From Gemmatimonadota bacterium (GTDB lineage: Bacteria > Gemmatimonadota > Gemmatimonadetes > Longimicrobiales > Gaopeijiaceae), in assembly GCA_030428885.1 (NCBI GenBank), contig JAUIEJ010000006.1:186001-250000 (forward strand): DNA of 64,000 nt. Direction: 5' to 3'. Positions 1-64,000 of this stretch are shown one piece after another (within the stretch, counting starts at the first letter, position 1; every line of letters starts with the position of its first letter). Both the position numbers and the translations under genes were made by a program. The notes under the pieces were generated by a model. It was not told where the DNA came from and searched no databases. It saw only the letters and a program-made list of their open reading frames with translations.

Positions 1-1829
1 GGGTCCGGGCACCCACCCTCTGGGAGCCGGGCCCGGGCGCGGATCCAGGGGCAGGCCGGGCCCGCACCGAGCGGGCTCTCGACCCGGCCGACGCCGCACG
101 TCTCGAGGCTCGAGCGTCGCAGTGGCGCACCACGCCGGCCACCGTCGTCCTGGCCTCCATCGGCCTGATGCTGGCTGAGCGCAACGAATCGCCCGACGTC
201 GTGACGGGGCTCACCGTGTCCGGTCGCCCGGCCGATGTGGACGGCGTCGAGGAGGCGGTGGGGTCGTTCATCAACAACGTGCCCCTTCGATTCAGTCTGC
301 GGAACGACCGGCCACTCGGCGATTGGATGCGCGACATCCAGACCGTACAGGTGCAGCGGCAGCCGCACGAGCACGAGTCGTTGGACGTCATCGAGGAGTG
401 GTCCGATCTGCCGGCGGGGAAGGCCCTCTCCGATGGCCTGGTCGTGCTCAACCTGCTCTCATCGGAATACCGCGCCTGGTCGGACATCCGGGTCCGCCCC
501 GTGGCGGCCACCCTCGATGCCCGCTACCGGTGGGTGCTCCAAGTTGCGAAGGCGGGCGACGGTCTCGAACTCACCGTGGTCCACGACGCCGGTTCCGACG
601 GTGCGCCCGCGCTCCTCGACGCCCTGGTGGAGACACTTCGCCGACTCGTGGCCGCCCCGGCCGACGCCACACTGGGCGCGGTCCTTCGGCTTCCGGAGCG
701 GGTAGGCGGGGCCGCCGAGCCCGTCGACCGGGCCGACGGATCCCCCCGCGTCTGGGACGAGGATTCATCGTTCGTCGGGCAGGAAGTGCTCGCCATCTGG
801 CGGGAGGTCCTGGGCCAGCCCGAGCTGGGGCTCGACGACGACTTCTTCGAGAGGGGAGGCACGTCGCTGCAGGCCGCCCGGATCTTCCGGCGGGTCGAGG
901 GGATCACCGGGCGTGTACTCTCGCTGTCGGTCCTGCTCGAGGCCTCCACGCCGCGGCGGCTTCTCGCGGCGCTCGAGGTGCCCTCGGACCCGGCGGGCCC
1001 CCTGGTGCCCATCGTCCCCGGCGGGAGCGGACGCCCCATGGTCGCGGTGCCGGGCATCGGAGGGAACGTGGTCGGGCTCTATCCGCTCGCGAAGGCGTTG
1101 CGGGCCACGCGGCCTCTCTACGGTCTGCAGTCCCGCGGGCTGGACGGGTGCGCCCCACCCCTGACCACGATCGAGGAGATCGCGGCGGACTTCGCCGACG
1201 CGGTCCTCGAGGTGGGGGACGAGGGGATCCACCTCATGGGTGCCTGCTGGGGTGCGGCGGTGGCGTTCGAGCTGGCCCACCAACTGGAGGAACGGGGGGT
1301 CGCAGTGGCCTCGCTCTCGCTGGTCGATCCCGCGACCCTCCTGAGGAAGGACCCCGGGAGTCACGGCACGCCGGGTCAGGAGGAGGGAGCCGGGGAGCCG
1401 GTGGCGCGGGCCTTCGTCGCGGAACGACTGCGTTCGTACTGGGCGGATTTCCGAGACCGAGACTGGAGGAGTCGAGTTCGGTTCGTGCTCGGGAAGGCAA
1501 GCCTGGCGATGCGGCTGGTCCGCTCGGGTGGACGGACGGCGGAGTCCGTTTCGGAGATGAACGCCATCCGGGTCAAGGCGGCCAACACCGTGGCGGTGGA
1601 GGGCTACCGGCCGACCCGGGTTCGGGTCCCCGCCCGCGTGTACTTCTCCGAAGGTACGTGGATGGGGGCCGACGACCCGAGGCTCGAGTGGGTCGACCTG
1701 GTCGAGCCGACTCCCGAGGTCGTCACGACTCCGGGCATCGACTCCGGTGACGCCATCCAGACGTACGCGAAGGACTTCGCCGGCGAGTTGGAGCGCTGGT
1801 TGGACGCCGTCGATCCCCCGGCGCCCTGA
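1..1829 (+). CDS. Nonribosomal peptide synthetase, C-terminal part (C-PCP-TE), truncated at the window edge
   Basis: The reading frame is open from base 3, so the protein starts outside the window. An in-frame ATG lies at 168; residue numbers here count from it. Residues 1-170 are the C-terminal half of a condensation domain (VSGRP, then GSFINNVPLR). Residues 198-275 are a peptidyl carrier domain with the phosphopantetheine serine at 233 (GGTSL). Residues 285-553 are a type I thioesterase. Its nucleophile motif reads GACWGA, so Cys360 replaces the usual Ser; Asp387 (LVDPA) fits the catalytic Asp. The usual C-terminal GxH motif appears as PGIDSG, without His. No adenylation domain lies between condensation and carrier, so the amino acid is either loaded in trans or activated by a domain upstream. 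The protein would release a peptide by hydrolysis, cyclisation or strained-ring formation; the product is unknown. Confidence 0.9.
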   Translation, partial: VRAPTLWEPGPGADPGAGRARTERALDPADAARLEARASQWRTTPATVVLASIGLMLAERNESPDVVTGLTVSGRPADVDGVEEAVGSFINNVPLRFSLRNDRPLGDWMRDIQTVQVQRQPHEHESLDVIEEWSDLPAGKALSDGLVVLNLLSSEYRAWSDIRVRPVAATLDARYRWVLQVAKAGDGLELTVVHDAGSDGAPALLDALVETLRRLVAAPADATLGAVLRLPERVGGAAEPVDRADGSPRVWDEDSSFVGQEVLAIWREVLGQPELGLDDDFFERGGTSLQAARIFRRVEGITGRVLSLSVLLEASTPRRLLAALEVPSDPAGPLVPIVPGGSGRPMVAVPGIGGNVVGLYPLAKALRATRPLYGLQSRGLDGCAPPLTTIEEIAADFADAVLEVGDEGIHLMGACWGAAVAFELAHQLEERGVAVASLSLVDPATLLRKDPGSHGTPGQEEGAGEPVARAFVAERLRSYWADFRDRDWRSRVRFVLGKASLAMRLVRSGGRTAESVSEMNAIRVKAANTVAVEGYRPTRVRVPARVYFSEGTWMGADDPRLEWVDLVEPTPEVVTTPGIDSGDAIQTYAKDFAGELERWLDAVDPPAP

Positions 1830-1848
1830 CGCCGCCGTGGGACCCGGC

Positions 1849-3042
1849 TCATCCTCGGCCGGACCCGCCGACCGCCATGAAAGCAGCGATCAGGTTCCGC
1901 TGCATTTCCGCGGTGCCCGCACTCACGGTGGCACCCAGAGCGTCCCGCACGTCGCGCTCGACCTCCCCCTCCGTCATGTACCCGCGCGCCCCATGGACCC
2001 GCGCGGCGCCGAGCGCGATCTCGGCGATCGCCTCCTGCCCGAAGAGATGCGCCACCGACGACTCCACGCCGGCCCTCCCCTTCCGTCCGAGGAGCACCGC
2101 CGCGCGATACACGAGGAGCCTCGCCGCATCGAGCCTCACTTTCAGATCGGCGAGCCGGTGGGCGACGGCCTGAAACTGGCCGATAGGACGTCCGAACTGA
2201 ACGCGTGTTCGGGATCGCTCGACCGCTTCGTCCAGCATCCGTTCGGCGGCGCCGAGTTGCGGCGCCAGGATCAGCGCCCGCTCCCCGTCCACCGCCGCCT
2301 TGAAGATCGCCGCGCCCGAGCCTGTGCTCCCGAGCAGGTCGGCCTCGGTCACCTCGCACCCGGCCAACACGACGTCGCCCACCGCAGCCGTGCGCAGTCC
2401 CATCATCGCCCGACTCGGTGAGCACGTGATGCCGGGCCGGTCCGTGGGCACCAGGAAGGCCGAGATTCCCCAGGGGCCCGCGTCCGGGTCCGTCACCGCG
2501 AAGGTCACGATGTCGTCGGCTACGGGAGCCAGGGTGACGTAGCGCTTGGTACCGTCGAGCACCCATCCGTCGGCGGTCCGGGTCGCCCGGGTGGACAGGG
2601 CGAAGGTATCGCTTCCCGAGCCCTCCTCGGTCATGGCGACGGCTCCGATCCGTTGGCCGGCGCACGCGGCGGGAAGGACGGACCGACGCTGGGCCTCCGT
2701 ACCCGAGCGCGCGACGACGCCCTGAAACGAGAGCACCTGCGACGCGACCGCGAATCCGAGTCCATTGTCGCGACATCCGAGCCCGAGCCCCTCGAGCTTG
2801 AGCAGGGTCTCGACGAGCCCGTCGCCCGAACCCCCATGCTCCGCTGCCACGGCCGAGCCCAGGATCCCCCGGTCCGCGCATGCCTGCCAGGCTTCCGCGA
2901 AGAACGTCATCGCCTGATCCCGTTCCACCATGTTCCCCGGGTCCAGGTGACCGCGGGCCCACTCCGCCGTGTCCGCCTTGATGGGATGACGGGGATCGAG
3001 GAGCGCGGCGAGATCGAGGTCGGGCGGCGAAGGAGTCTGCAT
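1849..3042 (-). CDS. Acyl-CoA dehydrogenase
   Basis: This 397-residue flavoprotein would oxidise an acyl thioester at the alpha-beta bond. The FAD/substrate region is at 134-147 (AVAMTEEGSGSDTF), and the C-terminal helical domain carries RVQFGRPIGQFQAV near 280-293. Where medium-chain enzymes have the catalytic Glu (YEGT), this protein has SAGT (374-377). A Glu at 254 (GERALILA) sits where isovaleryl-CoA and long-chain dehydrogenases place their base, so an IVD-like active site is likely. The frame runs far upstream of 3042, but homology starts at the ATG at 3042, so I chose that; its ribosome-binding site is weak. It converges on the NRPS gene with 19 bases between the stops. It could feed that pathway or belong to general catabolism; the sequence does not decide. 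Confidence 0.88.
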   Translation of the reverse strand: MQTPSPPDLDLAALLDPRHPIKADTAEWARGHLDPGNMVERDQAMTFFAEAWQACADRGILGSAVAAEHGGSGDGLVETLLKLEGLGLGCRDNGLGFAVASQVLSFQGVVARSGTEAQRRSVLPAACAGQRIGAVAMTEEGSGSDTFALSTRATRTADGWVLDGTKRYVTLAPVADDIVTFAVTDPDAGPWGISAFLVPTDRPGITCSPSRAMMGLRTAAVGDVVLAGCEVTEADLLGSTGSGAAIFKAAVDGERALILAPQLGAAERMLDEAVERSRTRVQFGRPIGQFQAVAHRLADLKVRLDAARLLVYRAAVLLGRKGRAGVESSVAHLFGQEAIAEIALGAARVHGARGYMTEGEVERDVRDALGATVSAGTAEMQRNLIAAFMAVGGSGRG

Positions 3043-3137
3043 GGGGACGTCGGGGCGGGGGCGGGACGCATCGGGGCGATCGGATCCGGCGGACAACGAT
3101 ACGCGCCGGAACGGGCTCGCGGCGAGTACGATTCCCT

Positions 3138-3167
3138 TTGACCTTTCCCGTCCTCGGTGGGTAACGT
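3138..3167 (+). promoter_or_regulatory. Probable sigma-70 promoter of the His-rich protein/TonB receptor genes
   Basis: TTGACC (3138-3143) and TAACGT (3162-3167) are separated by 18 bases. The predicted transcript start near 3174 is just upstream of the GTG at 3193, and this argues against the earlier in-frame GTG at 3157. Confidence 0.5.
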
Positions 3168-3192
3168 TGAAGATCCCTTCAATCGAGCACTC

Positions 3193-3678
3193 GTGATCGC
3201 CTCCCTCCGCGAACTGCGCCGTATCGTCGCGCCTGCCCTGCTGGCCCTCTACGGGCTGCCGGCTGGGGCCGCCTTCGTGGCGGATGCCGTTCATGCGGCA
3301 CAGCACGTGGGGGCCGCGGCGGTGGACGGCCATCGGCGCGCGGTGGCGCTGGGCCTGGTCCACGCCCCCGCTGACGCCCCCGCCGACGCGCCGGCCGGAG
3401 CGACCGACGGGAACCGGTCGGGTGTGGGCGGGCTCGTGCACACCCACGGCGGGACGACACACGCCCACGGTGAGCGCGTCGCGGCCCTGCTGCTGGCGAC
3501 CGACTCGGAGTCTCCCGCCCCGACCCATACGCCGCCGCCCTCGGTCTCACCTCACGTGCCGGCGGTTCGAGCCGCGCTGGCTCATCGGCCCGTCCTTCGA
3601 GCCCCGCGGCTCGATCCCCCCCGCGACGCAGAACTTCCGCCCGCGTCCGCCCCCACCACACCGCCGCCTCGAGCCTGA
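3193..3678 (+). CDS. Small His-rich exported protein of unknown function
   Basis: This is a 161-residue protein if it starts at the GTG at 3193 (a GTG at 3157 would lie upstream of the predicted -10 box). A hydrophobic stretch near residues 10-30 resembles a signal peptide or membrane anchor. The middle is rich in His, including HTHGGTTHAHGE, and the C-terminal third is Pro/Ala-rich and probably disordered. I recognise no family. It lies about 100 bases upstream of, and on the same strand as, a TonB-dependent receptor, probably in one operon. A His-rich exported protein beside such a receptor suggests binding of a divalent metal (Zn, Cu, Ni or Co). That is inference from composition and context only. 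Codon use is consistent with coding. Confidence 0.6.
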   Translation: MIASLRELRRIVAPALLALYGLPAGAAFVADAVHAAQHVGAAAVDGHRRAVALGLVHAPADAPADAPAGATDGNRSGVGGLVHTHGGTTHAHGERVAALLLATDSESPAPTHTPPPSVSPHVPAVRAALAHRPVLRAPRLDPPRDAELPPASAPTTPPPRA

Positions 3679-3781
3679 CGGCAGTCCCGTCCGGTCGTGC
3701 GCGGACCGCGGGAAGGGCGAGCTTCGCCCCTTCTCGACCGGTCCACGCCCAGTCGCGTAGTTCACACTCGAGGTGGGTCCC

Positions 3782-5878
3782 ATGGGGTTTCTGCGTCCGT
3801 TCCAGGCGACGGTTGTCGCCATCATCGTCACGATCGCCCTTCCACGATCGTCGTCCGCTCAGGCTCGACCGCAGGACCCGGTCGACACGCTGCCCGTCTT
3901 CGAACTCGAGCCGCTGACGGTCCTCAGCCGAGCCGACAACCTGATCGGCACCGTCACAACCGCTTCCGTAGGCTACGTCGGCGCTCCGGACCTGCGCCGC
4001 CGCCCCATCACGCGGGTCGGCGAGTTGCTCGAGACCGTTCCGGGCATGATCCTCACGCAGCACAGCGGGACCGGGAAGTCGAACCAGATGTTCGTCCGCG
4101 GCATGAACCTCGACCACGGCACCGACTTCGCGACCCGCGTGGACGGCATGCCGGTCAACCTCGTCACCCATGCCCACGGGCAAGGGTACACGGACCTGAA
4201 TTTCGTGGTGCCCGAGCTCATCGACGATATCGAGTACTCACTCGGCACCTACTACGCCGGGATCGGCGACTTCGGGTCCGCCGGTGGCGCGAACATCCGG
4301 CTTCGCAGGAGGCTGGACGAGCCGATGTTCATCGCAAGCCTAGGGGAATTCGGCCATCGGCGCGTGGTCGCCGCCGGCTCGATCGACGTCGGCGCCTCAG
4401 GCAGCCTCATCGCCGGCGGCGAATTGCGGCGGTACGACGGACCCTGGGTCATCACGGAAGACATGCAGAAGCTGTCGGGAATGGCGCGCTACACCCGCGA
4501 ATCGAGGGACTCGCACTTGTCGGTCCTGGCGCTGGCGTACGACAACGGATGGGATTCGTCGGACCAGATCCCGCTGCGGGCTGTTGAATCGGGTGACATC
4601 TCCCGATTCGGCCAAATCGACCCCAGCCTCGGCGGCGAGTCGTCGCGACACAGCCTCTCGGTCAGTTGGACGCGCTCCCGAGGCAGCTCCAGCCAGCGAT
4701 TCGCGGCGTACGCCATTCGCTACTCTCTGGACCTCTTTTCGAACTTCACCTACCTGCTCGACGATCCGAGCCTCGGCGATCAGTTCCGTCAGGAGGACGA
4801 CGGACGGCTGACCTACGGTGTCGACTTCCGCCACGGCCAGCAGTTCAACGCGCTCGGCCGTACCCATCGATTGACCGTCGGCGGGGAGTTTCGAGGCGAC
4901 GACGCCGACGTCACCCTGTCCCGCACCCGGGACCGTGAGCCCACGTCCATCGTACGAAGCGACGACGTGCGCCAGTGGAGCGTGGGCTCGCACGCCGAGC
5001 TGGTGTCGTCCTGGACGGACCGGTTCAGCACGACCCTGGGGCTCCGGGGCGACTACTACAGCTTCGACGTCACGAGTGACCTCGCCGCAAACACCGGAAG
5101 GGCGAGGGACGGAATCGTGAGCCCCAAGCTCGCCCTGGCCTTCCGCGCATCGGACGCGGCGGAGCTGTACCTGGCCGGCGGCTTCGGCTTCCACAGCAAC
5201 GACGCCCGGGGGACGGTGACCGTCATCGACCCCGCCAGCGGAGACCCCGCCGATCCGGTGGACCCGCTGGTGCGCTCGCGTGGTGCGGAATTCGGAATCC
5301 GGTCGACGCCGTTTTCCGGGCTCAACACGACGGCCAGCCTCTGGACGCTCGCGCTCGATTCCGAACTCCTCTTCGTCGGCGACGCAGGTACGACGGAAGC
5401 CGGCGACGCCAGCCGGCGGGTGGGCGTCACACTCGCCAACTTCTGGCGCCTTTCCGACACGTGGTCCGCCGATGTGGACGTTTCCTTCACCCGGGCCCGG
5501 CTGGACGAAGTCGCCCCCGGTGAGGACCGTATTCCGGGTGCGATGGAGAACGTCCTGGCTGCGGGGATCAGCCGCGAGTCGCCGGGCGACGGGGTGTTCG
5601 GCGCCCTGCGCCTCCGCCGGTTCGGAAGCTACCCGCTCATCGAGGACAACTCGGTGCGCGCCAACTCCAACGCACTCCTGAACCTCCAGCTGGGCTACCG
5701 TTTCGGCGAGGCGCGAGTCACCCTCGCCGTCTTCAACCTGTTCGACGAGAAACACTCGGACATCCAGTACTTCTACGCCTCCAGGCTGGCGGGGGAGCCC
5801 GTCGGGGGCGTGGAGGACCTGCACTTCCACCCCGCCGAGCCCCGCGCCTTCCGAGTCCAGGTGAGTTGGGGGTTCTAG
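3782..5878 (+). CDS. TonB-dependent outer-membrane receptor
   Basis: This 698-residue protein is a gated outer-membrane transporter powered by TonB-ExbBD. A signal peptide ends near residue 25 (SSAQA). A TonB-box-like segment (EPLTVLSRA) follows, then a plug domain at about 55-165 with VGELLETVPGMI and FVRGMNLDHGTDF, then a 22-strand-type barrel ending in Phe (QVSWGF), as outer-membrane proteins do. I chose the ATG at 3782 because GAGGTG lies 8 bases before it; a GTG at 3773 is in frame. The plug carries a VDGMPVNLVTHAHGQGY segment. The ligand is not evident, but the His-rich protein upstream favours a metal or metal complex. Its stop overlaps the stop of the opposing gene. Confidence 0.92.
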   Translation: MGFLRPFQATVVAIIVTIALPRSSSAQARPQDPVDTLPVFELEPLTVLSRADNLIGTVTTASVGYVGAPDLRRRPITRVGELLETVPGMILTQHSGTGKSNQMFVRGMNLDHGTDFATRVDGMPVNLVTHAHGQGYTDLNFVVPELIDDIEYSLGTYYAGIGDFGSAGGANIRLRRRLDEPMFIASLGEFGHRRVVAAGSIDVGASGSLIAGGELRRYDGPWVITEDMQKLSGMARYTRESRDSHLSVLALAYDNGWDSSDQIPLRAVESGDISRFGQIDPSLGGESSRHSLSVSWTRSRGSSSQRFAAYAIRYSLDLFSNFTYLLDDPSLGDQFRQEDDGRLTYGVDFRHGQQFNALGRTHRLTVGGEFRGDDADVTLSRTRDREPTSIVRSDDVRQWSVGSHAELVSSWTDRFSTTLGLRGDYYSFDVTSDLAANTGRARDGIVSPKLALAFRASDAAELYLAGGFGFHSNDARGTVTVIDPASGDPADPVDPLVRSRGAEFGIRSTPFSGLNTTASLWTLALDSELLFVGDAGTTEAGDASRRVGVTLANFWRLSDTWSADVDVSFTRARLDEVAPGEDRIPGAMENVLAAGISRESPGDGVFGALRLRRFGSYPLIEDNSVRANSNALLNLQLGYRFGEARVTLAVFNLFDEKHSDIQYFYASRLAGEPVGGVEDLHFHPAEPRAFRVQVSWGF

Positions 5879-6174
5879 GGGTCTCCGGGGAGCCGCCGTT
5901 GCTCGATGCGTTCGATGCGCTCGATGATGGCGCGCTGTTCGGTCCGCCGGGCCCGCTCCGAACGCACGGCGTAGGTCCCCGTGAGGGCCGAGGCCAACCC
6001 CAGCACGATCCCCGCCGGGAGAATGCCCCCGAGCAGCGTCCCGACGCTCAGCAACCCCGAGAGGAGGCTCATGGCGCCGGGAGCCACCCACTCCCACCGC
6101 GTCTCGTCGAGGCGGTCGAGATCGTCCCGTAGTTGGAGCAGGTAGGCCGCGTTGCGACGGTGTTCGTCGGTCAT
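5875..6174 (-). CDS. Small membrane protein, unknown function
   Basis: This 99-residue protein has a charged N-terminus (MTDEHRRN), two hydrophobic segments at about 30-70 that would cross the inner membrane as a hairpin, and a basic C-terminal helix with a coiled-coil look (IIERIERIEQRR). The ATG at 6174 has GGAGTCCC directly before it and overlaps the stop of the upstream propeller gene (ATGA), so the two are translationally coupled. Its stop overlaps that of the TonB receptor on the other strand by 3 bases. I recognise no family. Confidence 0.65.
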   Translation of the reverse strand: MTDEHRRNAAYLLQLRDDLDRLDETRWEWVAPGAMSLLSGLLSVGTLLGGILPAGIVLGLASALTGTYAVRSERARRTEQRAIIERIERIEQRRLPGDP

Positions 6175-7304
6175 GGGACTCCTTGGGGAGCGGGCACCAC
6201 TTCCAGACGATACACATCGATGAACGGGCGCCCCACCTCGTCCTCGCGATACGCCGCGGCCCAACCGTCGTCGGAGATGAGACGCAGCGCCGGATCCACC
6301 CGGACCGACGCCTGCACCCGCCCCGTGACCGGATCGATGTTCTCGACCACGGCGTCGAGGTAGTCGCTCTGCCGCTCGAGGACCGGGCCCGTGGCCGTCT
6401 CACCTCGGATCGAGCGCACCGGTCCCAGGGCCTCCCGCCACCCGTCATCGGCAATCCACGACACCGCCCAGATGCGACCGTCGGGGGCGATGCGCGGCGC
6501 CTCGTCGAGAAGCGGACGGGGAGGGGCGTCGTCGCGGGCGTCGGGATCGACAGGGGCCGGCGACGACGGAAACCACGGGGGACTCCGCCGCAGGGTTCGC
6601 CGGTGGGTGCCGTCGCTGCCCCACACTTCGATTTCGTACCGATCCACGAGCCCCACGGCGATGGTGCCGTCGGAGGCGACTCCGATCCGCCGGCGGGCCG
6701 CTCTGATCTCGTCGGGGAACGTCGGGACGGCACCGGGCAGGAAGGTCCGCACCACCGCCAGTTCCCGGTCCAGGAGGGCGAGTCGATCGGCTGAACCGCC
6801 GGGTCCTCGGGGGACTCCGGTGAGCACGACCACCGACCCGTCGTTCAGGACCCCGAACCACCCGCCCATCACAGGAAGAGGAGCGGACCGGGCGATCTCG
6901 AGGTCGGGGTCGAGCACCACGAGTCGGCGATTCGAGGCGTCCATGACGAAGGTGCTGTCGGCCGGACCGGAGGCGATGGCCAGGACACCTCCGAACTCCC
7001 GGGGCCCCCGCCCGGGTCGCCCGATGCGTCGCACGAACACGCCGTCCGCGCCGAACTGGAGCAGCTCTCCCTGCCGGTCGAGGGGCACCACCAGGACGTG
7101 TCCGTCGTGCACACGTTCGACCTTCAGGGGCCAGGCCAGGCCGGCGTGGCCGTCCGGGTCGGACAGCGTGACCACCCGGGTGACGCGAAGTTCGCATGCA
7201 CAGGCGGGCCCATCGGGCACGTCGATGATCTCCTGCCCCTGGGCCGGGACGGCCAGCCCCACTCCGATCCAGACGAGCCACGCCCATCGATCCCGTCGCC
7301 CCAT
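6171..7304 (-). CDS. Secreted 6-bladed beta-propeller protein
   Basis: This is a 377-residue protein with an N-terminal signal peptide (WAWLVWIGVGLAVPAQGQ). The body shows repeated beta-propeller blade motifs typical of NHL/6-bladed propeller proteins, such as LLQFGADGVFVRRIGRPGRGPREF at about 70-95 and YEIEVWGSDGTHRRTLRR further on. Such proteins bind ligands or partners in the periplasm and lack a known enzyme activity. The ATG at 7304 overlaps the last base of the upstream lipoprotein's stop, so I prefer it to the longer frame. It is the middle gene of a three-gene operon read right to left (8104 to 5875). Confidence 0.78.
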   Translation of the reverse strand: MGRRDRWAWLVWIGVGLAVPAQGQEIIDVPDGPACACELRVTRVVTLSDPDGHAGLAWPLKVERVHDGHVLVVPLDRQGELLQFGADGVFVRRIGRPGRGPREFGGVLAIASGPADSTFVMDASNRRLVVLDPDLEIARSAPLPVMGGWFGVLNDGSVVVLTGVPRGPGGSADRLALLDRELAVVRTFLPGAVPTFPDEIRAARRRIGVASDGTIAVGLVDRYEIEVWGSDGTHRRTLRRSPPWFPSSPAPVDPDARDDAPPRPLLDEAPRIAPDGRIWAVSWIADDGWREALGPVRSIRGETATGPVLERQSDYLDAVVENIDPVTGRVQASVRVDPALRLISDDGWAAAYREDEVGRPFIDVYRLEVVPAPQGVP

Positions 7305-8104
7305 CACGGACCCTCGTCCGATGCCTCGCGCCCGGACCGGGAGCCCAGCGTGAAGAACACCCGCAGGATCGGCACCACGTCGGAGCGACCGTTCCGCTGT
7401 CGGAGCCACGTTGCCGTCACCTCCATGGTCAGACCCAGTTCCGTCACGGTGGGCTCACGGCGACCGTATCGCTCCCGCCGCCCCGCCGCCCGGACGCCGA
7501 ACATGACCGAGCGCGCAGTCCCACTGCTGGATCGGGCCCAGTCGTCGCGGCCGAGCCGGGAACGGAAGGAGCTGTACCCGCCTCCCGCCCACGCGTCCAC
7601 GATCAGTTCCTCCTGGACGGCCGTCGATACGCTCACCAGGGACGTGATATTTCGGTTCGAGGCGCGGGCGGTGAACTGGGAACCGAAGAGGCCGCCGTTG
7701 GCGTCGGCCCGGTACCAGTAGAGGGCGGGAGAGGCCGACCACGCCCAATGGTCGCCGCCGAGCAGCCTCACCATGGCATGGAGCCCTCGCGAGCGGCTGA
7801 TGCCCACGTCGAACCAATCGACGAAGGCGACGGTGAGGCCGGCGTCCAGGGATCCGGCGGGGGTGGTGAGGGAGTCGGGGTTGGGGATCGGGTTCAACAA
7901 CTCCGTGCCGTTCTCCTCGTACACCTCCGGGAGGGTCCCGACGAGCTCGACGTTCTTCCCGATGCCGAGGTGCGCTGCGGCGCCTCGCCCGATGGGGTGA
8001 CCGCGACCGGGGGCGATGCCGCCCAGGGGAATCGAGGCCTGGCATCCCGCCAGGCAGACGGCGAGACCTGCGACCCATACCGACCCGCGCACACGACAAC
8101 TCAT
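7304..8104 (-). CDS. Outer-membrane lipoprotein, probable beta-barrel
   Basis: This 266-residue protein has a lipoprotein signal with lipobox LAGC (Cys21). The mature part is rich in alternating hydrophobic and aromatic residues (LYWYRADANGGLFGSQF, LGLTMEVTATWLRQRN), suggesting an outer-membrane or surface beta structure. It ends with a strand (ILRVFFTLGSR) and a short polar tail. It is the first gene of an operon with a secreted propeller and a small membrane protein. I recognise no named family. Confidence 0.65.
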   Translation of the reverse strand: MSCRVRGSVWVAGLAVCLAGCQASIPLGGIAPGRGHPIGRGAAAHLGIGKNVELVGTLPEVYEENGTELLNPIPNPDSLTTPAGSLDAGLTVAFVDWFDVGISRSRGLHAMVRLLGGDHWAWSASPALYWYRADANGGLFGSQFTARASNRNITSLVSVSTAVQEELIVDAWAGGGYSSFRSRLGRDDWARSSSGTARSVMFGVRAAGRRERYGRREPTVTELGLTMEVTATWLRQRNGRSDVVPILRVFFTLGSRSGREASDEGP

Positions 8105-8160
8105 GCGCCAACATGCAACCGCAATGCGCAGCCTGCCAGCCGTATGGTCGATGCGGGGGC

Positions 8161-10800
8161 CTACTCCTCCCGCAGCGCCACCATGGCGTCCACCGCGGCC
8201 GCCCGCTGGGCCGGGAGGGTGCAGGCGGTCGCCGCCGCGAACAACAGGACGGCCGCGGCGCCGACGAAGGTCGCGGGATCGGTGCTTCCCACCCCCACGA
8301 GTTGGGATCGGACCAGCCCGGCCAGAGCCAGGGAGACCACGACTCCAACCCCCAGTCCCGCGCCGGCATGGAGCAGCCCGTCCCGCACGACCCCCGCCAC
8401 CACGCGGCGGCGATCGGCACCCAGGGCCACGCGAATGCCGATCTCCCGGGTGCGTCGAGCCACGATCCAGGACAGCACCCCGAAGACCCCCACCGCCGCC
8501 AACCCCAGGGCGGTGGCCGCGAAGACACCCAGCAACCAGGCGACGTATCGCCGCTGGGCGAGGGCGTCGCCCAGGGCGGACTCCAGGGACCGAACCTCCG
8601 TGAGGGGGAGCAGGGGATCCAGTTCGTGGATCACCGCCCGCACGGCCGGGACGAGATCCAGGGGATCGCCGCCGGTTCGGACCATCAACTCCAGAGCCCG
8701 CCGTGGGCGCTGGGTCGTGGTCTCGAACACGGCCGGTCGCGTCGGCGCCTCGAGGCCCGACCGCCGGGCGTCGGCGACCATTCCGACGATGGTGAACCAG
8801 GTCGTGGTCTCGCCGTGGGGCTCGCCCCAGGTGAACCTCCGGCCCACGGGGTCCACGCCCCTCAGGTACGCTCGGGCGAAGGCCTCGTTCACGACGACCG
8901 CAGGGGGATCTTCGGGGCGGTCGCGGCCGTCCAGATTCCTCCCGGCGACGATGGGCATGGCCAGGGTCTCGAAGAGGTCGGGAGACACGACGTCGGTGAC
9001 GACGGGGATTTCGGGGCCGTCCGCCGAGGTCTCGACGCCCTCCACCGTGATCTCTCCTGCAGGAGCGGCGTCACCGAGGAACAGGGAACTGATGGTCCCG
9101 GTCCCGGCCACCCCCGGCAGGGCCCCAACCCGGCGGACGAGGGCCGCGTGGAAGGCCAGCCGCGCCCCCTCGGCGGCGTACCGGTCGGCGGGAAGCCCGA
9201 CACGGACGCTGAGGACGCCCTGGGGATCGAATCCCGGGTCCACCGCCCTCAGGTAGTCGAAGCTCCGGATCAGGAGTCCCGCGCCCACCAGGAGCACGAA
9301 CGCCAGGGCGAACTGCCCTCCGACGAAGAGTCCCCGGAGGCGTCCGAGGCCAGGCGCGCCAACGGTCCGGGTGCCCGAGCGGAGGCTCGAGCCCGGGTCG
9401 ACACGAGTGGCGCTCAGGGCCGGGGCGACGCCGAAGGCCGCGCTCGCTCCGATCCCCACCGACACGGCGAACATCACGATCCACGGATCCACCCGTACCG
9501 CGTCGATCCGCGGCAGACCCGCAGGGGCCACCGCCACGAGGCCCATGACCCCCAGGGCGGCGACGGCGGCGCCGAGGAGTCCCCCGAACACGCCCAGCAC
9601 CGCACTCTGGACCAGCGCCTGACGCACGACCCGCCCGCTCCCCGCTCCCAACGCCAGACGTGCGGCCCATTCCCGTCGTCGGGCCGCCCCCCGGGCGAGA
9701 AGGAGGTTGCCCACGTTCACCACCGCCAGGGCCAGCACCACGAGTACGGCACCCAACAGCATTCGGAACGGGGCCCGGAGATCGCCCACGAGGGCGTCGC
9801 TCAGGGGTTCGACCCGCACGCCGACGCCGGCATTCGTGTCCGGATGGGCCCGCTCCAGCCGCGCCGCCACACCGTCGAGATCGGCCTGGCCCCGCTCCAC
9901 ATCGGCGCCGCCCGTCAGGCGCCCCACCACGCCGAGCCAGAGTCGATGCCTCGGATCCCGCCATTGCCGCCCCGTGCCGAAGGCCTGGGGGATCCACAGA
10001 TCCGCGGTGCGGGGGTACTCGGCGCCCGGTGCGGCCACACCCACCACCTCGAAGGATTCACCGTCGAGGACGACCGAGCGCCCCACCACCGCCGGATCGC
10101 CCCCGAAGCGGGCGGTGAAGAGACCATGGGAGAGAACGGCGGCGCGGGCCACCTCGCCCTCCACCTCCTCGGATCGAAACGCCCGTCCCAGGGCCGGCGG
10201 CACGCCCATGACGTCGAAGAATCCCCTCGACACCGACACCACCTGCACCTCCACCGGATCACCGGCACCGATGAGGGTACGCCGTCCGGGCACCACCGTG
10301 GCCATGCCCTGAAAGGCCGTGGACTCAGCCCGCCAGTCGCGGAAGTTGGGCCACGACGTGGTGCCCTGTTCGATGCCTCGGGCCGCGTCGGTGTGCCAGA
10401 TCGCCACCAGTTCGTGGGGTTGGGCATAGGGAAGGGGAGCGAACACGACCTGGTCCACGACGGAGTGGACCGCCGCCGTGGCGCCGATCCCCAGGGCCAG
10501 GGTGCCCAGGGCGGCGGCTGTGAATCCGGGCGTGCGGCGGAGCCCCCGGAGCGCGAAGCGGACGTCTCGGGCGCCGTCCTCGATCCACCCCGTGCCCCGC
10601 GCCGAGCGGACCGATTCCCGCCACCGATCCTCGCCGCCGAAGGCGAGCCGAGCGCGCCGGCGTGCCTCGACGGGATCGAGGCCCTGCCGACGAAGTTCCT
10701 CGGTCTCCATCTCGATGTGGAACCGCAGTTCTTCGTCGATTTCCCGTTCCGCCCGGCGCCACCGCAGCGTGCGCAGGATCCTCAGCCACCACCCGTTCAC
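8161..10800 (-). CDS. ADOP-type ABC transporter permease (FtsX/MacB family)
   Basis: This is an 879-residue 'acidobacterial duplicated orphan permease': two MacB-like periplasmic domains each linked to FtsX-like membrane helices, without an ATPase in the operon. The N-terminus has the typical cytoplasmic helix (EIDEELRFHIEMETEELRRQG). The first membrane helix is near 85-110 and the first PCD domain near 115-340. Three helices follow near 370-480 (LLLARGAARRREWAARLALG), then a second PCD domain and three C-terminal helices (WIVARRTREIGIRVALGA). I start at GTG 10800, which overlaps the PadR stop (GTGA). Such permeases are thought to work in export or envelope signalling with a separately encoded ATPase. 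Regulation by the preceding PadR is likely. Confidence 0.88.
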   Translation of the reverse strand: MNGWWLRILRTLRWRRAEREIDEELRFHIEMETEELRRQGLDPVEARRRARLAFGGEDRWRESVRSARGTGWIEDGARDVRFALRGLRRTPGFTAAALGTLALGIGATAAVHSVVDQVVFAPLPYAQPHELVAIWHTDAARGIEQGTTSWPNFRDWRAESTAFQGMATVVPGRRTLIGAGDPVEVQVVSVSRGFFDVMGVPPALGRAFRSEEVEGEVARAAVLSHGLFTARFGGDPAVVGRSVVLDGESFEVVGVAAPGAEYPRTADLWIPQAFGTGRQWRDPRHRLWLGVVGRLTGGADVERGQADLDGVAARLERAHPDTNAGVGVRVEPLSDALVGDLRAPFRMLLGAVLVVLALAVVNVGNLLLARGAARRREWAARLALGAGSGRVVRQALVQSAVLGVFGGLLGAAVAALGVMGLVAVAPAGLPRIDAVRVDPWIVMFAVSVGIGASAAFGVAPALSATRVDPGSSLRSGTRTVGAPGLGRLRGLFVGGQFALAFVLLVGAGLLIRSFDYLRAVDPGFDPQGVLSVRVGLPADRYAAEGARLAFHAALVRRVGALPGVAGTGTISSLFLGDAAPAGEITVEGVETSADGPEIPVVTDVVSPDLFETLAMPIVAGRNLDGRDRPEDPPAVVVNEAFARAYLRGVDPVGRRFTWGEPHGETTTWFTIVGMVADARRSGLEAPTRPAVFETTTQRPRRALELMVRTGGDPLDLVPAVRAVIHELDPLLPLTEVRSLESALGDALAQRRYVAWLLGVFAATALGLAAVGVFGVLSWIVARRTREIGIRVALGADRRRVVAGVVRDGLLHAGAGLGVGVVVSLALAGLVRSQLVGVGSTDPATFVGAAAVLLFAAATACTLPAQRAAAVDAMVALREE

Positions 10801-11168
10801 GATCCTCCCCCCTCGGGCACGGGGCGAGGAGGAGTCCCCGCGCCGAGCACCCGCTCCATGGCCCCCATGAACCTGCGCCAATCGTCGTGTTCCACCCCCA
10901 GTCGCCGGGCCCCCTTCTCCGTCAGGGCGTAGATCTTGGCCCTGCGGTTGTTGTCGGAGCGACCCCATTCGGCCTGCACCAGCCCACGGTATTCGAGGCG
11001 ATGGAGAGCCGGGTAGAGGGAGCCCTGGTTGATCTGGAGAACGTCGTCGGAGAGCTCTCGGATGCGCTGCGAGACGCCCCACCCGTGCATGGGCCCCAGC
11101 GACAGCGCGTGAAGGATCAACAGGTCCAGCGTGCCCTGGAGCATGTCCGCCCGATCGTCGTCCGCCAT
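10797..11168 (-). CDS. PadR-family transcriptional regulator
   Basis: This 123-residue winged-helix repressor has the family hallmarks DMLQGTLDLLILHAL near the N-terminus, GSLYPALHRLEYRGLV as recognition helix and wing region, and RRAKIYALTEKGARRL. I chose the ATG at 11168 because GAGGGG lies 7 bases upstream; the longer frame needs a TTG. Its last codons overlap the start of the ADOP permease, a standard pairing in this phylum. A long inverted repeat in its own promoter suggests autoregulation. PadR proteins usually release DNA on binding a small molecule; the ligand here is unknown. Confidence 0.9.
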   Translation of the reverse strand: MADDDRADMLQGTLDLLILHALSLGPMHGWGVSQRIRELSDDVLQINQGSLYPALHRLEYRGLVQAEWGRSDNNRRAKIYALTEKGARRLGVEHDDWRRFMGAMERVLGAGTPPRPVPEGGGS

Positions 11169-11181
11169 CGTCGTCCCCTCT

Positions 11182-11233
11182 ACCTTCGACAAGACTGTGG
11201 GACTCCAGAATAGGCTTCCGTCATGTCGAAGGT
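11182..11233 (-). promoter_or_regulatory. Inverted-repeat operator in the PadR promoter
   Basis: The arms are ACCTTCGACAAGAC (11182-11195) and GTCATGTCGAAGGT (11220-11233). They match at 13 of 14 positions and are separated by 24 bases. One arm abuts the -35 box and the other lies in the untranslated leader, so a bound PadR dimer pair could block transcription. Confidence 0.55.
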
Positions 11234-11236
11234 CAA
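11207..11236 (-). promoter_or_regulatory. Probable sigma-70 promoter of the PadR/ADOP operon
   Basis: Read on the minus strand, TTGACC (11236-11231) and TATTCT (11212-11207) are 18 bases apart, the same spacing as the promoter at 3138. The -35 box overlaps the stop codon of the upstream ankyrin gene. Confidence 0.55.
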
Positions 11237-12045
11237 GGGGAACGAAGATCGCCCTGCCAGCGGTCGGGCCCGTCGGTGATCACGACCCGGGTGGCCCGCT
11301 CTCCCTCCACCGTGAAACGAATCATGACGCCGGGAGCCCCCGTTGGATGAAACGTGTCGTCGTCCACGGGAAGCACCCGGGACTGGGGCGTCGGTCCGCC
11401 CCCGACCAGGAGCCATCCGTTGGCCACGCCCACGGTCAGGCGCACGTCGGGCTCGTCCCCTATGTAGACCCCTCCGTACCGGGCGGTCACCGCTTCGTCT
11501 CCGGGGTAGCCGAACGGGCGTTCATCATCCCCGAATCGGCCGAGAAGGTAGTCCACCACGGTTTCGGCCGGCTCTCGGCCCGCGCGAGCGTGGCGGAGGA
11601 GGGAGATGCCGTGGGGTCCATGGAGGGTGAACAACGACGGGTCGGCCTCCAGGACCCCGCGAACGACGTCCACCTGACCGAGCATGGCCGCCGAGAAGAG
11701 GGTGGGCCGGGCGCCGTGGTCGATGAGGAACTCGGCGATCTCGCGCCGCCCGGTGTGGGAGGCCGCGCCCAGGGCGGTCTCCCAGTCGCCGAAGCCCCAA
11801 TCCCAACTCGCCTTCGCCAGGGCGGGCTGTTGCTCCACGAGTTCCCGCACGCGCTCGAAGTTGGAGTGGGACGCTCCGACGACGGCCGAGACCCGCTCCG
11901 GGTCGTTGCGAAAGCCGGGCGCCACGGCCCGGTGGGTCGTGGCCATACCGACTGCCGAACTCGGTCTCAGCCCCACGGCTGCACCCGCCATGGCCGAAAG
12001 CCCCAGGAATCCCCTTCGATCCAGGTTTCGTTCTGCATCCGCCAT
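11233..12045 (-). CDS. Tat-exported ankyrin-repeat protein
   Basis: This is a 270-residue protein. Residues 1-35 carry a twin-arginine signal (LDRRGFLGLSAMAG), which implies export in a folded state. Residues about 50-160 contain ankyrin-like repeats (WETALGAASHTGRREIAEFLIDHGA, TLFSAAMLGQVDVVRGVLEADP). The C-terminal 100 residues form a separate beta-rich domain ending in a segment like those of DUF3471-type domains (FTVEGERATRVVITDG). The start at ATG 12045 has GGAGGAAGG upstream; the frame beyond it is not coding. It is divergent from a CadC-like regulator. Function is unknown; ankyrin repeats suggest protein binding. Confidence 0.8.
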   Translation of the reverse strand: MADAERNLDRRGFLGLSAMAGAAVGLRPSSAVGMATTHRAVAPGFRNDPERVSAVVGASHSNFERVRELVEQQPALAKASWDWGFGDWETALGAASHTGRREIAEFLIDHGARPTLFSAAMLGQVDVVRGVLEADPSLFTLHGPHGISLLRHARAGREPAETVVDYLLGRFGDDERPFGYPGDEAVTARYGGVYIGDEPDVRLTVGVANGWLLVGGGPTPQSRVLPVDDDTFHPTGAPGVMIRFTVEGERATRVVITDGPDRWQGDLRSP

Positions 12046-12165
12046 TGCCCTTCCTCCGTTCCCGTGTTTCGATGCGTCGGGCGACTCCCGCGCTGAGGAT
12101 CCCATCGTGACGGACGGGCGGCCGCATGGACCATGGACAACCGGCGAGGAAGGGATGAGGAAACC

Positions 12166-13008
12166 ATGAGGGGCGCCGAACGCCGCGACGTGGCGGACCT
12201 GAACGGCACCCGCTTCGACCCGGCGAGTGGCGACCTCGAGGGGCCCACGGGCATCCGCAGCCGTCTCGCGCCCCAGCCCGGCCGTCTGCTGGAGCTCCTC
12301 GTGGAGGGGCGTGGATCCGTGGTGTCGCGCGACGCCATCGCGGCACGGCTCTGGCCGGGCGGCGCCGTGGAAGTCGACGCCGGGATCGGATTCGCCATGC
12401 GGGAGGTGCGGAAGGGACTCGAGGACGTGGGCGGGGATCCCGATCTGATCGAGACCATCCCTCGCCGCGGGTACCGGCTGCGAGCGTCCATGGCCCCCAC
12501 CGATGCGGCCTCTCCACCGATGCGGGAGCCCCAGGGCAGGCGTGGGGTCGTGGCTATCGCCGTGCTCGCCGCCGTACTGGTCGCCGCCCTGGGAATCTGG
12601 GGACTCCGGAGCGGCGCCACCCCCGCCGTCACGGTGTTCCCCTACGCGGTGACCGGCGACGAAGGGGCCGGAGGCATGAGCGGGACCGAGCTCGCCGCCC
12701 TGGTCACGACCCACCTCACCCGGGACTTCGACGGCCGCCTCGGCGTCATCGGGCCCAACGGCGTAGCCGACCTCGACGGGCCCCAGGACACCGACGGCGC
12801 AGCCGCCCTGGGCGCCTGCCTCGTGCTGAGCGGATCGGTGCGCATGGCCGCCGACACCGGCCTGATCGTGTTCACCCAGGCCGTGCGGACCTCCGACCGC
12901 GTCCACGTCTGGGCCCAATGGGACACCCTGGCCCCGGGCGAGTCCCGCGACCACCTGCTGGATGCCATTGCGGCGGGGGTGGAGGCGTCGAGACCCGGGT
13001 GCAGGTAG
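12166..13008 (+). CDS. CadC/ToxR-like winged-helix transmembrane regulator
   Basis: This 280-residue protein has an OmpR/PhoB-type winged helix at about 8-100 (FDPASGDLE, VSRDAIAARLWPGG, IETIPRRGYRL). One membrane helix follows at about 125-145 (VVAIAVLAAVLVAALGIWGL), then a periplasmic domain of about 130 residues resembling the FlgO/TolB-N-like domain often attached to such regulators (LAALVTTHLTRDFDGRLGVIGP). It would bind DNA from the membrane in response to a periplasmic signal. The ATG at 12166 has GAGGA 5-6 bases upstream; ATG 12133 has no ribosome-binding site. It is divergent from the ankyrin gene, a plausible target. Confidence 0.8.
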   Translation: MRGAERRDVADLNGTRFDPASGDLEGPTGIRSRLAPQPGRLLELLVEGRGSVVSRDAIAARLWPGGAVEVDAGIGFAMREVRKGLEDVGGDPDLIETIPRRGYRLRASMAPTDAASPPMREPQGRRGVVAIAVLAAVLVAALGIWGLRSGATPAVTVFPYAVTGDEGAGGMSGTELAALVTTHLTRDFDGRLGVIGPNGVADLDGPQDTDGAAALGACLVLSGSVRMAADTGLIVFTQAVRTSDRVHVWAQWDTLAPGESRDHLLDAIAAGVEASRPGCR

Positions 13009-13080
13009 GATCGGCCGCTGACAAGCCATGGATTGTGTTGACCTGCACCCGCTGCTCGCGTTCGCGCGGTCCTAACGCCC

Positions 13081-13929
13081 TCACCAACCCCGGGGCAGAA
13101 CCGGCCCGATGGAGTCGGTCGACAGGACGCGGACGCCCAGGGCCTCGTACTCCCACCCGGAGAGAAGGACGATCACGAGGTCGTCGCCGGGCTCGTCGAT
13201 GAGCGCGAGGGGGGTGGCCCACGTGTCGCCCTTCCCCCCTTCACACAGCCCCCCGCCAATCCAGTCGCGCTGCGGCGAATCGAACTCTTCGTCTCGTATC
13301 CAACCCTCCGCCTCGGCCAATGAACAGGTTGGGCGGCCGGGTGGAGTCCACGACCCCCTGTAGTAGATCCATCGGCTCCGCCCGGGCCCTTCGAACGCAA
13401 GGGCGAAGTACACCGTCGACGGTGCGATGTGGGCGTTGATGGAATCCACTTCCGGCGCGTCGAGGTCCAGCGCCACCCCTTGGACCGCCGGGGCCCACGG
13501 GGGCACGATGGCTCCCAGGATGGGCGCACCGATGATAGTCCGCACATGCGTGGGTGTCTGGTCCGTGAGGAGTCCCCAAGCCCCGAAGTAGGGATCGTCG
13601 AACATCACGATGTGGCCCGAACGCACCTCACGAGCCGGACCGTCCCGCGGCAGGAGTCGCCAGAGTAGTGCCCCATATGCCGGTGACGCAGGCTCCTGTC
13701 GGCGGCGCACATCCAGCGTCATCAGCGCCTTGTAGTCTTCCTCCGATCGCAGCATGGCCCACCCCGTGTCGGTACGGGCGATGTAGGGCCGGATGATGCC
13801 CCACCCGTCCAGCACGCCGAGCACGAGAGTGGAATCGGAGTTCGTCGCGACGGTCTGAGCGACGCCGGCCGAAGACACGCCGGCGACCAGCGCCAGGAGG
13901 AGGGCGGGGAGGCGGAGTCGCGAGGGCAT
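13081..13929 (-). CDS. Secreted protein of unknown function
   Basis: This 282-residue protein has a clear signal peptide (LPALLLALVAGVSSAGVAQ). The mature part has no motif I recognise. It is rich in Trp and acidic residues and contains two Cys (PTCSLAEAEGW, GGGLCEGGKG) that could form a disulfide. It converges on the CadC-like gene and is divergent from the membrane cyclase. ATG 13929 is the only start giving a signal peptide. Confidence 0.65.
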   Translation of the reverse strand: MPSRLRLPALLLALVAGVSSAGVAQTVATNSDSTLVLGVLDGWGIIRPYIARTDTGWAMLRSEEDYKALMTLDVRRRQEPASPAYGALLWRLLPRDGPAREVRSGHIVMFDDPYFGAWGLLTDQTPTHVRTIIGAPILGAIVPPWAPAVQGVALDLDAPEVDSINAHIAPSTVYFALAFEGPGRSRWIYYRGSWTPPGRPTCSLAEAEGWIRDEEFDSPQRDWIGGGLCEGGKGDTWATPLALIDEPGDDLVIVLLSGWEYEALGVRVLSTDSIGPVLPRGW

Positions 13930-14070
13930 GCGTACAAGATGTGATCGGCCGGGCGAGGACGGCCAGTGTCGAATCCCCTCCCCGGTTCGTATGGTTTGCC
14001 CCATCGGCCTCGACCGACCATCCGGCGTTCGGGGGCGTTCGACACCCCTCGAGGCGAGTGGAGGAGTCCC

Positions 14071-15087
14071 GTGACCCCGCGCACGAAGCGGAAACTCAAG
14101 GGGGCCGCCGGGACCGTGGTCTTCTTCGTCCTCACGGCTCTCGTCTGGGATCTGTTCATGGCGGATCCCGACGATGGGCTCCAGCCATTCCTCGCCGTCA
14201 TCGTCGGCGTCCTCATCTCCTTCCCCCTCATCTTTTTCGAGTCGTCGGCGATCCTCGCCGATCGGTTCCGTCGAATGCCGTTCGCCGTGGGGATCCTCGC
14301 CAAGGCGGTGACCTACGGCGTGACGCTGACGTCCATCTTCCTGGGCACGGGGTTCATCGCCGGCGCGTCCCGGGGGCTCACCATGGCCGACTTTCGCGAG
14401 AGTCTCCCCCAGATGCTGGGCGCCACGGGTACCGCCTTCGTCGGATACCTGGTGGTCATCTTCGTCCGTCAACTGAACAGCCTTCTCGGGCCGGGCGTGC
14501 TGCTCCGGTTCATCCGGGGTCGCTACCACGCCCCCCGGCGCGAGCGGAGGATCTTCATGTTCGTCGACCTGGAGGGCTCCACCGAACTGTCTCTGGAACT
14601 CTCGCTGGAGCACTACTACGGGCTGGTGAACGACTTCTTCCACGACGTGGGCGGGCCGGTCATCGATGCCGAGGGAGAGATCTACGAGTACGTGGGAGAC
14701 GAGGTCGTGATCTCGTGGCCCCACGAATCCGGCCTTCGCAACGCCAACTGCGTGCGGGCCTTCTTCGCGATCCGGGAGGCGGTGCAGCGACGCGCCCAGG
14801 ACTATCGCGCGCGCTACGGCCGTGTGCCCCGCTTCAAGGCGGGACTCCACGAGGGTGAGGTGATCGTGGCCGAGATGGGTGGACTCAAGAAGACCATCGC
14901 GTTCAACGGCGAGGTCCTGAACGTGACGGCTCGGATCCAGGGCGAATGCAACCGACTGGGACAGAGGTTGCTGGCGTCGCGGGAACTCGTCGATCAGCTC
15001 TCGCTCCCGGACGATCTCTCCACGACCTCCATGGGGCGCGTCGAACTCAGGGGCGCAGGGTCGAAGGAGATCGTGGCGTTGGCCTGA
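14071..15087 (+). CDS. Membrane-anchored class III adenylate/guanylate cyclase
   Basis: This 338-residue protein starts at a GTG with GGAGG 7 bases upstream. The N-terminal 140 residues hold about four membrane helices. Residues 158-335 form a class III cyclase domain. The first metal Asp is D166 (FMFVDLEGST), the second is D210 in YVGDEVV, the purine-selecting region includes K256 (FKAGLHEGEV), and the transition-state Asn and Arg are N284 and R288 (GEVLNVTARIQ). All key residues are present, so it should make cAMP (or cGMP) at the inner membrane. It is divergent from a secreted protein and its stop is 9 bases from that of the convergent kinase. Confidence 0.88.
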   Translation: MTPRTKRKLKGAAGTVVFFVLTALVWDLFMADPDDGLQPFLAVIVGVLISFPLIFFESSAILADRFRRMPFAVGILAKAVTYGVTLTSIFLGTGFIAGASRGLTMADFRESLPQMLGATGTAFVGYLVVIFVRQLNSLLGPGVLLRFIRGRYHAPRRERRIFMFVDLEGSTELSLELSLEHYYGLVNDFFHDVGGPVIDAEGEIYEYVGDEVVISWPHESGLRNANCVRAFFAIREAVQRRAQDYRARYGRVPRFKAGLHEGEVIVAEMGGLKKTIAFNGEVLNVTARIQGECNRLGQRLLASRELVDQLSLPDDLSTTSMGRVELRGAGSKEIVALA

Positions 15088-15096
15088 GCGGGCAGG

Positions 15097-17748
15097 TCAT
15101 CGCGCGGGACGCTGATCGCCGCGGTCGGAGAGCGCGATGCCAGCGAGACCGATGCTCAGGACCGTGAACACGGTGATCCATCCACTCAGCCCCCACCAGG
15201 CCGGTTCGAGCGAGACCGGCGCGAACTTCAGGGAATAAAACACGAACCCCGCAATGACGTAGGCGAGAAACCCGACTTCGGCGATGACCCAGACGGACAC
15301 GACGCCGACCGGTATGCCGAAGCTCAGGAACGAGACGGCCTGGTGTCCCCCCACCGTCGACTCGAGGAACGCGACGAGTACCACCGTGGCGAAGGCGCCC
15401 ACCCATCGAACGGGAAGAGCGCGCGTGAGGATCGAATACGAGAAGACCACCACGAGAGCACGGGCGATCGCATCGAACCCGTTTCCAAACAAGACCGCCA
15501 ACGTCGGTCGGAACCCGAGTATGGCCAGCCACCGTGGTCCCTGGTCGATCCCACCCGCGACTCCGCCTGCCCACAGCTCCGCGGTCCAGACGTCGATGTA
15601 GTAAAACAGTCCACACGAGATCCCGGCCAACACACCAACGGACAGGGAACGGGCGACCGGTTCGTTTCGCAGCCGGCCCCGCAGGACTCTCGCCCATGCA
15701 ACGAGCGTCCTCGGCGATCTCCGGCGAACGGTGGGCTCCAGTGCGACATAGAAGAGAGCCACCACGAATCCGATGAACGGGACCTGAGCGAGGTTCGCCG
15801 CCGATGTACCGCGCGCATCGGAGAGCGGATGGCTGACCTGACCGACCAGCAGCGCCCACTGGCCCAGGGCCAGCCCTGAAGCGATCGCCGCAGTCTTGGC
15901 CGTCCCCGTCCAGTCGGTGCTCTGCCTCCGCAACGTCGTGAACAGGGAGGCGGCGGCCACAATCGCGAAAGCGGCCACGAGAACCAGGTTGACCACCAGA
16001 CCCGACGTGGCTGCGACGCGTCGTTCGGTCCTTTCCCGTGCCAGGTCGGGTGGCAGCCCTCTCGAAAAGTAGACGACTCGTCTGCCGTGTACGGCGGCCT
16101 CCACCCGCTCCACGAGCCCATCACGGTCTCGCCGCCAACCCCAGACATCGTCCATCACGCCCGGTGGAGGCCTGGCCTCGGCGGGGGCCAATTCCTGGGC
16201 GTCGACGCCCCCGAGCCTCATGACCTCCTGGAGCGGATCGAGCGGGATACCCGATCGGGACGTTTCGATCGCGTGGTCTCCCTGGAGGTAGACGAGTTCA
16301 CCCGCCTGGTTGAAGATCGCGACCAGAACCTGCGGAGGTGGCGCAGTGGCCGGCAGGTAGACCGAGAGATCCGCAGCCGGATCCAGAACCGATTGCTGGT
16401 AGCTCGACCGGTACGGAGCGTGCTCCTCCCGATACCAGAACAGCGGCCCGATCCCCCCGTCCTCGGTAAGGTCTTCGAGGAACCCGTGGTAGGACGGGAC
16501 ACCGGATCCCGCCGCATACCCGAGCGACCGGAGCGCCCCGACGGCGCTCTCGACGAGCTCCGCGGGATGCCGCGCGGAGGGTCCCAGCGGGATGAGTCCC
16601 GCCGTGGCCGAGGCAACGAACACCCCGGCGAGCCCCAGAATCATGCCCACCGCTTTCACCCCCCCCGAAGCGGTGCCCGACGACTCCCAACCCTCCGCAC
16701 CCGCGTCGGCCACCAGGCCGGGAGAAGGCGTGGCCCTGGCCTCGACGGCGGCGCCCAGGGCGTCTCCGTCCGGCAGGAGTTCCACGAAGTGCAGGGCGGA
16801 CTCGGGTCTCCGACGGGGATCGAACGCGAGACAGGCCGCAACGGCTCGATCGAGCGACGGGTCGATACCGGGAACGATGCTCGACAACGTCGGAACTCGC
16901 CCCTGCTCACGAACCGTGAGGGCGCGAACTCGATCAGAAGGAGAAAACACCGGCTCACCTGTGGCCGCCTCATGGAGGACCAGCCCCAGTGCGTACAGAT
17001 CGGAACGGGGGTCGCTCATTCCGTCGGGAACGAGCTGTTCCGGCGCCATGTAGCTCGGTGTCCCGTGCTGCACACCTCCCCCCCCTTCGTCCTTGAGGAT
17101 GGCGACCCCGAAGTCCGTGATTCGGGCCCTGCCTCGCCGGTCGATGAGGATGTTTCCTGGTTTGAGGTCCCGGTGCACCACACCCTGAGCGTGTGCGGAG
17201 GCCAACCCCACGGCCAGTTCACGCGCGAGGTGGACCACACGATCGGTCGGCAGGGAGCCCACCCGCGACAGGAGCGTCGCAAGGTCTTCACCGTCGACGT
17301 ATTCCATCGTCAGGAACCGTTGGCCTTCGTGATCCCCTACGTCATGGACGCGGCAGACGGCCGGATGTGTGATGCGACGGGCCAGGCGGACTTCACGAAC
17401 CATCGCCGCTTCCATCGCCCGGTGGGATCGGATGAGCCGCTTCAGGGCCACCGACTCCCCGAGGACCTCGTCGCGAACGCGATACACCTCCCCCATGCCA
17501 CCCCGACCGATGGGTTCCAGAATCGTGTACCGGTTTGCGAACCGCTCACCGACCTCCAGGGGAGGGAGGACTACCCGAGGCGTTGGTTCGTCGGCGTGGA
17601 ACGCCAGAACAGCGCGGACCTCCGCGATGAGCTCCGGGTCACCCCCACATTCGGCCGCAACGTACGCGTCCCTCTCCTCTGCGGGGCGCTCCAGAGCCGC
17701 GAGGAAGACGGCCTTGGCCCGGCGGTGCCGGGCGCTCAGCTCCTCCAC
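15097..17748 (-). CDS. Ser/Thr protein kinase with polytopic membrane C-terminus
   Basis: This 883-residue protein is translated from a GTG inside the end of the sigma-factor gene (13-base overlap), so the pair is coupled. Residues 1-60 are helical (RHRRAKAVFLAALERPAEERDAYV), the usual lead-in of this kinase group. The kinase domain spans about 75-335, with GRGGMGEVY, the Lys in VALKRL, HRDLKPGN, DFGVAI and MAPEQL; all catalytic residues are intact. One helix near 390 leads to an extracytoplasmic segment of roughly 200 residues, followed by about eight membrane helices to the end. The layout suggests an envelope sensor kinase acting with the co-encoded sigma factor. The polytopic part matches no family I can name. 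Confidence 0.87.
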   Translation of the reverse strand: MEELSARHRRAKAVFLAALERPAEERDAYVAAECGGDPELIAEVRAVLAFHADEPTPRVVLPPLEVGERFANRYTILEPIGRGGMGEVYRVRDEVLGESVALKRLIRSHRAMEAAMVREVRLARRITHPAVCRVHDVGDHEGQRFLTMEYVDGEDLATLLSRVGSLPTDRVVHLARELAVGLASAHAQGVVHRDLKPGNILIDRRGRARITDFGVAILKDEGGGGVQHGTPSYMAPEQLVPDGMSDPRSDLYALGLVLHEAATGEPVFSPSDRVRALTVREQGRVPTLSSIVPGIDPSLDRAVAACLAFDPRRRPESALHFVELLPDGDALGAAVEARATPSPGLVADAGAEGWESSGTASGGVKAVGMILGLAGVFVASATAGLIPLGPSARHPAELVESAVGALRSLGYAAGSGVPSYHGFLEDLTEDGGIGPLFWYREEHAPYRSSYQQSVLDPAADLSVYLPATAPPPQVLVAIFNQAGELVYLQGDHAIETSRSGIPLDPLQEVMRLGGVDAQELAPAEARPPPGVMDDVWGWRRDRDGLVERVEAAVHGRRVVYFSRGLPPDLARERTERRVAATSGLVVNLVLVAAFAIVAAASLFTTLRRQSTDWTGTAKTAAIASGLALGQWALLVGQVSHPLSDARGTSAANLAQVPFIGFVVALFYVALEPTVRRRSPRTLVAWARVLRGRLRNEPVARSLSVGVLAGISCGLFYYIDVWTAELWAGGVAGGIDQGPRWLAILGFRPTLAVLFGNGFDAIARALVVVFSYSILTRALPVRWVGAFATVVLVAFLESTVGGHQAVSFLSFGIPVGVVSVWVIAEVGFLAYVIAGFVFYSLKFAPVSLEPAWWGLSGWITVFTVLSIGLAGIALSDRGDQRPAR

Positions 17749-18332
17749 GCCGATGCCAGTCGGTGCTTCAGCCAGGCCCGGGCATGGGTCCAGTCTCCCT
17801 CCACCGTGCGGCGGGAGACCCCAAGCGTCTCGGCGATCTCCGCCACCTTCAGGCCGACGAAGCACCGGAGTTCGACGACCTGCGCCTGTCGAGGGTCGAC
17901 ACCGCGCAGCGCATCGAGCGCCTGATCGAGGTCGAGAAGAAGCTCCGGGGACAGCTCCGACGAGATGTCGAGCTGGCAGGCATCCTCGTGGAGGGTCACA
18001 CGGTCGATCCCCCCTCCGCGCTTGCGGCGTTGGCGTCTCCGGGCGTGATCGACCAGTACCTGGCGCATGGCGCGTCCAGCCACGCCGAAGAAGTGGCGGC
18101 GACCCGTCCAGTTCGCCCCGAGCTGGCCTGCGAGCTTGAGGTAGGCCTCGTGGACGATCTCGGTGGCCTGGAGCGTGTGGGTCCCTCGCTCCCGCCGCAG
18201 ATGAGCCCCCGCGAGGACCCGCAACTCCTCGTACACGAGTGGAAGAATCCGGTCCGCTGCCTCTTCCGGCGAAAGATCTTCAGCCAACCCGCGAAGAAGC
18301 TGCGTCACCTCGGACTGCGCCGCCTCGGCCAC
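17736..18332 (-). CDS. ECF-like RNA polymerase sigma factor
   Basis: This 198-residue sigma factor belongs to the ECF-like group with the LVYEELRVLAGAHLRRER, LQATEIVHEAYLKLAG and RRHFFGVAGRAMRQVLVDHARRR signatures in region 2. Region 4 carries VVELRCFVGLKVAEIAETLGVSRRTVEGDW. I chose the GTG at 18332, which has GGAG 7 bases upstream; the longer frame toward 18629 crosses the divergent promoter region. The co-encoded membrane kinase downstream probably controls it, as in known sigma/kinase pairs. Confidence 0.88.
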   Translation of the reverse strand: MAEAAQSEVTQLLRGLAEDLSPEEAADRILPLVYEELRVLAGAHLRRERGTHTLQATEIVHEAYLKLAGQLGANWTGRRHFFGVAGRAMRQVLVDHARRRQRRKRGGGIDRVTLHEDACQLDISSELSPELLLDLDQALDALRGVDPRQAQVVELRCFVGLKVAEIAETLGVSRRTVEGDWTHARAWLKHRLASAWRS

Positions 18333-18508
18333 AGTGATGCTCCGTGTGAGGAGACCATGAACACCGACGGATGCTACGGGCGGAGAGTGGGGAAAGCCAG
18401 TCCGGTGAACGCCATGGTTGCGGGTTCCCGCTCGGTCCGACGCACGAGGGGGTGAGGGACCCGACCCGGCGTCCCTCCTCGATTCGATGCGCAGCCAGGA
18501 GCACAACC

Positions 18509-19639
18509 ATGAAGCTCGATAGAAACCGGACCCAGGCCATCTCCCACCTGATGGCCGTCGCCATCCTTCTTCCTCTCGGTACGGCGGCGTGCCACGACGA
18601 AGACCCCGCGGCACCGCAGCTCCCCACACTTCGGGACCAGATCACTCGAGCGGTCGACGAAGCGATCGGATCCGATCTTCCCGGGGTCCAGTTGAAGGTG
18701 CTCGGACCCGGGACGGACCTGGAGTACTCGGCCGGCACGGCCAATCTCGCGACTTCCAAAGCGATGGGCCTGGGCCAGCCGTTCTTTGCCGCCAGCACCG
18801 GCAAGATGTTCGTGGCGGCAGCGGCGGCCATGCTCGTGCAGGACGGTGTCCTGAGCCTCGACGGGACGCTCGCCGATCTACTTCCCGAGTCTGTCGGCCT
18901 CATTCCGGGCGCTGACGGGATCACGCTCCGGCATCTGCTCCAGCAGACCAGCGGGATCATCGACGTGCTGAACGAGATTCCGGGCATCGCCGATCTCATC
19001 GCCGAGAACCCTGGCACGGTCTGGACGAACGAGGACCTCGCCTCGTTGGCGGCTGGACTTCCGCTCCATTTCGAGCCTGGGAGTGCCTGGCGGTACTCGA
19101 ACACGAACTACATCCTCGCGTCCTTGATTCTGGAGCGCGTGACCGGCCAGGACTACGCCGAGGTCTTGCGGGGCCGGATCTTCGAGCCCCTCGGGATGGC
19201 GTCCACGCTGACATCGAACCACGGTGCGTTGGCAGCGGAACCGGTTCACGGGTACCTGATCGACGACGAGGGCCCCATCGACGCCACGGAAGTCGCCCTC
19301 TTGTGGGAGGTCGGCTCCGGGGGTCAGTGGACGACCGTAGATGACCTGACTCGATACCTCCACGCGCTCGCCACGTCCGACACCGTGTTCGACGATGGAC
19401 TCCGCGATCTGATCCTCTCCACGTCGTCGGTCTTCCAATACGGCCTCGGCGTGTTCGTCGTTGAGACGCCGTTCGGTCCAATGGTGGGTCACGGCGGTCT
19501 GTCCATGGGCTACTCCACCACAACGGGGTATTTCGTCGACCACGGCGTCTCCATCGTCCTGTTCGGCAACGCACAGGGTCGGACCCCGATCACCGAGGAT
19601 CTCTTCCTGGCCGTCCGGGATCTGGTCTTCGGCGCTTGA
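18509..19639 (+). CDS. Beta-lactamase-fold serine hydrolase (class C/DD-peptidase-like)
   Basis: This is a 376-residue exported protein. The signal ends near GTAAC, a weak lipobox. The serine beta-lactamase/penicillin-binding fold shows all three motifs: S-x-x-K as STGK near residue 92, Y-x-N as YSN near 198, and H-G-G near 330 (GHGGLSMGY). It would cleave peptides, esters or beta-lactams in the periplasm; family members are mostly peptidases or esterases rather than resistance enzymes. ATG 18509 has AGGAG 8 bases upstream. It is divergent from the sigma factor and followed by a second hydrolase 77 bases away. Confidence 0.85.
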   Translation: MKLDRNRTQAISHLMAVAILLPLGTAACHDEDPAAPQLPTLRDQITRAVDEAIGSDLPGVQLKVLGPGTDLEYSAGTANLATSKAMGLGQPFFAASTGKMFVAAAAAMLVQDGVLSLDGTLADLLPESVGLIPGADGITLRHLLQQTSGIIDVLNEIPGIADLIAENPGTVWTNEDLASLAAGLPLHFEPGSAWRYSNTNYILASLILERVTGQDYAEVLRGRIFEPLGMASTLTSNHGALAAEPVHGYLIDDEGPIDATEVALLWEVGSGGQWTTVDDLTRYLHALATSDTVFDDGLRDLILSTSSVFQYGLGVFVVETPFGPMVGHGGLSMGYSTTTGYFVDHGVSIVLFGNAQGRTPITEDLFLAVRDLVFGA

Positions 19640-19716
19640 ACTTCCCGCTACCATCCTCTCCCGGGAGCGGGGCGTCTGCGCCCGTTCCCGGGAGCGATCC
19701 AGACGACGGAGGACTC

Positions 19717-20535
19717 ATGAGGTATTCACGAGCCCCATTGCTCGCCGTCCCACTCCTCGCAATGACCGCATGCTCGATGGGACTCCGCCACGCGGAGGTG
19801 GTCGGAGGGTCGACACTGTCCTACGTGCGGAAGGGGGACGCCGGACCCACCGTGGTATTCGAGGCGGGGATCGGGGACAATCTCTCTTCGTGGGCGCCCG
19901 TCTTCGACGACGTCGCAGCGTTTGCGCGTGCGTTCGCCTACAGCCGATCCGGGTACGCAGGAGGGGCCCCGTGGGCCTTGGGCCATCCATCCCGCACGGC
20001 GGACGACATCGCCCGAGACGCACACGAACTGTTCCGAAAGACCGGCCTGGGGCGTCCGATGATCCTCGTGGGCCACTCGATGGGGGGGATGTACGTCCTC
20101 AGGTACGCGGAGCTGTACCCGGAGGACGTGGCCGGGGTGGTGTTGTTCGACGGGCGCCTCAAAGGATTCACGGAGGAATGCGAAGAGGCGGGCCTGAGTC
20201 CCTGCAGCCCTCCCATCGCCGCTCAGCTTCTTTCGCCGAGCCACATCGCGGCTGAGATCCGCGGCATCGGCGAGAGCGAGGCGCAGATGGCCGACCCGGA
20301 GCAGTACGGCCCGATCCCGATGGTTGTCGTCGCGGCCACCGAACCCCCACCCGGTGCCCCGGCTGGAGCCCAGAGGATCTGGCTCCGAGTGCAGGAGGCG
20401 TTCGCCTCGTCCCTCGCCAACGGCCGGTACGTCGTCGCGGAGGGGGCGGGGCACTACATACACAGAGACGATCCCGAGCTGGCCGTTCAGGTGATCCGCG
20501 ACATGGTCGCCGGAGGGTGCGGAGGGCGCTGTTGA
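19717..20535 (+). CDS. Exported alpha/beta hydrolase
   Basis: This 272-residue protein has a lipoprotein-like signal (LLAMTACS). The alpha/beta hydrolase fold shows the nucleophile elbow GHSMGGMY with Ser near 117 and the catalytic His in GAGHYIHRDDP near 250; an Asp follows the beta strand VVLFDG. Two Cys pairs in the cap and at the C-terminus (EECEEAGLSPC, GCGGRC) could form disulfides, which fits a periplasmic location. GGAGGACTC precedes the ATG. The substrate cannot be read from the sequence. Confidence 0.82.
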   Translation: MRYSRAPLLAVPLLAMTACSMGLRHAEVVGGSTLSYVRKGDAGPTVVFEAGIGDNLSSWAPVFDDVAAFARAFAYSRSGYAGGAPWALGHPSRTADDIARDAHELFRKTGLGRPMILVGHSMGGMYVLRYAELYPEDVAGVVLFDGRLKGFTEECEEAGLSPCSPPIAAQLLSPSHIAAEIRGIGESEAQMADPEQYGPIPMVVVAATEPPPGAPAGAQRIWLRVQEAFASSLANGRYVVAEGAGHYIHRDDPELAVQVIRDMVAGGCGGRC

Positions 20536-20574
20536 GGCCCCATCCCCTGCCCCTGCCGAGCGGACAGGGCCTCA
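20533..20574. terminator. Candidate bidirectional terminator hairpin
   Basis: TGAGGCCC (20533-20540) and GGGCCTCA (20567-20574) are perfect complements around a 26-base loop, between two convergent genes. There is no T-run, so intrinsic termination is uncertain. Confidence 0.35.
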
Positions 20575-20580
20575 CGACGT

Positions 20581-22023
20581 TCAGGGTCGAGGGGCGCGGG
20601 TGGCACTGGGGCCGAAGTACGGCTCCAGCGCCTCCCGGGGTGGGGGCGGCGTCACCAGGCTCACCCCGATGAACAGCAGCAGGGACACGGCCACGCCCGG
20701 GAGGGCCGGTTCGATGGCGGCCGAGCCCCAGGCTTCCCATGCGAAGGTCGTGGCGACGCCGCCGATCATGGCCGAGGCTGCACCCTCCTTCGTGGCCCGC
20801 CGCCAGAGCACGCCCCCCACGACGGTGGGGGCGAAGGCGGCGGCCATGAGCGCCGTGAAGAGCAGCACGATGAACTGCACGAGCTCTCCCTCGCCCACAC
20901 CGCTGAGGAGGAGCAGGACCGGCACGGTGCCCACGATCAACACGCCGATGCGGTCCACCCGTCGGCGCGTGGCGGGCGACGCCTCGGGGTTCACGAGGTT
21001 CTGGTAGAGATCCACCGAGAGGGCCGAGCCCGCCACGATCAGGAGCGAGTCCACCGTGGACATCATGGCCGCGGTCACGGCCGCGAGCATGACGGCGCCC
21101 AGGGTAGCGGGCAGCACCGCCGTGGCCACCATGGGCATGGCGAGGTCGCCCGTAGGCAGTTGGGGAAACAACACGATGGCCGCCAGTGCAAGGACGAACA
21201 CCAGCAGATTCATGGCCAGGATCATGACGATGGCGAAGAGCACGCCCCGCCGGATCGTGGCCATGTCTTTCATGGCGTAGAGCCGGATCACCTTCTCGGG
21301 CGTGGCGATGCCCCCGAGAAAGAACGACAGCCCCATGGTGAGAAGGAGTGAGGCGGGCATGGCCTCCCAACTGAACACCAGGGGGTGGGCCGACTCCACC
21401 AGCGAGAGCAACCCGCCGGCACCATCCAGTTGCCGGAGCGCCAGAGGCACGGCGAGGATCGCCCCCAGGGCCATGACCACGAGCTGGAAGGCGTCGGTGT
21501 AGACCACCGCCATCATCCCGCCGGCCACCGTGTAGACCAGCAGCACCGCCGTGAAGACGATCATGCCCGTCTGCAGGGGTACTCCGAACACGAGGTTCGC
21601 GATGAGCCCGCCCGCCACGATCTGGGCCTGCACGTACACCACCGTCGCCACGAGGACGATGACTGCCGCGAGTCCCCGGATTCCCTTGCCGTAGTACCGG
21701 GTCTCCATGAAGGCCGGGAGGGTGAGTTCCCTCTGGCGGGTGAAGCGGGGCGCGAGGACGGCCGCCATGAACCAGTAGGCCAGGGGGATGGACAACAGCA
21801 CCCACCCGAACGACCACCCCGCCGTGTACATGACCCCGATGGTGCCCACGAACGTGCCGGCGCTCGTGTGGGTGGCGGCCAGGGTCGCCCCCCCGGTGAA
21901 CCATCCCAGCTCACCCCCGGCGATCCAGTAGTCGGCCTCGGTTCGGGTCGCCCGGAGCGCCACCCAGCCGATGGCGAAGACCACGAGGAAGTAGCCGACG
22001 AAGATGGCGGCCTGGGTCGTCAT
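20581..22023 (-). CDS. Sodium:solute symporter (SSS family)
   Basis: This 480-residue membrane protein has about 13 helices. The SSS hallmarks are present: the first helices with YWIAGGELGWFTGG and ATHTSAGTFVG, YVQAQIVAGGLI, and AAVTAAMMSTVDSLLIVAGSALSVDLYQ, whose Ser/Thr residues bind Na+. It would import a small organic solute (sugar, amino acid, vitamin or carboxylate class) with Na+. ATG 22023 overlaps the stop of a 29-residue membrane microprotein (ATGA), which in turn overlaps a membrane-anchored accessory gene. That tight three-gene layout suggests a multi-subunit transporter. Confidence 0.9.
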   Translation of the reverse strand: MTTQAAIFVGYFLVVFAIGWVALRATRTEADYWIAGGELGWFTGGATLAATHTSAGTFVGTIGVMYTAGWSFGWVLLSIPLAYWFMAAVLAPRFTRQRELTLPAFMETRYYGKGIRGLAAVIVLVATVVYVQAQIVAGGLIANLVFGVPLQTGMIVFTAVLLVYTVAGGMMAVVYTDAFQLVVMALGAILAVPLALRQLDGAGGLLSLVESAHPLVFSWEAMPASLLLTMGLSFFLGGIATPEKVIRLYAMKDMATIRRGVLFAIVMILAMNLLVFVLALAAIVLFPQLPTGDLAMPMVATAVLPATLGAVMLAAVTAAMMSTVDSLLIVAGSALSVDLYQNLVNPEASPATRRRVDRIGVLIVGTVPVLLLLSGVGEGELVQFIVLLFTALMAAAFAPTVVGGVLWRRATKEGAASAMIGGVATTFAWEAWGSAAIEPALPGVAVSLLLFIGVSLVTPPPPREALEPYFGPSATRAPRP

Positions 22024-22109
22024 CGCCGCTCCTCCCACACCATCCACGCGACGTAGGCCGCCACGACGGCCCCGCAGGCGACGAAGAGGCCCCAGAAGAC
22101 GAAGCTCAT
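22020..22109 (-). CDS. 29-residue single-helix membrane microprotein
   Basis: The peptide starts MSFVFWGLFV and ends WMVWEERR: one hydrophobic helix of about 22 residues with a charged cytoplasmic end. Its ATG overlaps the upstream gene's stop and its stop overlaps the symporter's ATG, both by ATGA, so translation is coupled on both sides. That placement is the main evidence that it is real. It could be a small subunit or regulator of the symporter. It is too short for homology to be judged by eye. Confidence 0.6.
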   Translation of the reverse strand: MSFVFWGLFVACGAVVAAYVAWMVWEERR

Positions 22110-22828
22110 GCGTCCGCCTCCGCACGCCGCACCACGCCCCGGAGATGCCGGGCCCCGAAAAGCCCGAAGGCCATCAACACGACGAGGGCCAGTCCATCGA
22201 GGACCACCGGCAGCCCCGGCCGCCAGGCTCCGTCGGTGCGACCCCGCAGGCTCACCAGCGACGGCACCACGGCGAGATCGACCTCCCACGCGCCATCGGC
22301 GGTCTGGGAGAGGCCGGTGGGGAAGGACCCGGAAACCGCCCACCCATCCGGAACGTCCATGACGGCGTGGAAGACGGGGCCGTCGGCGGTGTGGGGAGGG
22401 AGGTCGACCACGACCACGGGGAGGCGGAGGCGGACGTCGGCCCCGTCGCCCTCCACCGCCCCCTCGACGCGGTACGTTACCACGATGGAGTCGCCGGTGG
22501 ACGCCACGGGGAGTTGGGCAGCCCGCAGGCGACCGGACTCGGCATCGAGAACGACGGGCGGCCCGCCCCCCTCGAGGCGCACCTCCCGCACCGCGGCGGG
22601 CCCGAAGTCGAGGGCTTCGATGCGGACCGACGTCGCCGCGCCGCCGAACACCCCATAGGCGATCCTCACCTCGGCACGTCCGGCGGCAGGGTCGACGGCG
22701 GCGCTCAAGCGGGCCGCCGCCACGGTCGGCGTAGAGGGCTCCTGCGGGGCGGCGCCCGACACGGCGCCCGCCCAGAGGAGGCAGGCGGCCCCGAGGGTGA
22801 GAGGTGAAGGGGCGGGAAGGGCGAGCAT
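22106..22828 (-). CDS. Membrane-anchored extracytoplasmic protein, symporter accessory
   Basis: This 240-residue protein has a signal peptide (LTLGAACLLWAGAVSGA), an extracytoplasmic beta-rich domain at about 30-205 (RAEVRIAYGVFGG, DSIVVTYRVEGAVEGDGADVRL split across strands), a C-terminal membrane helix (LPVVLDGLALVVLMAFGLFGA) and a short basic tail (RHLRGVVRRAEADA). It is the first gene of the symporter operon. I recognise no family. A possible role is presenting substrate to the transporter or tuning it. Confidence 0.65.
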   Translation of the reverse strand: MLALPAPSPLTLGAACLLWAGAVSGAAPQEPSTPTVAAARLSAAVDPAAGRAEVRIAYGVFGGAATSVRIEALDFGPAAVREVRLEGGGPPVVLDAESGRLRAAQLPVASTGDSIVVTYRVEGAVEGDGADVRLRLPVVVVDLPPHTADGPVFHAVMDVPDGWAVSGSFPTGLSQTADGAWEVDLAVVPSLVSLRGRTDGAWRPGLPVVLDGLALVVLMAFGLFGARHLRGVVRRAEADA

Positions 22829-22996
22829 GGGGGGCACGATACGACGCCGTTCGGCGCCGCGCTCGGGCGGGCCCGATCCCAGGCGCCGGGGACCCGCCGA
22901 CGGTGGGTGAGCGGATTCCGTCTCGTTCTGCGCCTCGGTGAAATGGAGACCCGCCGCGAGGGCGGGGTTCATCACCCGTGAGGACGGAGAGGCGAC

Positions 22997-23776
22997 ATGG
23001 AGTCCCCTACACCCTCTGCCGCGCTCGAGGAGGTTCTGAGCGGCGAGATCCTGCGCATGTACCAGGAGATCGTCGAAGACCCCGCCGCGGAGTTCCACTT
23101 CTTCCACGGCCGGGAGGCGGCGGAACGATTCGGGTACGACCCGGCCGAACTCGACACGGTGCCGGCGGGGGCCCTGGCCTCGTTCGCCGGGGTGGGGAAT
23201 CCCCACGAGCGGGCCCACCTCCAGCCCGGCGAAACGGTGCTGGACCTGGGCAGCGGCGCGGGCCTCGACGCCGTGCTGGCGTCGCGTCGCGTGGGGCCGT
23301 CCGGGCGGGTCATCGGCGTCGACATGAACCCGGTGATGTGCCGCACCGCCGAAGCCCACGTGGCCCTGGACGGCGGCGTCATGGAGTGCCATCAGGCCCG
23401 GATGGAGGAACTGCCGCTGCCCGATGCTTCGGTCGACGTGGTGATCTCCAACGGAGTCCTCAATCTCTCCTTCCGGAAGCGGCGCGTGATGGAGGAGATG
23501 CATCGGGTGCTCCGCCCCGGGGGCCGCATGTCCATCACCGACATCGTCAGCGCCAAGCAGTTGTCCCAGTCCATCGTCAACGACCCCAAGCTCTGGGCCT
23601 CCTGAATCGGAGGGGCTCTCCTGGAAGGAGAGGTGTTTCGTCTGCTCGAGGAGACGGGGTTCTCCCGGGTGAAGACGGCCGTGGTTCCGGGATTCCGGTT
23701 CCGGAAGCAGGGCACCCAGAACGCCGCGGAGTCGTACGGCGTGAAGGCGGTGATGATCACGGCCGAACGGGCCTGA
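22997..23776 (+). CDS. ArsM-like SAM-dependent methyltransferase, probable selenoprotein (in-frame UGA = Sec203)
   Basis: The frame from ATG 22997 (GGAGAGG upstream) runs 202 codons to TGA at 23603-23605, then stays open in the same frame for 56 more codons to TGA 23774-23776. The downstream part is the expected end of the same domain (IGGALLEGEVFRLLEETGF up to KAVMITAERA). The SAM-binding motif is VLDLGSGAGLDAVL (81-94), with GVDMNP at 107-112. In ArsM-like enzymes the segment after NDPKLWAS carries a conserved Cys, exactly where the UGA stands. A hairpin begins 11 bases after the UGA. Two other arsenic-binding Cys positions look substituted (AGVGNP, ISNGVLN), so the substrate is probably not arsenite. 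The alternative is a nonsense mutation or sequencing error leaving a truncated gene. Confidence 0.75.
23603..23632 (+). promoter_or_regulatory. UGA codon with bacterial SECIS-like hairpin
   Basis: The TGA is at 23603-23605. CTCTCCT (23616-23622) and AGGAGAG (23626-23632) pair perfectly around loop GGA (or a 6-bp stem with loop TGGAA). The apical loop starts 18 bases after the UGA and has G in its first two positions, as bacterial SECIS elements require. Confidence 0.55.
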
Positions 23777-23836
23777 TTCGGCAGGGGGTAGCGCACCGGG
23801 TCGCGTGTGGCGCGGGTTCGTCGGTATCATCGCCCC

Positions 23837-24406
23837 ATGTCCGATCCCGGCGCCGTCACACGGATTCTGTCGCAGATGGAGAGAGGCGATCCCGAAGCCC
23901 TGGATCGCCTCCTCCCCCTGGTCTACGACGACCTCAAGACCATCGCCCGCCGCCTCATGCGCAGCGAGCGGGACGGGCACACGCTGAATCCCACGGCGGT
24001 GGTCCACGAAGCGTACATGAAGCTCGCCGGCCTCCAGGAGGTGGAGTGGCAGGGCCGGGCCCATTTCTTCGGAGCCGCCGCTTCGGCCATGCGCCGCATC
24101 CTGGTGAGCTACGCCCGGGCCCGGAACGCCGCCAAGCGCGGCGCGGGGGAGGTGCCGGCTTCCCTGGACGAGGTGGTGGTGGCCGCCCACGAACGGCCGG
24201 GAGAGCTCATCGAACTCGATGAGGCCCTGCAGCGTCTCGGAGAGATCGCCCCCCGACAGGTGCGGGTGGTGGAGTGCCGCTTCTTCGCCGGCATGGACCA
24301 CGAGGCCACGGCGGTGGCCCTGGGCGTGTCCAACGCCACCGTGCGCCGCGATTGGACCCGGGCACGGGCCTGGCTGAACCGGGAACTGGGCGCGGGCTCC
24401 GCTTGA
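23837..24406 (+). CDS. ECF-like RNA polymerase sigma factor
   Basis: This 189-residue protein has the same family signatures as the one at 17736: LVYDDLKTIARRLMRSER, LNPTAVVHEAYMKLAG and AHFFGAAASAMRRILVSYAR in region 2, and VVECRFFAGMDHEATAVALGVSNATVRRDW in region 4. I chose ATG 23837, which opens the conserved part; the ATG-less extension upstream is not needed. Unlike the other two sigma genes here it has no kinase next to it. It follows the methyltransferase by 60 bases on the same strand, so it might be co-transcribed with it. Confidence 0.87.
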   Translation: MSDPGAVTRILSQMERGDPEALDRLLPLVYDDLKTIARRLMRSERDGHTLNPTAVVHEAYMKLAGLQEVEWQGRAHFFGAAASAMRRILVSYARARNAAKRGAGEVPASLDEVVVAAHERPGELIELDEALQRLGEIAPRQVRVVECRFFAGMDHEATAVALGVSNATVRRDWTRARAWLNRELGAGSA

Positions 24407-24425
24407 TCACCGGTGCACGGCTGCG

Positions 24426-24443
24426 CATGTTTCATGTGCATGT
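24426..24443 (+). promoter_or_regulatory. CATGT repeats upstream of the VapB-like gene
   Basis: Three copies of CATGT start at 24426, 24433 and 24439, 20 bases before the antitoxin start. Ribbon-helix-helix antitoxins bind such short repeats to repress their own operon. The second TA operon also has CATG-based sites. Confidence 0.35.
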
Positions 24444-24462
24444 GTCGCCCACTGGAGGATCC

Positions 24463-24738
24463 ATGGACCACCGCATCCACTTTCTCGTCGCCGGCGAGGA
24501 CAAGGCGCGCTACGAATCCCAGGCCGCACACGAGGGACTGTCCCTCGGGGCCTGGCTACGGGAGGCGGCCGAGGAACGCTACCGAGCCTCCCGGGCCCGG
24601 GAACCGTTCCGGACGCCCGAACAACTCGACGTGTTCTTCGGCGCCTGCGACGATCGGGAAACCGATGCGGAGCCCGACTGGGTCGATCAGCGGCGCGTCC
24701 TCGCCTCGTCACGCTCGGACGGCCTGAGCCCCACGTGA
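24463..24738 (+). CDS. Putative antitoxin of a VapBC-type module
   Basis: This 91-residue acidic protein has GGAGG before its ATG. The N-terminal half looks like a ribbon-helix-helix DNA-binding unit (DHRIHFLVAGEDKARYESQAA, then SLGAWLREAAEERYR split by a turn). The C-terminal half is charged and probably wraps the toxin. Its stop overlaps the start of a PIN-domain gene (GTGA), the normal order for type II toxin-antitoxin operons. Family assignment rests mainly on this context. Confidence 0.7.
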   Translation: MDHRIHFLVAGEDKARYESQAAHEGLSLGAWLREAAEERYRASRAREPFRTPEQLDVFFGACDDRETDAEPDWVDQRRVLASSRSDGLSPT

Positions 24739-25118
24739 CCTTCGTCGACACCAACGTGGTGATGTACGCCGTGGGCGGGTCGCACCCCCTCCGGGAGAAG
24801 GCCCGGGAGGTGTTCCGCGCGGCGCTTCGGGAGGGGACGCCTCTCTGCACCTCGGCGGAAACGCTCCAGGAACTGCTCCACGTCTATCTCGCGGCCGGCC
24901 GCCTGGCGACCCTCGACGCGGCCCTCGAGCTCGTGGAGCGGGCGATCCCCACCGTGTGGTCGGTGGACCCGGACGACGTCCGCCTGGCCCGCACCCTCGT
25001 CGACCGGCACCCCGGCCTGTCCGCCCGGGACCTGGTACACCGGGCGTGCTGCGTGCGCCGGGAGGTGACGTCGGTGCGCACCTTCGATCGGGGGCTGGCG
25101 GCGGCGTTCGGAGAGTAG
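24735..25118 (+). CDS. PIN-domain ribonuclease toxin, VapC-like
   Basis: This is a 127-residue PIN-domain protein. The first catalytic Asp is D5 (FVDTNVVMYA), followed by acidic residues E42/E46 (AETLQELLH), D98 (SARDLVHRA) and D117 (TFDRGLA), which match the four-acid Mg2+ site. VapC toxins cut tRNA or rRNA. The GTG start overlaps the antitoxin stop, so the pair is coupled. Confidence 0.83.
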   Translation: MTFVDTNVVMYAVGGSHPLREKAREVFRAALREGTPLCTSAETLQELLHVYLAAGRLATLDAALELVERAIPTVWSVDPDDVRLARTLVDRHPGLSARDLVHRACCVRREVTSVRTFDRGLAAAFGE

Positions 25119-25131
25119 GGCTCCCCACGCC

Positions 25132-26370
25132 CTACCCGCCGCAGGTCACCCTCACCCGTCGGTTGAGCTCCCGGGCCGACTCGTTGTCGTCGGGTGAGAT
25201 GAGGGGCTGGGTTTCCCCCATGCCGTCGGCCGAAACCCGTCCCCCGTCGAAGCCCCGAGCCACCAGGGCAGCCACCACCGCCTGCGCCCTCCGGCGCGAG
25301 AGGTCGAGGTTGTAGTCCTCCGAACCCTCGGTGGAGGTGTGCCCCACGACCTGGACCCGGTCGGCGCCCTCGGCCAGGAGCCGGTCGTACAGATCGGCCA
25401 CCACCGGCTCGCTCTCGGGACGAATCACCGCCGAGTCGAACTCGAAGTTCACGTACACATCGGTGCCGCACACCACAGGAGGCGGGGGCGGCGCTTCACC
25501 GCAGCCCTCGGGGTCGGGCACGTCGACGGCCGTTCGAGCGTTGAAGCGCCCGCGGTTGGCCGCCACCGAGGCGTTGATGGAACCGTCGTCGTCGGCCACG
25601 AGGATGAAGGCGCCGGTGCGTCCGGTGGCCGGATCCTCGCCCGAGGCCCGAGCCACCCGTCCGTTCACCGTGCCCTGGAACCGAATGGCGCCCACGCACC
25701 CGGTGACGGTGGTGCCCTCCTGGTGGATCTCGAAGGGGTCGCCCTTGAGATCCTGCCGCTCGGTGAGGCGCAGTTCCCACCGGCCCTCGAAGGCGGTGGA
25801 CAGGGGTTGGGCCTCCTGCTCGCCGAACCCCATGATCTCGCTGAACCGCACCACCGTGCGTCCCTCGTCGCCGGGTTCGATGAGGATCCCCCCCTCGAAG
25901 CGCACCCGCACCCAGCGCACCGGCACGACCGAGTCGGCGGCGACCTCCGTCACCTCGTCTTCGGTGGCGTGGGTCTCGAGCTCGAACGCCGCCAGGGGCC
26001 GGAATCCCTCGTCGGGTCCATCGGGAGACCCCGACACCATGACCGACCGAACGAAGGTGGTGTTGCCCGGCGCCTCCATGACCCGGGGCACGGCGAAGCG
26101 CTCGAACCGGGTGGTGGCCGGCAGCTTGTAGACGAATTCCACCGGCCCCTGGGCGTCGTTCATGAGCGCCATGCGATAGGCTTCGCCGTCGATGGCGTTC
26201 AACGCCGTCCCTGCACTGCCCGATGCCAGTCCGGTCTGGGACACGAACAACACGCCCCGGGCGTAGGTCAGGAGGTCGTCGCCCGTGGGCTCCTGGGGCG
26301 CGGGCGCGGCGTGAAGCGCCGAGGCCAGGAGAAGAGCGGGGAGGCCGGTGAGGGGGGGGATCCGGTTCAT
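25132..26370 (-). CDS. OmpA-family outer-membrane/peptidoglycan-binding protein
   Basis: This 412-residue protein has a signal peptide (LPALLLASALHAAPA). Residues about 30-290 form an N-terminal beta-rich region of unknown fold, including a discoidin-like stretch (VRWVRVRFEGGILIE). A proline linker (PPPPPVVCG) leads to an OmpA C-terminal domain at about 300-412 (VNFEFDSAVIRPES, VVGHTSTEGSEDYNLDLSRRRA), which binds diaminopimelate peptidoglycan. Cys residues before and at the end of the domain may pair. The gene begins 4 bases after the stop of a small coiled-coil gene, so they form an operon. Confidence 0.87.
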   Translation of the reverse strand: MNRIPPLTGLPALLLASALHAAPAPQEPTGDDLLTYARGVLFVSQTGLASGSAGTALNAIDGEAYRMALMNDAQGPVEFVYKLPATTRFERFAVPRVMEAPGNTTFVRSVMVSGSPDGPDEGFRPLAAFELETHATEDEVTEVAADSVVPVRWVRVRFEGGILIEPGDEGRTVVRFSEIMGFGEQEAQPLSTAFEGRWELRLTERQDLKGDPFEIHQEGTTVTGCVGAIRFQGTVNGRVARASGEDPATGRTGAFILVADDDGSINASVAANRGRFNARTAVDVPDPEGCGEAPPPPPVVCGTDVYVNFEFDSAVIRPESEPVVADLYDRLLAEGADRVQVVGHTSTEGSEDYNLDLSRRRAQAVVAALVARGFDGGRVSADGMGETQPLISPDDNESARELNRRVRVTCGG

Positions 26371-26373
26371 GGG

Positions 26374-26850
26374 TCAGCCTAGAATGCTATCCAGGGCTTC
26401 CGCAACCTCGCGGTGGAGCTGCTCCAGCTCCCGGAACTTCTGGATCCGATGCCTCCGCATGCGATCCTCCTGACCCACCACCGACGGCGCGTTCTGAAGC
26501 TCCTCGATGCGCTTCTTCAAACGATCGAAGGTCATGGCGATGCGGGGCAGGCAGTCGCGAAGGTCGACCAGGGCGCTCTTGAGCTCCGCCACCTGGGCCG
26601 ACGACATCTCGTCGAGGGTGCTGGGCTGGTAGAACTCGAACCCCGAGCGGATCCCGGCGGTCCATCCGTCGAGGATGACCGTGAGGCCCTGGAGGTCGTC
26701 CCAGTTCTCCGTGATCTGGCGATTCATCCGGTCCATGAGGGCGGCGCAGACATCGTCGTCGGTCTGGGCCGCGAGGGCCTGGGGCGAAGCCAGGGCGAAG
26801 GTCGCCAGCAGGGCGACGGCGAAGGCGGTGGATCGAGGGGCGAGGCGCAT
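26374..26850 (-). CDS. Exported helical/coiled-coil protein, unknown function
   Basis: This 158-residue protein has a signal peptide (FAVALLATFALASPQALA) followed by an almost wholly helical chain. Its C-terminal half shows heptad-like patterning (FDRLKKRIEELQNAP, RIQKFRELEQLHREVAEAL). Two Cys (DVCAALMD, RDCLPRIA) may pair in the periplasm. It is the first gene of the operon with the OmpA protein, so a periplasmic role at the cell wall is plausible. No family is recognised. Confidence 0.65.
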   Translation of the reverse strand: MRLAPRSTAFAVALLATFALASPQALAAQTDDDVCAALMDRMNRQITENWDDLQGLTVILDGWTAGIRSGFEFYQPSTLDEMSSAQVAELKSALVDLRDCLPRIAMTFDRLKKRIEELQNAPSVVGQEDRMRRHRIQKFRELEQLHREVAEALDSILG

Positions 26851-26974
26851 GGTGAACGCTCCGGTCGGAAGAAGGGTGCGGGACGGGTCCTCACTCCTCC
26901 TTGTGCAGAACCGGGGCGAAGGGGACCACGGACCGGTTGCGCCGGCACCGTCGTACGGCCGATCGTGGAGTCCC

Positions 26975-29593
26975 ATGCCCACCCCCCCACCCGATTGGGC
27001 CGACGTTCGGGCCCTCTTCGAAGCGGCCCTCGAACGCGAGGAACCGGAGCGGTCGGCGTTCCTCGACGAAGCGTGCGGCCTCCACGGACCCCTCCGCTCT
27101 GAGGTCGACGCGCTCCTGGCGGCGGCCGGGGACGACACGTTTCTGGGGACTCCGCTCAGGGAGCAGGGCCTCGACGCCCTTCGAGAGGAGGCGGAAGGAC
27201 CCTCCCCCGGAACCCGCGTGGGCCCCTTCCGCCTCGGATCACTGCTGGGCCGGGGTGGCATGGGTCACGTCTACGCGGCCCACCGCGACGACGGGGCCTA
27301 CGACCAACAGGTGGCGGTGAAACTGCTCCGCACCCGGTTCCCCACCGACGAACTCCTGCGCCGGTTCGCCCGGGAGCGGGAGATCCTGGCGTCGCTCCAT
27401 CATCCAGGCATCGCCCACATCCTCGACGGAGGCTCGTCGGCGGTAGGCCCGTGGCTCGCCATGGAGTTCGTGGACGGCCGCCCGCTCCCCGACCACTGCC
27501 GGGAGCAGCGGCTCACCCTGGCCCAACGGGTCGAGCTCTTCGCTGCGGTGTGCGATGCCGTGGACCACGCCCACCGCCGCGGGATCGTGCACCGGGACCT
27601 CAAACCGTCCAACGTTCTGGTCACGCCCGAGGGCCAGCCGAAGCTTCTCGACTTCGGCATCGCCGCGATCCTGGGACCGGGCGGCGATCGGGGCCTCACC
27701 CGCACCGGGGTGCTTCCCCACACGCCCGAGTACGCCAGCCCCGAACAGATCCGGGGGGAAACGGCCACCACGGCCTCCGACGTCTGGGCCCTGGGCGCCC
27801 TGTTGTACGAACTGCTCACGGATCGCCGGCCCTACGAAAGCCGCTCCGCCTCGCCCGCCGAGCGTGAACGGCAACGGGCCGTGCTCCCCCGGCGTCCCAG
27901 CGACGTGACCCGACGCCGGGAGTTGCGGGGCGACCTGGACGCGGTGGTGGGAAAGGCCCTGCACCCCGATCCCGAGCGCCGGTATTCGTCGGCAGCGGCT
28001 CTGGCCGACGATCTCCGTCGTCACCTGGCTCATCGACCGGTGTCGGCCCGCCCCGACGGCGTGCTCTACCGGCTGCGCGCCTGGTCTCGCAGGAATCCGG
28101 TCGTGGCCGGTGCCGCGGCTCTTCTCGTGACCACCGTCGCGGTGGGAACCCTCACGACCCTGCAACAGGCCCGCCGGGCCGAGGCCGGTCTCGCCAGCGC
28201 CCGGGGGCTCGCCCGCTCCCTCCTCATCGATCTCGACCGGGCCCTGGAAGATCTGCCCGAGTCGACCCCGGTGCGGGCCCGTATGGTGACCCAGGCCCTC
28301 ACATCGCTGGAGGAGCTCTCCGACGACGTGAACGCCGATTCGGAATTGCTGCTCCTGGCCGCCGACGCCTACGACCGCATCGGCTCCATCCAGGGAAATC
28401 CACTCTACACGAACCTGGGCGATCTGGCGGCAGCGCGAGACAGCCACGAGCGGGCCCTGGAGATACGTAACGGCCTGGAGGCCCGGGATCCGTCCCATCC
28501 GGCCATCCGACAAGCCCTGGGCACCAGCTACCTTCACATGGCCGTGCTGGATCGAGCCGAGGGCGACGTGGCGGCGTCGACCGCGTGGGCGGAACGGGCC
28601 CTGGAGGCCCTGGAGCCGTTGCGCGACACCCGGGGGGCCGAGGCCCGGTTCGTCCTCACCCTGGAGGCGGCCCGAACCATCCTGGGGGCCAACGAAATCC
28701 GGCGCGGCGAGTTCGATCGGGGCCTGGAGGCCCTGGGCGCCGCCGTCGTCGGGCTCGAGGCCCTGGCTCCCCCGGAAGCGGCCGACGTGGAGCTGGGGTT
28801 GGCGCTGTGGGAGGCGTACGGCCATCAGGTCGACGGATGGCGCTTCAGCAGTCGGTATCAGCCGGCGCTGGACGTGCTGGAAGACCGGGCGTGCCCCATG
28901 CTCGAGCGGCTCGCGGACGCGTATCCCCGCCGGGCGTCGGTACTCTGGGGACTCCAGTCCTGCTGGGACTACCTGGGTACGCTTCAGGAGAAGCTCTACC
29001 TGGACGATCCCGAGGCCACCTTCCTCCGGGCCCTGGGCCGGGCCGAGGAGCTGGTGGCGCTGGACCCCGCCAACGAACGGGCCAACGCGGCCGTCACCAC
29101 GGTGCTCGTCTCCCTGGGGCGCCGCGTATTCGCCGAGGGCCGGGTCGCCGAGGGCGAGGCCTATCTGGCCCGAGCGGTGGAGATCCGGCGGGGTCTGGAA
29201 GCGGCCAACCCGTCCAACACGCTCTGGACGGCGCGGTTGGCCAGCGTACTCCGGGAGTACTGCCGGGGAGAGCTCCACAACGACCGGCTGGAGGCGGCCC
29301 TTCCGTGGTGCCTGGAGGCCGTGGACACCCACGTCCGGCACGTCACCCGGCAGCGGGACGACGCCATCGCCCAGGTCACCCTGGCTTACGCCCTGGGGCA
29401 CACGGGTCGGGTCTACCGGGCGCTGGCCGCAGCGGGCCCGGGGCCCGACGCCGAGGCCCACCGGGAGCGGGCGGTGGAGTTCTACATCCGGGCTCTGGCG
29501 GCCTACGACCGTGCCGGTTCGTTCGGAGACAACCCGGACTGGGAGGTCGACCCCGACGCCGTCCGCGCCGAACTGGCCGCGTTGGAGGGGTGA
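26975..29593 (+). CDS. Ser/Thr protein kinase with TPR-like sensor region
   Basis: This 872-residue protein starts at an ATG preceded by GGAGTCCC. Residues 1-60 are the helical lead-in seen in the 15097 kinase. The kinase domain spans about 80-360, with GRGGMGHVY, VAVKLL, HRDLKPSN, DFGIAAI and YASPEQI; all catalytic residues are intact. A membrane helix lies at about 375-395 (VVAGAAALLVTTVAVGTL). The 470-residue C-terminal part is all-alpha with tetratricopeptide-like repeats (ALEIRNGLEARDPSHPAIRQ). It is the first gene of an operon with a sigma factor and a second kinase. Such proteins are thought to phosphorylate or sequester the partner sigma factor. Confidence 0.9.
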   Translation: MPTPPPDWADVRALFEAALEREEPERSAFLDEACGLHGPLRSEVDALLAAAGDDTFLGTPLREQGLDALREEAEGPSPGTRVGPFRLGSLLGRGGMGHVYAAHRDDGAYDQQVAVKLLRTRFPTDELLRRFAREREILASLHHPGIAHILDGGSSAVGPWLAMEFVDGRPLPDHCREQRLTLAQRVELFAAVCDAVDHAHRRGIVHRDLKPSNVLVTPEGQPKLLDFGIAAILGPGGDRGLTRTGVLPHTPEYASPEQIRGETATTASDVWALGALLYELLTDRRPYESRSASPAERERQRAVLPRRPSDVTRRRELRGDLDAVVGKALHPDPERRYSSAAALADDLRRHLAHRPVSARPDGVLYRLRAWSRRNPVVAGAAALLVTTVAVGTLTTLQQARRAEAGLASARGLARSLLIDLDRALEDLPESTPVRARMVTQALTSLEELSDDVNADSELLLLAADAYDRIGSIQGNPLYTNLGDLAAARDSHERALEIRNGLEARDPSHPAIRQALGTSYLHMAVLDRAEGDVAASTAWAERALEALEPLRDTRGAEARFVLTLEAARTILGANEIRRGEFDRGLEALGAAVVGLEALAPPEAADVELGLALWEAYGHQVDGWRFSSRYQPALDVLEDRACPMLERLADAYPRRASVLWGLQSCWDYLGTLQEKLYLDDPEATFLRALGRAEELVALDPANERANAAVTTVLVSLGRRVFAEGRVAEGEAYLARAVEIRRGLEAANPSNTLWTARLASVLREYCRGELHNDRLEAALPWCLEAVDTHVRHVTRQRDDAIAQVTLAYALGHTGRVYRALAAAGPGPDAEAHRERAVEFYIRALAAYDRAGSFGDNPDWEVDPDAVRAELAALEG

Positions 29594-29597
29594 CGGC

Positions 29598-30164
29598 GTG
29601 AACGAGCCCATGCCGGTGACCACCCTTCTCCACGCCTGGAAAGACGGCGACGACGGGGCGCTGGACGCCCTGGTCCCTCTCGTCTACGACGAACTCAAAC
29701 GTCTGGCCGGGGGCCATCTTCGACGAGAGCGGGAAGGGCACACCCTGAGCTCCACCGCCCTGGTCCACGAGGCATGGATGAACCTGGCCCGGGGTCCGGC
29801 GCCGCGGCTCGAAGACCGCGTGCACTTCTACGCCATCGCTTCCCGGGTCATGCGTCGGGTCCTGGTCTGGCACGCGCGGCGAAGGAACGCCGCGAAGCGG
29901 GGCGGGGGAACGCCCCCCCTGCCCCTGGAAGCGGCCGGGCACGTGGCGGTGACGTCCGACCACGACATCCTGGCTCTGGACGAGGCCATGGGTGAGTTGG
30001 AGCAGATGGATGAGCGCCTCTGCCGGGTCGTGGAATGCCGCCATTTCGGCGGCCTCAACGTCCAGGAGACCGCCACGGCCCTGGGTGTTTCGGCCACCAC
30101 CGTGAAGCGGGACTGGACGACGGCCCGGGCCTGGCTGAAGCGGCGGCTGGAGCCCGGGCGGTGA
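29598..30164 (+). CDS. ECF-like RNA polymerase sigma factor
   Basis: This 188-residue sigma factor has LVYDELKRLAGGHLRRER, LSSTALVHEAWMNLAR and HFYAIASRVMRRVLVWHARRR in region 2, and VVECRHFGGLNVQETATALGVSATTVKRDW in region 4. I use GTG 29598, which has GGAGGGG upstream; an ATG at 29610 is possible. It lies between two kinase genes, 4 bases after one stop and overlapping the next start (TGATG), so all three are co-translated. Confidence 0.88.
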   Translation: MNEPMPVTTLLHAWKDGDDGALDALVPLVYDELKRLAGGHLRREREGHTLSSTALVHEAWMNLARGPAPRLEDRVHFYAIASRVMRRVLVWHARRRNAAKRGGGTPPLPLEAAGHVAVTSDHDILALDEAMGELEQMDERLCRVVECRHFGGLNVQETATALGVSATTVKRDWTTARAWLKRRLEPGR

Positions 30165-31495
30165 TGGAGTCGCCGCCTGGACCCGTCATCGCCGACCGCT
30201 ACGAGGTCGTCGGTACGTTGGGGCGGGGCTCGTTCGGGCACACGTTCCTGGCCCGGGATCGCGAGACCGAGCGCGAGGTCGCGATCAAGATGCTCGACGC
30301 ACGAAACGCCCCCGATTGGAAGGCGTTCGAGCTCTTCGAACGCGAGGTATCGGTGCTCAGCGGGTTGCGGCATCCGGGTGTACCCGAGGTGTTCGATTCG
30401 TTCCGCGCGGTGTGGGAGGACCGGGAGGCCGCCTTCCTCGTGATGGAGTACGTCGAAGGCGTGTCCGTCGAAGAGATGATCGAGTCCGGCGAGCCCGCCG
30501 GACTCGGCGACGTGACTCGCCTGCTGCTCGACCTCCTGGGCATTCTCGAGTACCTCCACGGGCGCATCCCGCCGGTTCTGCACCGTGACATCAAGCCTGC
30601 GAACATCGTCGTCCGGCCGAACGGCGTGCCGGCGCTGGTGGACTTCGGCGCCGTGCGGAATGCCTTCGCGGCAGCCGACGACGAAGGATCGACGGTCGTG
30701 GGCACGTTCGGATACATGCCCTACGAGCAGTACATGGGTCACGCGAGTCCCTCCAGCGATCTGTACGCCTTGGCCGCGACGTTTCTCCATTGGATGACTC
30801 GCCGGCCCGTTCGCGAGTTCATGTCGGACGGCGGACGCATCGAGGTCCCGGACGAGCTTCCCGACGCCCGGCTGCGGGGAGTCCTGCGACGCATGCTCCG
30901 ACCCTCGCCGGCGGAGCGGTTCACCACTGCGCGGCAGGCGCGGGATGCGTTGATCCTGGGACACGGGGAGGGGGGTTCACGCGCGTCCGTGTCCGTGACT
31001 TCCCGCGCGGTGCCCCTCGCCCACGTGACGACGCCGCTCCCCGACCTCGGCCCGGCGCCGCGCGTGATCGAGGGACGGGTGCGGGAGGCCTACGACCGGG
31101 TCGCGCAGAGCGCCTGGCGCTTCTGGGATACCGAGGCGCCGCACGACGGGCCGACACCCCTGGGGGTCTTCAGGGCCGTGGGCATCGGCGCCGTGACGCT
31201 CGGCATCCTTCCCCTGATCGCCTTCCAGAAGGCGACCCACCGGCGCCGAGAGCTCCGCCGCTTCTTTCGGGAGGGCACGCCCGCCGAGGCGACGATCCTC
31301 GGCATCCAGATGGCGTCGAACGCGGCCGAACAGAGAGTCGCCCGGGTCACGTATGAATTCGTGGCCGACGGCCGGCTTCATCGCGCCGCCGACACGATGT
31401 TGCCGAGCGCGGAGGTCCGGCTACGGCCGGGAGAGGCCATCCACGTGCTCCACCTCGGCGCGCCCGACTACGAAAGCGTGATCATCACGCCCTGA
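30164..31495 (+). CDS. Ser/Thr protein kinase with C-terminal membrane/DUF3592-like domain
   Basis: This is a 443-residue protein. The kinase domain is at about 12-265: GRGSFGHTF loop, VAIKML Lys, HRDIKPAN catalytic loop and DFGAVR. The usual APE motif reads MPYEQ. A hydrophobic segment follows at about 345-365 (VGIGAVTLGILPLIAF). The last 70 residues resemble the DUF3592 fold (FREGTPAEATILG, VARVTYEFVADGRLH), a domain often at membranes. It is the last gene of the kinase-sigma-kinase operon. Two kinases on one sigma factor suggests either two inputs or kinase-on-kinase regulation. Confidence 0.86.
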   Translation: MESPPGPVIADRYEVVGTLGRGSFGHTFLARDRETEREVAIKMLDARNAPDWKAFELFEREVSVLSGLRHPGVPEVFDSFRAVWEDREAAFLVMEYVEGVSVEEMIESGEPAGLGDVTRLLLDLLGILEYLHGRIPPVLHRDIKPANIVVRPNGVPALVDFGAVRNAFAAADDEGSTVVGTFGYMPYEQYMGHASPSSDLYALAATFLHWMTRRPVREFMSDGGRIEVPDELPDARLRGVLRRMLRPSPAERFTTARQARDALILGHGEGGSRASVSVTSRAVPLAHVTTPLPDLGPAPRVIEGRVREAYDRVAQSAWRFWDTEAPHDGPTPLGVFRAVGIGAVTLGILPLIAFQKATHRRRELRRFFREGTPAEATILGIQMASNAAEQRVARVTYEFVADGRLHRAADTMLPSAEVRLRPGEAIHVLHLGAPDYESVIITP

Positions 31496-31601
31496 GGGCA
31501 CCCGGTCACCCGCCGTGGTGCCGCGCCCGCTCCCGGCCGGAGACCTTGCGAACCTGGAAAGGTGCGGCAACTGTATTGATCGATCCACTCAGGCACTGGC
31601 C

Positions 31602-32225
31602 ATGCATCCGACCCGTCGCAGAATCCTGGACGAAGCCCGAAGTCTCTTCTGGCGGAGGGGCTATCACGCCACCGGGATGAAGGAGATTCTCGCGGCCGCG
31701 GGCGCGGGAAGCGGGAGTCTCTACCACTTCTTCCCGAGCAAGGAGGCCGTCCTGGCCGAGGTTCTCCGGGACTACCTCACCATGCTCGGCCCCATGATCG
31801 TCGACCCTGCGTTTGCACGGACCACCGACCCGGTGGAGCGGGTCTTCGGCATCCTCGGGATCTACCGGGCGGGCCTCGTGGCCACGTCGTTCCGGTACTC
31901 CTGTCCCATCGGTCGCATCGCCCTGGAGGTCGCTCCGCGCTCCGGAGAGATCGATTCGTTGATCGACGAGAACTTCACCGCGTGGTCCGAGGTCATCGAG
32001 GGGTGCCTCGAGGCGGCCCGAGACCGCTGGCCCCAGGGGACCGACACCGGGGGCCTGGCCCGGTTCGTTCTCACCGTGATGGAGGGCGCGGTGATGCAGG
32101 CGGCCGCCGCCCGGGACATCCGGCCCTTCGACGAGGCAGTGGAGCACCTGCGGTCGTACTTCGCCCTTCTCGGCGGCGAGGCGCCGCCCGGATCCCACCT
32201 CCCACCGCCGCAGGAAGACCGATGA
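31602..32225 (+). CDS. TetR-family transcriptional regulator
   Basis: This 207-residue regulator has an N-terminal TetR helix-turn-helix (RRRILDEARSLFWRRGYHAT, MKEILAAAGAGSGSLYHFFPSKEAVL) and a ligand-binding domain of the LmrA/YxaF-like type (YSCPIGRIALEV). Its stop overlaps the start of a lipoprotein gene (ATGA), so it probably controls the operon that follows. No ribosome-binding site is evident, which may mean a leaderless or weakly translated message. Confidence 0.87.
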   Translation: MHPTRRRILDEARSLFWRRGYHATGMKEILAAAGAGSGSLYHFFPSKEAVLAEVLRDYLTMLGPMIVDPAFARTTDPVERVFGILGIYRAGLVATSFRYSCPIGRIALEVAPRSGEIDSLIDENFTAWSEVIEGCLEAARDRWPQGTDTGGLARFVLTVMEGAVMQAAAARDIRPFDEAVEHLRSYFALLGGEAPPGSHLPPPQEDR

Positions 32226-32806
32226 GACCCACCTCGACCCCGACACGCCGAGTCCGCGCCGTTCTGGCCGGCGCACTGTCCATGGCTCTCGCCGCCGGAT
32301 GTAGTGCCGAGCCCGGCGAGAGCCCCCCCTCGTCCGAGCCGGTCGGGGACGCCCCCCCGGAGACCGTCCAGCTCGCGCCCGAGCTGGCGGGTTTCCAGGC
32401 CCTCCTGGGAAGCTGGATCGCCCAGGGCGACGGGTTCGCCACCCGCCTCCACTACCGTGCGGGCGTGACCGGAGGCCTCGTCTACGCCGAGAACGAACTG
32501 TTAGATGACGAGGGGGTCGTCACCCAACGGTACGAGGGCGTCTACCGGTGGGACCCCGAGGCCGAGCAAGTCCGCTTCGACACGCTGGCGGAAACCGGCG
32601 AACACCACGTCGGGCGCGCCGAATGGGACGGCGGCCTCTGGCACGACGCACGCGTGTTCGGCGGATCCATCGACCGGTACACGTCCGAGATGCGCGTGGT
32701 GGCGCCAGATCGACTGGAGTACCGGGCGATCTACGGAGCGGACGGCTCCCGTGACGACGTCCTGGCCGGCGAACCGCTCTCCTACGAGCGCCTGTCGGGC
32801 GGTTGA
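32222..32806 (+). CDS. Lipoprotein of unknown function
   Basis: This 194-residue protein has a lipoprotein signal (LSMALAAGCSAE). The mature part is beta-rich: LAGFQALLGSWIAQGDGF, RYEGVYRWDPEAEQVRF and MRVVAPDRLEYRAIYG. The pattern, a lipocalin-like 'LLGSW' start followed by repeated strands, resembles the DUF1579 group, a small-molecule-binding barrel. It is coupled to the TetR gene upstream. Confidence 0.65.
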   Translation: MRPTSTPTRRVRAVLAGALSMALAAGCSAEPGESPPSSEPVGDAPPETVQLAPELAGFQALLGSWIAQGDGFATRLHYRAGVTGGLVYAENELLDDEGVVTQRYEGVYRWDPEAEQVRFDTLAETGEHHVGRAEWDGGLWHDARVFGGSIDRYTSEMRVVAPDRLEYRAIYGADGSRDDVLAGEPLSYERLSGG

Positions 32807-32879
32807 TGGCGCACCCCGGTCGCCGTCGGCATACTGAGGTCTCTCCTCCCACACTCCACGACCCAGGACACGACCCCGC

Positions 32880-33392
32880 ATGAACAAGGACACCCTCCAT
32901 CAGACGTGGGACCAGATGCGCCAGAAGTACGGCATCTACCTCCGGGTTCTGGACGCGATCCCCGCCGATCGCTTCCACGCCCACCCCATCGACGGCATGC
33001 GCACGCCGGCCCAGCTCGTGGCCCACACCTCGGGCTCCATCGTGCGGGACATCGCCCAGGGGGTGGCCAAAGGCGCCATCACGGCCAACGAGGCGTCGGA
33101 AGACGCCGTGGCGTCGGGACTCGAGACCAAGGATGCCGTGATCGCCTTCGCGAAGGACTGCTGGACCGCAGCCGACGAGGCCGTGGCCTCGATCGGGGAC
33201 GCCGAACTTCAGGCCGTCGTGCCCACTCCGTGGAACATGTCGTTTCCGGGCTTCGTGGGCTTCAGCATCCTGAACGACGAATTCATGCACCACCGGGGCC
33301 AGCTCTACGCCTACGCCCGTGCCTGCGGTGCAGAACCGCCGTTCATGTGGGGATTCGGGGACAACACCCCCGAGTTCCGACCCCAGGAATGA
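32880..33392 (+). CDS. DinB-family metal-dependent protein
   Basis: This 170-residue four-helix DinB-fold protein has the metal-binding His triad visible as H49 (LVAHTSG) and the HHRGQLYAY segment near 137-141 (DEFMHHRGQL). Members are thiol transferases or stress proteins; the substrate is unknown. It is coupled by ATGA to a small downstream gene. Confidence 0.83.
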   Translation: MNKDTLHQTWDQMRQKYGIYLRVLDAIPADRFHAHPIDGMRTPAQLVAHTSGSIVRDIAQGVAKGAITANEASEDAVASGLETKDAVIAFAKDCWTAADEAVASIGDAELQAVVPTPWNMSFPGFVGFSILNDEFMHHRGQLYAYARACGAEPPFMWGFGDNTPEFRPQE

Positions 33393-33748
33393 AGCCCGTC
33401 GACGCCGAAGACGACGCCCGGGACGCGGCGGAGGCGTGGCTGGCCCACATCGACGGCGGTGACGTCGCCGCGTCGCACCGGGACGCCTCCTCGACCTTCC
33501 GGAACGCCGTCACCCCGGAGCAGTGGGGCGAATCCCTGGGGCGGGTCCAGGAGGCCCTGGGACGGCCGCTGGAGCGGGCCTTCCGCTCGGCCGAGTACCA
33601 CAGCGAGCTCCCCGGAGCCCCCGACGGACACTACGTGGTGCTCACGTACGCCACCCGCTTCGCCCGTAAGGAACACGGCATGGAGACCGTGACCCCTCAA
33701 CTCGACACCGACGGGGTGTGGAGGGTGTCGGGGTACTTCGTGAAGTAG
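33389..33748 (+). CDS. DUF4019-like small protein
   Basis: This 119-residue protein fits the DUF4019 pattern: AAEAWLAHIDGGDVAASH at the N-terminus, WGESLGRVQEALG, then HYVVLTYATRFARKEHGMETVTP and WRVSGYFVK at the end. There is no signal peptide, although many homologues are exported. Its start overlaps the DinB stop and it precedes the multicopper oxidase by 10 bases, so it belongs to that operon. Confidence 0.72.
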   Translation: MKPVDAEDDARDAAEAWLAHIDGGDVAASHRDASSTFRNAVTPEQWGESLGRVQEALGRPLERAFRSAEYHSELPGAPDGHYVVLTYATRFARKEHGMETVTPQLDTDGVWRVSGYFVK

Positions 33749-33758
33749 GGGGCGCGGC

Positions 33759-35987
33759 GTGCCCACCCTTTCGACCCTCGCGGTTCGGCTCGCTCTGGCG
33801 CTCACGATGGTCGCCACGCCGGCGGTGGCACAGGCACCGGCGTGCCCCGCCTCTCTGCCGACCTCCACCGCCCCGGGCGCCGCGGACCCCGCCGCCCCGC
33901 CCCCCACCCCCTGGGACCTGCGCTGCATCGAGCTGTTTCCCACGGCCCGGGGCGGCGACGCGTCGGGCATGATCACCCTGAGCCGGCCGCCGTCGCCCTT
34001 CGCCGTCACGGTCACTCCCGAGGGGCGCCACGTGCACGACCTCACGGCCCGGATACGCGGCCTGGGCGATCCTGCCGACCTCGGCGACTACGCGGCCTGG
34101 GTGGCCTGGGCCACGCCCCTCGCTCTCGATCCGGTGGTGCGCCTCGGCCCCGTCACCAACGGACAGGTGCCCCTGGGGCGGGTCGACTTCTCCAAGTACC
34201 TGATCTGGATCACCGCCGAGGCCTCGGCCGACGTCACCGAACGGACCGGGCCCCTGGTGCTGCGCGGCCGTTCACCCTCGACCCGCATGGACGCCCACGA
34301 CCTGTTGGCCACCGCCCCGTCGGCCACCCAGGGAGCCCCCGGGGGCGATGCCATGGCGGGCCACGATCACGGCGCCATGGCCGGGGCCGACTGGCCCATG
34401 CCGCCGGCCGATCCCGACATTCCCATGCTCCCGGGCATCATGGCCCTCCGCCCCGATGTCTCGCCGCTCATGCTCGAGGTTCCCGATGCCGAGGCGCTGC
34501 CCGAGGTGAGGGAGCATACGGTGGTGACCCTTCCCGACGGCGGCACCCTGGACCTGGAGGCCGGCCTCGTGCGGAAGCGCGTGGCGGGACGCGACCTGGT
34601 CATGCTGGCCTTCAACGGCCAGCACCCCGGGCCCCTGATCCGGGTCGAGCAGGAGTCCACCATCTTCGTGAACTTCAAGAACGAGACGCCCTTCAGCACC
34701 GCCGTGCACTGGCACGGCCTGCGCCTGGACAATCGCTACGACGGAGTCCCCGGACTCACCCAGGACCCGGTGCGGCCCGGCGAGAGCTTTCGCTACACAA
34801 TCCGGTTTCCCGACGCGGGGATCTACTGGTACCACCCCCACCACCGGGAAGACATCCAGCAGGAGCTCGGGCTCTACGGCAACATGCTGGTGGACCCCCT
34901 GGACGACGACGGCTGGTCGCCGGTGCATCGCGACGAGGTGCTCATGCTCGACGACCTGTTGCTCGACGATCAGGGCCCCGTGCCCTTCGGCGAGGAAGCG
35001 GCGAACTACGCCCTCATGGGCCGCTTCGGCACGGTCCAACTCGTGAACGGCGAGACGGAGTGGAGCACCCGGGCCCGGGCGGGCGAGGTGGTGCGCTTCC
35101 ACCTCACCAACGCCAGCAACACCCGCACCTACAACCTGTCGTGGCGCCGGGCGGGAGAAGCCGCCGAGCCCCCGCTGCCCCTCAAGGTCGTGGCCACCGA
35201 CGTGGGCCGCTTCGAGCGCGAGGAGCGGGTGGAGAGCGTGGTGCTGGCCCCGGCCCAGCGCTACGTGGTCGACGTGCGCTTTCCCCAGGCGGGGCGCTGG
35301 GAACTCGTAAACCACGTCCACGGCATCAACCACCGCATGGGCGTCTTTCTCGAGGAGCGCTCCGTCATGGGCACGGTGGACGTCTCCGCCGAACCCGCGG
35401 TCCCCGATCTCACCGCGGACTTCGAGATGCTCCGCACCCACGACGACGTGGTGGCCGACATCGACCGCTACCGGCACCTCTTCGACGGGCCCGTCGACCA
35501 CGAGCTGGTCATGACGCTGGAGGGCGGCACGCTGCCCGCGCCGATCCGGGAATCCATGCAGTGGGACTGGGTCTACACCCACCCGGTGGAGTGGACCGGC
35601 ACCATGTCGCACATGAACTGGGCGTCCGACGCCCGCGACGCCCGCTGGACGATCCGGGAGCCCTCCACGGGGCGCGAAAACCGGGCCATCGACTGGCGGT
35701 TTCAGGTGGGCGATGTGGTGAAGATCCGGGTGCACAACGACCGCAGCGCGATCCACGTCATGCAGCATCCGCTGCACATCCACGGGCAGCGCTTCCTGGT
35801 GGTGTCGCAGGACGGAGTCCCCACCGAAAACCTCGCCTGGAAGGACACGGTTTTGTTGCCCGCCGGATCCACCACCGACATCCTGCTGGAGCTGTCCAAC
35901 CCCGGCCGCTGGATGGTGCACTGCCACATCGCAGAGCACCTCGAGGCGGGCATGACGTTCGTCTTCGAGGTGGAGGAAGCCCCATGA
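33759..35987 (+). CDS. Multicopper oxidase with N-terminal extension
   Basis: This 742-residue exported protein starts at a GTG and has a signal peptide (LALALTMVATPAVAQA). Residues about 28-230 are an extra domain not found in typical three-domain oxidases, ending in a His/Met-rich linker (GHDHGAMAGADWPMPP). The cupredoxin part shows all four copper motifs: HWHG near 317, YHPHH near 358, HPLHIHGQRF near 670, and HCHIAEHLEAGM near 721. It would oxidise Cu(I), phenolics or metals with O2 in the periplasm. The next gene, an amidohydrolase, overlaps it by ATGA. Confidence 0.92.
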   Translation: MPTLSTLAVRLALALTMVATPAVAQAPACPASLPTSTAPGAADPAAPPPTPWDLRCIELFPTARGGDASGMITLSRPPSPFAVTVTPEGRHVHDLTARIRGLGDPADLGDYAAWVAWATPLALDPVVRLGPVTNGQVPLGRVDFSKYLIWITAEASADVTERTGPLVLRGRSPSTRMDAHDLLATAPSATQGAPGGDAMAGHDHGAMAGADWPMPPADPDIPMLPGIMALRPDVSPLMLEVPDAEALPEVREHTVVTLPDGGTLDLEAGLVRKRVAGRDLVMLAFNGQHPGPLIRVEQESTIFVNFKNETPFSTAVHWHGLRLDNRYDGVPGLTQDPVRPGESFRYTIRFPDAGIYWYHPHHREDIQQELGLYGNMLVDPLDDDGWSPVHRDEVLMLDDLLLDDQGPVPFGEEAANYALMGRFGTVQLVNGETEWSTRARAGEVVRFHLTNASNTRTYNLSWRRAGEAAEPPLPLKVVATDVGRFEREERVESVVLAPAQRYVVDVRFPQAGRWELVNHVHGINHRMGVFLEERSVMGTVDVSAEPAVPDLTADFEMLRTHDDVVADIDRYRHLFDGPVDHELVMTLEGGTLPAPIRESMQWDWVYTHPVEWTGTMSHMNWASDARDARWTIREPSTGRENRAIDWRFQVGDVVKIRVHNDRSAIHVMQHPLHIHGQRFLVVSQDGVPTENLAWKDTVLLPAGSTTDILLELSNPGRWMVHCHIAEHLEAGMTFVFEVEEAP

Positions 35988-37411
35988 CGCCGACCCGACG
36001 CTCGCTGTTCGCCGCCCTGCTCGTGGCGGCTGTGGGACTCCCGACCGCCGGCTCCGCCCAGGAGCGCGCCGCCGACCGCTTCGCCGAACTCGTGGCGGTG
36101 GACGCACCCGTCGTGGCCCTAACGGGGGTGAAGCTCTTCGACGGGACCGGAGCCGCGCCGCGCATGGGGCAGACCGTGGTCATCGAAGGCGAGCGCATCA
36201 CCGCCGTGGGCGCCGACGGCGACGTGGCGATTCCCGACGGCGCCGAGGTGCACGACCTGGCCGGCCACACGGTGATTCCGGGCCTCGTGGGCATGCACGA
36301 CCACAGCTACTACACGGGAGGCAACGGCCGGGCGGCCCAGTTGTCGTTTTCGGGGTCCCGCATGTATCTGGGCTCGGGCGTCACCACGATCCGCACCACC
36401 GGCGCCCGCTACCCGTACGAGGAGTTGAACCTCCGGCGCGAGATCGAGGCGGGGCGCGTGGTGGGGCCGACGATGTTCACCACGGGCCCGTATCTCACCG
36501 GCGAGCAGGGCTCCACCACCATGACCCGCCTCGAGGGTCCGGAGCAGGCGCGACGGGTGGTGCGCTACTGGGCCGAGGAGGGCGTGGATTGGTTCAAAGC
36601 CTACACCTGGATCAGCCGGGCCGAGCTCGGGGCCGCCATCGAGGAGGCCCACGCCAACGGCGTGAAGGTCACGGCCCACCTCTGCTCGGTGGGCTACCGG
36701 GAGGCGGTGGCGCTGGGGATCGACAACCTGGAGCACGGGCTGTTCGCCAACAGCGAGTACACGCCGGGCAAGGAGCCCGACGAGTGCCCCTCGGGCTTCC
36801 GGAACCACTTCCCGGACCTCGACGTGAACTCTCCCGAAGTGCAGGCCACCTTCCGGGATATGATCGACCACGGGGTCGCCATGACCTCGACCCTGGTGGT
36901 GTACGAGATCTCCGTGGCGGGGCGCGCCCCCATCGAGGAGCGGGTCTACGACGTGCTCGCCCCCGAGATCGCCGACGAGGTACGGGCCATCGCCGAGGCG
37001 CGGCGGGCGGGTAGGGGCGCCATCGCGCCGGAGGTCTACCAGAAGGCGCTGGAATACGAGAAGGCGTTCGTTGAAGCCGGGGGACTCCTGGCCGCCGGCG
37101 TCGACCCCACGGGCTACGGCGCCGCCCCGCCCGGGTTCGGCGACCAGAAGAACTACGAGCTGCTGCTGGAAGCGGGCTTCACCCCCGCCGAGGTGGTGCA
37201 GATCATGAGCGCCAACGGGGCGAAGATCCTGGGCATCGACGACGAGGTGGGCACGGTGGCGCCGGGAATGGTGGCCGACCTCGTGGTCATCGAGGGCGAC
37301 ATCGAGACCGCCGGCCACATTCGCGACACCCGTATCGTGTTCCGACACGGCGTGGGGTGGGACGCCCCGGCCCTGATCGAGTCGGTGTGGGGGATCGTGG
37401 GAATCCGATAG
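35984..37411 (+). CDS. Exported amidohydrolase
   Basis: This 475-residue metal-dependent hydrolase has a signal peptide (SLFAALLVAAVGLPTAGSAQ). It shows H105-x-H107 (GMHDHSYY), a Lys candidate for bridging carboxylation (WFKAYTW), His ligands in VTAHLCS and NLEHGLF, and the Asp in GVDPTGYG, plus the C-terminal GTVAPGMVADLVVIEGD strand typical of imidazolonepropionase-like members. It would hydrolyse a cyclic amide or peptide outside the cytoplasm. It is translated with the multicopper oxidase. Confidence 0.87.
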   Translation: MTPTRRSLFAALLVAAVGLPTAGSAQERAADRFAELVAVDAPVVALTGVKLFDGTGAAPRMGQTVVIEGERITAVGADGDVAIPDGAEVHDLAGHTVIPGLVGMHDHSYYTGGNGRAAQLSFSGSRMYLGSGVTTIRTTGARYPYEELNLRREIEAGRVVGPTMFTTGPYLTGEQGSTTMTRLEGPEQARRVVRYWAEEGVDWFKAYTWISRAELGAAIEEAHANGVKVTAHLCSVGYREAVALGIDNLEHGLFANSEYTPGKEPDECPSGFRNHFPDLDVNSPEVQATFRDMIDHGVAMTSTLVVYEISVAGRAPIEERVYDVLAPEIADEVRAIAEARRAGRGAIAPEVYQKALEYEKAFVEAGGLLAAGVDPTGYGAAPPGFGDQKNYELLLEAGFTPAEVVQIMSANGAKILGIDDEVGTVAPGMVADLVVIEGDIETAGHIRDTRIVFRHGVGWDAPALIESVWGIVGIR

Positions 37412-37420
37412 GACGCGCCG

Positions 37421-38011
37421 ATGTCACCGTACGACTTCGTCATCGTCGCCTATTCCATCGTCCTCGGACTCGGCCTCACGACGCTCATCGGCAACCTGGC
37501 CTGGCTGGTGCGCGAACGGGCTCAGGTTCGGTTTTCGGCCATCCATGCGGGTTGGGTGGCGGTGACGTTTCTGTGGCTGAACTCGGCCTGGTGGGACGTC
37601 TACGCTTTCCGATCCCGACCGGTCTGGACCTGGCTCGACTTCTTGCTACTCATGGGTGCGGGGACGTTGATCGTCTTCCAGGCCTTCCTCGTGACCCCGG
37701 CCCCGGGCGATGTCGAGGAGCACGAGCCCATCGATCTGTCGCGATTCTGGGTGGATCAATGCGGGGCGTTTCTCGGTGCCGCTGCGTGCTACTGGGGCGT
37801 GCAGGTCGTCACCAACTTCCGGGAGCTGGGCACCAATTCAGAGATTCCGTGGACTGCGGTCGTGGCCCAGCCGGTGGTGCTGGCCGCCTTGCTCGGTCTG
37901 GCCGTGAAGCGGCGCACCCCCCTGGTCCACGCGTTGGTGATCGCCGTCTTCCTGATTCTGAACCTCGGAGTGCGGTTATTCACCCCCGTGGGGACCCTCG
38001 GCCGCCTGTAG
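37421..38011 (+). CDS. Polytopic membrane protein, unknown function
   Basis: This 196-residue protein has about six hydrophobic helices (FVIVAYSIVLGLGLTTLIG, WLDFLLLMGAGTLIVFQAFLV, ALVIAVFLILNLGVRLF and others). An acidic loop (DVEEHEPIDLSRFW) lies mid-protein. AGGA precedes the ATG. It follows the amidohydrolase by 9 bases and probably ends that operon with the next gene. No family is recognised. Confidence 0.7.
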   Translation: MSPYDFVIVAYSIVLGLGLTTLIGNLAWLVRERAQVRFSAIHAGWVAVTFLWLNSAWWDVYAFRSRPVWTWLDFLLLMGAGTLIVFQAFLVTPAPGDVEEHEPIDLSRFWVDQCGAFLGAAACYWGVQVVTNFRELGTNSEIPWTAVVAQPVVLAALLGLAVKRRTPLVHALVIAVFLILNLGVRLFTPVGTLGRL

Positions 38012-38027
38012 CGTCCCGTACTCTCCC

Positions 38028-38663
38028 ATGTCCGCGAACCTGCGCTCCGCCCTCCTCATGGCGGCACTCCTCGTGCCCACGAGGGCGAGCGGGCAGGAGC
38101 TTCGGGCCTTCCACGTCCGGGGCGGATCCGACCACCCGGCGTTTCCCGAGACCGTGGGTGCGGGGGTCGGCGTCGCCATGCCGTTGACCGATCACCTCGC
38201 GGTTCGCGCCGACCTCGATCGACGAGCCGGGGATCTGGACCGGGTCGGATCGGCGTGCGTGAACCCTTCGCTGAGGCATCAGTGCGGGCTGGAGCCCATC
38301 GCGACCCGGAACACTTTTCGGTCTCTCGCGGCGGCGCTTCTCGCTTCGTTCCGGCCCGTCGAGCCCGTTCGGATCGCGGCCGGGGGCGGCATCATCATCG
38401 GCACGACGAACAGCGAGAGCGAAAGCGAATCGGGGCGGATCCCCGATACGTTCGTGCAGCGCACCGCCCACACGGGATTGCTCCTGGTGGCCGCCGCCGA
38501 CCTCCGCGTTCCCGGAAGGCTCCCCGTGTTCGTGTTCACCGAGTACGAGGCCCGCTTCGTCTCATACGGCGTGTGCAGCGGCGAGGTCTACGACTACTCG
38601 CCGTTCTGCGAGGCCGGTCGCTGGTCCGAACTCAAGCTGGGGGTCGGATTCGCGGTTCGGTGA
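38028..38663 (+). CDS. Probable outer-membrane beta-barrel protein
   Basis: This 211-residue protein has a signal peptide (LRSALLMAALLVPTRASGQ). Alternating strand patterns follow (HLAVRADLDRRAG, PVRIAAGGGIIIG, LPVFVFTEYEARFVSYG) and the protein ends in a strand (LKLGVGFAVR). Four Cys in the loops could form disulfides. It converges on the DsbA gene with one base between stops. Confidence 0.62.
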   Translation: MSANLRSALLMAALLVPTRASGQELRAFHVRGGSDHPAFPETVGAGVGVAMPLTDHLAVRADLDRRAGDLDRVGSACVNPSLRHQCGLEPIATRNTFRSLAAALLASFRPVEPVRIAAGGGIIIGTTNSESESESGRIPDTFVQRTAHTGLLLVAAADLRVPGRLPVFVFTEYEARFVSYGVCSGEVYDYSPFCEAGRWSELKLGVGFAVR

Positions 38664-38664
38664 G

Positions 38665-39318
38665 TCACCGCCTCGCCGCGAGCAGTTCCTCGTCGACGAG
38701 TCGCTTGAGTTGCTCGTACCCGAAGCTCGGCAGGGGCCTGCCGTTGACGAAGTATTCGGGGGTCTGGGTCACGTTCAGGGCCGCGGCGTCGGCCAGGTCC
38801 TGCTCGATGAGTCGGGTGACGTCGGGCGCCACCATGTCGGCTTCGATGCGAGCCTGGTCCAGATCCAGGTCGGCGAGCATCCGCCAGGCGGGACTGACGT
38901 GAGCGGTGTGATTGACCGTCCAGATCGGCTGGGACGCCAGCAGCGTCTCGAGGGCGGGCCAGAACTTGTCCTGCTTGCGGGCGGCCTCGAGAAGCGCCAC
39001 GACGTCCCTCGAACCCTCGTGGAACGGCGCCCACCGCAGCACGAGCCGAATCTGGCCCGGGTTGGCAGCCATCATGTCCTTCACCGCCGGGTAGAAGACC
39101 GCACAGGTCTCGCAGGCGGGATCCAGGAATTCCACGATGACGACGGGCGCATCGGCGGGTCCGAGCGACGGGGCATGGGCACGATCGAGGGCAGCCGCGG
39201 TGCCTCCGGAGATCATGCCGCCCGCCCCCGACTGCGACGCCCGGTACGCGGCCGTACCTCCGATGAAGATCACCACCAGGGCCGCGGCCGCACCGATGAA
39301 GAGCGCCTTCCGGTTCAT
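38665..39318 (-). CDS. DsbA-like thiol-disulfide oxidoreductase
   Basis: This 217-residue membrane-tethered protein has one N-terminal helix (LFIGAAAALVVIFIGGTAAY) and a DsbA/BdbD-type thioredoxin domain. The active site is C69-E-T-C72 (LDPACETCAVF). The cis-Pro loop reads TQTPEYFVNGRPL. It would introduce disulfides into exported proteins. ATG 39318 overlaps the stop of the DsbB-like gene, so the two form an oxidising pair. The divergent Hcp-like lipoprotein rich in Cys is a plausible client. Confidence 0.88.
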   Translation of the reverse strand: MNRKALFIGAAAALVVIFIGGTAAYRASQSGAGGMISGGTAAALDRAHAPSLGPADAPVVIVEFLDPACETCAVFYPAVKDMMAANPGQIRLVLRWAPFHEGSRDVVALLEAARKQDKFWPALETLLASQPIWTVNHTAHVSPAWRMLADLDLDQARIEADMVAPDVTRLIEQDLADAAALNVTQTPEYFVNGRPLPSFGYEQLKRLVDEELLAARR

Positions 39319-39782
39319 CTCGAACTCCTTCGCCAAGCGGCGGTCAACAGAATCCCGATCGTCGCGAACGCCACGAGGGACAACAAGGGAATCGTCACGA
39401 AGCCGAACCACTCGACCACGGTCTCCGAACAGGGCACGCCCTGCCGGCAGGGAGCGACCCGCTCGGGGATGATGCCCGCGACGAGAAGGACGTGAAAGGC
39501 GGCCAGAAGCCCACCCACCCCCGCCAGCGGCAGGACGGACCGCACGACGTTCCGGTCGAACGGGAAGAGTGCGAACGGCAGGACCAGGGCCAGCGGGAAC
39601 ATGAAGATCCGCTGGTACCAGCACAGGGAGCACGGCGGCAGCTTCATGACCTCGCCGAAGAAGAGCGCGCCGAGGGTCGAAGCGCCGGCGATGGACCACG
39701 CCGCGAAGACGAACATCCACGCACGGGCGTCCTGCACGCTGGAATCGGAGCCGGCCGGGCTCTCCGCAACGGTGGTTGGCAT
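39315..39782 (-). CDS. DsbB/BdbC-like disulfide-bond protein
   Basis: This 155-residue inner-membrane protein has four helices. Two periplasmic Cys pairs are visible: C51-x-x-C54 in PPCSLCWYQR and C112/C118 in APCRQGVPCSE, the family's two redox pairs. It would reoxidise the DsbA-like partner and pass electrons to quinone. It is the first gene of the pair and divergent from the Sel1-repeat lipoprotein operon. Confidence 0.9.
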   Translation of the reverse strand: MPTTVAESPAGSDSSVQDARAWMFVFAAWSIAGASTLGALFFGEVMKLPPCSLCWYQRIFMFPLALVLPFALFPFDRNVVRSVLPLAGVGGLLAAFHVLLVAGIIPERVAPCRQGVPCSETVVEWFGFVTIPLLSLVAFATIGILLTAAWRRSSR

Positions 39783-39943
39783 ACGAAAATCTAGCGGGGT
39801 CCGGGAGAGAGCCTCAACGTGCCGTCGTTGGGGGGACGTTCCCCGGACGGCGCTCCCGGTGGAAACCATGCCCCCGGCACCTTCGTCGGGACGTCCGGGT
39901 CGACGCTTTGCGTCTCCGTGGTCCGAGTGGGAAGGAGAAGCCG

Positions 39944-40927
39944 ATGGAGATGGTGATGAGACGTCGACTGTGGGGGTTCGGGGCCACCGCCGGGATCACG
40001 CTCACTCTGGCCGGAAGCGGCTGCACCCCCCAGGCGGCCGAAGCACGGGCGCTCCGAGCCGAGTGCGACACCGGTACGGCAGCCTCCTGCCTGGAACTCG
40101 GTGAACGCGTCTACCGGGGGGATCACGTTCTCCGGGACTGGACCTGGGCCGCCGAACTGTACGAGGAGGCCTGCGAGGGGGGGGCCTCCGCCGGTTGTGT
40201 CCGTCTCGCCGAGATGCGGGCGGACGGACCGATCGACGGGCGTGGCGTCGACCGGGACTCCACGACGGCCGCTGCCCTCCTGGAGCGAGGGTGCGACGAC
40301 GCCGTCGCCCGCGGGTGTACCCTTCTCGCCGATATGTACCTCACCCCGGATTCCGTCCGGCCCGAAGAGGCGGCGACGGGTCCCCTCCAGGACCTCGCCC
40401 GCGCCGCCGACCTGCATCGCCTCGGATGCGACGGGGGCGATCCGAACGGCTGCATCGGGCTGGGCGTGCAGTACCGGGACGCGACGGGCGTCCAGGCCGA
40501 CTCGGCCATGACCTTCTCTCTCTTCGAGCGGGCCTGTGCCGCTGAATCGCAGATGGGGTGCACCCACCTCGGGGACGCCCTGGTCCAGGGGATCGGAGTC
40601 GAACCGGATCCGGGCCGGGCCGCCGAGCTCTTCGAGGCGGCATGCGAGACGGAGTGGAACGGCTGCTACCGACTCGGGCGCCTGTACGTGACCGGAACGG
40701 GGGTCGAGCAGGACTTCGAGCGGGGTGTCGAGCTCTACGACGCCGCGTGTTACCCGCAGTGGGTCGAGAGCGTCGGCTACACCCCCATCGGCGCCGCCTG
40801 CTTCGAGGTCGGCGAGTTCTACGCGAGCGGCGAGTATGGTGTCCGGGACGTCACCCAGGCGGCCCGCTACTTCCGTCGGGCCTGCAATCTCGGAGTGCAG
40901 GATGCCTGCAGGAGGACCGACGGATGA
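39944..40927 (+). CDS. Hcp-like Cys-rich Sel1-repeat lipoprotein
   Basis: This is a 327-residue protein. The signal ends at a lipobox-like LAGSGC. The mature part consists of Sel1-like repeats of about 36-40 residues, each with two Cys spaced as in Helicobacter cysteine-rich proteins (AAELYEEACEGGASAGCVRL, LFERACAAESQMGCTHLG). Each pair would form a disulfide that rigidifies the helix-turn-helix. These proteins mediate protein-protein contacts. It is the first gene of an operon with two ABC exporters and is divergent from dsbB/dsbA. AGGAG lies 6 bases before the ATG. Confidence 0.82.
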   Translation: MEMVMRRRLWGFGATAGITLTLAGSGCTPQAAEARALRAECDTGTAASCLELGERVYRGDHVLRDWTWAAELYEEACEGGASAGCVRLAEMRADGPIDGRGVDRDSTTAAALLERGCDDAVARGCTLLADMYLTPDSVRPEEAATGPLQDLARAADLHRLGCDGGDPNGCIGLGVQYRDATGVQADSAMTFSLFERACAAESQMGCTHLGDALVQGIGVEPDPGRAAELFEAACETEWNGCYRLGRLYVTGTGVEQDFERGVELYDAACYPQWVESVGYTPIGAACFEVGEFYASGEYGVRDVTQAARYFRRACNLGVQDACRRTDG

Positions 40928-41856
40928 GCCAGGGCGCCTTGATCCAGGCCGTCGAACTCGGGAAGCGCTACGGCCCCATCATTGCACTGAACGGCGTCAG
41001 CTTCGGGATCCACGACGGGATCACCGGGATCCTGGGCGAGAACGGCGCCGGGAAGAGTACGGCGATCAAGATCTTCCTCGGGCTGCTGCAGCCGACTTCT
41101 GGACGCGCCATCGTCCTCGGTGAGGACGCCTCCGAGAGCATCACCGTCCGCGCGAAGCTCGGATACATGCCCGAGCACGACTGCCTCCCGACACGAGTGA
41201 GTGCGGCCGAATTCCTGACCCACCTCGCCGAGGTGAGTGGGCTCCCCCCCGAGCGGGCCCGGACCCGTGCCGCCGACACCCTCCGACACGTCGGGCTCTT
41301 CGAGGAGCGGTACCGCGCCATCGGCGGATACTCCACCGGGATGAAGCAGCGGGTGAAGCTCGCGCAGGCGCTGGTCCACGATCCGCGGATCGTCCTCCTC
41401 GACGAACCGACGGCGGGCCTCGACCCTTCGGGCCGCGAGGAGATGCTCGATCTCGTTCGGAAGACCCATCGGGATTTCGGCATCTCGATCCTCTTCTCCT
41501 CGCACCTGATGTCCGACGTCGAACGAACCTGCGATCGGATCATCGTCCTCCAGGGTGGCCAGCTCGTGCAGGCGGGCGAGGTGACCGACTTCACCACCGA
41601 AACCGAGACCGTCTTCATCGAGGTGGACGACCGAAGCGAGGAATTGGTCTCGGAACTGGTGTCACGCGGCATCTCCGTCACCGCGGAGGCCGGAGGCCTG
41701 AACCTGGAGGGCACGGACGACTCCATCTACGACGAGGTTCGTGATGCACTCGTCGCCGTGGGAGCACCCCTCCGGCGGATGGCGCCGCGTCGACGTGCCC
41801 TCACCGAACTCTTCGCCCGAGATGGAGAGGAGTTGGTCGTGGGAGGGGACGAATGA
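40924..41856 (+). CDS. ABC transporter ATPase (ABC-2 exporter, first pair)
   Basis: This 310-residue ATPase has Walker A GENGAGKST near 40, signature YSTGMKQR and Walker B IVLLDEPTAGLDP, plus SSHLMSDVERTCDR with the switch His. The C-terminal 90 residues form an extra domain (VFIEVDDRSEELVSELVSRG) seen in drug or gliding-type exporters. It overlaps the Hcp-like gene and its own permease gene by ATGA, so its partner is the next gene. Confidence 0.9.
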   Translation: MSQGALIQAVELGKRYGPIIALNGVSFGIHDGITGILGENGAGKSTAIKIFLGLLQPTSGRAIVLGEDASESITVRAKLGYMPEHDCLPTRVSAAEFLTHLAEVSGLPPERARTRAADTLRHVGLFEERYRAIGGYSTGMKQRVKLAQALVHDPRIVLLDEPTAGLDPSGREEMLDLVRKTHRDFGISILFSSHLMSDVERTCDRIIVLQGGQLVQAGEVTDFTTETETVFIEVDDRSEELVSELVSRGISVTAEAGGLNLEGTDDSIYDEVRDALVAVGAPLRRMAPRRRALTELFARDGEELVVGGDE

Positions 41857-42770
41857 ACGAGGCACGATCGACGGGCACCGCCGAAGGCACCGTCTTCGAC
41901 ATCGGGTACCAGCGCTACTCCGGCCCGCGAGAAGGCCGACATCGGGCCCGGACCGCCGTCTTCAAGGACGGGCTCCGCACCGCCCTCGGGATTGGCCGCG
42001 GGGGACGCGCGAAGCTGCTCCCGTGGACCTTCATCGGACTGCTGGTCGTCATCGGGTTCATTCTCGCTCTGGTCGCCGGCGCAGCACTGCGACTCGGGGG
42101 CCCGGACGCCCTCGAGGGACTACCCACCCACTCCGACTTCTACGGCATCTCCTCGATCTTCTTCTTCGTCTTCGCGGCGGTGGTCGCGCCGGATCTGATC
42201 TGCCCCGACCGGCGGCACGGGGTGATCAACCTCTACCTGGTGCGTCCCCTCACGGGGATCGACTACATCGTCGCCCGCTGGTCCGCCTTCCTCGTCGTGG
42301 CCCTGGGCGTGGCCTGGCTGCCCCAGTTCGTGCTGCTGATCGGCCGCTTGATGGGACACCCCGACCCCGGGGGGTACTTTTCGGAGAATTGGACCGACAT
42401 CCCGAACATCCTCCTGTCGGGAGCGGCCATGGCGGCGTACATGACGACCCTCGCCATGCTGGTGGCGGCCTTCACGAAGCGACGGGCCTACGCGTCGGTC
42501 TTCCTGGTGGGGCTCTTCGTGATCTCCACCCCCTTCACGGCCGGTCTCTCCACGGAGATCGAAGGCGCCGTGGGGCAGTGGATTTCGATGTTCAATCTCA
42601 GCAACATCCCCGTCCACGTGAACGACATGATCTTCGGCGAAGTCAGCGAAGTCACCGGCGGGGCCCCGGCGAGGGAACTCGGGAGTCGGGTGCTCCTGGC
42701 GTGGTACTTCGGGTGGGTGCTGATCCCGGGCGCGATCCTGGTCGAGCGCTACCGGAGGCTGACGCCATGA
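41853..42770 (+). CDS. ABC-2 type transporter permease (first pair)
   Basis: This 305-residue membrane protein has six hydrophobic helices. The cytoplasmic N-terminus (GTVFDIGYQRYSGPREGR) is typical of ABC-2 permeases of this group. It contains ICPDRRHGVINLYLVRPLTG, a loop that contacts the ATPase. It pairs with the ATPase encoded just upstream. Substrate is unknown. Confidence 0.85.
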   Translation: MNEARSTGTAEGTVFDIGYQRYSGPREGRHRARTAVFKDGLRTALGIGRGGRAKLLPWTFIGLLVVIGFILALVAGAALRLGGPDALEGLPTHSDFYGISSIFFFVFAAVVAPDLICPDRRHGVINLYLVRPLTGIDYIVARWSAFLVVALGVAWLPQFVLLIGRLMGHPDPGGYFSENWTDIPNILLSGAAMAAYMTTLAMLVAAFTKRRAYASVFLVGLFVISTPFTAGLSTEIEGAVGQWISMFNLSNIPVHVNDMIFGEVSEVTGGAPARELGSRVLLAWYFGWVLIPGAILVERYRRLTP

Positions 42771-43693
42771 GCGGCACGAATCCGGTGGTCCGGGTCGACG
42801 GAGTGTCCCGCTGGTTCGGCAGCGTCGTCGCTGTCTCGGACGTGAGCTTCGAGATCGGCCCGGGGATCACCGGCCTCCTCGGACCCAACGGGGCGGGAAA
42901 GACGACCCTCCTTCGCATGATGACCGGGCTCGCCGACGTCTCCGACGGTTCCGTGACCTTGTTCGGCCAACCGGTGCGAGACAATCCGGCGCTCTACGGC
43001 CGTCTGGGCGTCATGTCGGAGCACGAGACCGTCTACTCGTTCATGCGCGGGCGCGATTTCGTCCGGATGATGGCCCGGATCCGGGGCGTCCCCGACCTCG
43101 ACCGGGCCGTGGAGAAGGCGATCGCCCAGGTCGACCTGACCGAGGCGGCGGACAAACGAATGGGGACGTACTCCCGGGGGATGCGGCAACGCATGCGCCT
43201 CGCGGCCACCATCGTCCACGACCCCGACGTCCTGATCCTCGACGAGCCCCTGAACGGGGCCGATCCCCGGCAGCGCGTGCACTTCCAGAACCTTCTCCGA
43301 CGCCTCGCCGGCGACGGCCGGACGATCATCATCTCCTCCCACATCCTGGAGGAGGTGGAGCAGCTCGCAGAGACGGTACTCCTGATCATCAACGGGAAGC
43401 TCGCCGCGTCCGGGGGTTTCCGGGCGATTCGCGCCGCTCTCGACAAGCGCCCCTACCACGTCCGGGTCATCGCCACGGAGCCGCGCCGGCTGGCCGGGCA
43501 CATCATGCAGCTCGGATCGGTCGACGCGGTCAACGTCGATCCGGACGGCGCCCTCGTCGTGCTCAGCAACAACGTACGGGACCTTCAGGTGGAGTTGCCG
43601 AGGCTCGCGCAACAGGCGTCCATCGGGCTTCGACGGGTCGAACCGCTCGATGATTCGCTGGAAAGTGTCTTCGGCTACCTGGTGGAGCGCTGA
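42767..43693 (+). CDS. ABC transporter ATPase (ABC-2 exporter, second pair)
   Basis: This 308-residue ATPase has Walker A GPNGAGKTT, a Q-loop region (MSEHETVYSFMRG), signature YSRGMRQRM and Walker B VLILDEPLNGADP, plus SSHILEEVEQLAE. Its C-terminal accessory domain again has about 80 residues. It overlaps the first permease by ATGA and is followed by its own permease after 2 bases. Confidence 0.9.
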   Translation: MSGTNPVVRVDGVSRWFGSVVAVSDVSFEIGPGITGLLGPNGAGKTTLLRMMTGLADVSDGSVTLFGQPVRDNPALYGRLGVMSEHETVYSFMRGRDFVRMMARIRGVPDLDRAVEKAIAQVDLTEAADKRMGTYSRGMRQRMRLAATIVHDPDVLILDEPLNGADPRQRVHFQNLLRRLAGDGRTIIISSHILEEVEQLAETVLLIINGKLAASGGFRAIRAALDKRPYHVRVIATEPRRLAGHIMQLGSVDAVNVDPDGALVVLSNNVRDLQVELPRLAQQASIGLRRVEPLDDSLESVFGYLVER

Positions 43694-43695
43694 TC

Positions 43696-44409
43696 ATGGG
43701 CTCGCTCTTTCGACTGACCCTCCATCAGCTCACCGGCAAGTGGCGGCTGATCATCATGACGGTTCTCGCCTCGCTTCCGGTGGTGTTCGCGTGGCTGATC
43801 GTGCGAGGCACCCGCGCACCGTTCGTCGACGAGTTCGAAGCCATCGTCCTCAGTACGATGCTGGCCGGATCCATCGCGCCGCTGATCATCGTGGCCATCG
43901 GCAGCGTGGCGTTCGGGAACGAAGTGGAGGACCGCACCCTCGCCAACCTCACGCTCTCGCCCCTCCCGCGCTGGCAGATCGTTCTTCCGAAAGTGCTCGG
44001 CACCCTCGCCGTGGCGGGCCCGTTCATCCTCGGCAGCGCCTTCGCCACGGGGTTCATCGCCTTCAATCGGGACGCCACGGCCGTCGCCGCGGTCACGGCC
44101 GGTATCGGTGTGGGACTGCTGATGTACACCTCCTTCTTCGTCTGGCTGGGCCTCGTGACCAAGCAGGCCATCGGGGTGGGTCTCCTCTACATCGTCCTCT
44201 GGGAAGGCTTCTTCTCGGGGTTCGTGGAGGGCATCCGCTTCCTCAGCATTCGCCAGTACAGCCTGGCCCTGATGAACGGCTTCGACCCCCGTCGATTCGC
44301 AAGCGAGGCCCACGTGGACTTCACCGCTGCGGTGATCGTCGCCGTCACCGTCTGCACCGTCTTCTTCGTGCTTTCGACGCGCCGCCTGCGGACGATGGAC
44401 GTTCCGTAG
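43696..44409 (+). CDS. ABC-2 type transporter permease (second pair)
   Basis: This 237-residue protein has six membrane helices and the ABC-2 coupling loop FGNEVEDRTLANLTLSPLPRW. It is shorter than the first permease and lacks that protein's N-terminal cytoplasmic segment, so the two pairs are related but not recent copies. It is the last gene of the operon. A weak hairpin (CCCGG/CCGGG) lies just after the stop, between it and the convergent methyltransferase. Confidence 0.85.
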   Translation: MGSLFRLTLHQLTGKWRLIIMTVLASLPVVFAWLIVRGTRAPFVDEFEAIVLSTMLAGSIAPLIIVAIGSVAFGNEVEDRTLANLTLSPLPRWQIVLPKVLGTLAVAGPFILGSAFATGFIAFNRDATAVAAVTAGIGVGLLMYTSFFVWLGLVTKQAIGVGLLYIVLWEGFFSGFVEGIRFLSIRQYSLALMNGFDPRRFASEAHVDFTAAVIVAVTVCTVFFVLSTRRLRTMDVP

Positions 44410-44436
44410 AGGGGTCCCGTGATTCTCCCGGGTCCG

Positions 44437-45660
44437 TTACCGGGGAGGGTTCTTCTCCAGGACCAGGCGATACGCCTGATGTTGATTGGTCAGGAAGTTG
44501 TGCGCCACGCCCCACAGATAGAGGTGGAACTTGGCGTAGAGTTCGCGGCCCCAGCGTCGGGTGATCTCCTCCTTCCGGGCTTCCAGATTCTCGGCCCAGG
44601 CCCGGGTCGTCAGATAGTAGCTGTGCCGGTCGTTGTGCGCGCTCAACAGCTCCATGCCGCTCTGCTGGACCTCGGACAGGAAGTCGTGGATGCTCAGGCT
44701 GCAGTGGTTCCCAGGGTAGATGTACCGGTTCATGAAGGTGTTGTGGACGAACTTCCGACGATCCGCACTCCCGTCCAGATAGGCCCGACCGTGGGGCTTC
44801 AGGAGTCGCTGGAGTTGTTCGACGACGCGCCGGTAGTCGGGCATGTGCTCGATCACCCCCAGGATGACGATGGCATCGTAGGGCTCGTCGGACCGGTACT
44901 CGAGGAAATTCGCCATCGCGGCCCGGCAGGGCAGCTTCTGTCGTTCGATCAGTTCCTCGAGGTAGCGCAGCGAATGATCGGCGATGGTCAACGAGGTGAC
45001 CTGGATGCCCCGCTTCCCGGCATGTTCGGTGAAGGCACCCCAACCCCCTCCGACATCGAGGACCCGCATGCCCGGTTGCAGGCCGCACGCGTCGACGGCG
45101 AAGTCGAGCTTGCGCCGCATGGCGGTTTCCAGGCTCTCGTCGTCGCTCTCGTAGACCCCCTGTGAGTAGGTGCGCGTCGGGTCCAGGAACGTCATGTAGA
45201 AATCGTCTTCGTACTCGTAGTGCTGGGCGATCGCCTTCCTGTCTTCCCTGATCTGGCCCAGGACCACGGGTTTCACGCGGCGCCAGAGATCGAGGACGGG
45301 GTTCCCCTGCTTGACCACACGACGCAGATCGCAGAGGCTCAGCATGTCGCCTTCGAGGTCCAGGTCACCGGCCATGTAGCTCTCACATACCCGGACCTCG
45401 CTCAGCGACCTCAATGCCGATAGGCCGCGATCGCTGTTGACGACGATACGGAACGCGGCCTCCTCGTCTTCCGCGCCCAGGTGATACGACACGCCGTTCC
45501 ACAACGCGATCTCGAACGGCACCGTCGCCTGGCTCCCGAAACGGTCCAGCAGGTGGTCCAGGAGCCTGGCGGAGGTCCCGTTCGCCGCCCCGTTCGTCGG
45601 GTGGCCGTCGGTCCGTGCGTCACTCACGTCCTCCGCAACCGCTCCGCTGCTCCGCTTCAT
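44437..45660 (-). CDS. Cyclopropane-fatty-acid-synthase-like methyltransferase
   Basis: This 407-residue SAM-dependent enzyme belongs to the CFA synthase/mycolic acid methyltransferase family. The N-terminal 130 residues resemble the CFA lipid-binding part (SEVRVCESYMAGDLDLEGD). The catalytic domain starts near 145 (IAQHYEYEDDFYMTFLDPTRTYSQGVY). The SAM loop is VLDVGGGWGAF, with VIEHMPDYRRVVEQL and NRYIYPGNHCSLSIHDFL further on. Usual CFA enzymes read YIFPGG at the last motif, so this is a variant. It would modify unsaturated phospholipid acyl chains or a related lipid. It converges with the ABC exporter operon. Confidence 0.85.
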   Translation of the reverse strand: MKRSSGAVAEDVSDARTDGHPTNGAANGTSARLLDHLLDRFGSQATVPFEIALWNGVSYHLGAEDEEAAFRIVVNSDRGLSALRSLSEVRVCESYMAGDLDLEGDMLSLCDLRRVVKQGNPVLDLWRRVKPVVLGQIREDRKAIAQHYEYEDDFYMTFLDPTRTYSQGVYESDDESLETAMRRKLDFAVDACGLQPGMRVLDVGGGWGAFTEHAGKRGIQVTSLTIADHSLRYLEELIERQKLPCRAAMANFLEYRSDEPYDAIVILGVIEHMPDYRRVVEQLQRLLKPHGRAYLDGSADRRKFVHNTFMNRYIYPGNHCSLSIHDFLSEVQQSGMELLSAHNDRHSYYLTTRAWAENLEARKEEITRRWGRELYAKFHLYLWGVAHNFLTNQHQAYRLVLEKNPPR

Positions 45661-45759
45661 GGCGTCCCTCCATTCCGGGTCGATTTCGTCGATGCACCGT
45701 ACGCCTTCCGCGCCCGAGGACGCGGTATACGGATACGCGCCGGATGGGGGGGCGGGGGA

Positions 45760-46332
45760 TCACAGCGCCACCAGGAAGACGGCGTCCACGACGTGCACGA
45801 TGCCGTTGGTGGCCTTGACGGTGGCCAGGATTCGGGCGCCGTTCACGTAGGTCCCGTCTTCCCGTACCTCGACAGGCACGTAGTGACCCGAAGCCATGTA
45901 GAGCTGCATTCCGTCCCGGAGCTGCTCCATCGTGAAGGTGCTGGGGGAGGCGTGGGACGAGATCACCTTGTAGAGGAGCGGCTGGTTCTCGGGCTGGAGG
46001 AGGTCTTCCAGCGCCCCTTCCGGTAGCGCATCGAACGCGGCGTTCGTCGGCGCGAAGACCGTGAGGGGCCCGGCGTTCACGAGCACGTTCTCCATGGCGG
46101 CGGCCTGAACCGCCGCCACGAGCGTGGTGTGGTCGTCCGAGCCCAGGGCGATCCCCAGGATGGTGGGGTCGGCGCTCGCGTCCTGGATGAAGGCCTGGCC
46201 CCGGTTCCGGGCCGGGGCCTCCTCATCGCCCCCGGCCGCAGTACGTGGCGCCTCGCTGTCGCCGGCGCAGCCGGGGGAGAGGAGGGCGAGCAGAAGCAGC
46301 GGAATCCGACGGGTACCGGTGCGTGCGGGCAT
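45760..46332 (-). CDS. Fasciclin-domain lipoprotein
   Basis: This 190-residue protein has a lipobox ending SPGC near 21. After an acidic linker, residues about 60-190 are one fasciclin (FAS1) domain with PLTVFAPTNAAFDALPEG (H1-like segment) and the closing NGIVHVVDAVFL (H2). FAS1 domains mediate adhesion or matrix contacts at the cell surface. GGAGG lies 6 bases before ATG 46332. It is divergent from a cytochrome-like lipoprotein across a 228-base region. Confidence 0.88.
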   Translation of the reverse strand: MPARTGTRRIPLLLLALLSPGCAGDSEAPRTAAGGDEEAPARNRGQAFIQDASADPTILGIALGSDDHTTLVAAVQAAAMENVLVNAGPLTVFAPTNAAFDALPEGALEDLLQPENQPLLYKVISSHASPSTFTMEQLRDGMQLYMASGHYVPVEVREDGTYVNGARILATVKATNGIVHVVDAVFLVAL

Positions 46333-46389
46333 GAGAGCCTCCGGACGCGGGGAGATCGAAAGGGAACGCCCCAATGTTCGTCGTAAATT

Positions 46390-46405
46390 CTGACCTCGAT
46401 GTCAG
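46390..46405. promoter_or_regulatory. Short palindrome in the fasciclin/cytochrome divergent region
   Basis: CTGAC (46390-46394) and GTCAG (46401-46405) are separated by 6 bases, in a locally A/T-rich patch 58 bases upstream of the fasciclin start. It could be an operator. Nothing else stands out in the 228-base gap. Confidence 0.3.
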
Positions 46406-46560
46406 GATTAAGTCGCCGAGTCCCGTCGGGAGAACCCCCACGGGATCCGGATGGGTCTCCCCGCTGGGGGATTGGGGAGCCAGGTGGAAACTCCTCGGAT
46501 GCGCCCCGGGACCGTGGTATCGTTGAGAGAGCCCCCTACTCCCGTGCCAACGTGTCCGAC

Positions 46561-46995
46561 ATGCATTCCCGAGCTCCCCTCGGCCTCCTCCTGGCCCTCT
46601 CCACCGCCCTCCTTGCCGCTTGCTCCGGCGATTCCCCGGCCGAACCCGACGACGACGACGGCCGGGTGGTGAAGGCGAACCCCTCGTTCGCGGCCGATAT
46701 CCAGGAGATCTTCGACCGGCGCGGGTGTTCGTCGTCGGCGTGCCACGGGTCGGCCCAGCAGGCGGGGATGGACTTGCGGTCCGGTGCCGCCTACGGGGCC
46801 CTGGTGGACGTGACCGCGTCGACCGAATCCATCGTGCGGGTAATTCCCGGCGACCCCGACGGGAGCTACCTCGTGATGCGCGTGGAGGGCCGTCAGAACG
46901 TGGGGAGCCGCATGCCTCTCGGCGGCGCCCCCCTGGACGCCATCGACCTCACGAATCTCCGCAACTGGATCGCCACCGGAGCGCCTGCGAACTGA
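46561..46995 (+). CDS. Lipoprotein with atypical haem-like CX4CH motif
   Basis: This 144-residue protein has a lipobox LLAAC at about 17-21. The mature domain carries DIQEIFDRRGCSSSACHGS, a CX4CH motif where c-type cytochromes have CXXCH, and a downstream Met (SRMPLGG) that could be the axial ligand. The pattern resembles the small cytochrome-like domains of Planctomycetes-type proteins. It may bind haem c, or the Cys may form a disulfide instead. No ribosome-binding site is evident before ATG 46561; a GTG at 46552 is in frame. Confidence 0.7.
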   Translation: MHSRAPLGLLLALSTALLAACSGDSPAEPDDDDGRVVKANPSFAADIQEIFDRRGCSSSACHGSAQQAGMDLRSGAAYGALVDVTASTESIVRVIPGDPDGSYLVMRVEGRQNVGSRMPLGGAPLDAIDLTNLRNWIATGAPAN

Positions 46996-47001
46996 TCTCG
47001 C

Positions 47002-49410
47002 CTACGGCACGAGCCGGAAGTGGGCCCAGTCGCGGTCCTCGCGGACGACCAGCTTCAGATGGAGGCGCCCCCGGCCGGCGTCGTAGTAGTAGAGTGACCC
47101 GTCGCCCGACCGGAACGCGCTCAGCGATGCGGCCGGATCCATGGGGTGACCCGCCCAGTAGTCCCGTACGATCTGGGACGGGGGGGCCGACAGGGGCACC
47201 TCGACCTCGATCCAGTCGCCGGGGCGGCCATCTCGCATGTTGAGCTGGAGGTCGCCGGCCTGAGCCGACGTTTCGAGCACGTAGCGTCGGTTCACCACCA
47301 GGCTCGTCGAAGTCCGGCTCGGGTTGTTGCCGATGCCCACGAACCGCTCCTCTGCGCCGTCGTCCCGGACCACGTCCATGGGCGCGAAGGCGCTGGACGC
47401 GCTCAGGATCAGGCGCACGTAGGGCCCGGGACAGATGCGGGCGTTCCACTCGGGACGCGGGGTGCAGCCCGCCATGGTGAGGAAGGGCGTGTCCACGACG
47501 ATCCACGACCCCGCCGAGCCCGACACCGTGCCGTAGGCATCGAGGAACACCGCACCCTTGTCGCCGTCCTTGTCGGTCTCCGGGTCCTCGAGGTAGACCA
47601 TGCGAGCGTCGACGAATTCCAGGTCCTCGGCGACGTTCCGGGTGTCGATGGAGAAGGCGTTCTTCCGATTGTAGCCCAGAGCGCTCCAGGGAATGCTGCC
47701 CACGCCGGCGAAGCCCTGGAAGGTGACCCGGCGGGCGCCCACCCGGCCGTCGTAGAACTCGAAGCCCCGGTAGACGTCGAGGCGTCCCACGTCGTTGCCG
47801 GTCTCGCCGATGACCAGGGCGTCTTCGAGGAAGCTCTCGGAGCTGGCGAAGGTGGCCCCGATGTAGTTGTCGGCCAGGATCGCGTTGGTGAGGCGGTGGG
47901 CATGGCCCCGAAGCCAGACGCCGCGGGGGCGGTTCTTGTAGGCCAGGAAGCTCTCGAAAACCGCCGGCACCACGTCGGAGTCCGTATCGGTGGGGTCCTG
48001 GATCGGCCGGTAGCTCGTGGTCTCGATTTCTCCGTCGGGGCGGGGGCCGTGGTCCACGAACAGACCGCTGCGCTGGTTGGAGTGGGCCACGTTGTCGCGG
48101 AACACGCCCAGAGGCGTGCGCCGGGGCAGGTCGGGCTCGCCCGAGGACGGACCCAGGGGGCGTTCCGGGAGAGCGTACCAGAACCCGATGCCCTGCGACC
48201 CCGCCGCCACGTTGCCCTCGAGGTGGTTGTCGGGGTTGGTGATCCAGAAGGTGGCGGGGCGGTCGTCGGAGGGAATCAGCCGGGCGGCGCCGTCGGGCCG
48301 GCGGCCCAGAACGCCCAGGTTGCCCACCAGGCGATTGCCCGTTTCGGCCCCCTCCTCCAGGAAGTAGCCGTGACCCAGGTGATCGTAGCAGACGTTGTCG
48401 GCCACCTCCACGTGATCGGTGCCGTGGACCGTGACACAGCGGTTGTTGGTGCGCCAGATGGCGCTGTTCCTCAGGTACTGGCCCGATCCCTCTCCCAACA
48501 GGTGCCAGTGCACCGGATACCGGGCCAGGCGCCCGGTCTGTCCCATGTGGACGAGCTCCACGCCCTCGATCCGGGCCTCGCCTCCGGCCAGGATCATGAT
48601 GTGTCCGCCCTGCCCCTGGGAGCCGGAATCGACCGTACCGTCGTCGTCGACTCCCGGACCCCGAATGGTGACGGTGCGGCTCAGAAGTCCCACTTCGGCC
48701 CGCTGGTCCACGGCCTGCCCGGCGATGGTCTGGACCTCGCCGAAGTGGTCGTGATCCAGAGGCCGGTCGAGGGTCACCGTCCGCCCCGAAATGGCGGCGA
48801 TGGCCCGGTCCTCGGCCTCCCGGGGATCGAACCCGCTGGGAGCGATCACGATGCGCTCGCCCACCTCCCAGTCCACGTCGCCCACCAGGGTCAGGGCCGT
48901 GGCGCCCGCCGGCGCCGTGGCGTCGAGTCGGGTCCACGCCGTCCGCGACTCGCCCCGGATCTCCAGCCGACCCCCCGGGAGCACCCCGATGAGGCGATTG
49001 CCCATGCCCGTCACGGCTTCCACATCGGGGGGACCGGTGAGGGTGATGCGAACCCGGTCGGTGAAGGGCTCCTCATGGGTGCCGATGCGGAGCAGTCCGG
49101 CGACCACGATCCAGTCGGCGGTGACGTCCAGGTCCCGTCGGGCGAAGGTCAGTTCACCGTCGACCTGGAGACCGCCCAGGGGCGGGGGCGACACGTCGAG
49201 CTCCATGGTCGTGCCCGCCGGGACCACCACCGTCTGCCCCGCCTTGGGCACCGCACCCCCGGGCCATGCGGAAGGATCGGACCAACGCCCGATAGAATCT
49301 TCCGGCACCGGGTCGCCGTCGGGGGTGAGGGGCTCTTCCTGTGTGTCGCAGGCGGCCAGGGTCAGGCCGAAGACGGCAGCGCAGACGAACGGGGCGAAAT
49401 GGCGAAGCAT
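47002..49410 (-). CDS. G8-domain lipoprotein with right-handed beta-helix
   Basis: This 802-residue protein has a lipobox LTLAAC. A G8 domain at about 35-150 (WSDPSAWPGGAVPKAGQTVVVPAG, then GRLEIRG) leads into a long parallel beta-helix with PbH1-type repeats (GVELVHMGQTGRLARYPVHWH, NVCYDHLGHGYFLEEG). The order matches animal CEMIP/TMEM2 hyaluronan-degrading proteins and bacterial relatives. It is anchored at the cell surface and may bind or cut a polysaccharide; activity is not proven by the sequence. GGAGG precedes the ATG at 49410. It converges on the cytochrome-like gene. Confidence 0.82.
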   Translation of the reverse strand: MLRHFAPFVCAAVFGLTLAACDTQEEPLTPDGDPVPEDSIGRWSDPSAWPGGAVPKAGQTVVVPAGTTMELDVSPPPLGGLQVDGELTFARRDLDVTADWIVVAGLLRIGTHEEPFTDRVRITLTGPPDVEAVTGMGNRLIGVLPGGRLEIRGESRTAWTRLDATAPAGATALTLVGDVDWEVGERIVIAPSGFDPREAEDRAIAAISGRTVTLDRPLDHDHFGEVQTIAGQAVDQRAEVGLLSRTVTIRGPGVDDDGTVDSGSQGQGGHIMILAGGEARIEGVELVHMGQTGRLARYPVHWHLLGEGSGQYLRNSAIWRTNNRCVTVHGTDHVEVADNVCYDHLGHGYFLEEGAETGNRLVGNLGVLGRRPDGAARLIPSDDRPATFWITNPDNHLEGNVAAGSQGIGFWYALPERPLGPSSGEPDLPRRTPLGVFRDNVAHSNQRSGLFVDHGPRPDGEIETTSYRPIQDPTDTDSDVVPAVFESFLAYKNRPRGVWLRGHAHRLTNAILADNYIGATFASSESFLEDALVIGETGNDVGRLDVYRGFEFYDGRVGARRVTFQGFAGVGSIPWSALGYNRKNAFSIDTRNVAEDLEFVDARMVYLEDPETDKDGDKGAVFLDAYGTVSGSAGSWIVVDTPFLTMAGCTPRPEWNARICPGPYVRLILSASSAFAPMDVVRDDGAEERFVGIGNNPSRTSTSLVVNRRYVLETSAQAGDLQLNMRDGRPGDWIEVEVPLSAPPSQIVRDYWAGHPMDPAASLSAFRSGDGSLYYYDAGRGRLHLKLVVREDRDWAHFRLVP

Positions 49411-49511
49411 GGGGCCTCCGGGGCGGTCGGACACCGCCGCGACGTCCGGTTCGGGACGGCACGGTCGCGGCCAACGCCTGCAAGGACTGCGCCCGGCTCA
49501 AGCCCGGTGAC

Positions 49512-50726
49512 TCACCCCCAGGCGGCGGCCATCACGCGCAGCGCGTTTCCGCCCATGACCTTCGCGATGTCGTCGTCCGGGTATCCGTGTTTGACGAGCC
49601 AGCGCACGAGGTTGGTGGATCCCTCGGTGGGGTTCTCGAGCCCCGCCACGTACTCCACCTCGTCGTAGCTCTGTCCGGCTTTTCCCGTGCCCTTCGACTC
49701 CTTCAGCGACAGGGCCGCGGCATACGTCCGATGGAGTCCCACGTGATCTCCGTAGACGGTGTCGGGCCCGAACCCCACGTGGTCGATGCCCACGAGCCCC
49801 TTCACGTACTCGAAGTGCTCCATGAAGCTCTCCAGCGTGTGGACCGGATGGCGCTCGGTGAGGGTGGAGTGGGGCGCGGCCTCGATGCCGATGACCCCCC
49901 CCTTGGCGGCCACCGCCTCCAGCACCTCGTCGGGGGCCAGCCGCCTCGAATCCCACAGGGCCCGTGCGCCGATGTGGGACAACACGATGGGCTTCTCGCT
50001 CCACTGCACGGTGTCGAGGGTCGTCTGGTCGCCGCAGTGGGAGCAGTCGATGAGGAGTCCCACCTTGTTCATCCGCTCCACCGCTCTTCGCCCGAACTTC
50101 GTCAGTCCCCCATCCCGGTCCTCCTTGAGACCGTTGCCCAGGGCGTTGGACTCGGAGTAGGTGATGCCCAGGGACCGCAGGCCGAAGCCGTGGAGGATGT
50201 CGATCCGGTCGAGGTCGTGCTCGATCATGGCGGCCCCTTCCATGGTGGCCACCCAGGCCACCTTGCCCTCGGCGTGGGCCCGGTGCACGTCGGAAAGCCC
50301 TCGGCACGGGATCACGAACTCCTGGTGCGCCAGGTCGCAGAGACGCATGCCCAGGTCGTGAAGCACGTCCTCCCACTGCCAGCCCGAGTGGGAGTGGATG
50401 CGGCAGATGCCGTCCATGAGGTTGTCGAACACGCAGTCCCACCACGATGCGGCGAGCCCCTCGAACGCCGTGGCCATGCGGCCATGACGGGCATACTCGG
50501 GGGTCTCCGCAATGTCGGCGGGAAACACGCCCAGATGTTCGTGCATCGACACGAAGGTCAGGCGCTCGGCCAACCCCCGGACCCGGGCCTCGTCGGCGTC
50601 GCTCAGCGGAACCGGGTGGGCCGGCGCCCGATCGAGCTCGGGGGCCAGGTCGAACGCCTGGTAGTCGGCGTCGGGGTCGAGGTACGAGAAGGAGCGATAG
50701 CCGGTGTGACGCTTGTGGATGCCCAT
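49512..50726 (-). CDS. Membrane dipeptidase-like peptidase, family M19
   Basis: This 404-residue protein resembles renal dipeptidase-like zinc peptidases. It shows VATMEGAAMIEHD (bridging Glu), LLIDCSHCGDQTT and IVLSHIGARALWD (His ligands), and GFGPDTVYGDHVG near the C-terminus. The first metal pair reads H62-E-H64 (SMHEHLG) where the family usually has H-x-D, so this is a variant branch. There is no signal peptide. GGAGTCCC precedes the ATG. It may cleave dipeptides or D-amino-acid derivatives. A second VapBC lies just upstream. Confidence 0.83.
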   Translation of the reverse strand: MGIHKRHTGYRSFSYLDPDADYQAFDLAPELDRAPAHPVPLSDADEARVRGLAERLTFVSMHEHLGVFPADIAETPEYARHGRMATAFEGLAASWWDCVFDNLMDGICRIHSHSGWQWEDVLHDLGMRLCDLAHQEFVIPCRGLSDVHRAHAEGKVAWVATMEGAAMIEHDLDRIDILHGFGLRSLGITYSESNALGNGLKEDRDGGLTKFGRRAVERMNKVGLLIDCSHCGDQTTLDTVQWSEKPIVLSHIGARALWDSRRLAPDEVLEAVAAKGGVIGIEAAPHSTLTERHPVHTLESFMEHFEYVKGLVGIDHVGFGPDTVYGDHVGLHRTYAAALSLKESKGTGKAGQSYDEVEYVAGLENPTEGSTNLVRWLVKHGYPDDDIAKVMGGNALRVMAAAWG

Positions 50727-50756
50727 GGGACTCCGGAGGGGTGGGAGTTCGAGCCC

Positions 50757-51143
50757 TCAATAGGTGAGCACGTCCAGATCGGGCACGCGCCGGAAATCCG
50801 ATGCGTTTCTCGTGACGAGGGGAAGCTCGTGAACCAGGGCCGTGGCGGCGATCCAGAGATCGTTGGTGCCGATGAGTCGCCCCCCGTCACGGAGATGACG
50901 GTAGAGGCGACCGTATCGCCAGGCGACCGCCGCATCGGGAGCGAGAATCTGGAAGCGGCCCACCAGGCGGTCCCACGTCCGTCGCTCGCTCACCCGTGGC
51001 CCGCAGGCCATCTCCCCCGCGGTGACGACCGTGATGTGCAAGCGCGTCGCGTCCGCCTCGGCGAGGAACCGGAAGGCCGGCCCCTCGACACCGCTCAGCG
51101 CTTCCCGCTCGAGATCGATGAGGAACGTCGTCTCGAGAATCAC
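50757..51143 (-). CDS. PIN-domain ribonuclease toxin, VapC-like
   Basis: This 128-residue PIN protein begins VILETTFLIDLE, in which the first catalytic acid is Glu4 rather than the usual Asp. The other acids are E44 (TAGEMACG), D95 (GTNDLWIAA) and D116 (NASDFRRVP). GTG 51143 overlaps the antitoxin stop (GTGA). The D-to-E change may alter metal binding; activity is inferred. Confidence 0.84.
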   Translation of the reverse strand: MILETTFLIDLEREALSGVEGPAFRFLAEADATRLHITVVTAGEMACGPRVSERRTWDRLVGRFQILAPDAAVAWRYGRLYRHLRDGGRLIGTNDLWIAATALVHELPLVTRNASDFRRVPDLDVLTY

Positions 51144-51388
51144 TCCTCGTTCCACTTGTCCCGGGGTGCGGCGTCCATCCGGTCCGCCTCCTCGATTCGA
51201 TCGAGGGCATGGGCGTCGAAGAGGGCGCCCTCGGCCCGATAGACGGCCCTCAGTTCTCCGGCGGTCATCCCCCGGTCGGGCCACTGGGCCCGGAGGACGA
51301 CCTCCGTGAACGATTCCCCGGAGCGGAGGCGCGCGTTGCAGAGGCGCTCGTATGCATCCAGGCGGAGAGAGATCGTCTTCGTGGCCAT
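51140..51388 (-). CDS. VapB-family antitoxin (DUF217 type)
   Basis: This 82-residue antitoxin starts MATKTISLRLDAYERL, the standard opening of DUF217/VapB proteins, followed by SGESFTEVVLRAQW. The remainder is acidic and helical. I start at ATG 51388, inside a palindrome; an earlier in-frame ATG at 51403 lacks support. It binds the adjacent PIN toxin and probably its own promoter. Confidence 0.82.
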   Translation of the reverse strand: MATKTISLRLDAYERLCNARLRSGESFTEVVLRAQWPDRGMTAGELRAVYRAEGALFDAHALDRIEEADRMDAAPRDKWNEE

Positions 51389-51405
51389 GCATCGATCATG
51401 CATGG
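51385..51405 (-). promoter_or_regulatory. Palindromic operator over the vapB start
   Basis: CCATGCAT (51385-51392) and ATGCATGG (51398-51405) are perfect inverted arms around CGATC. The start codon of vapB lies within the first arm, so repressor binding would block both transcription start and translation. Confidence 0.55.
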
Positions 51406-51490
51406 ACTGCGCACCGGAGTCAACGCCCGCGCCCGTCGCCTCCTCTCCGGAATCCCTTGCGGGCGGGAGCGGCCCCTCGGAACATCACCC

Positions 51491-52396
51491 ATGCGACGAT
51501 CCACTCTACTCCTGGCCTGGTGCCTCCTCTGGTGCCCGATGACCGGACCGGCCTCGGGCCAGACGCCCGCGCTCCTCGACGGTCAGGTAGCTTTGATCAC
51601 GGGTTCGACCAGCGGCATGGGGCGCGTCCTGGCGTTTCGCCTCGCCGAGCTGGGAGCCGAGGTCATCGTACACGGGCGCAACGAGGAAGCCGGCGCCGCC
51701 GTCGTCGACTCCATCCGCACCACCGGCGGGCGGGCGCGATTTCTCCGAGCCGACCTGGGGTCCGTGGACGAAGTGCGCGGCCTGGCGCGGGCCATCGAGA
51801 GCGCCTACGCACGCCTGGATCTGCTGATCAACAACGCGGGCGTCGGTCCCGGCCCCGACCGGCGCCTGGTCTCCACCGACGGCCTGGAGCTGCGCTTCCA
51901 CGTCAACTACCTGGCGGGCTACCAACTGACCCACCTCCTGCTTCCCCTGCTGCGGGCCGGCGCCCCGGCCCAGGTGGTGATGGTGGCGTCACGCACCCAG
52001 TCCCCCATCGACTTCGACGACGTCCTCATCGAGTCGGGCTTCAGCGGGAGACGCGCCTACGGTCAGAGCAAGCTGGCCCAGATCATGTTCGCCTTCGATC
52101 TCGCCCCGGAGCTCGAGGGCAGCGGCGTTCGCATCAATGCGGTCCATCCGGCGCCCGTCATGGACACCCGCATGATGGAGGTGCTGGGGGCCCGGCCCCA
52201 GTCCACACCCGACGACGGCGCGCGGTCCGTACTCGGCCTGATCCTGTCCGACGAAGACTGGAACGGTCGCTACTTCCACGAGACCGAGCTGGGCACGGCG
52301 CTGGATCAGGCGTACGACCCGGAGGCCCTCGCCCGTCTGCGGGAGATCAGCCGCACCCTGACGGCCGGCTCGACGGGGGGACGACCCCCTCCGTAA
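51491..52396 (+). CDS. Short-chain dehydrogenase/reductase with a signal peptide
   Basis: This 301-residue classical-type SDR has the coenzyme loop TGSTSGMGR (37-45), NNAGV near 118 and catalytic Y190-x-x-x-K194 (RAYGQSKLAQ). Residues 1-24 form a cleavable-looking export signal (LLLAWCLLWCPMTGPASGQ), which is odd because NAD(P)H is cytoplasmic. Either the start is wrong (no internal ATG precedes the Rossmann loop) or it is a periplasmic or membrane-tethered SDR. It is divergent from vapB. Confidence 0.82.
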   Translation: MRRSTLLLAWCLLWCPMTGPASGQTPALLDGQVALITGSTSGMGRVLAFRLAELGAEVIVHGRNEEAGAAVVDSIRTTGGRARFLRADLGSVDEVRGLARAIESAYARLDLLINNAGVGPGPDRRLVSTDGLELRFHVNYLAGYQLTHLLLPLLRAGAPAQVVMVASRTQSPIDFDDVLIESGFSGRRAYGQSKLAQIMFAFDLAPELEGSGVRINAVHPAPVMDTRMMEVLGARPQSTPDDGARSVLGLILSDEDWNGRYFHETELGTALDQAYDPEALARLREISRTLTAGSTGGRPPP

Positions 52397-52404
52397 CCGG
52401 CCCG

Positions 52405-53208
52405 TCACCCCGTGCGGCGCCCCACGAGAATGTGGGCCGGCGAGTCGAACTCCATCTGTCCGTCGCTTGTGCGGAATTCCGCCAGGTCGTCTTCGGCGGT
52501 GGCCAGAATCTCCTCGATCCGGGCCTCGTCCAGTTCGACTCCCATCACCGGCAGCCAGCCCCGTAGGTCGGCTTCGACCATGGATCGGATGCTTGGAAAC
52601 CGGCCCCGGCCCACCACGGTCGACGTGGTGATGGGGGTACCGGCCGCATCCGAGAGACGGCGAGCCAGCGCGGAGGCGTCGCCCAGGGCGAAGGGCGCCC
52701 GGAGGGCGTCGGCAGCATCGGATCCGGCCAGGCGTTCCAGAATGTCCACGGCGATGTGATAGGGGCGGGAGTTCTCGAGGGAGTCCCACACGGCGATGGC
52801 GAAGCGGCCCCCGGGCTTCAGCACCCGCACCATCTCCTGCACGGCCTTCTCGGGCGCGGGAAAGAACATCATGCCGAACTGGCTCAGGACGCGATCGAAC
52901 GCGGCATCGTCGACGGGGAGGTCCTCGGCGGAGCCCTCCAGCCACTCCACGGCGTCATCCACCTCCCGAGCCACGTGGAGCATGGCGGGATCCAGATCGA
53001 CCCCCACCACCCGACCCTGGGGCCCGACCCGGTCCCGGGCGGCCTGGGCGAGGACCCCGGTGCCACAAGCCACGTCGAGCACCCGATGCCCCGGTCGCAC
53101 GTCGGCGGCCACGAGCATGCGAGGCGCCCATTCGGCGAAGAGGGCGGGGACGTGGAAGGCGTCGTAGACCTTGGCGCCGGCCACGGCGTCGGGGTTCGGG
53201 TCGGTCAT
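52405..53208 (-). CDS. Class I SAM-dependent methyltransferase
   Basis: This 267-residue UbiE-like methyltransferase has SAM motif I VLDVACGTGVLAQAA, motif II VVGVDLDPAML and the GGRFAIAVWDS strand. The substrate domain shows no hallmark that names a substrate. It has no Cys in the SAM core unlike the 22997 enzyme. It converges with the SDR and is divergent from the DUF1579/ArsR pair. Confidence 0.83.
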   Translation of the reverse strand: MTDPNPDAVAGAKVYDAFHVPALFAEWAPRMLVAADVRPGHRVLDVACGTGVLAQAARDRVGPQGRVVGVDLDPAMLHVAREVDDAVEWLEGSAEDLPVDDAAFDRVLSQFGMMFFPAPEKAVQEMVRVLKPGGRFAIAVWDSLENSRPYHIAVDILERLAGSDAADALRAPFALGDASALARRLSDAAGTPITTSTVVGRGRFPSIRSMVEADLRGWLPVMGVELDEARIEEILATAEDDLAEFRTSDGQMEFDSPAHILVGRRTG

Positions 53209-53321
53209 GGGAGTCCGGGGGAGAGGGGAGTCCGGAGTCGGGAGTCCACACTCGGGACGGTGAGGGGGGAGCCGCAAGCAACTCCTTCGCGGGACGGAGG
53301 CGCGGGGCACGGGCCGGACCC

Positions 53322-53356
53322 AGATATTTGCATTTTGACACGAAAGTCGAATATCT
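53322..53356. promoter_or_regulatory. A/T-rich inverted repeat in the divergent promoter region
   Basis: AGATATTTG (53322-53330) and CGAATATCT (53348-53356) pair at 8 of 9 positions around 17 bases that include TTGACA. A similar A/T-rich box occurs at 57645, upstream of another regulator. Confidence 0.4.
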
Positions 53357-53403
53357 AGAAGGTGACCGGCCTCGCGCTGGAGGCCGAATCCCCGGTGAGG
53401 ACG

Positions 53404-53982
53404 ATGACGATGACGACGACGACCGCACGCTCCGCCGCGGGCCTCTGTGCCCTGCTGGCCCTGCTCCCCGCCCACCTCTCCGCCCAACCTGGCGACGCCG
53501 ACGCTCGGGCCGAGTTCGACCGCATGCGCTTCCTCCTGGGGGAGTGGGCCGTCGAAGCGCGGATTCGCAACGGCCCCGACGGATACCTGCGGGGATCGGG
53601 CACCATGTCGGTGCGACTCGCCGAAGACGGTGAGACGTTTCTCGCCGACATGGACATCGAGTTCGAGGGCTTCGACGTGGTGGGTACCACGGTGCGTCGG
53701 TACGACCCGGCGCGGAAGCTCTGGAACATCGCGTGGGAGGCCGACCAGGGAGCCGAGCCCCACATCGAGGGCCACTGGATCGACGGACGGCTCGTGGAGA
53801 TCAACTGGGGTACCGATGCCCGAGGCCCCTTCATCGGACGGCTCGTGAAGCGCAAGATCTCCCACGACCGCTTCGAGGTCCGGAAGGACCGCCTCTACGA
53901 CGACGGGGCCGTGCTGCCCGAGACGTGGGCCTACGAAGCGACCCGGGTGTCGGGCCCGGGAGGAGTCCCCCCGGCGCCGTGA
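53404..53982 (+). CDS. Exported DUF1579-like protein
   Basis: This 192-residue protein has a signal peptide (AAGLCALLALLPAHLSAQP). The mature part opens with FDRMRFLLGEWAVEARI and contains VRRYDPARKLWNIAWEAD and HIEGHWIDGRLVEI, the DUF1579 beta-barrel pattern. It has no catalytic motif and probably binds a small molecule. Starts at 53404 and 53410 are both plausible; GTG 53362 is less so. It is coupled by GTGA to an ArsR-type regulator, probably its controller. Confidence 0.75.
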   Translation: MTMTTTTARSAAGLCALLALLPAHLSAQPGDADARAEFDRMRFLLGEWAVEARIRNGPDGYLRGSGTMSVRLAEDGETFLADMDIEFEGFDVVGTTVRRYDPARKLWNIAWEADQGAEPHIEGHWIDGRLVEINWGTDARGPFIGRLVKRKISHDRFEVRKDRLYDDGAVLPETWAYEATRVSGPGGVPPAP

Positions 53983-54518
53983 CGCAGCTCCCGGTCACCA
54001 CGTTGACGCTGGCCCAGGTGAAGGCCCTGGCCTCTCCCATGCGTCAGCGGATCCTGGACGAGCTGATCCGGGAGGGACCCCGGTCCGTGGGCGAGTTGTG
54101 CGAGGCCCTGGGCACGCCCCGTTCCACCCTCTACCACCACGTGCGGCGCCTGCACGACGTGGGACTCCTGGTGGACCGGGGCCCCCGGGCGGCCCGCACC
54201 CGGCCCGAGCGTGTCTACGGCGCCCTGGGCGGGCGGCTGCGCCTGGAGTCGGAGGGGGATCCGGCCTATCGCCGGGCGGTCCTCCGCCTCTACGACCTGC
54301 ACTTCGGGACCCTGACGCAGCACCTGGACGCTTCCCTGGAGCGGGATCCCTCGGGCGCCGAGCACCGGCTGCTCCGGTACCGGGTGCAGCTCGACGAGGA
54401 GGGGTTCGGGGAGTTCATGGGACTCCTGGCTCGCCTCGACGAGCTGGTGCGGCGGCGGGGTGCCGCCGGCGAGGGGCGGGTCCACTGGATCACCGTCGTG
54501 CAGGTGCCCGAGGGGTAG
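53979..54518 (+). CDS. ArsR-like winged-helix regulator
   Basis: This 179-residue regulator has an N-terminal winged helix (ALASPMRQRILDELIREGPRS, ELCEALGTPRSTLYHHVRRLHDVGLL) and a C-terminal helical domain of the ArsR/HTH_20 type. It has no metal-sensing Cys cluster, so metal sensing is unlikely. The GTG start overlaps the DUF1579 stop. Confidence 0.82.
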   Translation: MTQLPVTTLTLAQVKALASPMRQRILDELIREGPRSVGELCEALGTPRSTLYHHVRRLHDVGLLVDRGPRAARTRPERVYGALGGRLRLESEGDPAYRRAVLRLYDLHFGTLTQHLDASLERDPSGAEHRLLRYRVQLDEEGFGEFMGLLARLDELVRRRGAAGEGRVHWITVVQVPEG

Positions 54519-54528
54519 AATCCCCGAG

Positions 54529-57216
54529 TTACTCGACCCGAAACGCCTCTCGGGGGTCGGTGCGGGCCATGCGCCGTGCGGGGAAGGCGGAGGCGGCGAG
54601 GCAGAGCGCCAAAACGGCCACGACGGACGCTCCCAGGGACCAGAGGTCCAGCCGCGGCACGCCGGCGAGTTGGGACTCCACCAGGCCCCGGAGCAGATAG
54701 AGGGCGGGGAGGGAGACGGCCACGCCCAACACGATGAGGCGCATGGCGTCGCCCACCACCATGGCCATGGCCGACGACCGGCTGGCGCCCAGGGCGATGC
54801 GGATTCCCATCTCCCGTCTGCGGGACTGCACCAGCACCGTCAAGACGCCGTAGATCCCGATCATGGCCAGCGCCGTGCCGAACGAGGCGAAGGCCGCGCC
54901 CAGGGAGGTGAGCATGCGCTCGTAGACGAGCAGACGATCGATCTGCCGATCCACCGTGCGGAGTTCGGCCACGGTGAGCACCGGGTCCACCTCGGCCACC
55001 CGGGCCCGGATCTCCGGGGCGACTTCGGCCAGGGGGAGCCGGGTGCGGAGGTAGAACGTGCCGCCCCGTCGCACCTGCCCGAGCATGGGGAAATAGACCT
55101 GGGGAAGGGGGTCGCGGAGCCGCTGTTCGGCGAAGTCGTCCACCACGCCCACGATCTCCATGCGCGGCGACGCCGAGGGATCGTGGCCGAAGTCGATGCG
55201 ACGCCCCAGGGGTTCGACTCCCTCCAGGTAGTGGTCCACGAACGCCTGGCTGACGATCACCCGATCCCACATCCAGTCCCCGCCCGAGGTGCGGTCGCCG
55301 GAGTCGAAGTCCCGTCCCCGGACCACGTCGACGCCCAGGAGGTCGAAGAACTCAGGGGTCACGGCGTTCATGGGGAGGTACTCGTCCGTGACGAACCGGG
55401 TCGCCCCGTCGACCAGCATGGAGTTCCCCCATCCCGATCCCGTGAGGAGCGGCCAGGCGGCGAAGCCGACGGCCTCGACGCCGGCCATGCCCGAGACCCC
55501 GCGCTGAACGGCCTCCAGCGTCGGCTTCGCCGCCTCCACCGCGTACCCGTCGTTGACGGGATTCACGGAGAACGTCACGAGTTGGTCGGTGGCGAACCCG
55601 GGGCCTCTCGACCGGAGGGTGTGGAGGGTGGATCCGAACAGGCCCGCGCCGGTGAGAAGGACGAGGGCCAGGGCCACCTGCCCCACGACGAGGAGGCGTC
55701 GGAATCCGATTCCCGATCCGTGATTGCGGGAGCGGAGCACCTCCATGGGCCGGATCGCCGACCCGAACCAGGCGGGGCCGAGGCCCGATAGAAGAGTCGC
55801 CGCCAGGGCGATGCCCGTGGCGGTGACGAGGGTCCGCCCGTCGAGGCTCGCCGTGAGGGCCATGGCCCCATCGCCGGTCTCGGCCAGGTAGGTCAGGATT
55901 CCCCGGCCCATGACCGGGGCGGCCAGTACACCGAGGGCTGCCCCGGCAATGGCCAGCATGGCCGTCTCCACCAGCCGTTCGGTGAGGAGCCGACCCCGGG
56001 AGGCCCCCAGGGCCGCGCGGACGGCGGTCTCCCGATGGCGGGAGATGCCCCGGGCGAGGGAGAGGTTGGCCACATTCAGGCAGGCCAGCAGGAGAAGGAG
56101 CGCCGTGGCCGCGCTGAGGGTCACCACCGGACCGGTGAGCTCCCGGGAACGGGCCGCCTGCCCTCGACCACCGGGGATCACCGCAAGGCGGGACGCCAGG
56201 TAGTCGGCAGTCTCGCCCGGCTCGAGGTCGCCGGGCCAATCGTCCCGCTCCATGTCGCGTCGAAGGTACCCGGCGAACCAGGGCTGCAGGGAGGCCTCGG
56301 CCTGACGACGCCCCACGCCCGGGGCCAGGCGGGCGTAGACGTGCTGGAACCGGACCCGGGGTTGGTCCAGGCGACCCCATTCGTGGATCAATCCGTTCAT
56401 GGCCATGGGAATCCAGGCCACCGGCACCACACTCCAGTCGGTGCCCCGGAACGTCGGGGTCGCCACCCCGATGATGGAGAGGGGGCGGCCGTTGACGGTG
56501 AGGGTTCGGCCCACGACCCCCGGATCGGCGCCGAACCGGCTCGTCCAGTAGGCATGGGACAGCACGGCCACCGGGTGTCCATCGAGCACCCGGTCGTCGT
56601 CCTCGCCGATGAGGCGCCCGAGATGGGGCGCCACGCCCATGGTGGCGAAGAAGCCGCCCGTGACGAGGGCAACCTGAGCGCGCTCCGGGCCACCGGGGGC
56701 GATGAGCGTGGCTTCACCGGGGCTGCGGGCGGCGATCTCCGAGAAGACCCGCTGCTCGTCCCGAACCGCTTCAAGAAGGGGATGCGGCAGCAGGCTTCCC
56801 CAACCGCGCCCTTCACCGATCCACTGCCCGTCCCACTCCAGTTGGACCAACGTGCCCGGCGAAGGCACGGGGAGGGGCCGCAGCAACGCCTGGTCGGCGA
56901 TGCTGAAGATGGCCGTGTTCACGCCGATTCCCACCACGAGTGAAGCCAGGATCGTCAGGGTGGTGACGGGGTCCGCCGCCAGCTTCCGAAGGCCTCGCCG
57001 CATGTCGCCCCGGAGAAGGTCCAGGGCACCGGCACCGCCCCCGTCGTTGGGATCGATGGGAGGTGCGGACCCGAACCGGCTCCGTGCTCGCCGTCCCGCT
57101 TCGACCTCCGAAAGTCCCTCCTCCCGAACCAACCTATCGGCCTCGAAGCGGATGTGGGCGAGCATCTCCTCGCGCTCGTCCAACCGGCTCCGTGGTCCCC
57201 GCCTCCACCACCCCAT
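54529..57216 (-). CDS. ADOP-type ABC transporter permease (FtsX/MacB family)
   Basis: This is an 895-residue permease of the same class as that at 8161, with the cytoplasmic lead-in (DEREEMLAHIRFEADRLVREE), two PCD domains and two sets of FtsX helices (SLARGISRHRETAVRAALGASRG; QSRRREMGIRIALGASRSS). It starts at ATG 57216, one base after the PadR stop. A partner ATPase is not nearby. Expression is probably repressed by that PadR. Confidence 0.87.
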   Translation of the reverse strand: MGWWRRGPRSRLDEREEMLAHIRFEADRLVREEGLSEVEAGRRARSRFGSAPPIDPNDGGGAGALDLLRGDMRRGLRKLAADPVTTLTILASLVVGIGVNTAIFSIADQALLRPLPVPSPGTLVQLEWDGQWIGEGRGWGSLLPHPLLEAVRDEQRVFSEIAARSPGEATLIAPGGPERAQVALVTGGFFATMGVAPHLGRLIGEDDDRVLDGHPVAVLSHAYWTSRFGADPGVVGRTLTVNGRPLSIIGVATPTFRGTDWSVVPVAWIPMAMNGLIHEWGRLDQPRVRFQHVYARLAPGVGRRQAEASLQPWFAGYLRRDMERDDWPGDLEPGETADYLASRLAVIPGGRGQAARSRELTGPVVTLSAATALLLLLACLNVANLSLARGISRHRETAVRAALGASRGRLLTERLVETAMLAIAGAALGVLAAPVMGRGILTYLAETGDGAMALTASLDGRTLVTATGIALAATLLSGLGPAWFGSAIRPMEVLRSRNHGSGIGFRRLLVVGQVALALVLLTGAGLFGSTLHTLRSRGPGFATDQLVTFSVNPVNDGYAVEAAKPTLEAVQRGVSGMAGVEAVGFAAWPLLTGSGWGNSMLVDGATRFVTDEYLPMNAVTPEFFDLLGVDVVRGRDFDSGDRTSGGDWMWDRVIVSQAFVDHYLEGVEPLGRRIDFGHDPSASPRMEIVGVVDDFAEQRLRDPLPQVYFPMLGQVRRGGTFYLRTRLPLAEVAPEIRARVAEVDPVLTVAELRTVDRQIDRLLVYERMLTSLGAAFASFGTALAMIGIYGVLTVLVQSRRREMGIRIALGASRSSAMAMVVGDAMRLIVLGVAVSLPALYLLRGLVESQLAGVPRLDLWSLGASVVAVLALCLAASAFPARRMARTDPREAFRVE

Positions 57217-57217
57217 G

Positions 57218-57574
57218 TCAGGCTCCCGTCTCGGGTTTGAGGACCCGGGTCATGGCCGCCACCAGCCGCTCCCAGCGGTCGGTCTCCACCTCCACCTGGC
57301 GTCGTCCGGCGGCGGTGAGCTCGTAGAAGCGGGCCCGCCGGTTGTTGGAGCTCGTGCCCCACTCGGCCTTGATCCACCTCCGCTTCTCCAGCCGTTTCAG
57401 AGCCGGATAGAGGGACCCGTGGTCGATGAGGAACTCCTCTCCCGAGGCCTCCTCGATGGCCCGGGCCACGCCCTGCCCGTGCCGGCGGCCGGCCAGCAGC
57501 GTGCGAAGGATCAGAACGTCGAGGGTGCCCTGAAGCAGCTCGACGCGGTCGCGTTCATCGTCTTGGGTAGGCAT
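57218..57574 (-). CDS. PadR-family transcriptional regulator
   Basis: This 118-residue PadR protein has VELLQGTLDVLILRTL, DHGSLYPALKRLEKRRWI and NRRARFYELTAAGRRQVEVE. It lies one base upstream of the ADOP permease. A perfect 12-base inverted repeat covers its start codon, arguing for autoregulation. It is divergent from a second PadR-like/ADOP operon. Confidence 0.9.
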   Translation of the reverse strand: MPTQDDERDRVELLQGTLDVLILRTLLAGRRHGQGVARAIEEASGEEFLIDHGSLYPALKRLEKRRWIKAEWGTSSNNRRARFYELTAAGRRQVEVETDRWERLVAAMTRVLKPETGA

Positions 57575-57607
57575 TCTACCCGACGATGGGCTCGCTCGGG
57601 TAGAATG
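57572..57607 (-). promoter_or_regulatory. Perfect inverted repeat over the PadR start
   Basis: CATTCTACCCGA (57572-57583) and TCGGGTAGAATG (57596-57607) are exact inverse complements with a 12-base spacer. On the minus strand the promoter-like TTGACA (57611-57606) overlaps the outer arm, and the PadR start codon lies in the inner arm. Confidence 0.6.
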
Positions 57608-57729
57608 TCAACCCGAGGGCGTCGGCGCGCTCCCGGTCGCCGGAATATTTGATTTTGTTAATGCCCTCTGCCATCTTCCCGGTCGGCGCGAAGCCGGCGG
57701 CATCGGAGCAACTCGGCGAGGAGGGGATG

Positions 57730-58065
57730 ATGGGGAGGGGACGACATCTGGGAGAACTCGAACAGGCCGTGCTGGTGGCTCTAGCTCGGCTCGAGGAGCC
57801 CTCTTCGGCGAGGAGGGTCTACTCCGAACTGGTCTCGGTCACGGGTCGAGACCTCGCCATCGCTTCCGTCCACGTCACACTGACCCGTCTGGCGGACAAG
57901 GGCTTCGTACGGGAACGGATGGGCCCGGGCCCCGAGGGATCGGGTCGATCCGTGCGCCACTTCAGCCCCACGCCGGCTGGATTCGAGGAGCTCCGGTCGG
58001 TGCGACAGCAGTGGCTGAAGCTCTGGGACGGCGTGCGCCTGGAGTCCCAGGGGACTTCATCGTGA
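57730..58065 (+). CDS. PadR-like winged-helix regulator
   Basis: This 111-residue protein has a PadR-type winged helix (GELEQAVLVALARLEEPSSA, IASVHVTLTRLADKGFVRERM, RHFSPTPAGFEELR). AGGAGGGG lies right before two adjacent ATGs (57727 and 57730); spacing favours the second. The longer frame from a TTG at 57649 is less likely. It overlaps the downstream ADOP gene by GTGA, so it is that operon's own regulator. Confidence 0.82.
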   Translation: MGRGRHLGELEQAVLVALARLEEPSSARRVYSELVSVTGRDLAIASVHVTLTRLADKGFVRERMGPGPEGSGRSVRHFSPTPAGFEELRSVRQQWLKLWDGVRLESQGTSS

Positions 58066-60671
58066 GCGACGTCGAGCTACGGAGCCGCACCGCACGCATC
58101 GTTCGGCGACTCCTGGGTCCCGGGCTCGGCGATCGAGTCGCCACAGACGTCGATGCCGAGATCGACGAGCGCACGCGCCGCGACGGCCGCGCCAGGACGA
58201 CGGTCTGGGCGACCCGCCAGTTGGCGGGATCCATCGCCCCCGCCGTGGCATGGCGAATGGGGCGGCTGGCGGGCACAGCGGGTCGCTGGACCGTACCGGC
58301 CATCGACCTCCGGGGCGTGGCCCGCCGTGCTCGGCGCGACGCGCTGACCACCGGGGGCGTGGTGGTCACACTGGGTCTGGGGGTCGCCGCGGCGACGACG
58401 GTGCTCGCCATCGTCTCGCAGGTGCTGCTGGAGCCGCTCCCCTACGACCGACCCGACCGCATCGCCCTGGTACGGGCCGATCGCCCCGAGGCCGCAGGTC
58501 ACCCCCTCGTGACCGGTGCGGAGTACGCGGCGATCCGCGGAGTGAGAGGCATCGCCGCTGCGGCGGTCGTCGTGGCACCGCAACACCTGGCCCTCGGCAC
58601 GCCGGAAGGGTCGTCCTCGGTCGTGGTGACGGGCGTGGGACCCGACCTCCTGCGGGTTCTCGGGGTGAGTCCGGCCATGGGACGGGGGTTCCAGCCCGAA
58701 GACGTCGACGCCGTCGACGTGGCGATCCTCCAGCATGCCTTCTGGGAGGAGCTGGGGAGCGATCCCGCTCTGATCGGCCGTGCGATCCGCCTCGGCGATC
58801 GACCGTACACCGTGGTCGGGGTGATGCCGCAGGGCTTCGAGCTCTTTCTCGGACGGGACGCCCGGGGTGGCGAAGAAGCGGACGTCTTCCTGCCGGTGCC
58901 CGTGAATCTGGAGAACCGACTCAATGCTGCCTTCCGGACGCTGGTCCGCCTGGACGACGGCGTCAGCCTCTCCTTCGTCGAGGACCGCCTTTCGGCCATT
59001 CCGCCCGAAGGGGATGAGGTCCGGCGGTACCACCTCCTCGCCCTGCAGGACGACGTGGTGGCCGGCGTGCGCCCCGCGCTGCTGGCCCTCCTCGCCGCCG
59101 TTGCACTGGTCGTGGCCGTCGCCGGTCTGAATGCGGCCGGCCTCCTCGTGGCCCGGGGCGAAGCACGGCGCCGCGAGTGGGCCATGCGCGCGGCACTGGG
59201 AGCAGGACGGCCCCGACTCCTGGCTCTGTCGCTCGTCGAGAGCGCTTTCCTCGCCGCATCCGCCACCGGCCTGGGGCTCGGGCTCGGCTGGGTGGCGCTC
59301 AACGGGCTTCTCAGGCAGTTCAGCCTGGAGGTCCCGCGCCTCGCCGAGGCGTCCCTCGACGGCAAGGCCGTCGTGCTCGCCACGTTGTTCGCAGCCATCG
59401 TCGCCGGTGCCTTCGGGCTGGTGCCGGCCATCCGGGCGGCCGCGACACCCCCACAGCAGGTTCTGGGCGCCGGCGGGCTCCGAAGTGCCTCGTCCAGGGG
59501 AGGTCGCCGAGGGCTCGTGCTCCTGCAGGTGGCGCTGACCTTCGTTCTTCTGGCAGGGACCGGCCTCCTGGGGCGCTCCGTCGGGGCACTCGAAGAGGTT
59601 CCCCTCGGCTTCCGGCCGGAGGGCCTCTTCACCGCGAAGGTGGCCGCGCCCTTTCCCGACGACGGGGAGGAGTGGTGGCCCTTCTTCCACTCGTTCGCCG
59701 GCGCCCTCGAAGCTCGGCCGGGGATCGATGCCGTGAGCGCCGTGAGTCGGACCCCGCTCGTCGAGCAGAGCGACCTCGACATCGTCCGGTTCGGCTCGAC
59801 GTTCGACGAAGCGCAGGCGGGCGCACACCGGGCAGACCTGCGATGGATCCTGCCGAATTCCATGGACGTGATGGGCAGCCGGTTCATCGAGGGCAGGACC
59901 TTCACCGACGACGAATTCCGGTCCGGCGCCCCCGTGGTGGTCATCGACAGTGCCATGGCCCACGCCCTCTTCGGCGAAGTCGCAGCCGTGGGCCGGGACG
60001 TCCATCTTCCCCGACGCTTCGCCGGGGAGCCGGAAGCGGCGCGCGTCGTGGGGGTCGTTGCGAGCATCCGGCTCTCTGGACTGCGGGAGGCACCCCGGCC
60101 GCAGGCGTTTCGGCCCGTGAGCCACACACCCTGGGGAGTCATGACGCTCCTGGTCCGCTCCTCCCTCCCCCCCGACGAGTTGTGGAGCCTCGTCCGACGG
60201 TTCTCCGACGAGCAGGGGGCCCGGAACCTCTACGCCCAGACCTCGTTCGAGCGCACCCTTTCCGGGCTCACCTCCGGCACGACCGTGGCGGCCCTGACGG
60301 TGGCCGCTCTCGCCCTGATCGCGACCCTGGCGTCCGCCCTCGGTCTCTACAGCCTGTTTTCGTTCGAGGTGGCGTGCCGTCGAAGGGAAATCGGTGTGCG
60401 ACTGGCCATCGGTGCCGATCCGGGGCGCATCGTGAGGGAACAGCTCGCCGGGGGACTCCGTCTCGGAACGGTGGGCATCGCGGCCGGCGCCGGCGTTGCG
60501 CTTCTCCTCGAGGCCGTGGTGGACGCCCGGTCCTTCGGGGTCGACCCCATCGACCTCGGCATCGCCGCCACGGTGGTGGTGTCGCTCCTCGGCCTCGTCG
60601 CCACGGCGGTCTGGCTACCGGCCCGCCGGGCCGGAGGGGTGGATCCCGTCGACGTGCTTTCGTCGGACTGA
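58062..60671 (+). CDS. ADOP-type ABC transporter permease (FtsX/MacB family)
   Basis: This 869-residue permease has two PCD domains and FtsX helices (LVARGEARRREWAMRAALGAGR, FEVACRRREIGVRLAIGADPG). Its N-terminal lead-in (GDRVATDVDAEIDERTRRDG) differs from the other two ADOPs, so it belongs to another branch. It starts at GTG 58062 inside the regulator's stop. With the divergent operon it forms two back-to-back PadR/ADOP units. Confidence 0.86.
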   Translation: MSDVELRSRTARIVRRLLGPGLGDRVATDVDAEIDERTRRDGRARTTVWATRQLAGSIAPAVAWRMGRLAGTAGRWTVPAIDLRGVARRARRDALTTGGVVVTLGLGVAAATTVLAIVSQVLLEPLPYDRPDRIALVRADRPEAAGHPLVTGAEYAAIRGVRGIAAAAVVVAPQHLALGTPEGSSSVVVTGVGPDLLRVLGVSPAMGRGFQPEDVDAVDVAILQHAFWEELGSDPALIGRAIRLGDRPYTVVGVMPQGFELFLGRDARGGEEADVFLPVPVNLENRLNAAFRTLVRLDDGVSLSFVEDRLSAIPPEGDEVRRYHLLALQDDVVAGVRPALLALLAAVALVVAVAGLNAAGLLVARGEARRREWAMRAALGAGRPRLLALSLVESAFLAASATGLGLGLGWVALNGLLRQFSLEVPRLAEASLDGKAVVLATLFAAIVAGAFGLVPAIRAAATPPQQVLGAGGLRSASSRGGRRGLVLLQVALTFVLLAGTGLLGRSVGALEEVPLGFRPEGLFTAKVAAPFPDDGEEWWPFFHSFAGALEARPGIDAVSAVSRTPLVEQSDLDIVRFGSTFDEAQAGAHRADLRWILPNSMDVMGSRFIEGRTFTDDEFRSGAPVVVIDSAMAHALFGEVAAVGRDVHLPRRFAGEPEAARVVGVVASIRLSGLREAPRPQAFRPVSHTPWGVMTLLVRSSLPPDELWSLVRRFSDEQGARNLYAQTSFERTLSGLTSGTTVAALTVAALALIATLASALGLYSLFSFEVACRRREIGVRLAIGADPGRIVREQLAGGLRLGTVGIAAGAGVALLLEAVVDARSFGVDPIDLGIAATVVVSLLGLVATAVWLPARRAGGVDPVDVLSSD

Positions 60672-60789
60672 TGGGACGGCCACGCAACGGGCTTTCCGAA
60701 CCCGATCCGACACCCTAGTCTGGGGCCATGCGGAAGCTCCGATAGTCCACCCGGCCCCCTGCCGCCGTCCTCCGAGGCGGCGCCGACCC

Positions 60790-60807
60790 GCACTCGGATC
60801 CGAGTGC
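60790..60807. promoter_or_regulatory. Perfect 18-base palindrome
   Basis: GCACTCGGATCCGAGTGC reads the same on both strands, and the two bases outside the flanking mismatch pair also match. It lies 119 bases after the ADOP stop and 54 bases before a P-loop gene. It could be an operator, or an RNA hairpin ending the ADOP transcript; no T-run follows. Confidence 0.4.
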
Positions 60808-60817
60808 CGGGGCCACC

Positions 60818-60847
60818 TCACATGTCCGTACTCGTAGACTCATGTGA
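60818..60847 (+). promoter_or_regulatory. Inverted repeat just before the P-loop gene
   Basis: TCACATG (60818-60824) and CATGTGA (60841-60847) are perfect inverse complements around 16 bases, ending 13 bases before the ATG. In RNA it would form a hairpin just upstream of the GGAGG ribosome-binding site and might limit translation. Confidence 0.35.
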
Positions 60848-60860
60848 AGGGAGGTGGACC

Positions 60861-61472
60861 ATGCTGTACCTCATCAGTGGCGCGACCGCGGCGGGAAAGT
60901 CGACGGTCTCCAGGCTCGTCTCCGAACGTGTCTCGAACCTGGTCTGGTTCGAGGAAGACCGGCGTCACCCCAAGACGACCGGTGAACGCTTCGACAATCT
61001 CGACCTCTGGATCGGCGACGCCCTGGAGGCCGAGGCCGAAGGCAACGACGTCGTCTTCGGATCCCAGTCGCCCCTGGGCGAGTTCCTGGCGTCGCCCCGC
61101 GCCGTCGAGCTCGAGGGAATCGCGCCCTGCCTGCTCGACGTGCATGACTTCGAACGTGTGGCCCGGTGGCGCGCCCGGGGCATGGACGAGGAATGGCCCA
61201 TGATCATGGACCATTTCTGTTGGGCGGCCTTCCATCGTCTCCACGCCCGGGACCCGCAGTTCGAGGCCCGGGTGCTGGTGGACCGCGACCCCGATCGACC
61301 GATGTGGTCCCGCTGGACCGGCTGGACTGCCGACGATCCACGGTGGAGCGTGTTCATCCACGACTCCACGGGTGTGGAGCTGGAGGCGACCGTGGACGCC
61401 GTCGCGGCCTGGATCGAGGGCGTGCGCCGGAATGGAGCGCCGCTACGCCGGGAGGAGCGGTGGTGGGAGTGA
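60861..61472 (+). CDS. P-loop NTPase, small-molecule-kinase-like
   Basis: This 203-residue protein has a Walker A loop GATAAGKST at residues 7-15 and an acidic EED near 31-33. It has the size of nucleoside or shikimate kinase-like AAA proteins. A lid-like region (RWRARGMDEEWPMIMDHF) follows mid-protein. The substrate is unknown; it may be an aminoglycoside, nucleoside or cofactor kinase. GGGAGGTGG precedes the ATG. A palindrome and an inverted repeat lie upstream. Confidence 0.75.
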   Translation: MLYLISGATAAGKSTVSRLVSERVSNLVWFEEDRRHPKTTGERFDNLDLWIGDALEAEAEGNDVVFGSQSPLGEFLASPRAVELEGIAPCLLDVHDFERVARWRARGMDEEWPMIMDHFCWAAFHRLHARDPQFEARVLVDRDPDRPMWSRWTGWTADDPRWSVFIHDSTGVELEATVDAVAAWIEGVRRNGAPLRREERWWE

Positions 61473-61484
61473 GGCGTGGGTCGT

Positions 61485-62531
61485 TCAGGCAACCCGGCGA
61501 TACGTGTCGGTCACGAGCACGACCTTGCCGGCGTGCCCCCCGCGTTCGAGTCGCTCATGTGCTGCCCTGGCGTCGGCCAGGGGAAAGCGCTCGGCCACGA
61601 GGGGTCGGATCGATCCCGAAGCCGTCAGATCCATCAGCTCCGACAGCGTCGAGCGGCACCAATCCGGATGGGCCAACGCGTGGGTACCGACGTCCGGCGT
61701 GTCGGGGACCGAGCGTGAACCGGGTAGACGGCGCAACACGGACACCAGGACGATACTCGTGAACCCCACACCCAGGCCCCCGTCGCGCGTGGCGGCCACA
61801 CCCAGCCATACCAGCCTCCCGCCGCGCCGAAGGGCGCGATACGACCGCAGAAGTTGTCGCGCTCCACCCACGGGGTCGACCACGACATCGACGCCGTCTC
61901 CGGTGAGCTCGGCGATGCGCGCCACGAAGTCCTCGGACCGATAGTCGATGGGCTCCGCGCCCAGATCGGACACGACGGGCAGGTTGCGCCGCGATGCCGT
62001 CCCGAACATCTCGAGTCCGGCGACGCGACCGAGCTCGAGAACTGCCGAACCCACGCCGCCGGCCGCCCCATGTACGAGGAGCCTCTCCCCCGGCTTCGCC
62101 CGTCCGTACCGATGCAAGTGGAGATGTGCGGTCAGGTAGTTCGCAACCAGGCAGGTCGCCACGGCTGCGTCCACACCCTCGGGGACGGAAACGAGGTCGG
62201 TCACGGGTAGGCAGATGGACTCCGTGTAGCCCCCGCCGAACCCCACGCTCCAGGTGGTCGCGGCCACCCTCTGCCCCACCGTGGGCGTCGAAACCCCCGG
62301 GCCGAGCTTGTCGATTCTGCCCACCACGTCTTCACCGAGAGTGAAGGGCACGGGGGGGCAGCCCGGTAGTCGACGCCAACGTCGGTACATGAGGTCGAAC
62401 CCGGACACGCCCGCGGCCTCCACGGCCACCCGAGCCATACCCGGTCCGGGTTCGGGAGGCTCTTCGGTGATCGGAACGAGAACCTCGGGTCCACCGTGAT
62501 TCGATACGACGATGCGGCGTATCACGCTCAC
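61485..62531 (-). CDS. MDR-family NAD(P)H oxidoreductase (quinone reductase-like)
   Basis: This 348-residue medium-chain reductase has no zinc-binding Cys set. It has an N-terminal GroES-like domain (HGGPEVLVPITEEPP, GFDLMYRRWRRLPGC), the NADPH loop LLVHGAAGGVGSAVLEL and a DVVVDPVGG strand, matching quinone oxidoreductase/zeta-crystallin types. It reduces quinones or alkenals. I use GTG 62531, which overlaps the stop of the preceding GyrI-like gene (GTGA). Confidence 0.84.
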   Translation of the reverse strand: MSVIRRIVVSNHGGPEVLVPITEEPPEPGPGMARVAVEAAGVSGFDLMYRRWRRLPGCPPVPFTLGEDVVGRIDKLGPGVSTPTVGQRVAATTWSVGFGGGYTESICLPVTDLVSVPEGVDAAVATCLVANYLTAHLHLHRYGRAKPGERLLVHGAAGGVGSAVLELGRVAGLEMFGTASRRNLPVVSDLGAEPIDYRSEDFVARIAELTGDGVDVVVDPVGGARQLLRSYRALRRGGRLVWLGVAATRDGGLGVGFTSIVLVSVLRRLPGSRSVPDTPDVGTHALAHPDWCRSTLSELMDLTASGSIRPLVAERFPLADARAAHERLERGGHAGKVVLVTDTYRRVA

Positions 62532-62986
62532 TCCACCGGCAGATAGATCTCCGTGTGAAGCTCCTCCGCCGGGACCGCACCCGGGTCGTCGACGTAGATC
62601 TCCCACCCCGTGCCCGGGCGGCGGCCGAGTTCGCTGGCCCGCCCGAACACACGGCCCCACGACTGACCCATGGTATCGTAGCCCCCCTGGTGCACGACCC
62701 GAAGCACGTCGCCGCCCGAGGTCACGCCCGCCGTGATCTCACCTTCGCCCTCGACCTCTCCCTCGACGAAGCAGCCGGCGTGCACGTCGGCAATCCCGGA
62801 TTCCATGTCCATGCCGCACCAGACGGCGATGGGCGCCGAGGCGGGGGCGATGCCGCGGGAGTGTGCCCAACTCATGACCTTGGGGAGAACCTCGGCGAAG
62901 TAGGCCGGCAGCTCGGACGTGTGCACCTTCCGGCGGATCCCCACGAAGTGCCGCGGGGACTGCTGCGTGAGTTCGACGTCGGACAT
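62528..62986 (-). CDS. GyrI-like small-molecule-binding protein
   Basis: This 152-residue protein has the GyrI/AraC effector-binding fold: RHFVGIRRKVHTSELPAYFAEVL, ASAPIAVWCGMD, then VLRVVHQGGYDTMGQSWGRVF and WEIYVDDPGAVPAEELHTEIYLPV at the end. These domains bind drugs or toxic small molecules, sometimes hydrolysing them. It has no DNA-binding part. It is the first gene of an operon with the MDR reductase, suggesting a xenobiotic detoxification pair. Start ATG 62986 opens the conserved part. Confidence 0.8.
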   Translation of the reverse strand: MSDVELTQQSPRHFVGIRRKVHTSELPAYFAEVLPKVMSWAHSRGIAPASAPIAVWCGMDMESGIADVHAGCFVEGEVEGEGEITAGVTSGGDVLRVVHQGGYDTMGQSWGRVFGRASELGRRPGTGWEIYVDDPGAVPAEELHTEIYLPVE

Positions 62987-63079
62987 CGGTGGGCTCCGTA
63001 GGCAGGGGGATTCAGGGGCGTCGGGCAGGTGCACGATAACGGTGGAGGCCGCCGCGGTCTCGGTCGGAGGTGTGCACCG

Positions 63080-64000
63080 CTACCGCAGTCCCACACGAGG
63101 CAGCAACCGCACCACCCCCACCGCCCCCACCGCCGCCACGAGTCCCAGCCCCACCGCCCCCGCCACCTGCCCGTACAGGGCGTACCCGGTGGCGAACAGG
63201 GCCGCATAGACCGCCACGCACCCGAGGAACCAGGCCAGGGCGGCCGCGCTCACGCTTTCTCCCTCCGGGGCCGGCTGCACGCCCACCACCGCCCGCCACC
63301 CGCTGCCCACCGGCCGCATCTTCTCGTAGAAGGCGCGAAGGGTGGCCTCGTCGGTGGGGCGGGTGAGGAAGGTCACGATCACCCAGCCGATGGTGGTGAT
63401 GACGACCCCCATCACCAGGCGCATGGACGCCGACCAATCGGGCAGGCCCACCTGCACGTGGCCGAACTCGAACCAGACCGCCACGGCGAAGGAGATGACC
63501 ATGGCGCTCAGCTCGCTCCAGGCGTTGATGCGCCACCAGAACCACCGCAGCAGGAACACGAGGCCCGTGCCGGCGCCGATCTGGAGAAGGATCTGGAAGG
63601 CCTGCAGCGCCGTCTCCAGCCAGAGGGCCACGATGCCCATGAACACCGTGAGGACTACGGTGGTGATCCGGGCCACCGTGACGTAGTGACCTTCGTCGGC
63701 GTCGGTGCGCATGAACCGCCGGTAGACGTCCTGCACCACGTACGACGAGCCCCAGTTGAGATGGGTCGAGATCGTGGACATGTACGCCGCGGCCAGGGAG
63801 GCGACGACGAGTCCCAGGAGTCCCGTGGGAAGGAAGGAGAGCATGGCCGGATAGGCCAGGTCGTGGCCGAGAATGGCCGGGTCCACCGCAGGGAACGCCG
63901 CCTGGATCGCATCGAGGTCGGGAAACACCACTAGCGACGCCAGGGCCACCAGGATCCACGGCCAGGGGCGCAGACCGTAATGGGCCACGTTGAACCAGAG
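63080..64000 (-). CDS. Sodium:solute symporter (SSS family), truncated at the window edge
   Basis: The frame runs off the right edge; the visible 307 residues are the C-terminal part, beginning LWFNVAHYGLRPWPW. It contains LLGLVVASLAAAYMSTISTHLNWGSSYVVQDVYRRF, the Na+-binding helix region, and several more helices. It resembles sodium/proline- or glucose-type symporters of 500-600 residues. It is not a recent copy of the 20581 symporter. Nothing else is seen in the 93 bases between it and the GyrI-like gene. Confidence 0.88.
   Translation of the reverse strand, partial: LWFNVAHYGLRPWPWILVALASLVVFPDLDAIQAAFPAVDPAILGHDLAYPAMLSFLPTGLLGLVVASLAAAYMSTISTHLNWGSSYVVQDVYRRFMRTDADEGHYVTVARITTVVLTVFMGIVALWLETALQAFQILLQIGAGTGLVFLLRWFWWRINAWSELSAMVISFAVAVWFEFGHVQVGLPDWSASMRLVMGVVITTIGWVIVTFLTRPTDEATLRAFYEKMRPVGSGWRAVVGVQPAPEGESVSAAALAWFLGCVAVYAALFATGYALYGQVAGAVGLGLVAAVGAVGVVRLLPRVGLR

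Follow-up and report, generated by a model that had tools for sequence, protein, structure and literature searches.

Does the in-frame TGA at 23603-23605 end a gene for an ArsM-like methyltransferase, or is it read as selenocysteine (Sec), and what would a Sec residue do in such an enzyme? In the window, i.e., the whole stretch of 64,000 nucleotides that was analysed, the frame starts with an ATG at 22997, meets this TGA and continues for 56 further codons to a TGA at 23774-23776. Under translation table 11, the product would stop after residue 202. The locus has the following features.

22986..22992, + strand: Shine-Dalgarno-like GGAGAGG, 4 nt 5' of the ATG, read from the sequence
22997..23776, + strand: coding sequence of the Sec-containing ArsM-like methyltransferase (259 residues, Sec203, stop TGA 23774-23776)
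23603..23605, + strand: Sec codon UGA; the column is Cys in non-TGA homologues
23616..23632, + strand: bSECIS hairpin with a 7-bp stem and a GGA loop

The first-pass annotation had proposed that the frame continues for 56 codons past the TGA with the rest of the domain, and this was confirmed by the open reading frame, by Pfam and by AlphaFold. The 56 codons complete the methyltransferase domain: residues 77-221 of the read-through protein correspond to Pfam Methyltransf_31, as a single methyltransferase domain, and the AlphaFold model is a single, confidently predicted domain that extends to residue 259 (mean pLDDT, 95), with a helix and strands C-terminal to residue 203. Moreover, pN/pS in the subfamily of orthologues was 0.29 5' of the UGA and 0.36 3' of the hairpin, indicating purifying selection on both sides.

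The conservation of the codon was then assessed in two scans. The orthologue search among 394 genomes of the class identified 41 carriers (48-77% identity), and each orthologue copy reaching the codon had one TGA there. The second scan covered genomes of 84,980 species and yielded 41 loci, mostly from Gemmatimonadota, with TGA at the codon in 41/41; the labels outside this phylum were those of MAGs named Eisenbacteria (two), Bipolaricaulota and KSB1. The two scans overlap and many loci were met in both, and the resulting 82 loci that cover the codon, which represent 51 distinct 75-base segments, all carry TGA. None of these 82 loci represents a Cys form of the subfamily. In the non-TGA homologues, the column was Cys wherever it was covered. 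This bears out the earlier assignment of the UGA to the conserved Cys of a W-A-x-C-x-G-G-A segment, a position that corresponds to C224 of CmArsM. The homologue alignment suggested at first pass for detecting Cys/UGA exchange showed that Sec and Cys alternate between groups.

Downstream of the UGA, a stem formed by 23616-23622 and 23626-23632 closes a GGA loop (23623-23625), and the UGA-to-loop spacing is 17 nt. The 43-nt segment had a folding energy of -17.1 kcal/mol (z, -2.25 versus shuffles). The published description of bSECIS elements gives a loop of 3-9 nt, a stem of 4-16 bp, G in the first two loop bases, a spacing of 16-37 nt and an MFE of -7.5 kcal/mol or lower (PMC13188914), and the hairpin agrees with it throughout. 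Synonymous sites were frozen in the hairpin: Ala207 was GCT in 45 of 48 sequences (background, about 9.5%) and Gly211 was GGA in 45 of 45 (background, about 17%); no other column of the gene shows a codon bias as strong as that of these two. In 24 sequences of both Sec groups (the subfamily and group B, described below), 92% of the stem cells paired and 18 cells were changed on both sides; the covariation score was reached by 0 of 500 shuffles and was lost when the partner strand was slid. The hairpin, which had initially been described as fitting bacterial SECIS rules, was thus supported by covariation as well. Two divergent members (L077 and L079) paired poorly in the hairpin register used. 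No Rfam family matched the hairpin, and all matches elsewhere were sub-threshold.

A search of the window's genome (5.39 Mb, 95% complete) for selA, selB, selC and selD had been proposed together with the annotation, and all four genes were present, located outside the window. They comprise selA (519 bits), selB (317 bits, in a 644-residue frame), the tRNA-Sec gene selC (74.5 bits, anticodon UCA) and selD (355 bits). Among the genomes of the class, selA was found in 40 of the 41 carriers versus 250 of the 353 others (Fisher p 4.7e-5, a value that shared ancestry makes optimistic). The draft genome of carrier G207 gave no selA match but has a tRNA-Sec; for the genomes G040, G348 and G043, no tRNA-Sec exceeded the cut-off among the candidates that were scored, which were a part of the total. 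In group C1, the Cys form described below, 5 of 8 genomes were without a selA match. The selD gene (L017:1501-2460) itself contains HGAGUACKLG when read through an in-frame UGA and, judging by this motif, probably encodes a second selenoprotein of the window's genome.

Thus, the sel genes, the invariant TGA, the hairpin and the selection acting after the UGA strongly support the selenoprotein predicted by the first-pass annotation, and we place the probability that UGA 23603 encodes selenocysteine at about 97%; the same reading very probably applies in dozens of related bacteria. SelB and tRNA-Sec would decode the codon, directed by the downstream hairpin. That the TGA is instead a genuine stop codon, or arose by a sequencing error or by mutation in a pseudogene, giving a protein that ends at residue 202, has in its favor that table 11 ends the frame there, but this reading retains almost no probability and was rejected given the invariance of the TGA in 51 distinct segments, the downstream pN/pS and the covarying hairpin; moreover, none of the contrary outcomes named beforehand (absent Sec machinery, TGC or TGT at 23603 in relatives, homologues terminating at this position) was found. 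Reading of the UGA as Trp was likewise rejected, since the non-TGA homologues carry Cys and a tRNA-Sec is present.

We then turned to the protein itself. The closest solved folds were ArsM structures (6cx6, Z 26.1, rmsd 2.2 over 221 residues; 4fr0, Z 25.6), the next non-ArsM fold having a Z of 21.8. In the alignment with CmArsM, U203 corresponds to C224, V66 to C72 and G153 to C174, and Sec is very probably coded at a substrate-binding position. The arsenite-binding residues C72/C174/C224 of ArsM are therefore Val/Gly/Sec here, in agreement with the earlier remark that the two other arsenic-site Cys had been lost, and the required set of three Cys is incomplete. Compared to CmArsM and human AS3MT (4fr0, 6cx6 and 8xt7), the window's protein has the same fold, with Sec in place of Cys at the C224-type position, but lacks C72, C174 and the C-terminal extension. 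All three positions are Cys in three canonical ArsM homologues of this class, and the window's genome also encodes a canonical three-Cys ArsM (364.8 bits; motifs LGCGNP, SNC and WVGC). In CmArsM, the first methylation depends on all three Cys and the second on C174 and C224 (PMC6950371). Because these Cys are missing, the standard ArsM mechanism is unlikely to operate here, and the loss of the two arsenite-binding residues from the sequence argues against ordinary arsenite methylation.

The annotation had also spoken of a new type of selenoprotein, and this part was not supported. The catalogue of established selenoproteins already includes a Sec arsenite methyltransferase with the motif UxxG (WP_011987699.1; Fomenko 2007, per PMC13188914), and that of predicted ones includes three ArsM-like fusion proteins with UxxG (PMC13188914); the fusion families (Haft and Tolstoy 2025) are known here through NCBIfam and PMC13188914. 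However, no NCBIfam model (June 2026) reached its cut-off on the window's protein. NF008823 (arsenite methyltransferase ArsM) gave 209 bits with the protein and 201.8 in the genome search versus a cut-off of 263; NF047649 gave 186 versus 460, NF041537 gave 193 versus 510 and NF041536 gave 170 versus 575. The window's protein shares Sec in UxxG with NF008823/WP_011987699.1, here as U203-I-G-G at the CmArsM C224 position, but is set apart by the model score and has Val and Gly for C72 and C174. It likewise resembles the families methyltransferase/UXPK-star (NF047649), ArsM/AhpD (NF041537) and ArsM/DUF2284 (NF041536), which have an ArsM-like domain with Sec in UxxG; these, however, add a second domain or motif with a further Sec, whereas the window's protein consists of the methyltransferase domain only. 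The protein does not represent a novel kind; what is well supported is a new subfamily, namely, a distinct Sec-only clade among the sequences compared. The phylum has seen little selenoprotein work, and a full-text literature search found no paper devoted to Gemmatimonadota selenoproteins.

In the tree, the subfamily formed one side of a branch with support of 100/96. Group B, with the motif U-I-A-G-A, TGA in all members and 38-46% identity to the query, was sister to the Cys-containing group C1 (support, 96/84). Since the TGA-containing group B and the Cys-containing group C1 are sisters and the subfamily is all TGA, Sec and Cys are exchanged at this site between groups, with Sec fixed within the subfamily. 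Groups B and C1 also replace the other two arsenic-site Cys (C72 by Val, Thr or Met; C174 by Gly), indicating that the loss of these two Cys is shared by a larger branch. The known fusion families may be part of this branch. Most members of group B (L058-L068) have a matching hairpin after the TGA, that of L063 being weaker, and this hairpin shows a C-G to G-C swap relative to the subfamily; the four members scanned fell under the NCBIfam cut-offs. Group C1 (L050-L057) has the motif W-A-E-C-I/V-V-G-A and additional conserved Cys (columns 42 and 193). Within the subfamily, two extra Cys (columns 115 and 131) occur in 36 of 42 members; they are rare elsewhere and missing in divergent members. 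Two copies look damaged or misassembled: the KSB1-labelled one (L123) has a short N-terminal piece joined directly to the later portion, and L124 has its N-terminal portion in a different reading frame.

We predict a stand-alone, SAM-dependent methyltransferase with the ArsM fold, one metalloid-binding Cys of which is replaced by Sec203. We infer that the soft, easily ionised selenolate of Sec203 would capture a soft substrate beside the methyl group of SAM, perhaps with a His partner (candidates, H34, H37 and H70), and that the methyl group would then pass from SAM to the captured substrate. Our best guess is that a soft substrate, i.e., a trivalent arsenical, another metalloid or a chalcogen, is methylated in this SAM-dependent manner.

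A trivalent or already methylated arsenical is a tentative first guess at this substrate. It could be methylated by a mechanism with a single chalcogen ligand, in which As(III) or methylarsenite would be bound by Sec203 and His, along the lines suggested for the one-Cys TtArsM; we consider this to be somewhat short of an even chance. Consistent with such a mechanism, ArsM is the best fold match, and TtArsM, from Thermus, methylates arsenite with one Cys, His having been proposed as ligands (PMC8649762). H34 and H70 are conserved in the subfamily (H70 in 39 of 40 members), but H70 is Phe in group B. By analogy with TtArsM, these conserved His leave room for a site made of Sec plus His, alongside the first-pass suggestion that Sec might suffice for the chemistry. 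Compared by its description (PMC8649762), TtArsM resembles the window's protein in lacking a full three-Cys site, but it retains Cys at a different position (C77), with no Sec reported. Also speaking against an arsenical are the canonical three-Cys ArsM already encoded in the same genome and the absence of any recognised arsenic gene next to the methyltransferase gene.

A reduced species of sulfur, selenium or tellurium comes second and is the less likely guess; Sec203 would then activate or bind sulfide, a thiol or persulfide, selenide or a tellurium species for methylation. This reading draws on the gene neighbourhoods, which were inspected at 41 loci (up to 6 kb on each side), in the window and at 20 further loci (19 from the sister groups and one divergent member). 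In four soil loci from close relatives (L107, L111, L126 and L127), an MFS transporter gene lies downstream, and in at least three of them a rhodanese/metallo-beta-lactamase protein is encoded between the two. Upstream, L107, L111 and L114 carry a LysR-like gene; the gene of a distant member (L147) is likewise flanked by LysR and MFS genes. Moreover, a second small methyltransferase-like gene is found directly downstream in L096, L114, L117 and L122. The neighbours in the soil clade are at most hints of sulfur or of an exported product. However, no general partner gene emerged across the inspected neighbourhoods; there were only small clusters, and most loci, including the window, are without them.

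Selenocysteine is mostly a redox residue. It is conceivable, although rather doubtful, that the members of the subfamily are Sec-obligate methyltransferases in which a lone active-site selenolate, with no partner Cys, binds a substrate that is not arsenite and methylates it. If so, Sec would gain a non-redox, substrate-capturing role and the Gemmatimonadota would gain a new metalloid or chalcogen methylation reaction. A Sec-containing methyltransferase with no partner Cys makes the contribution of selenium to methyl transfer directly testable, with the Cys relatives as natural controls. Moreover, ArsM-like genes that look "truncated" in metagenomes may in some cases encode selenoproteins, and arsenite methylation need not be their function.

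Inspection of the list of open reading frames by eye provided two minor observations on the window. At 24463-25118, a small antitoxin-like gene overlaps a PIN-domain-like gene (24735-25118), perhaps as a VapBC-type pair. Several genes resembling those for ECF sigma factors and Ser/Thr kinases are clustered at 15097-18629, 23807-24406 and 26675-30164, and they include two pairs of a kinase and a sigma gene.
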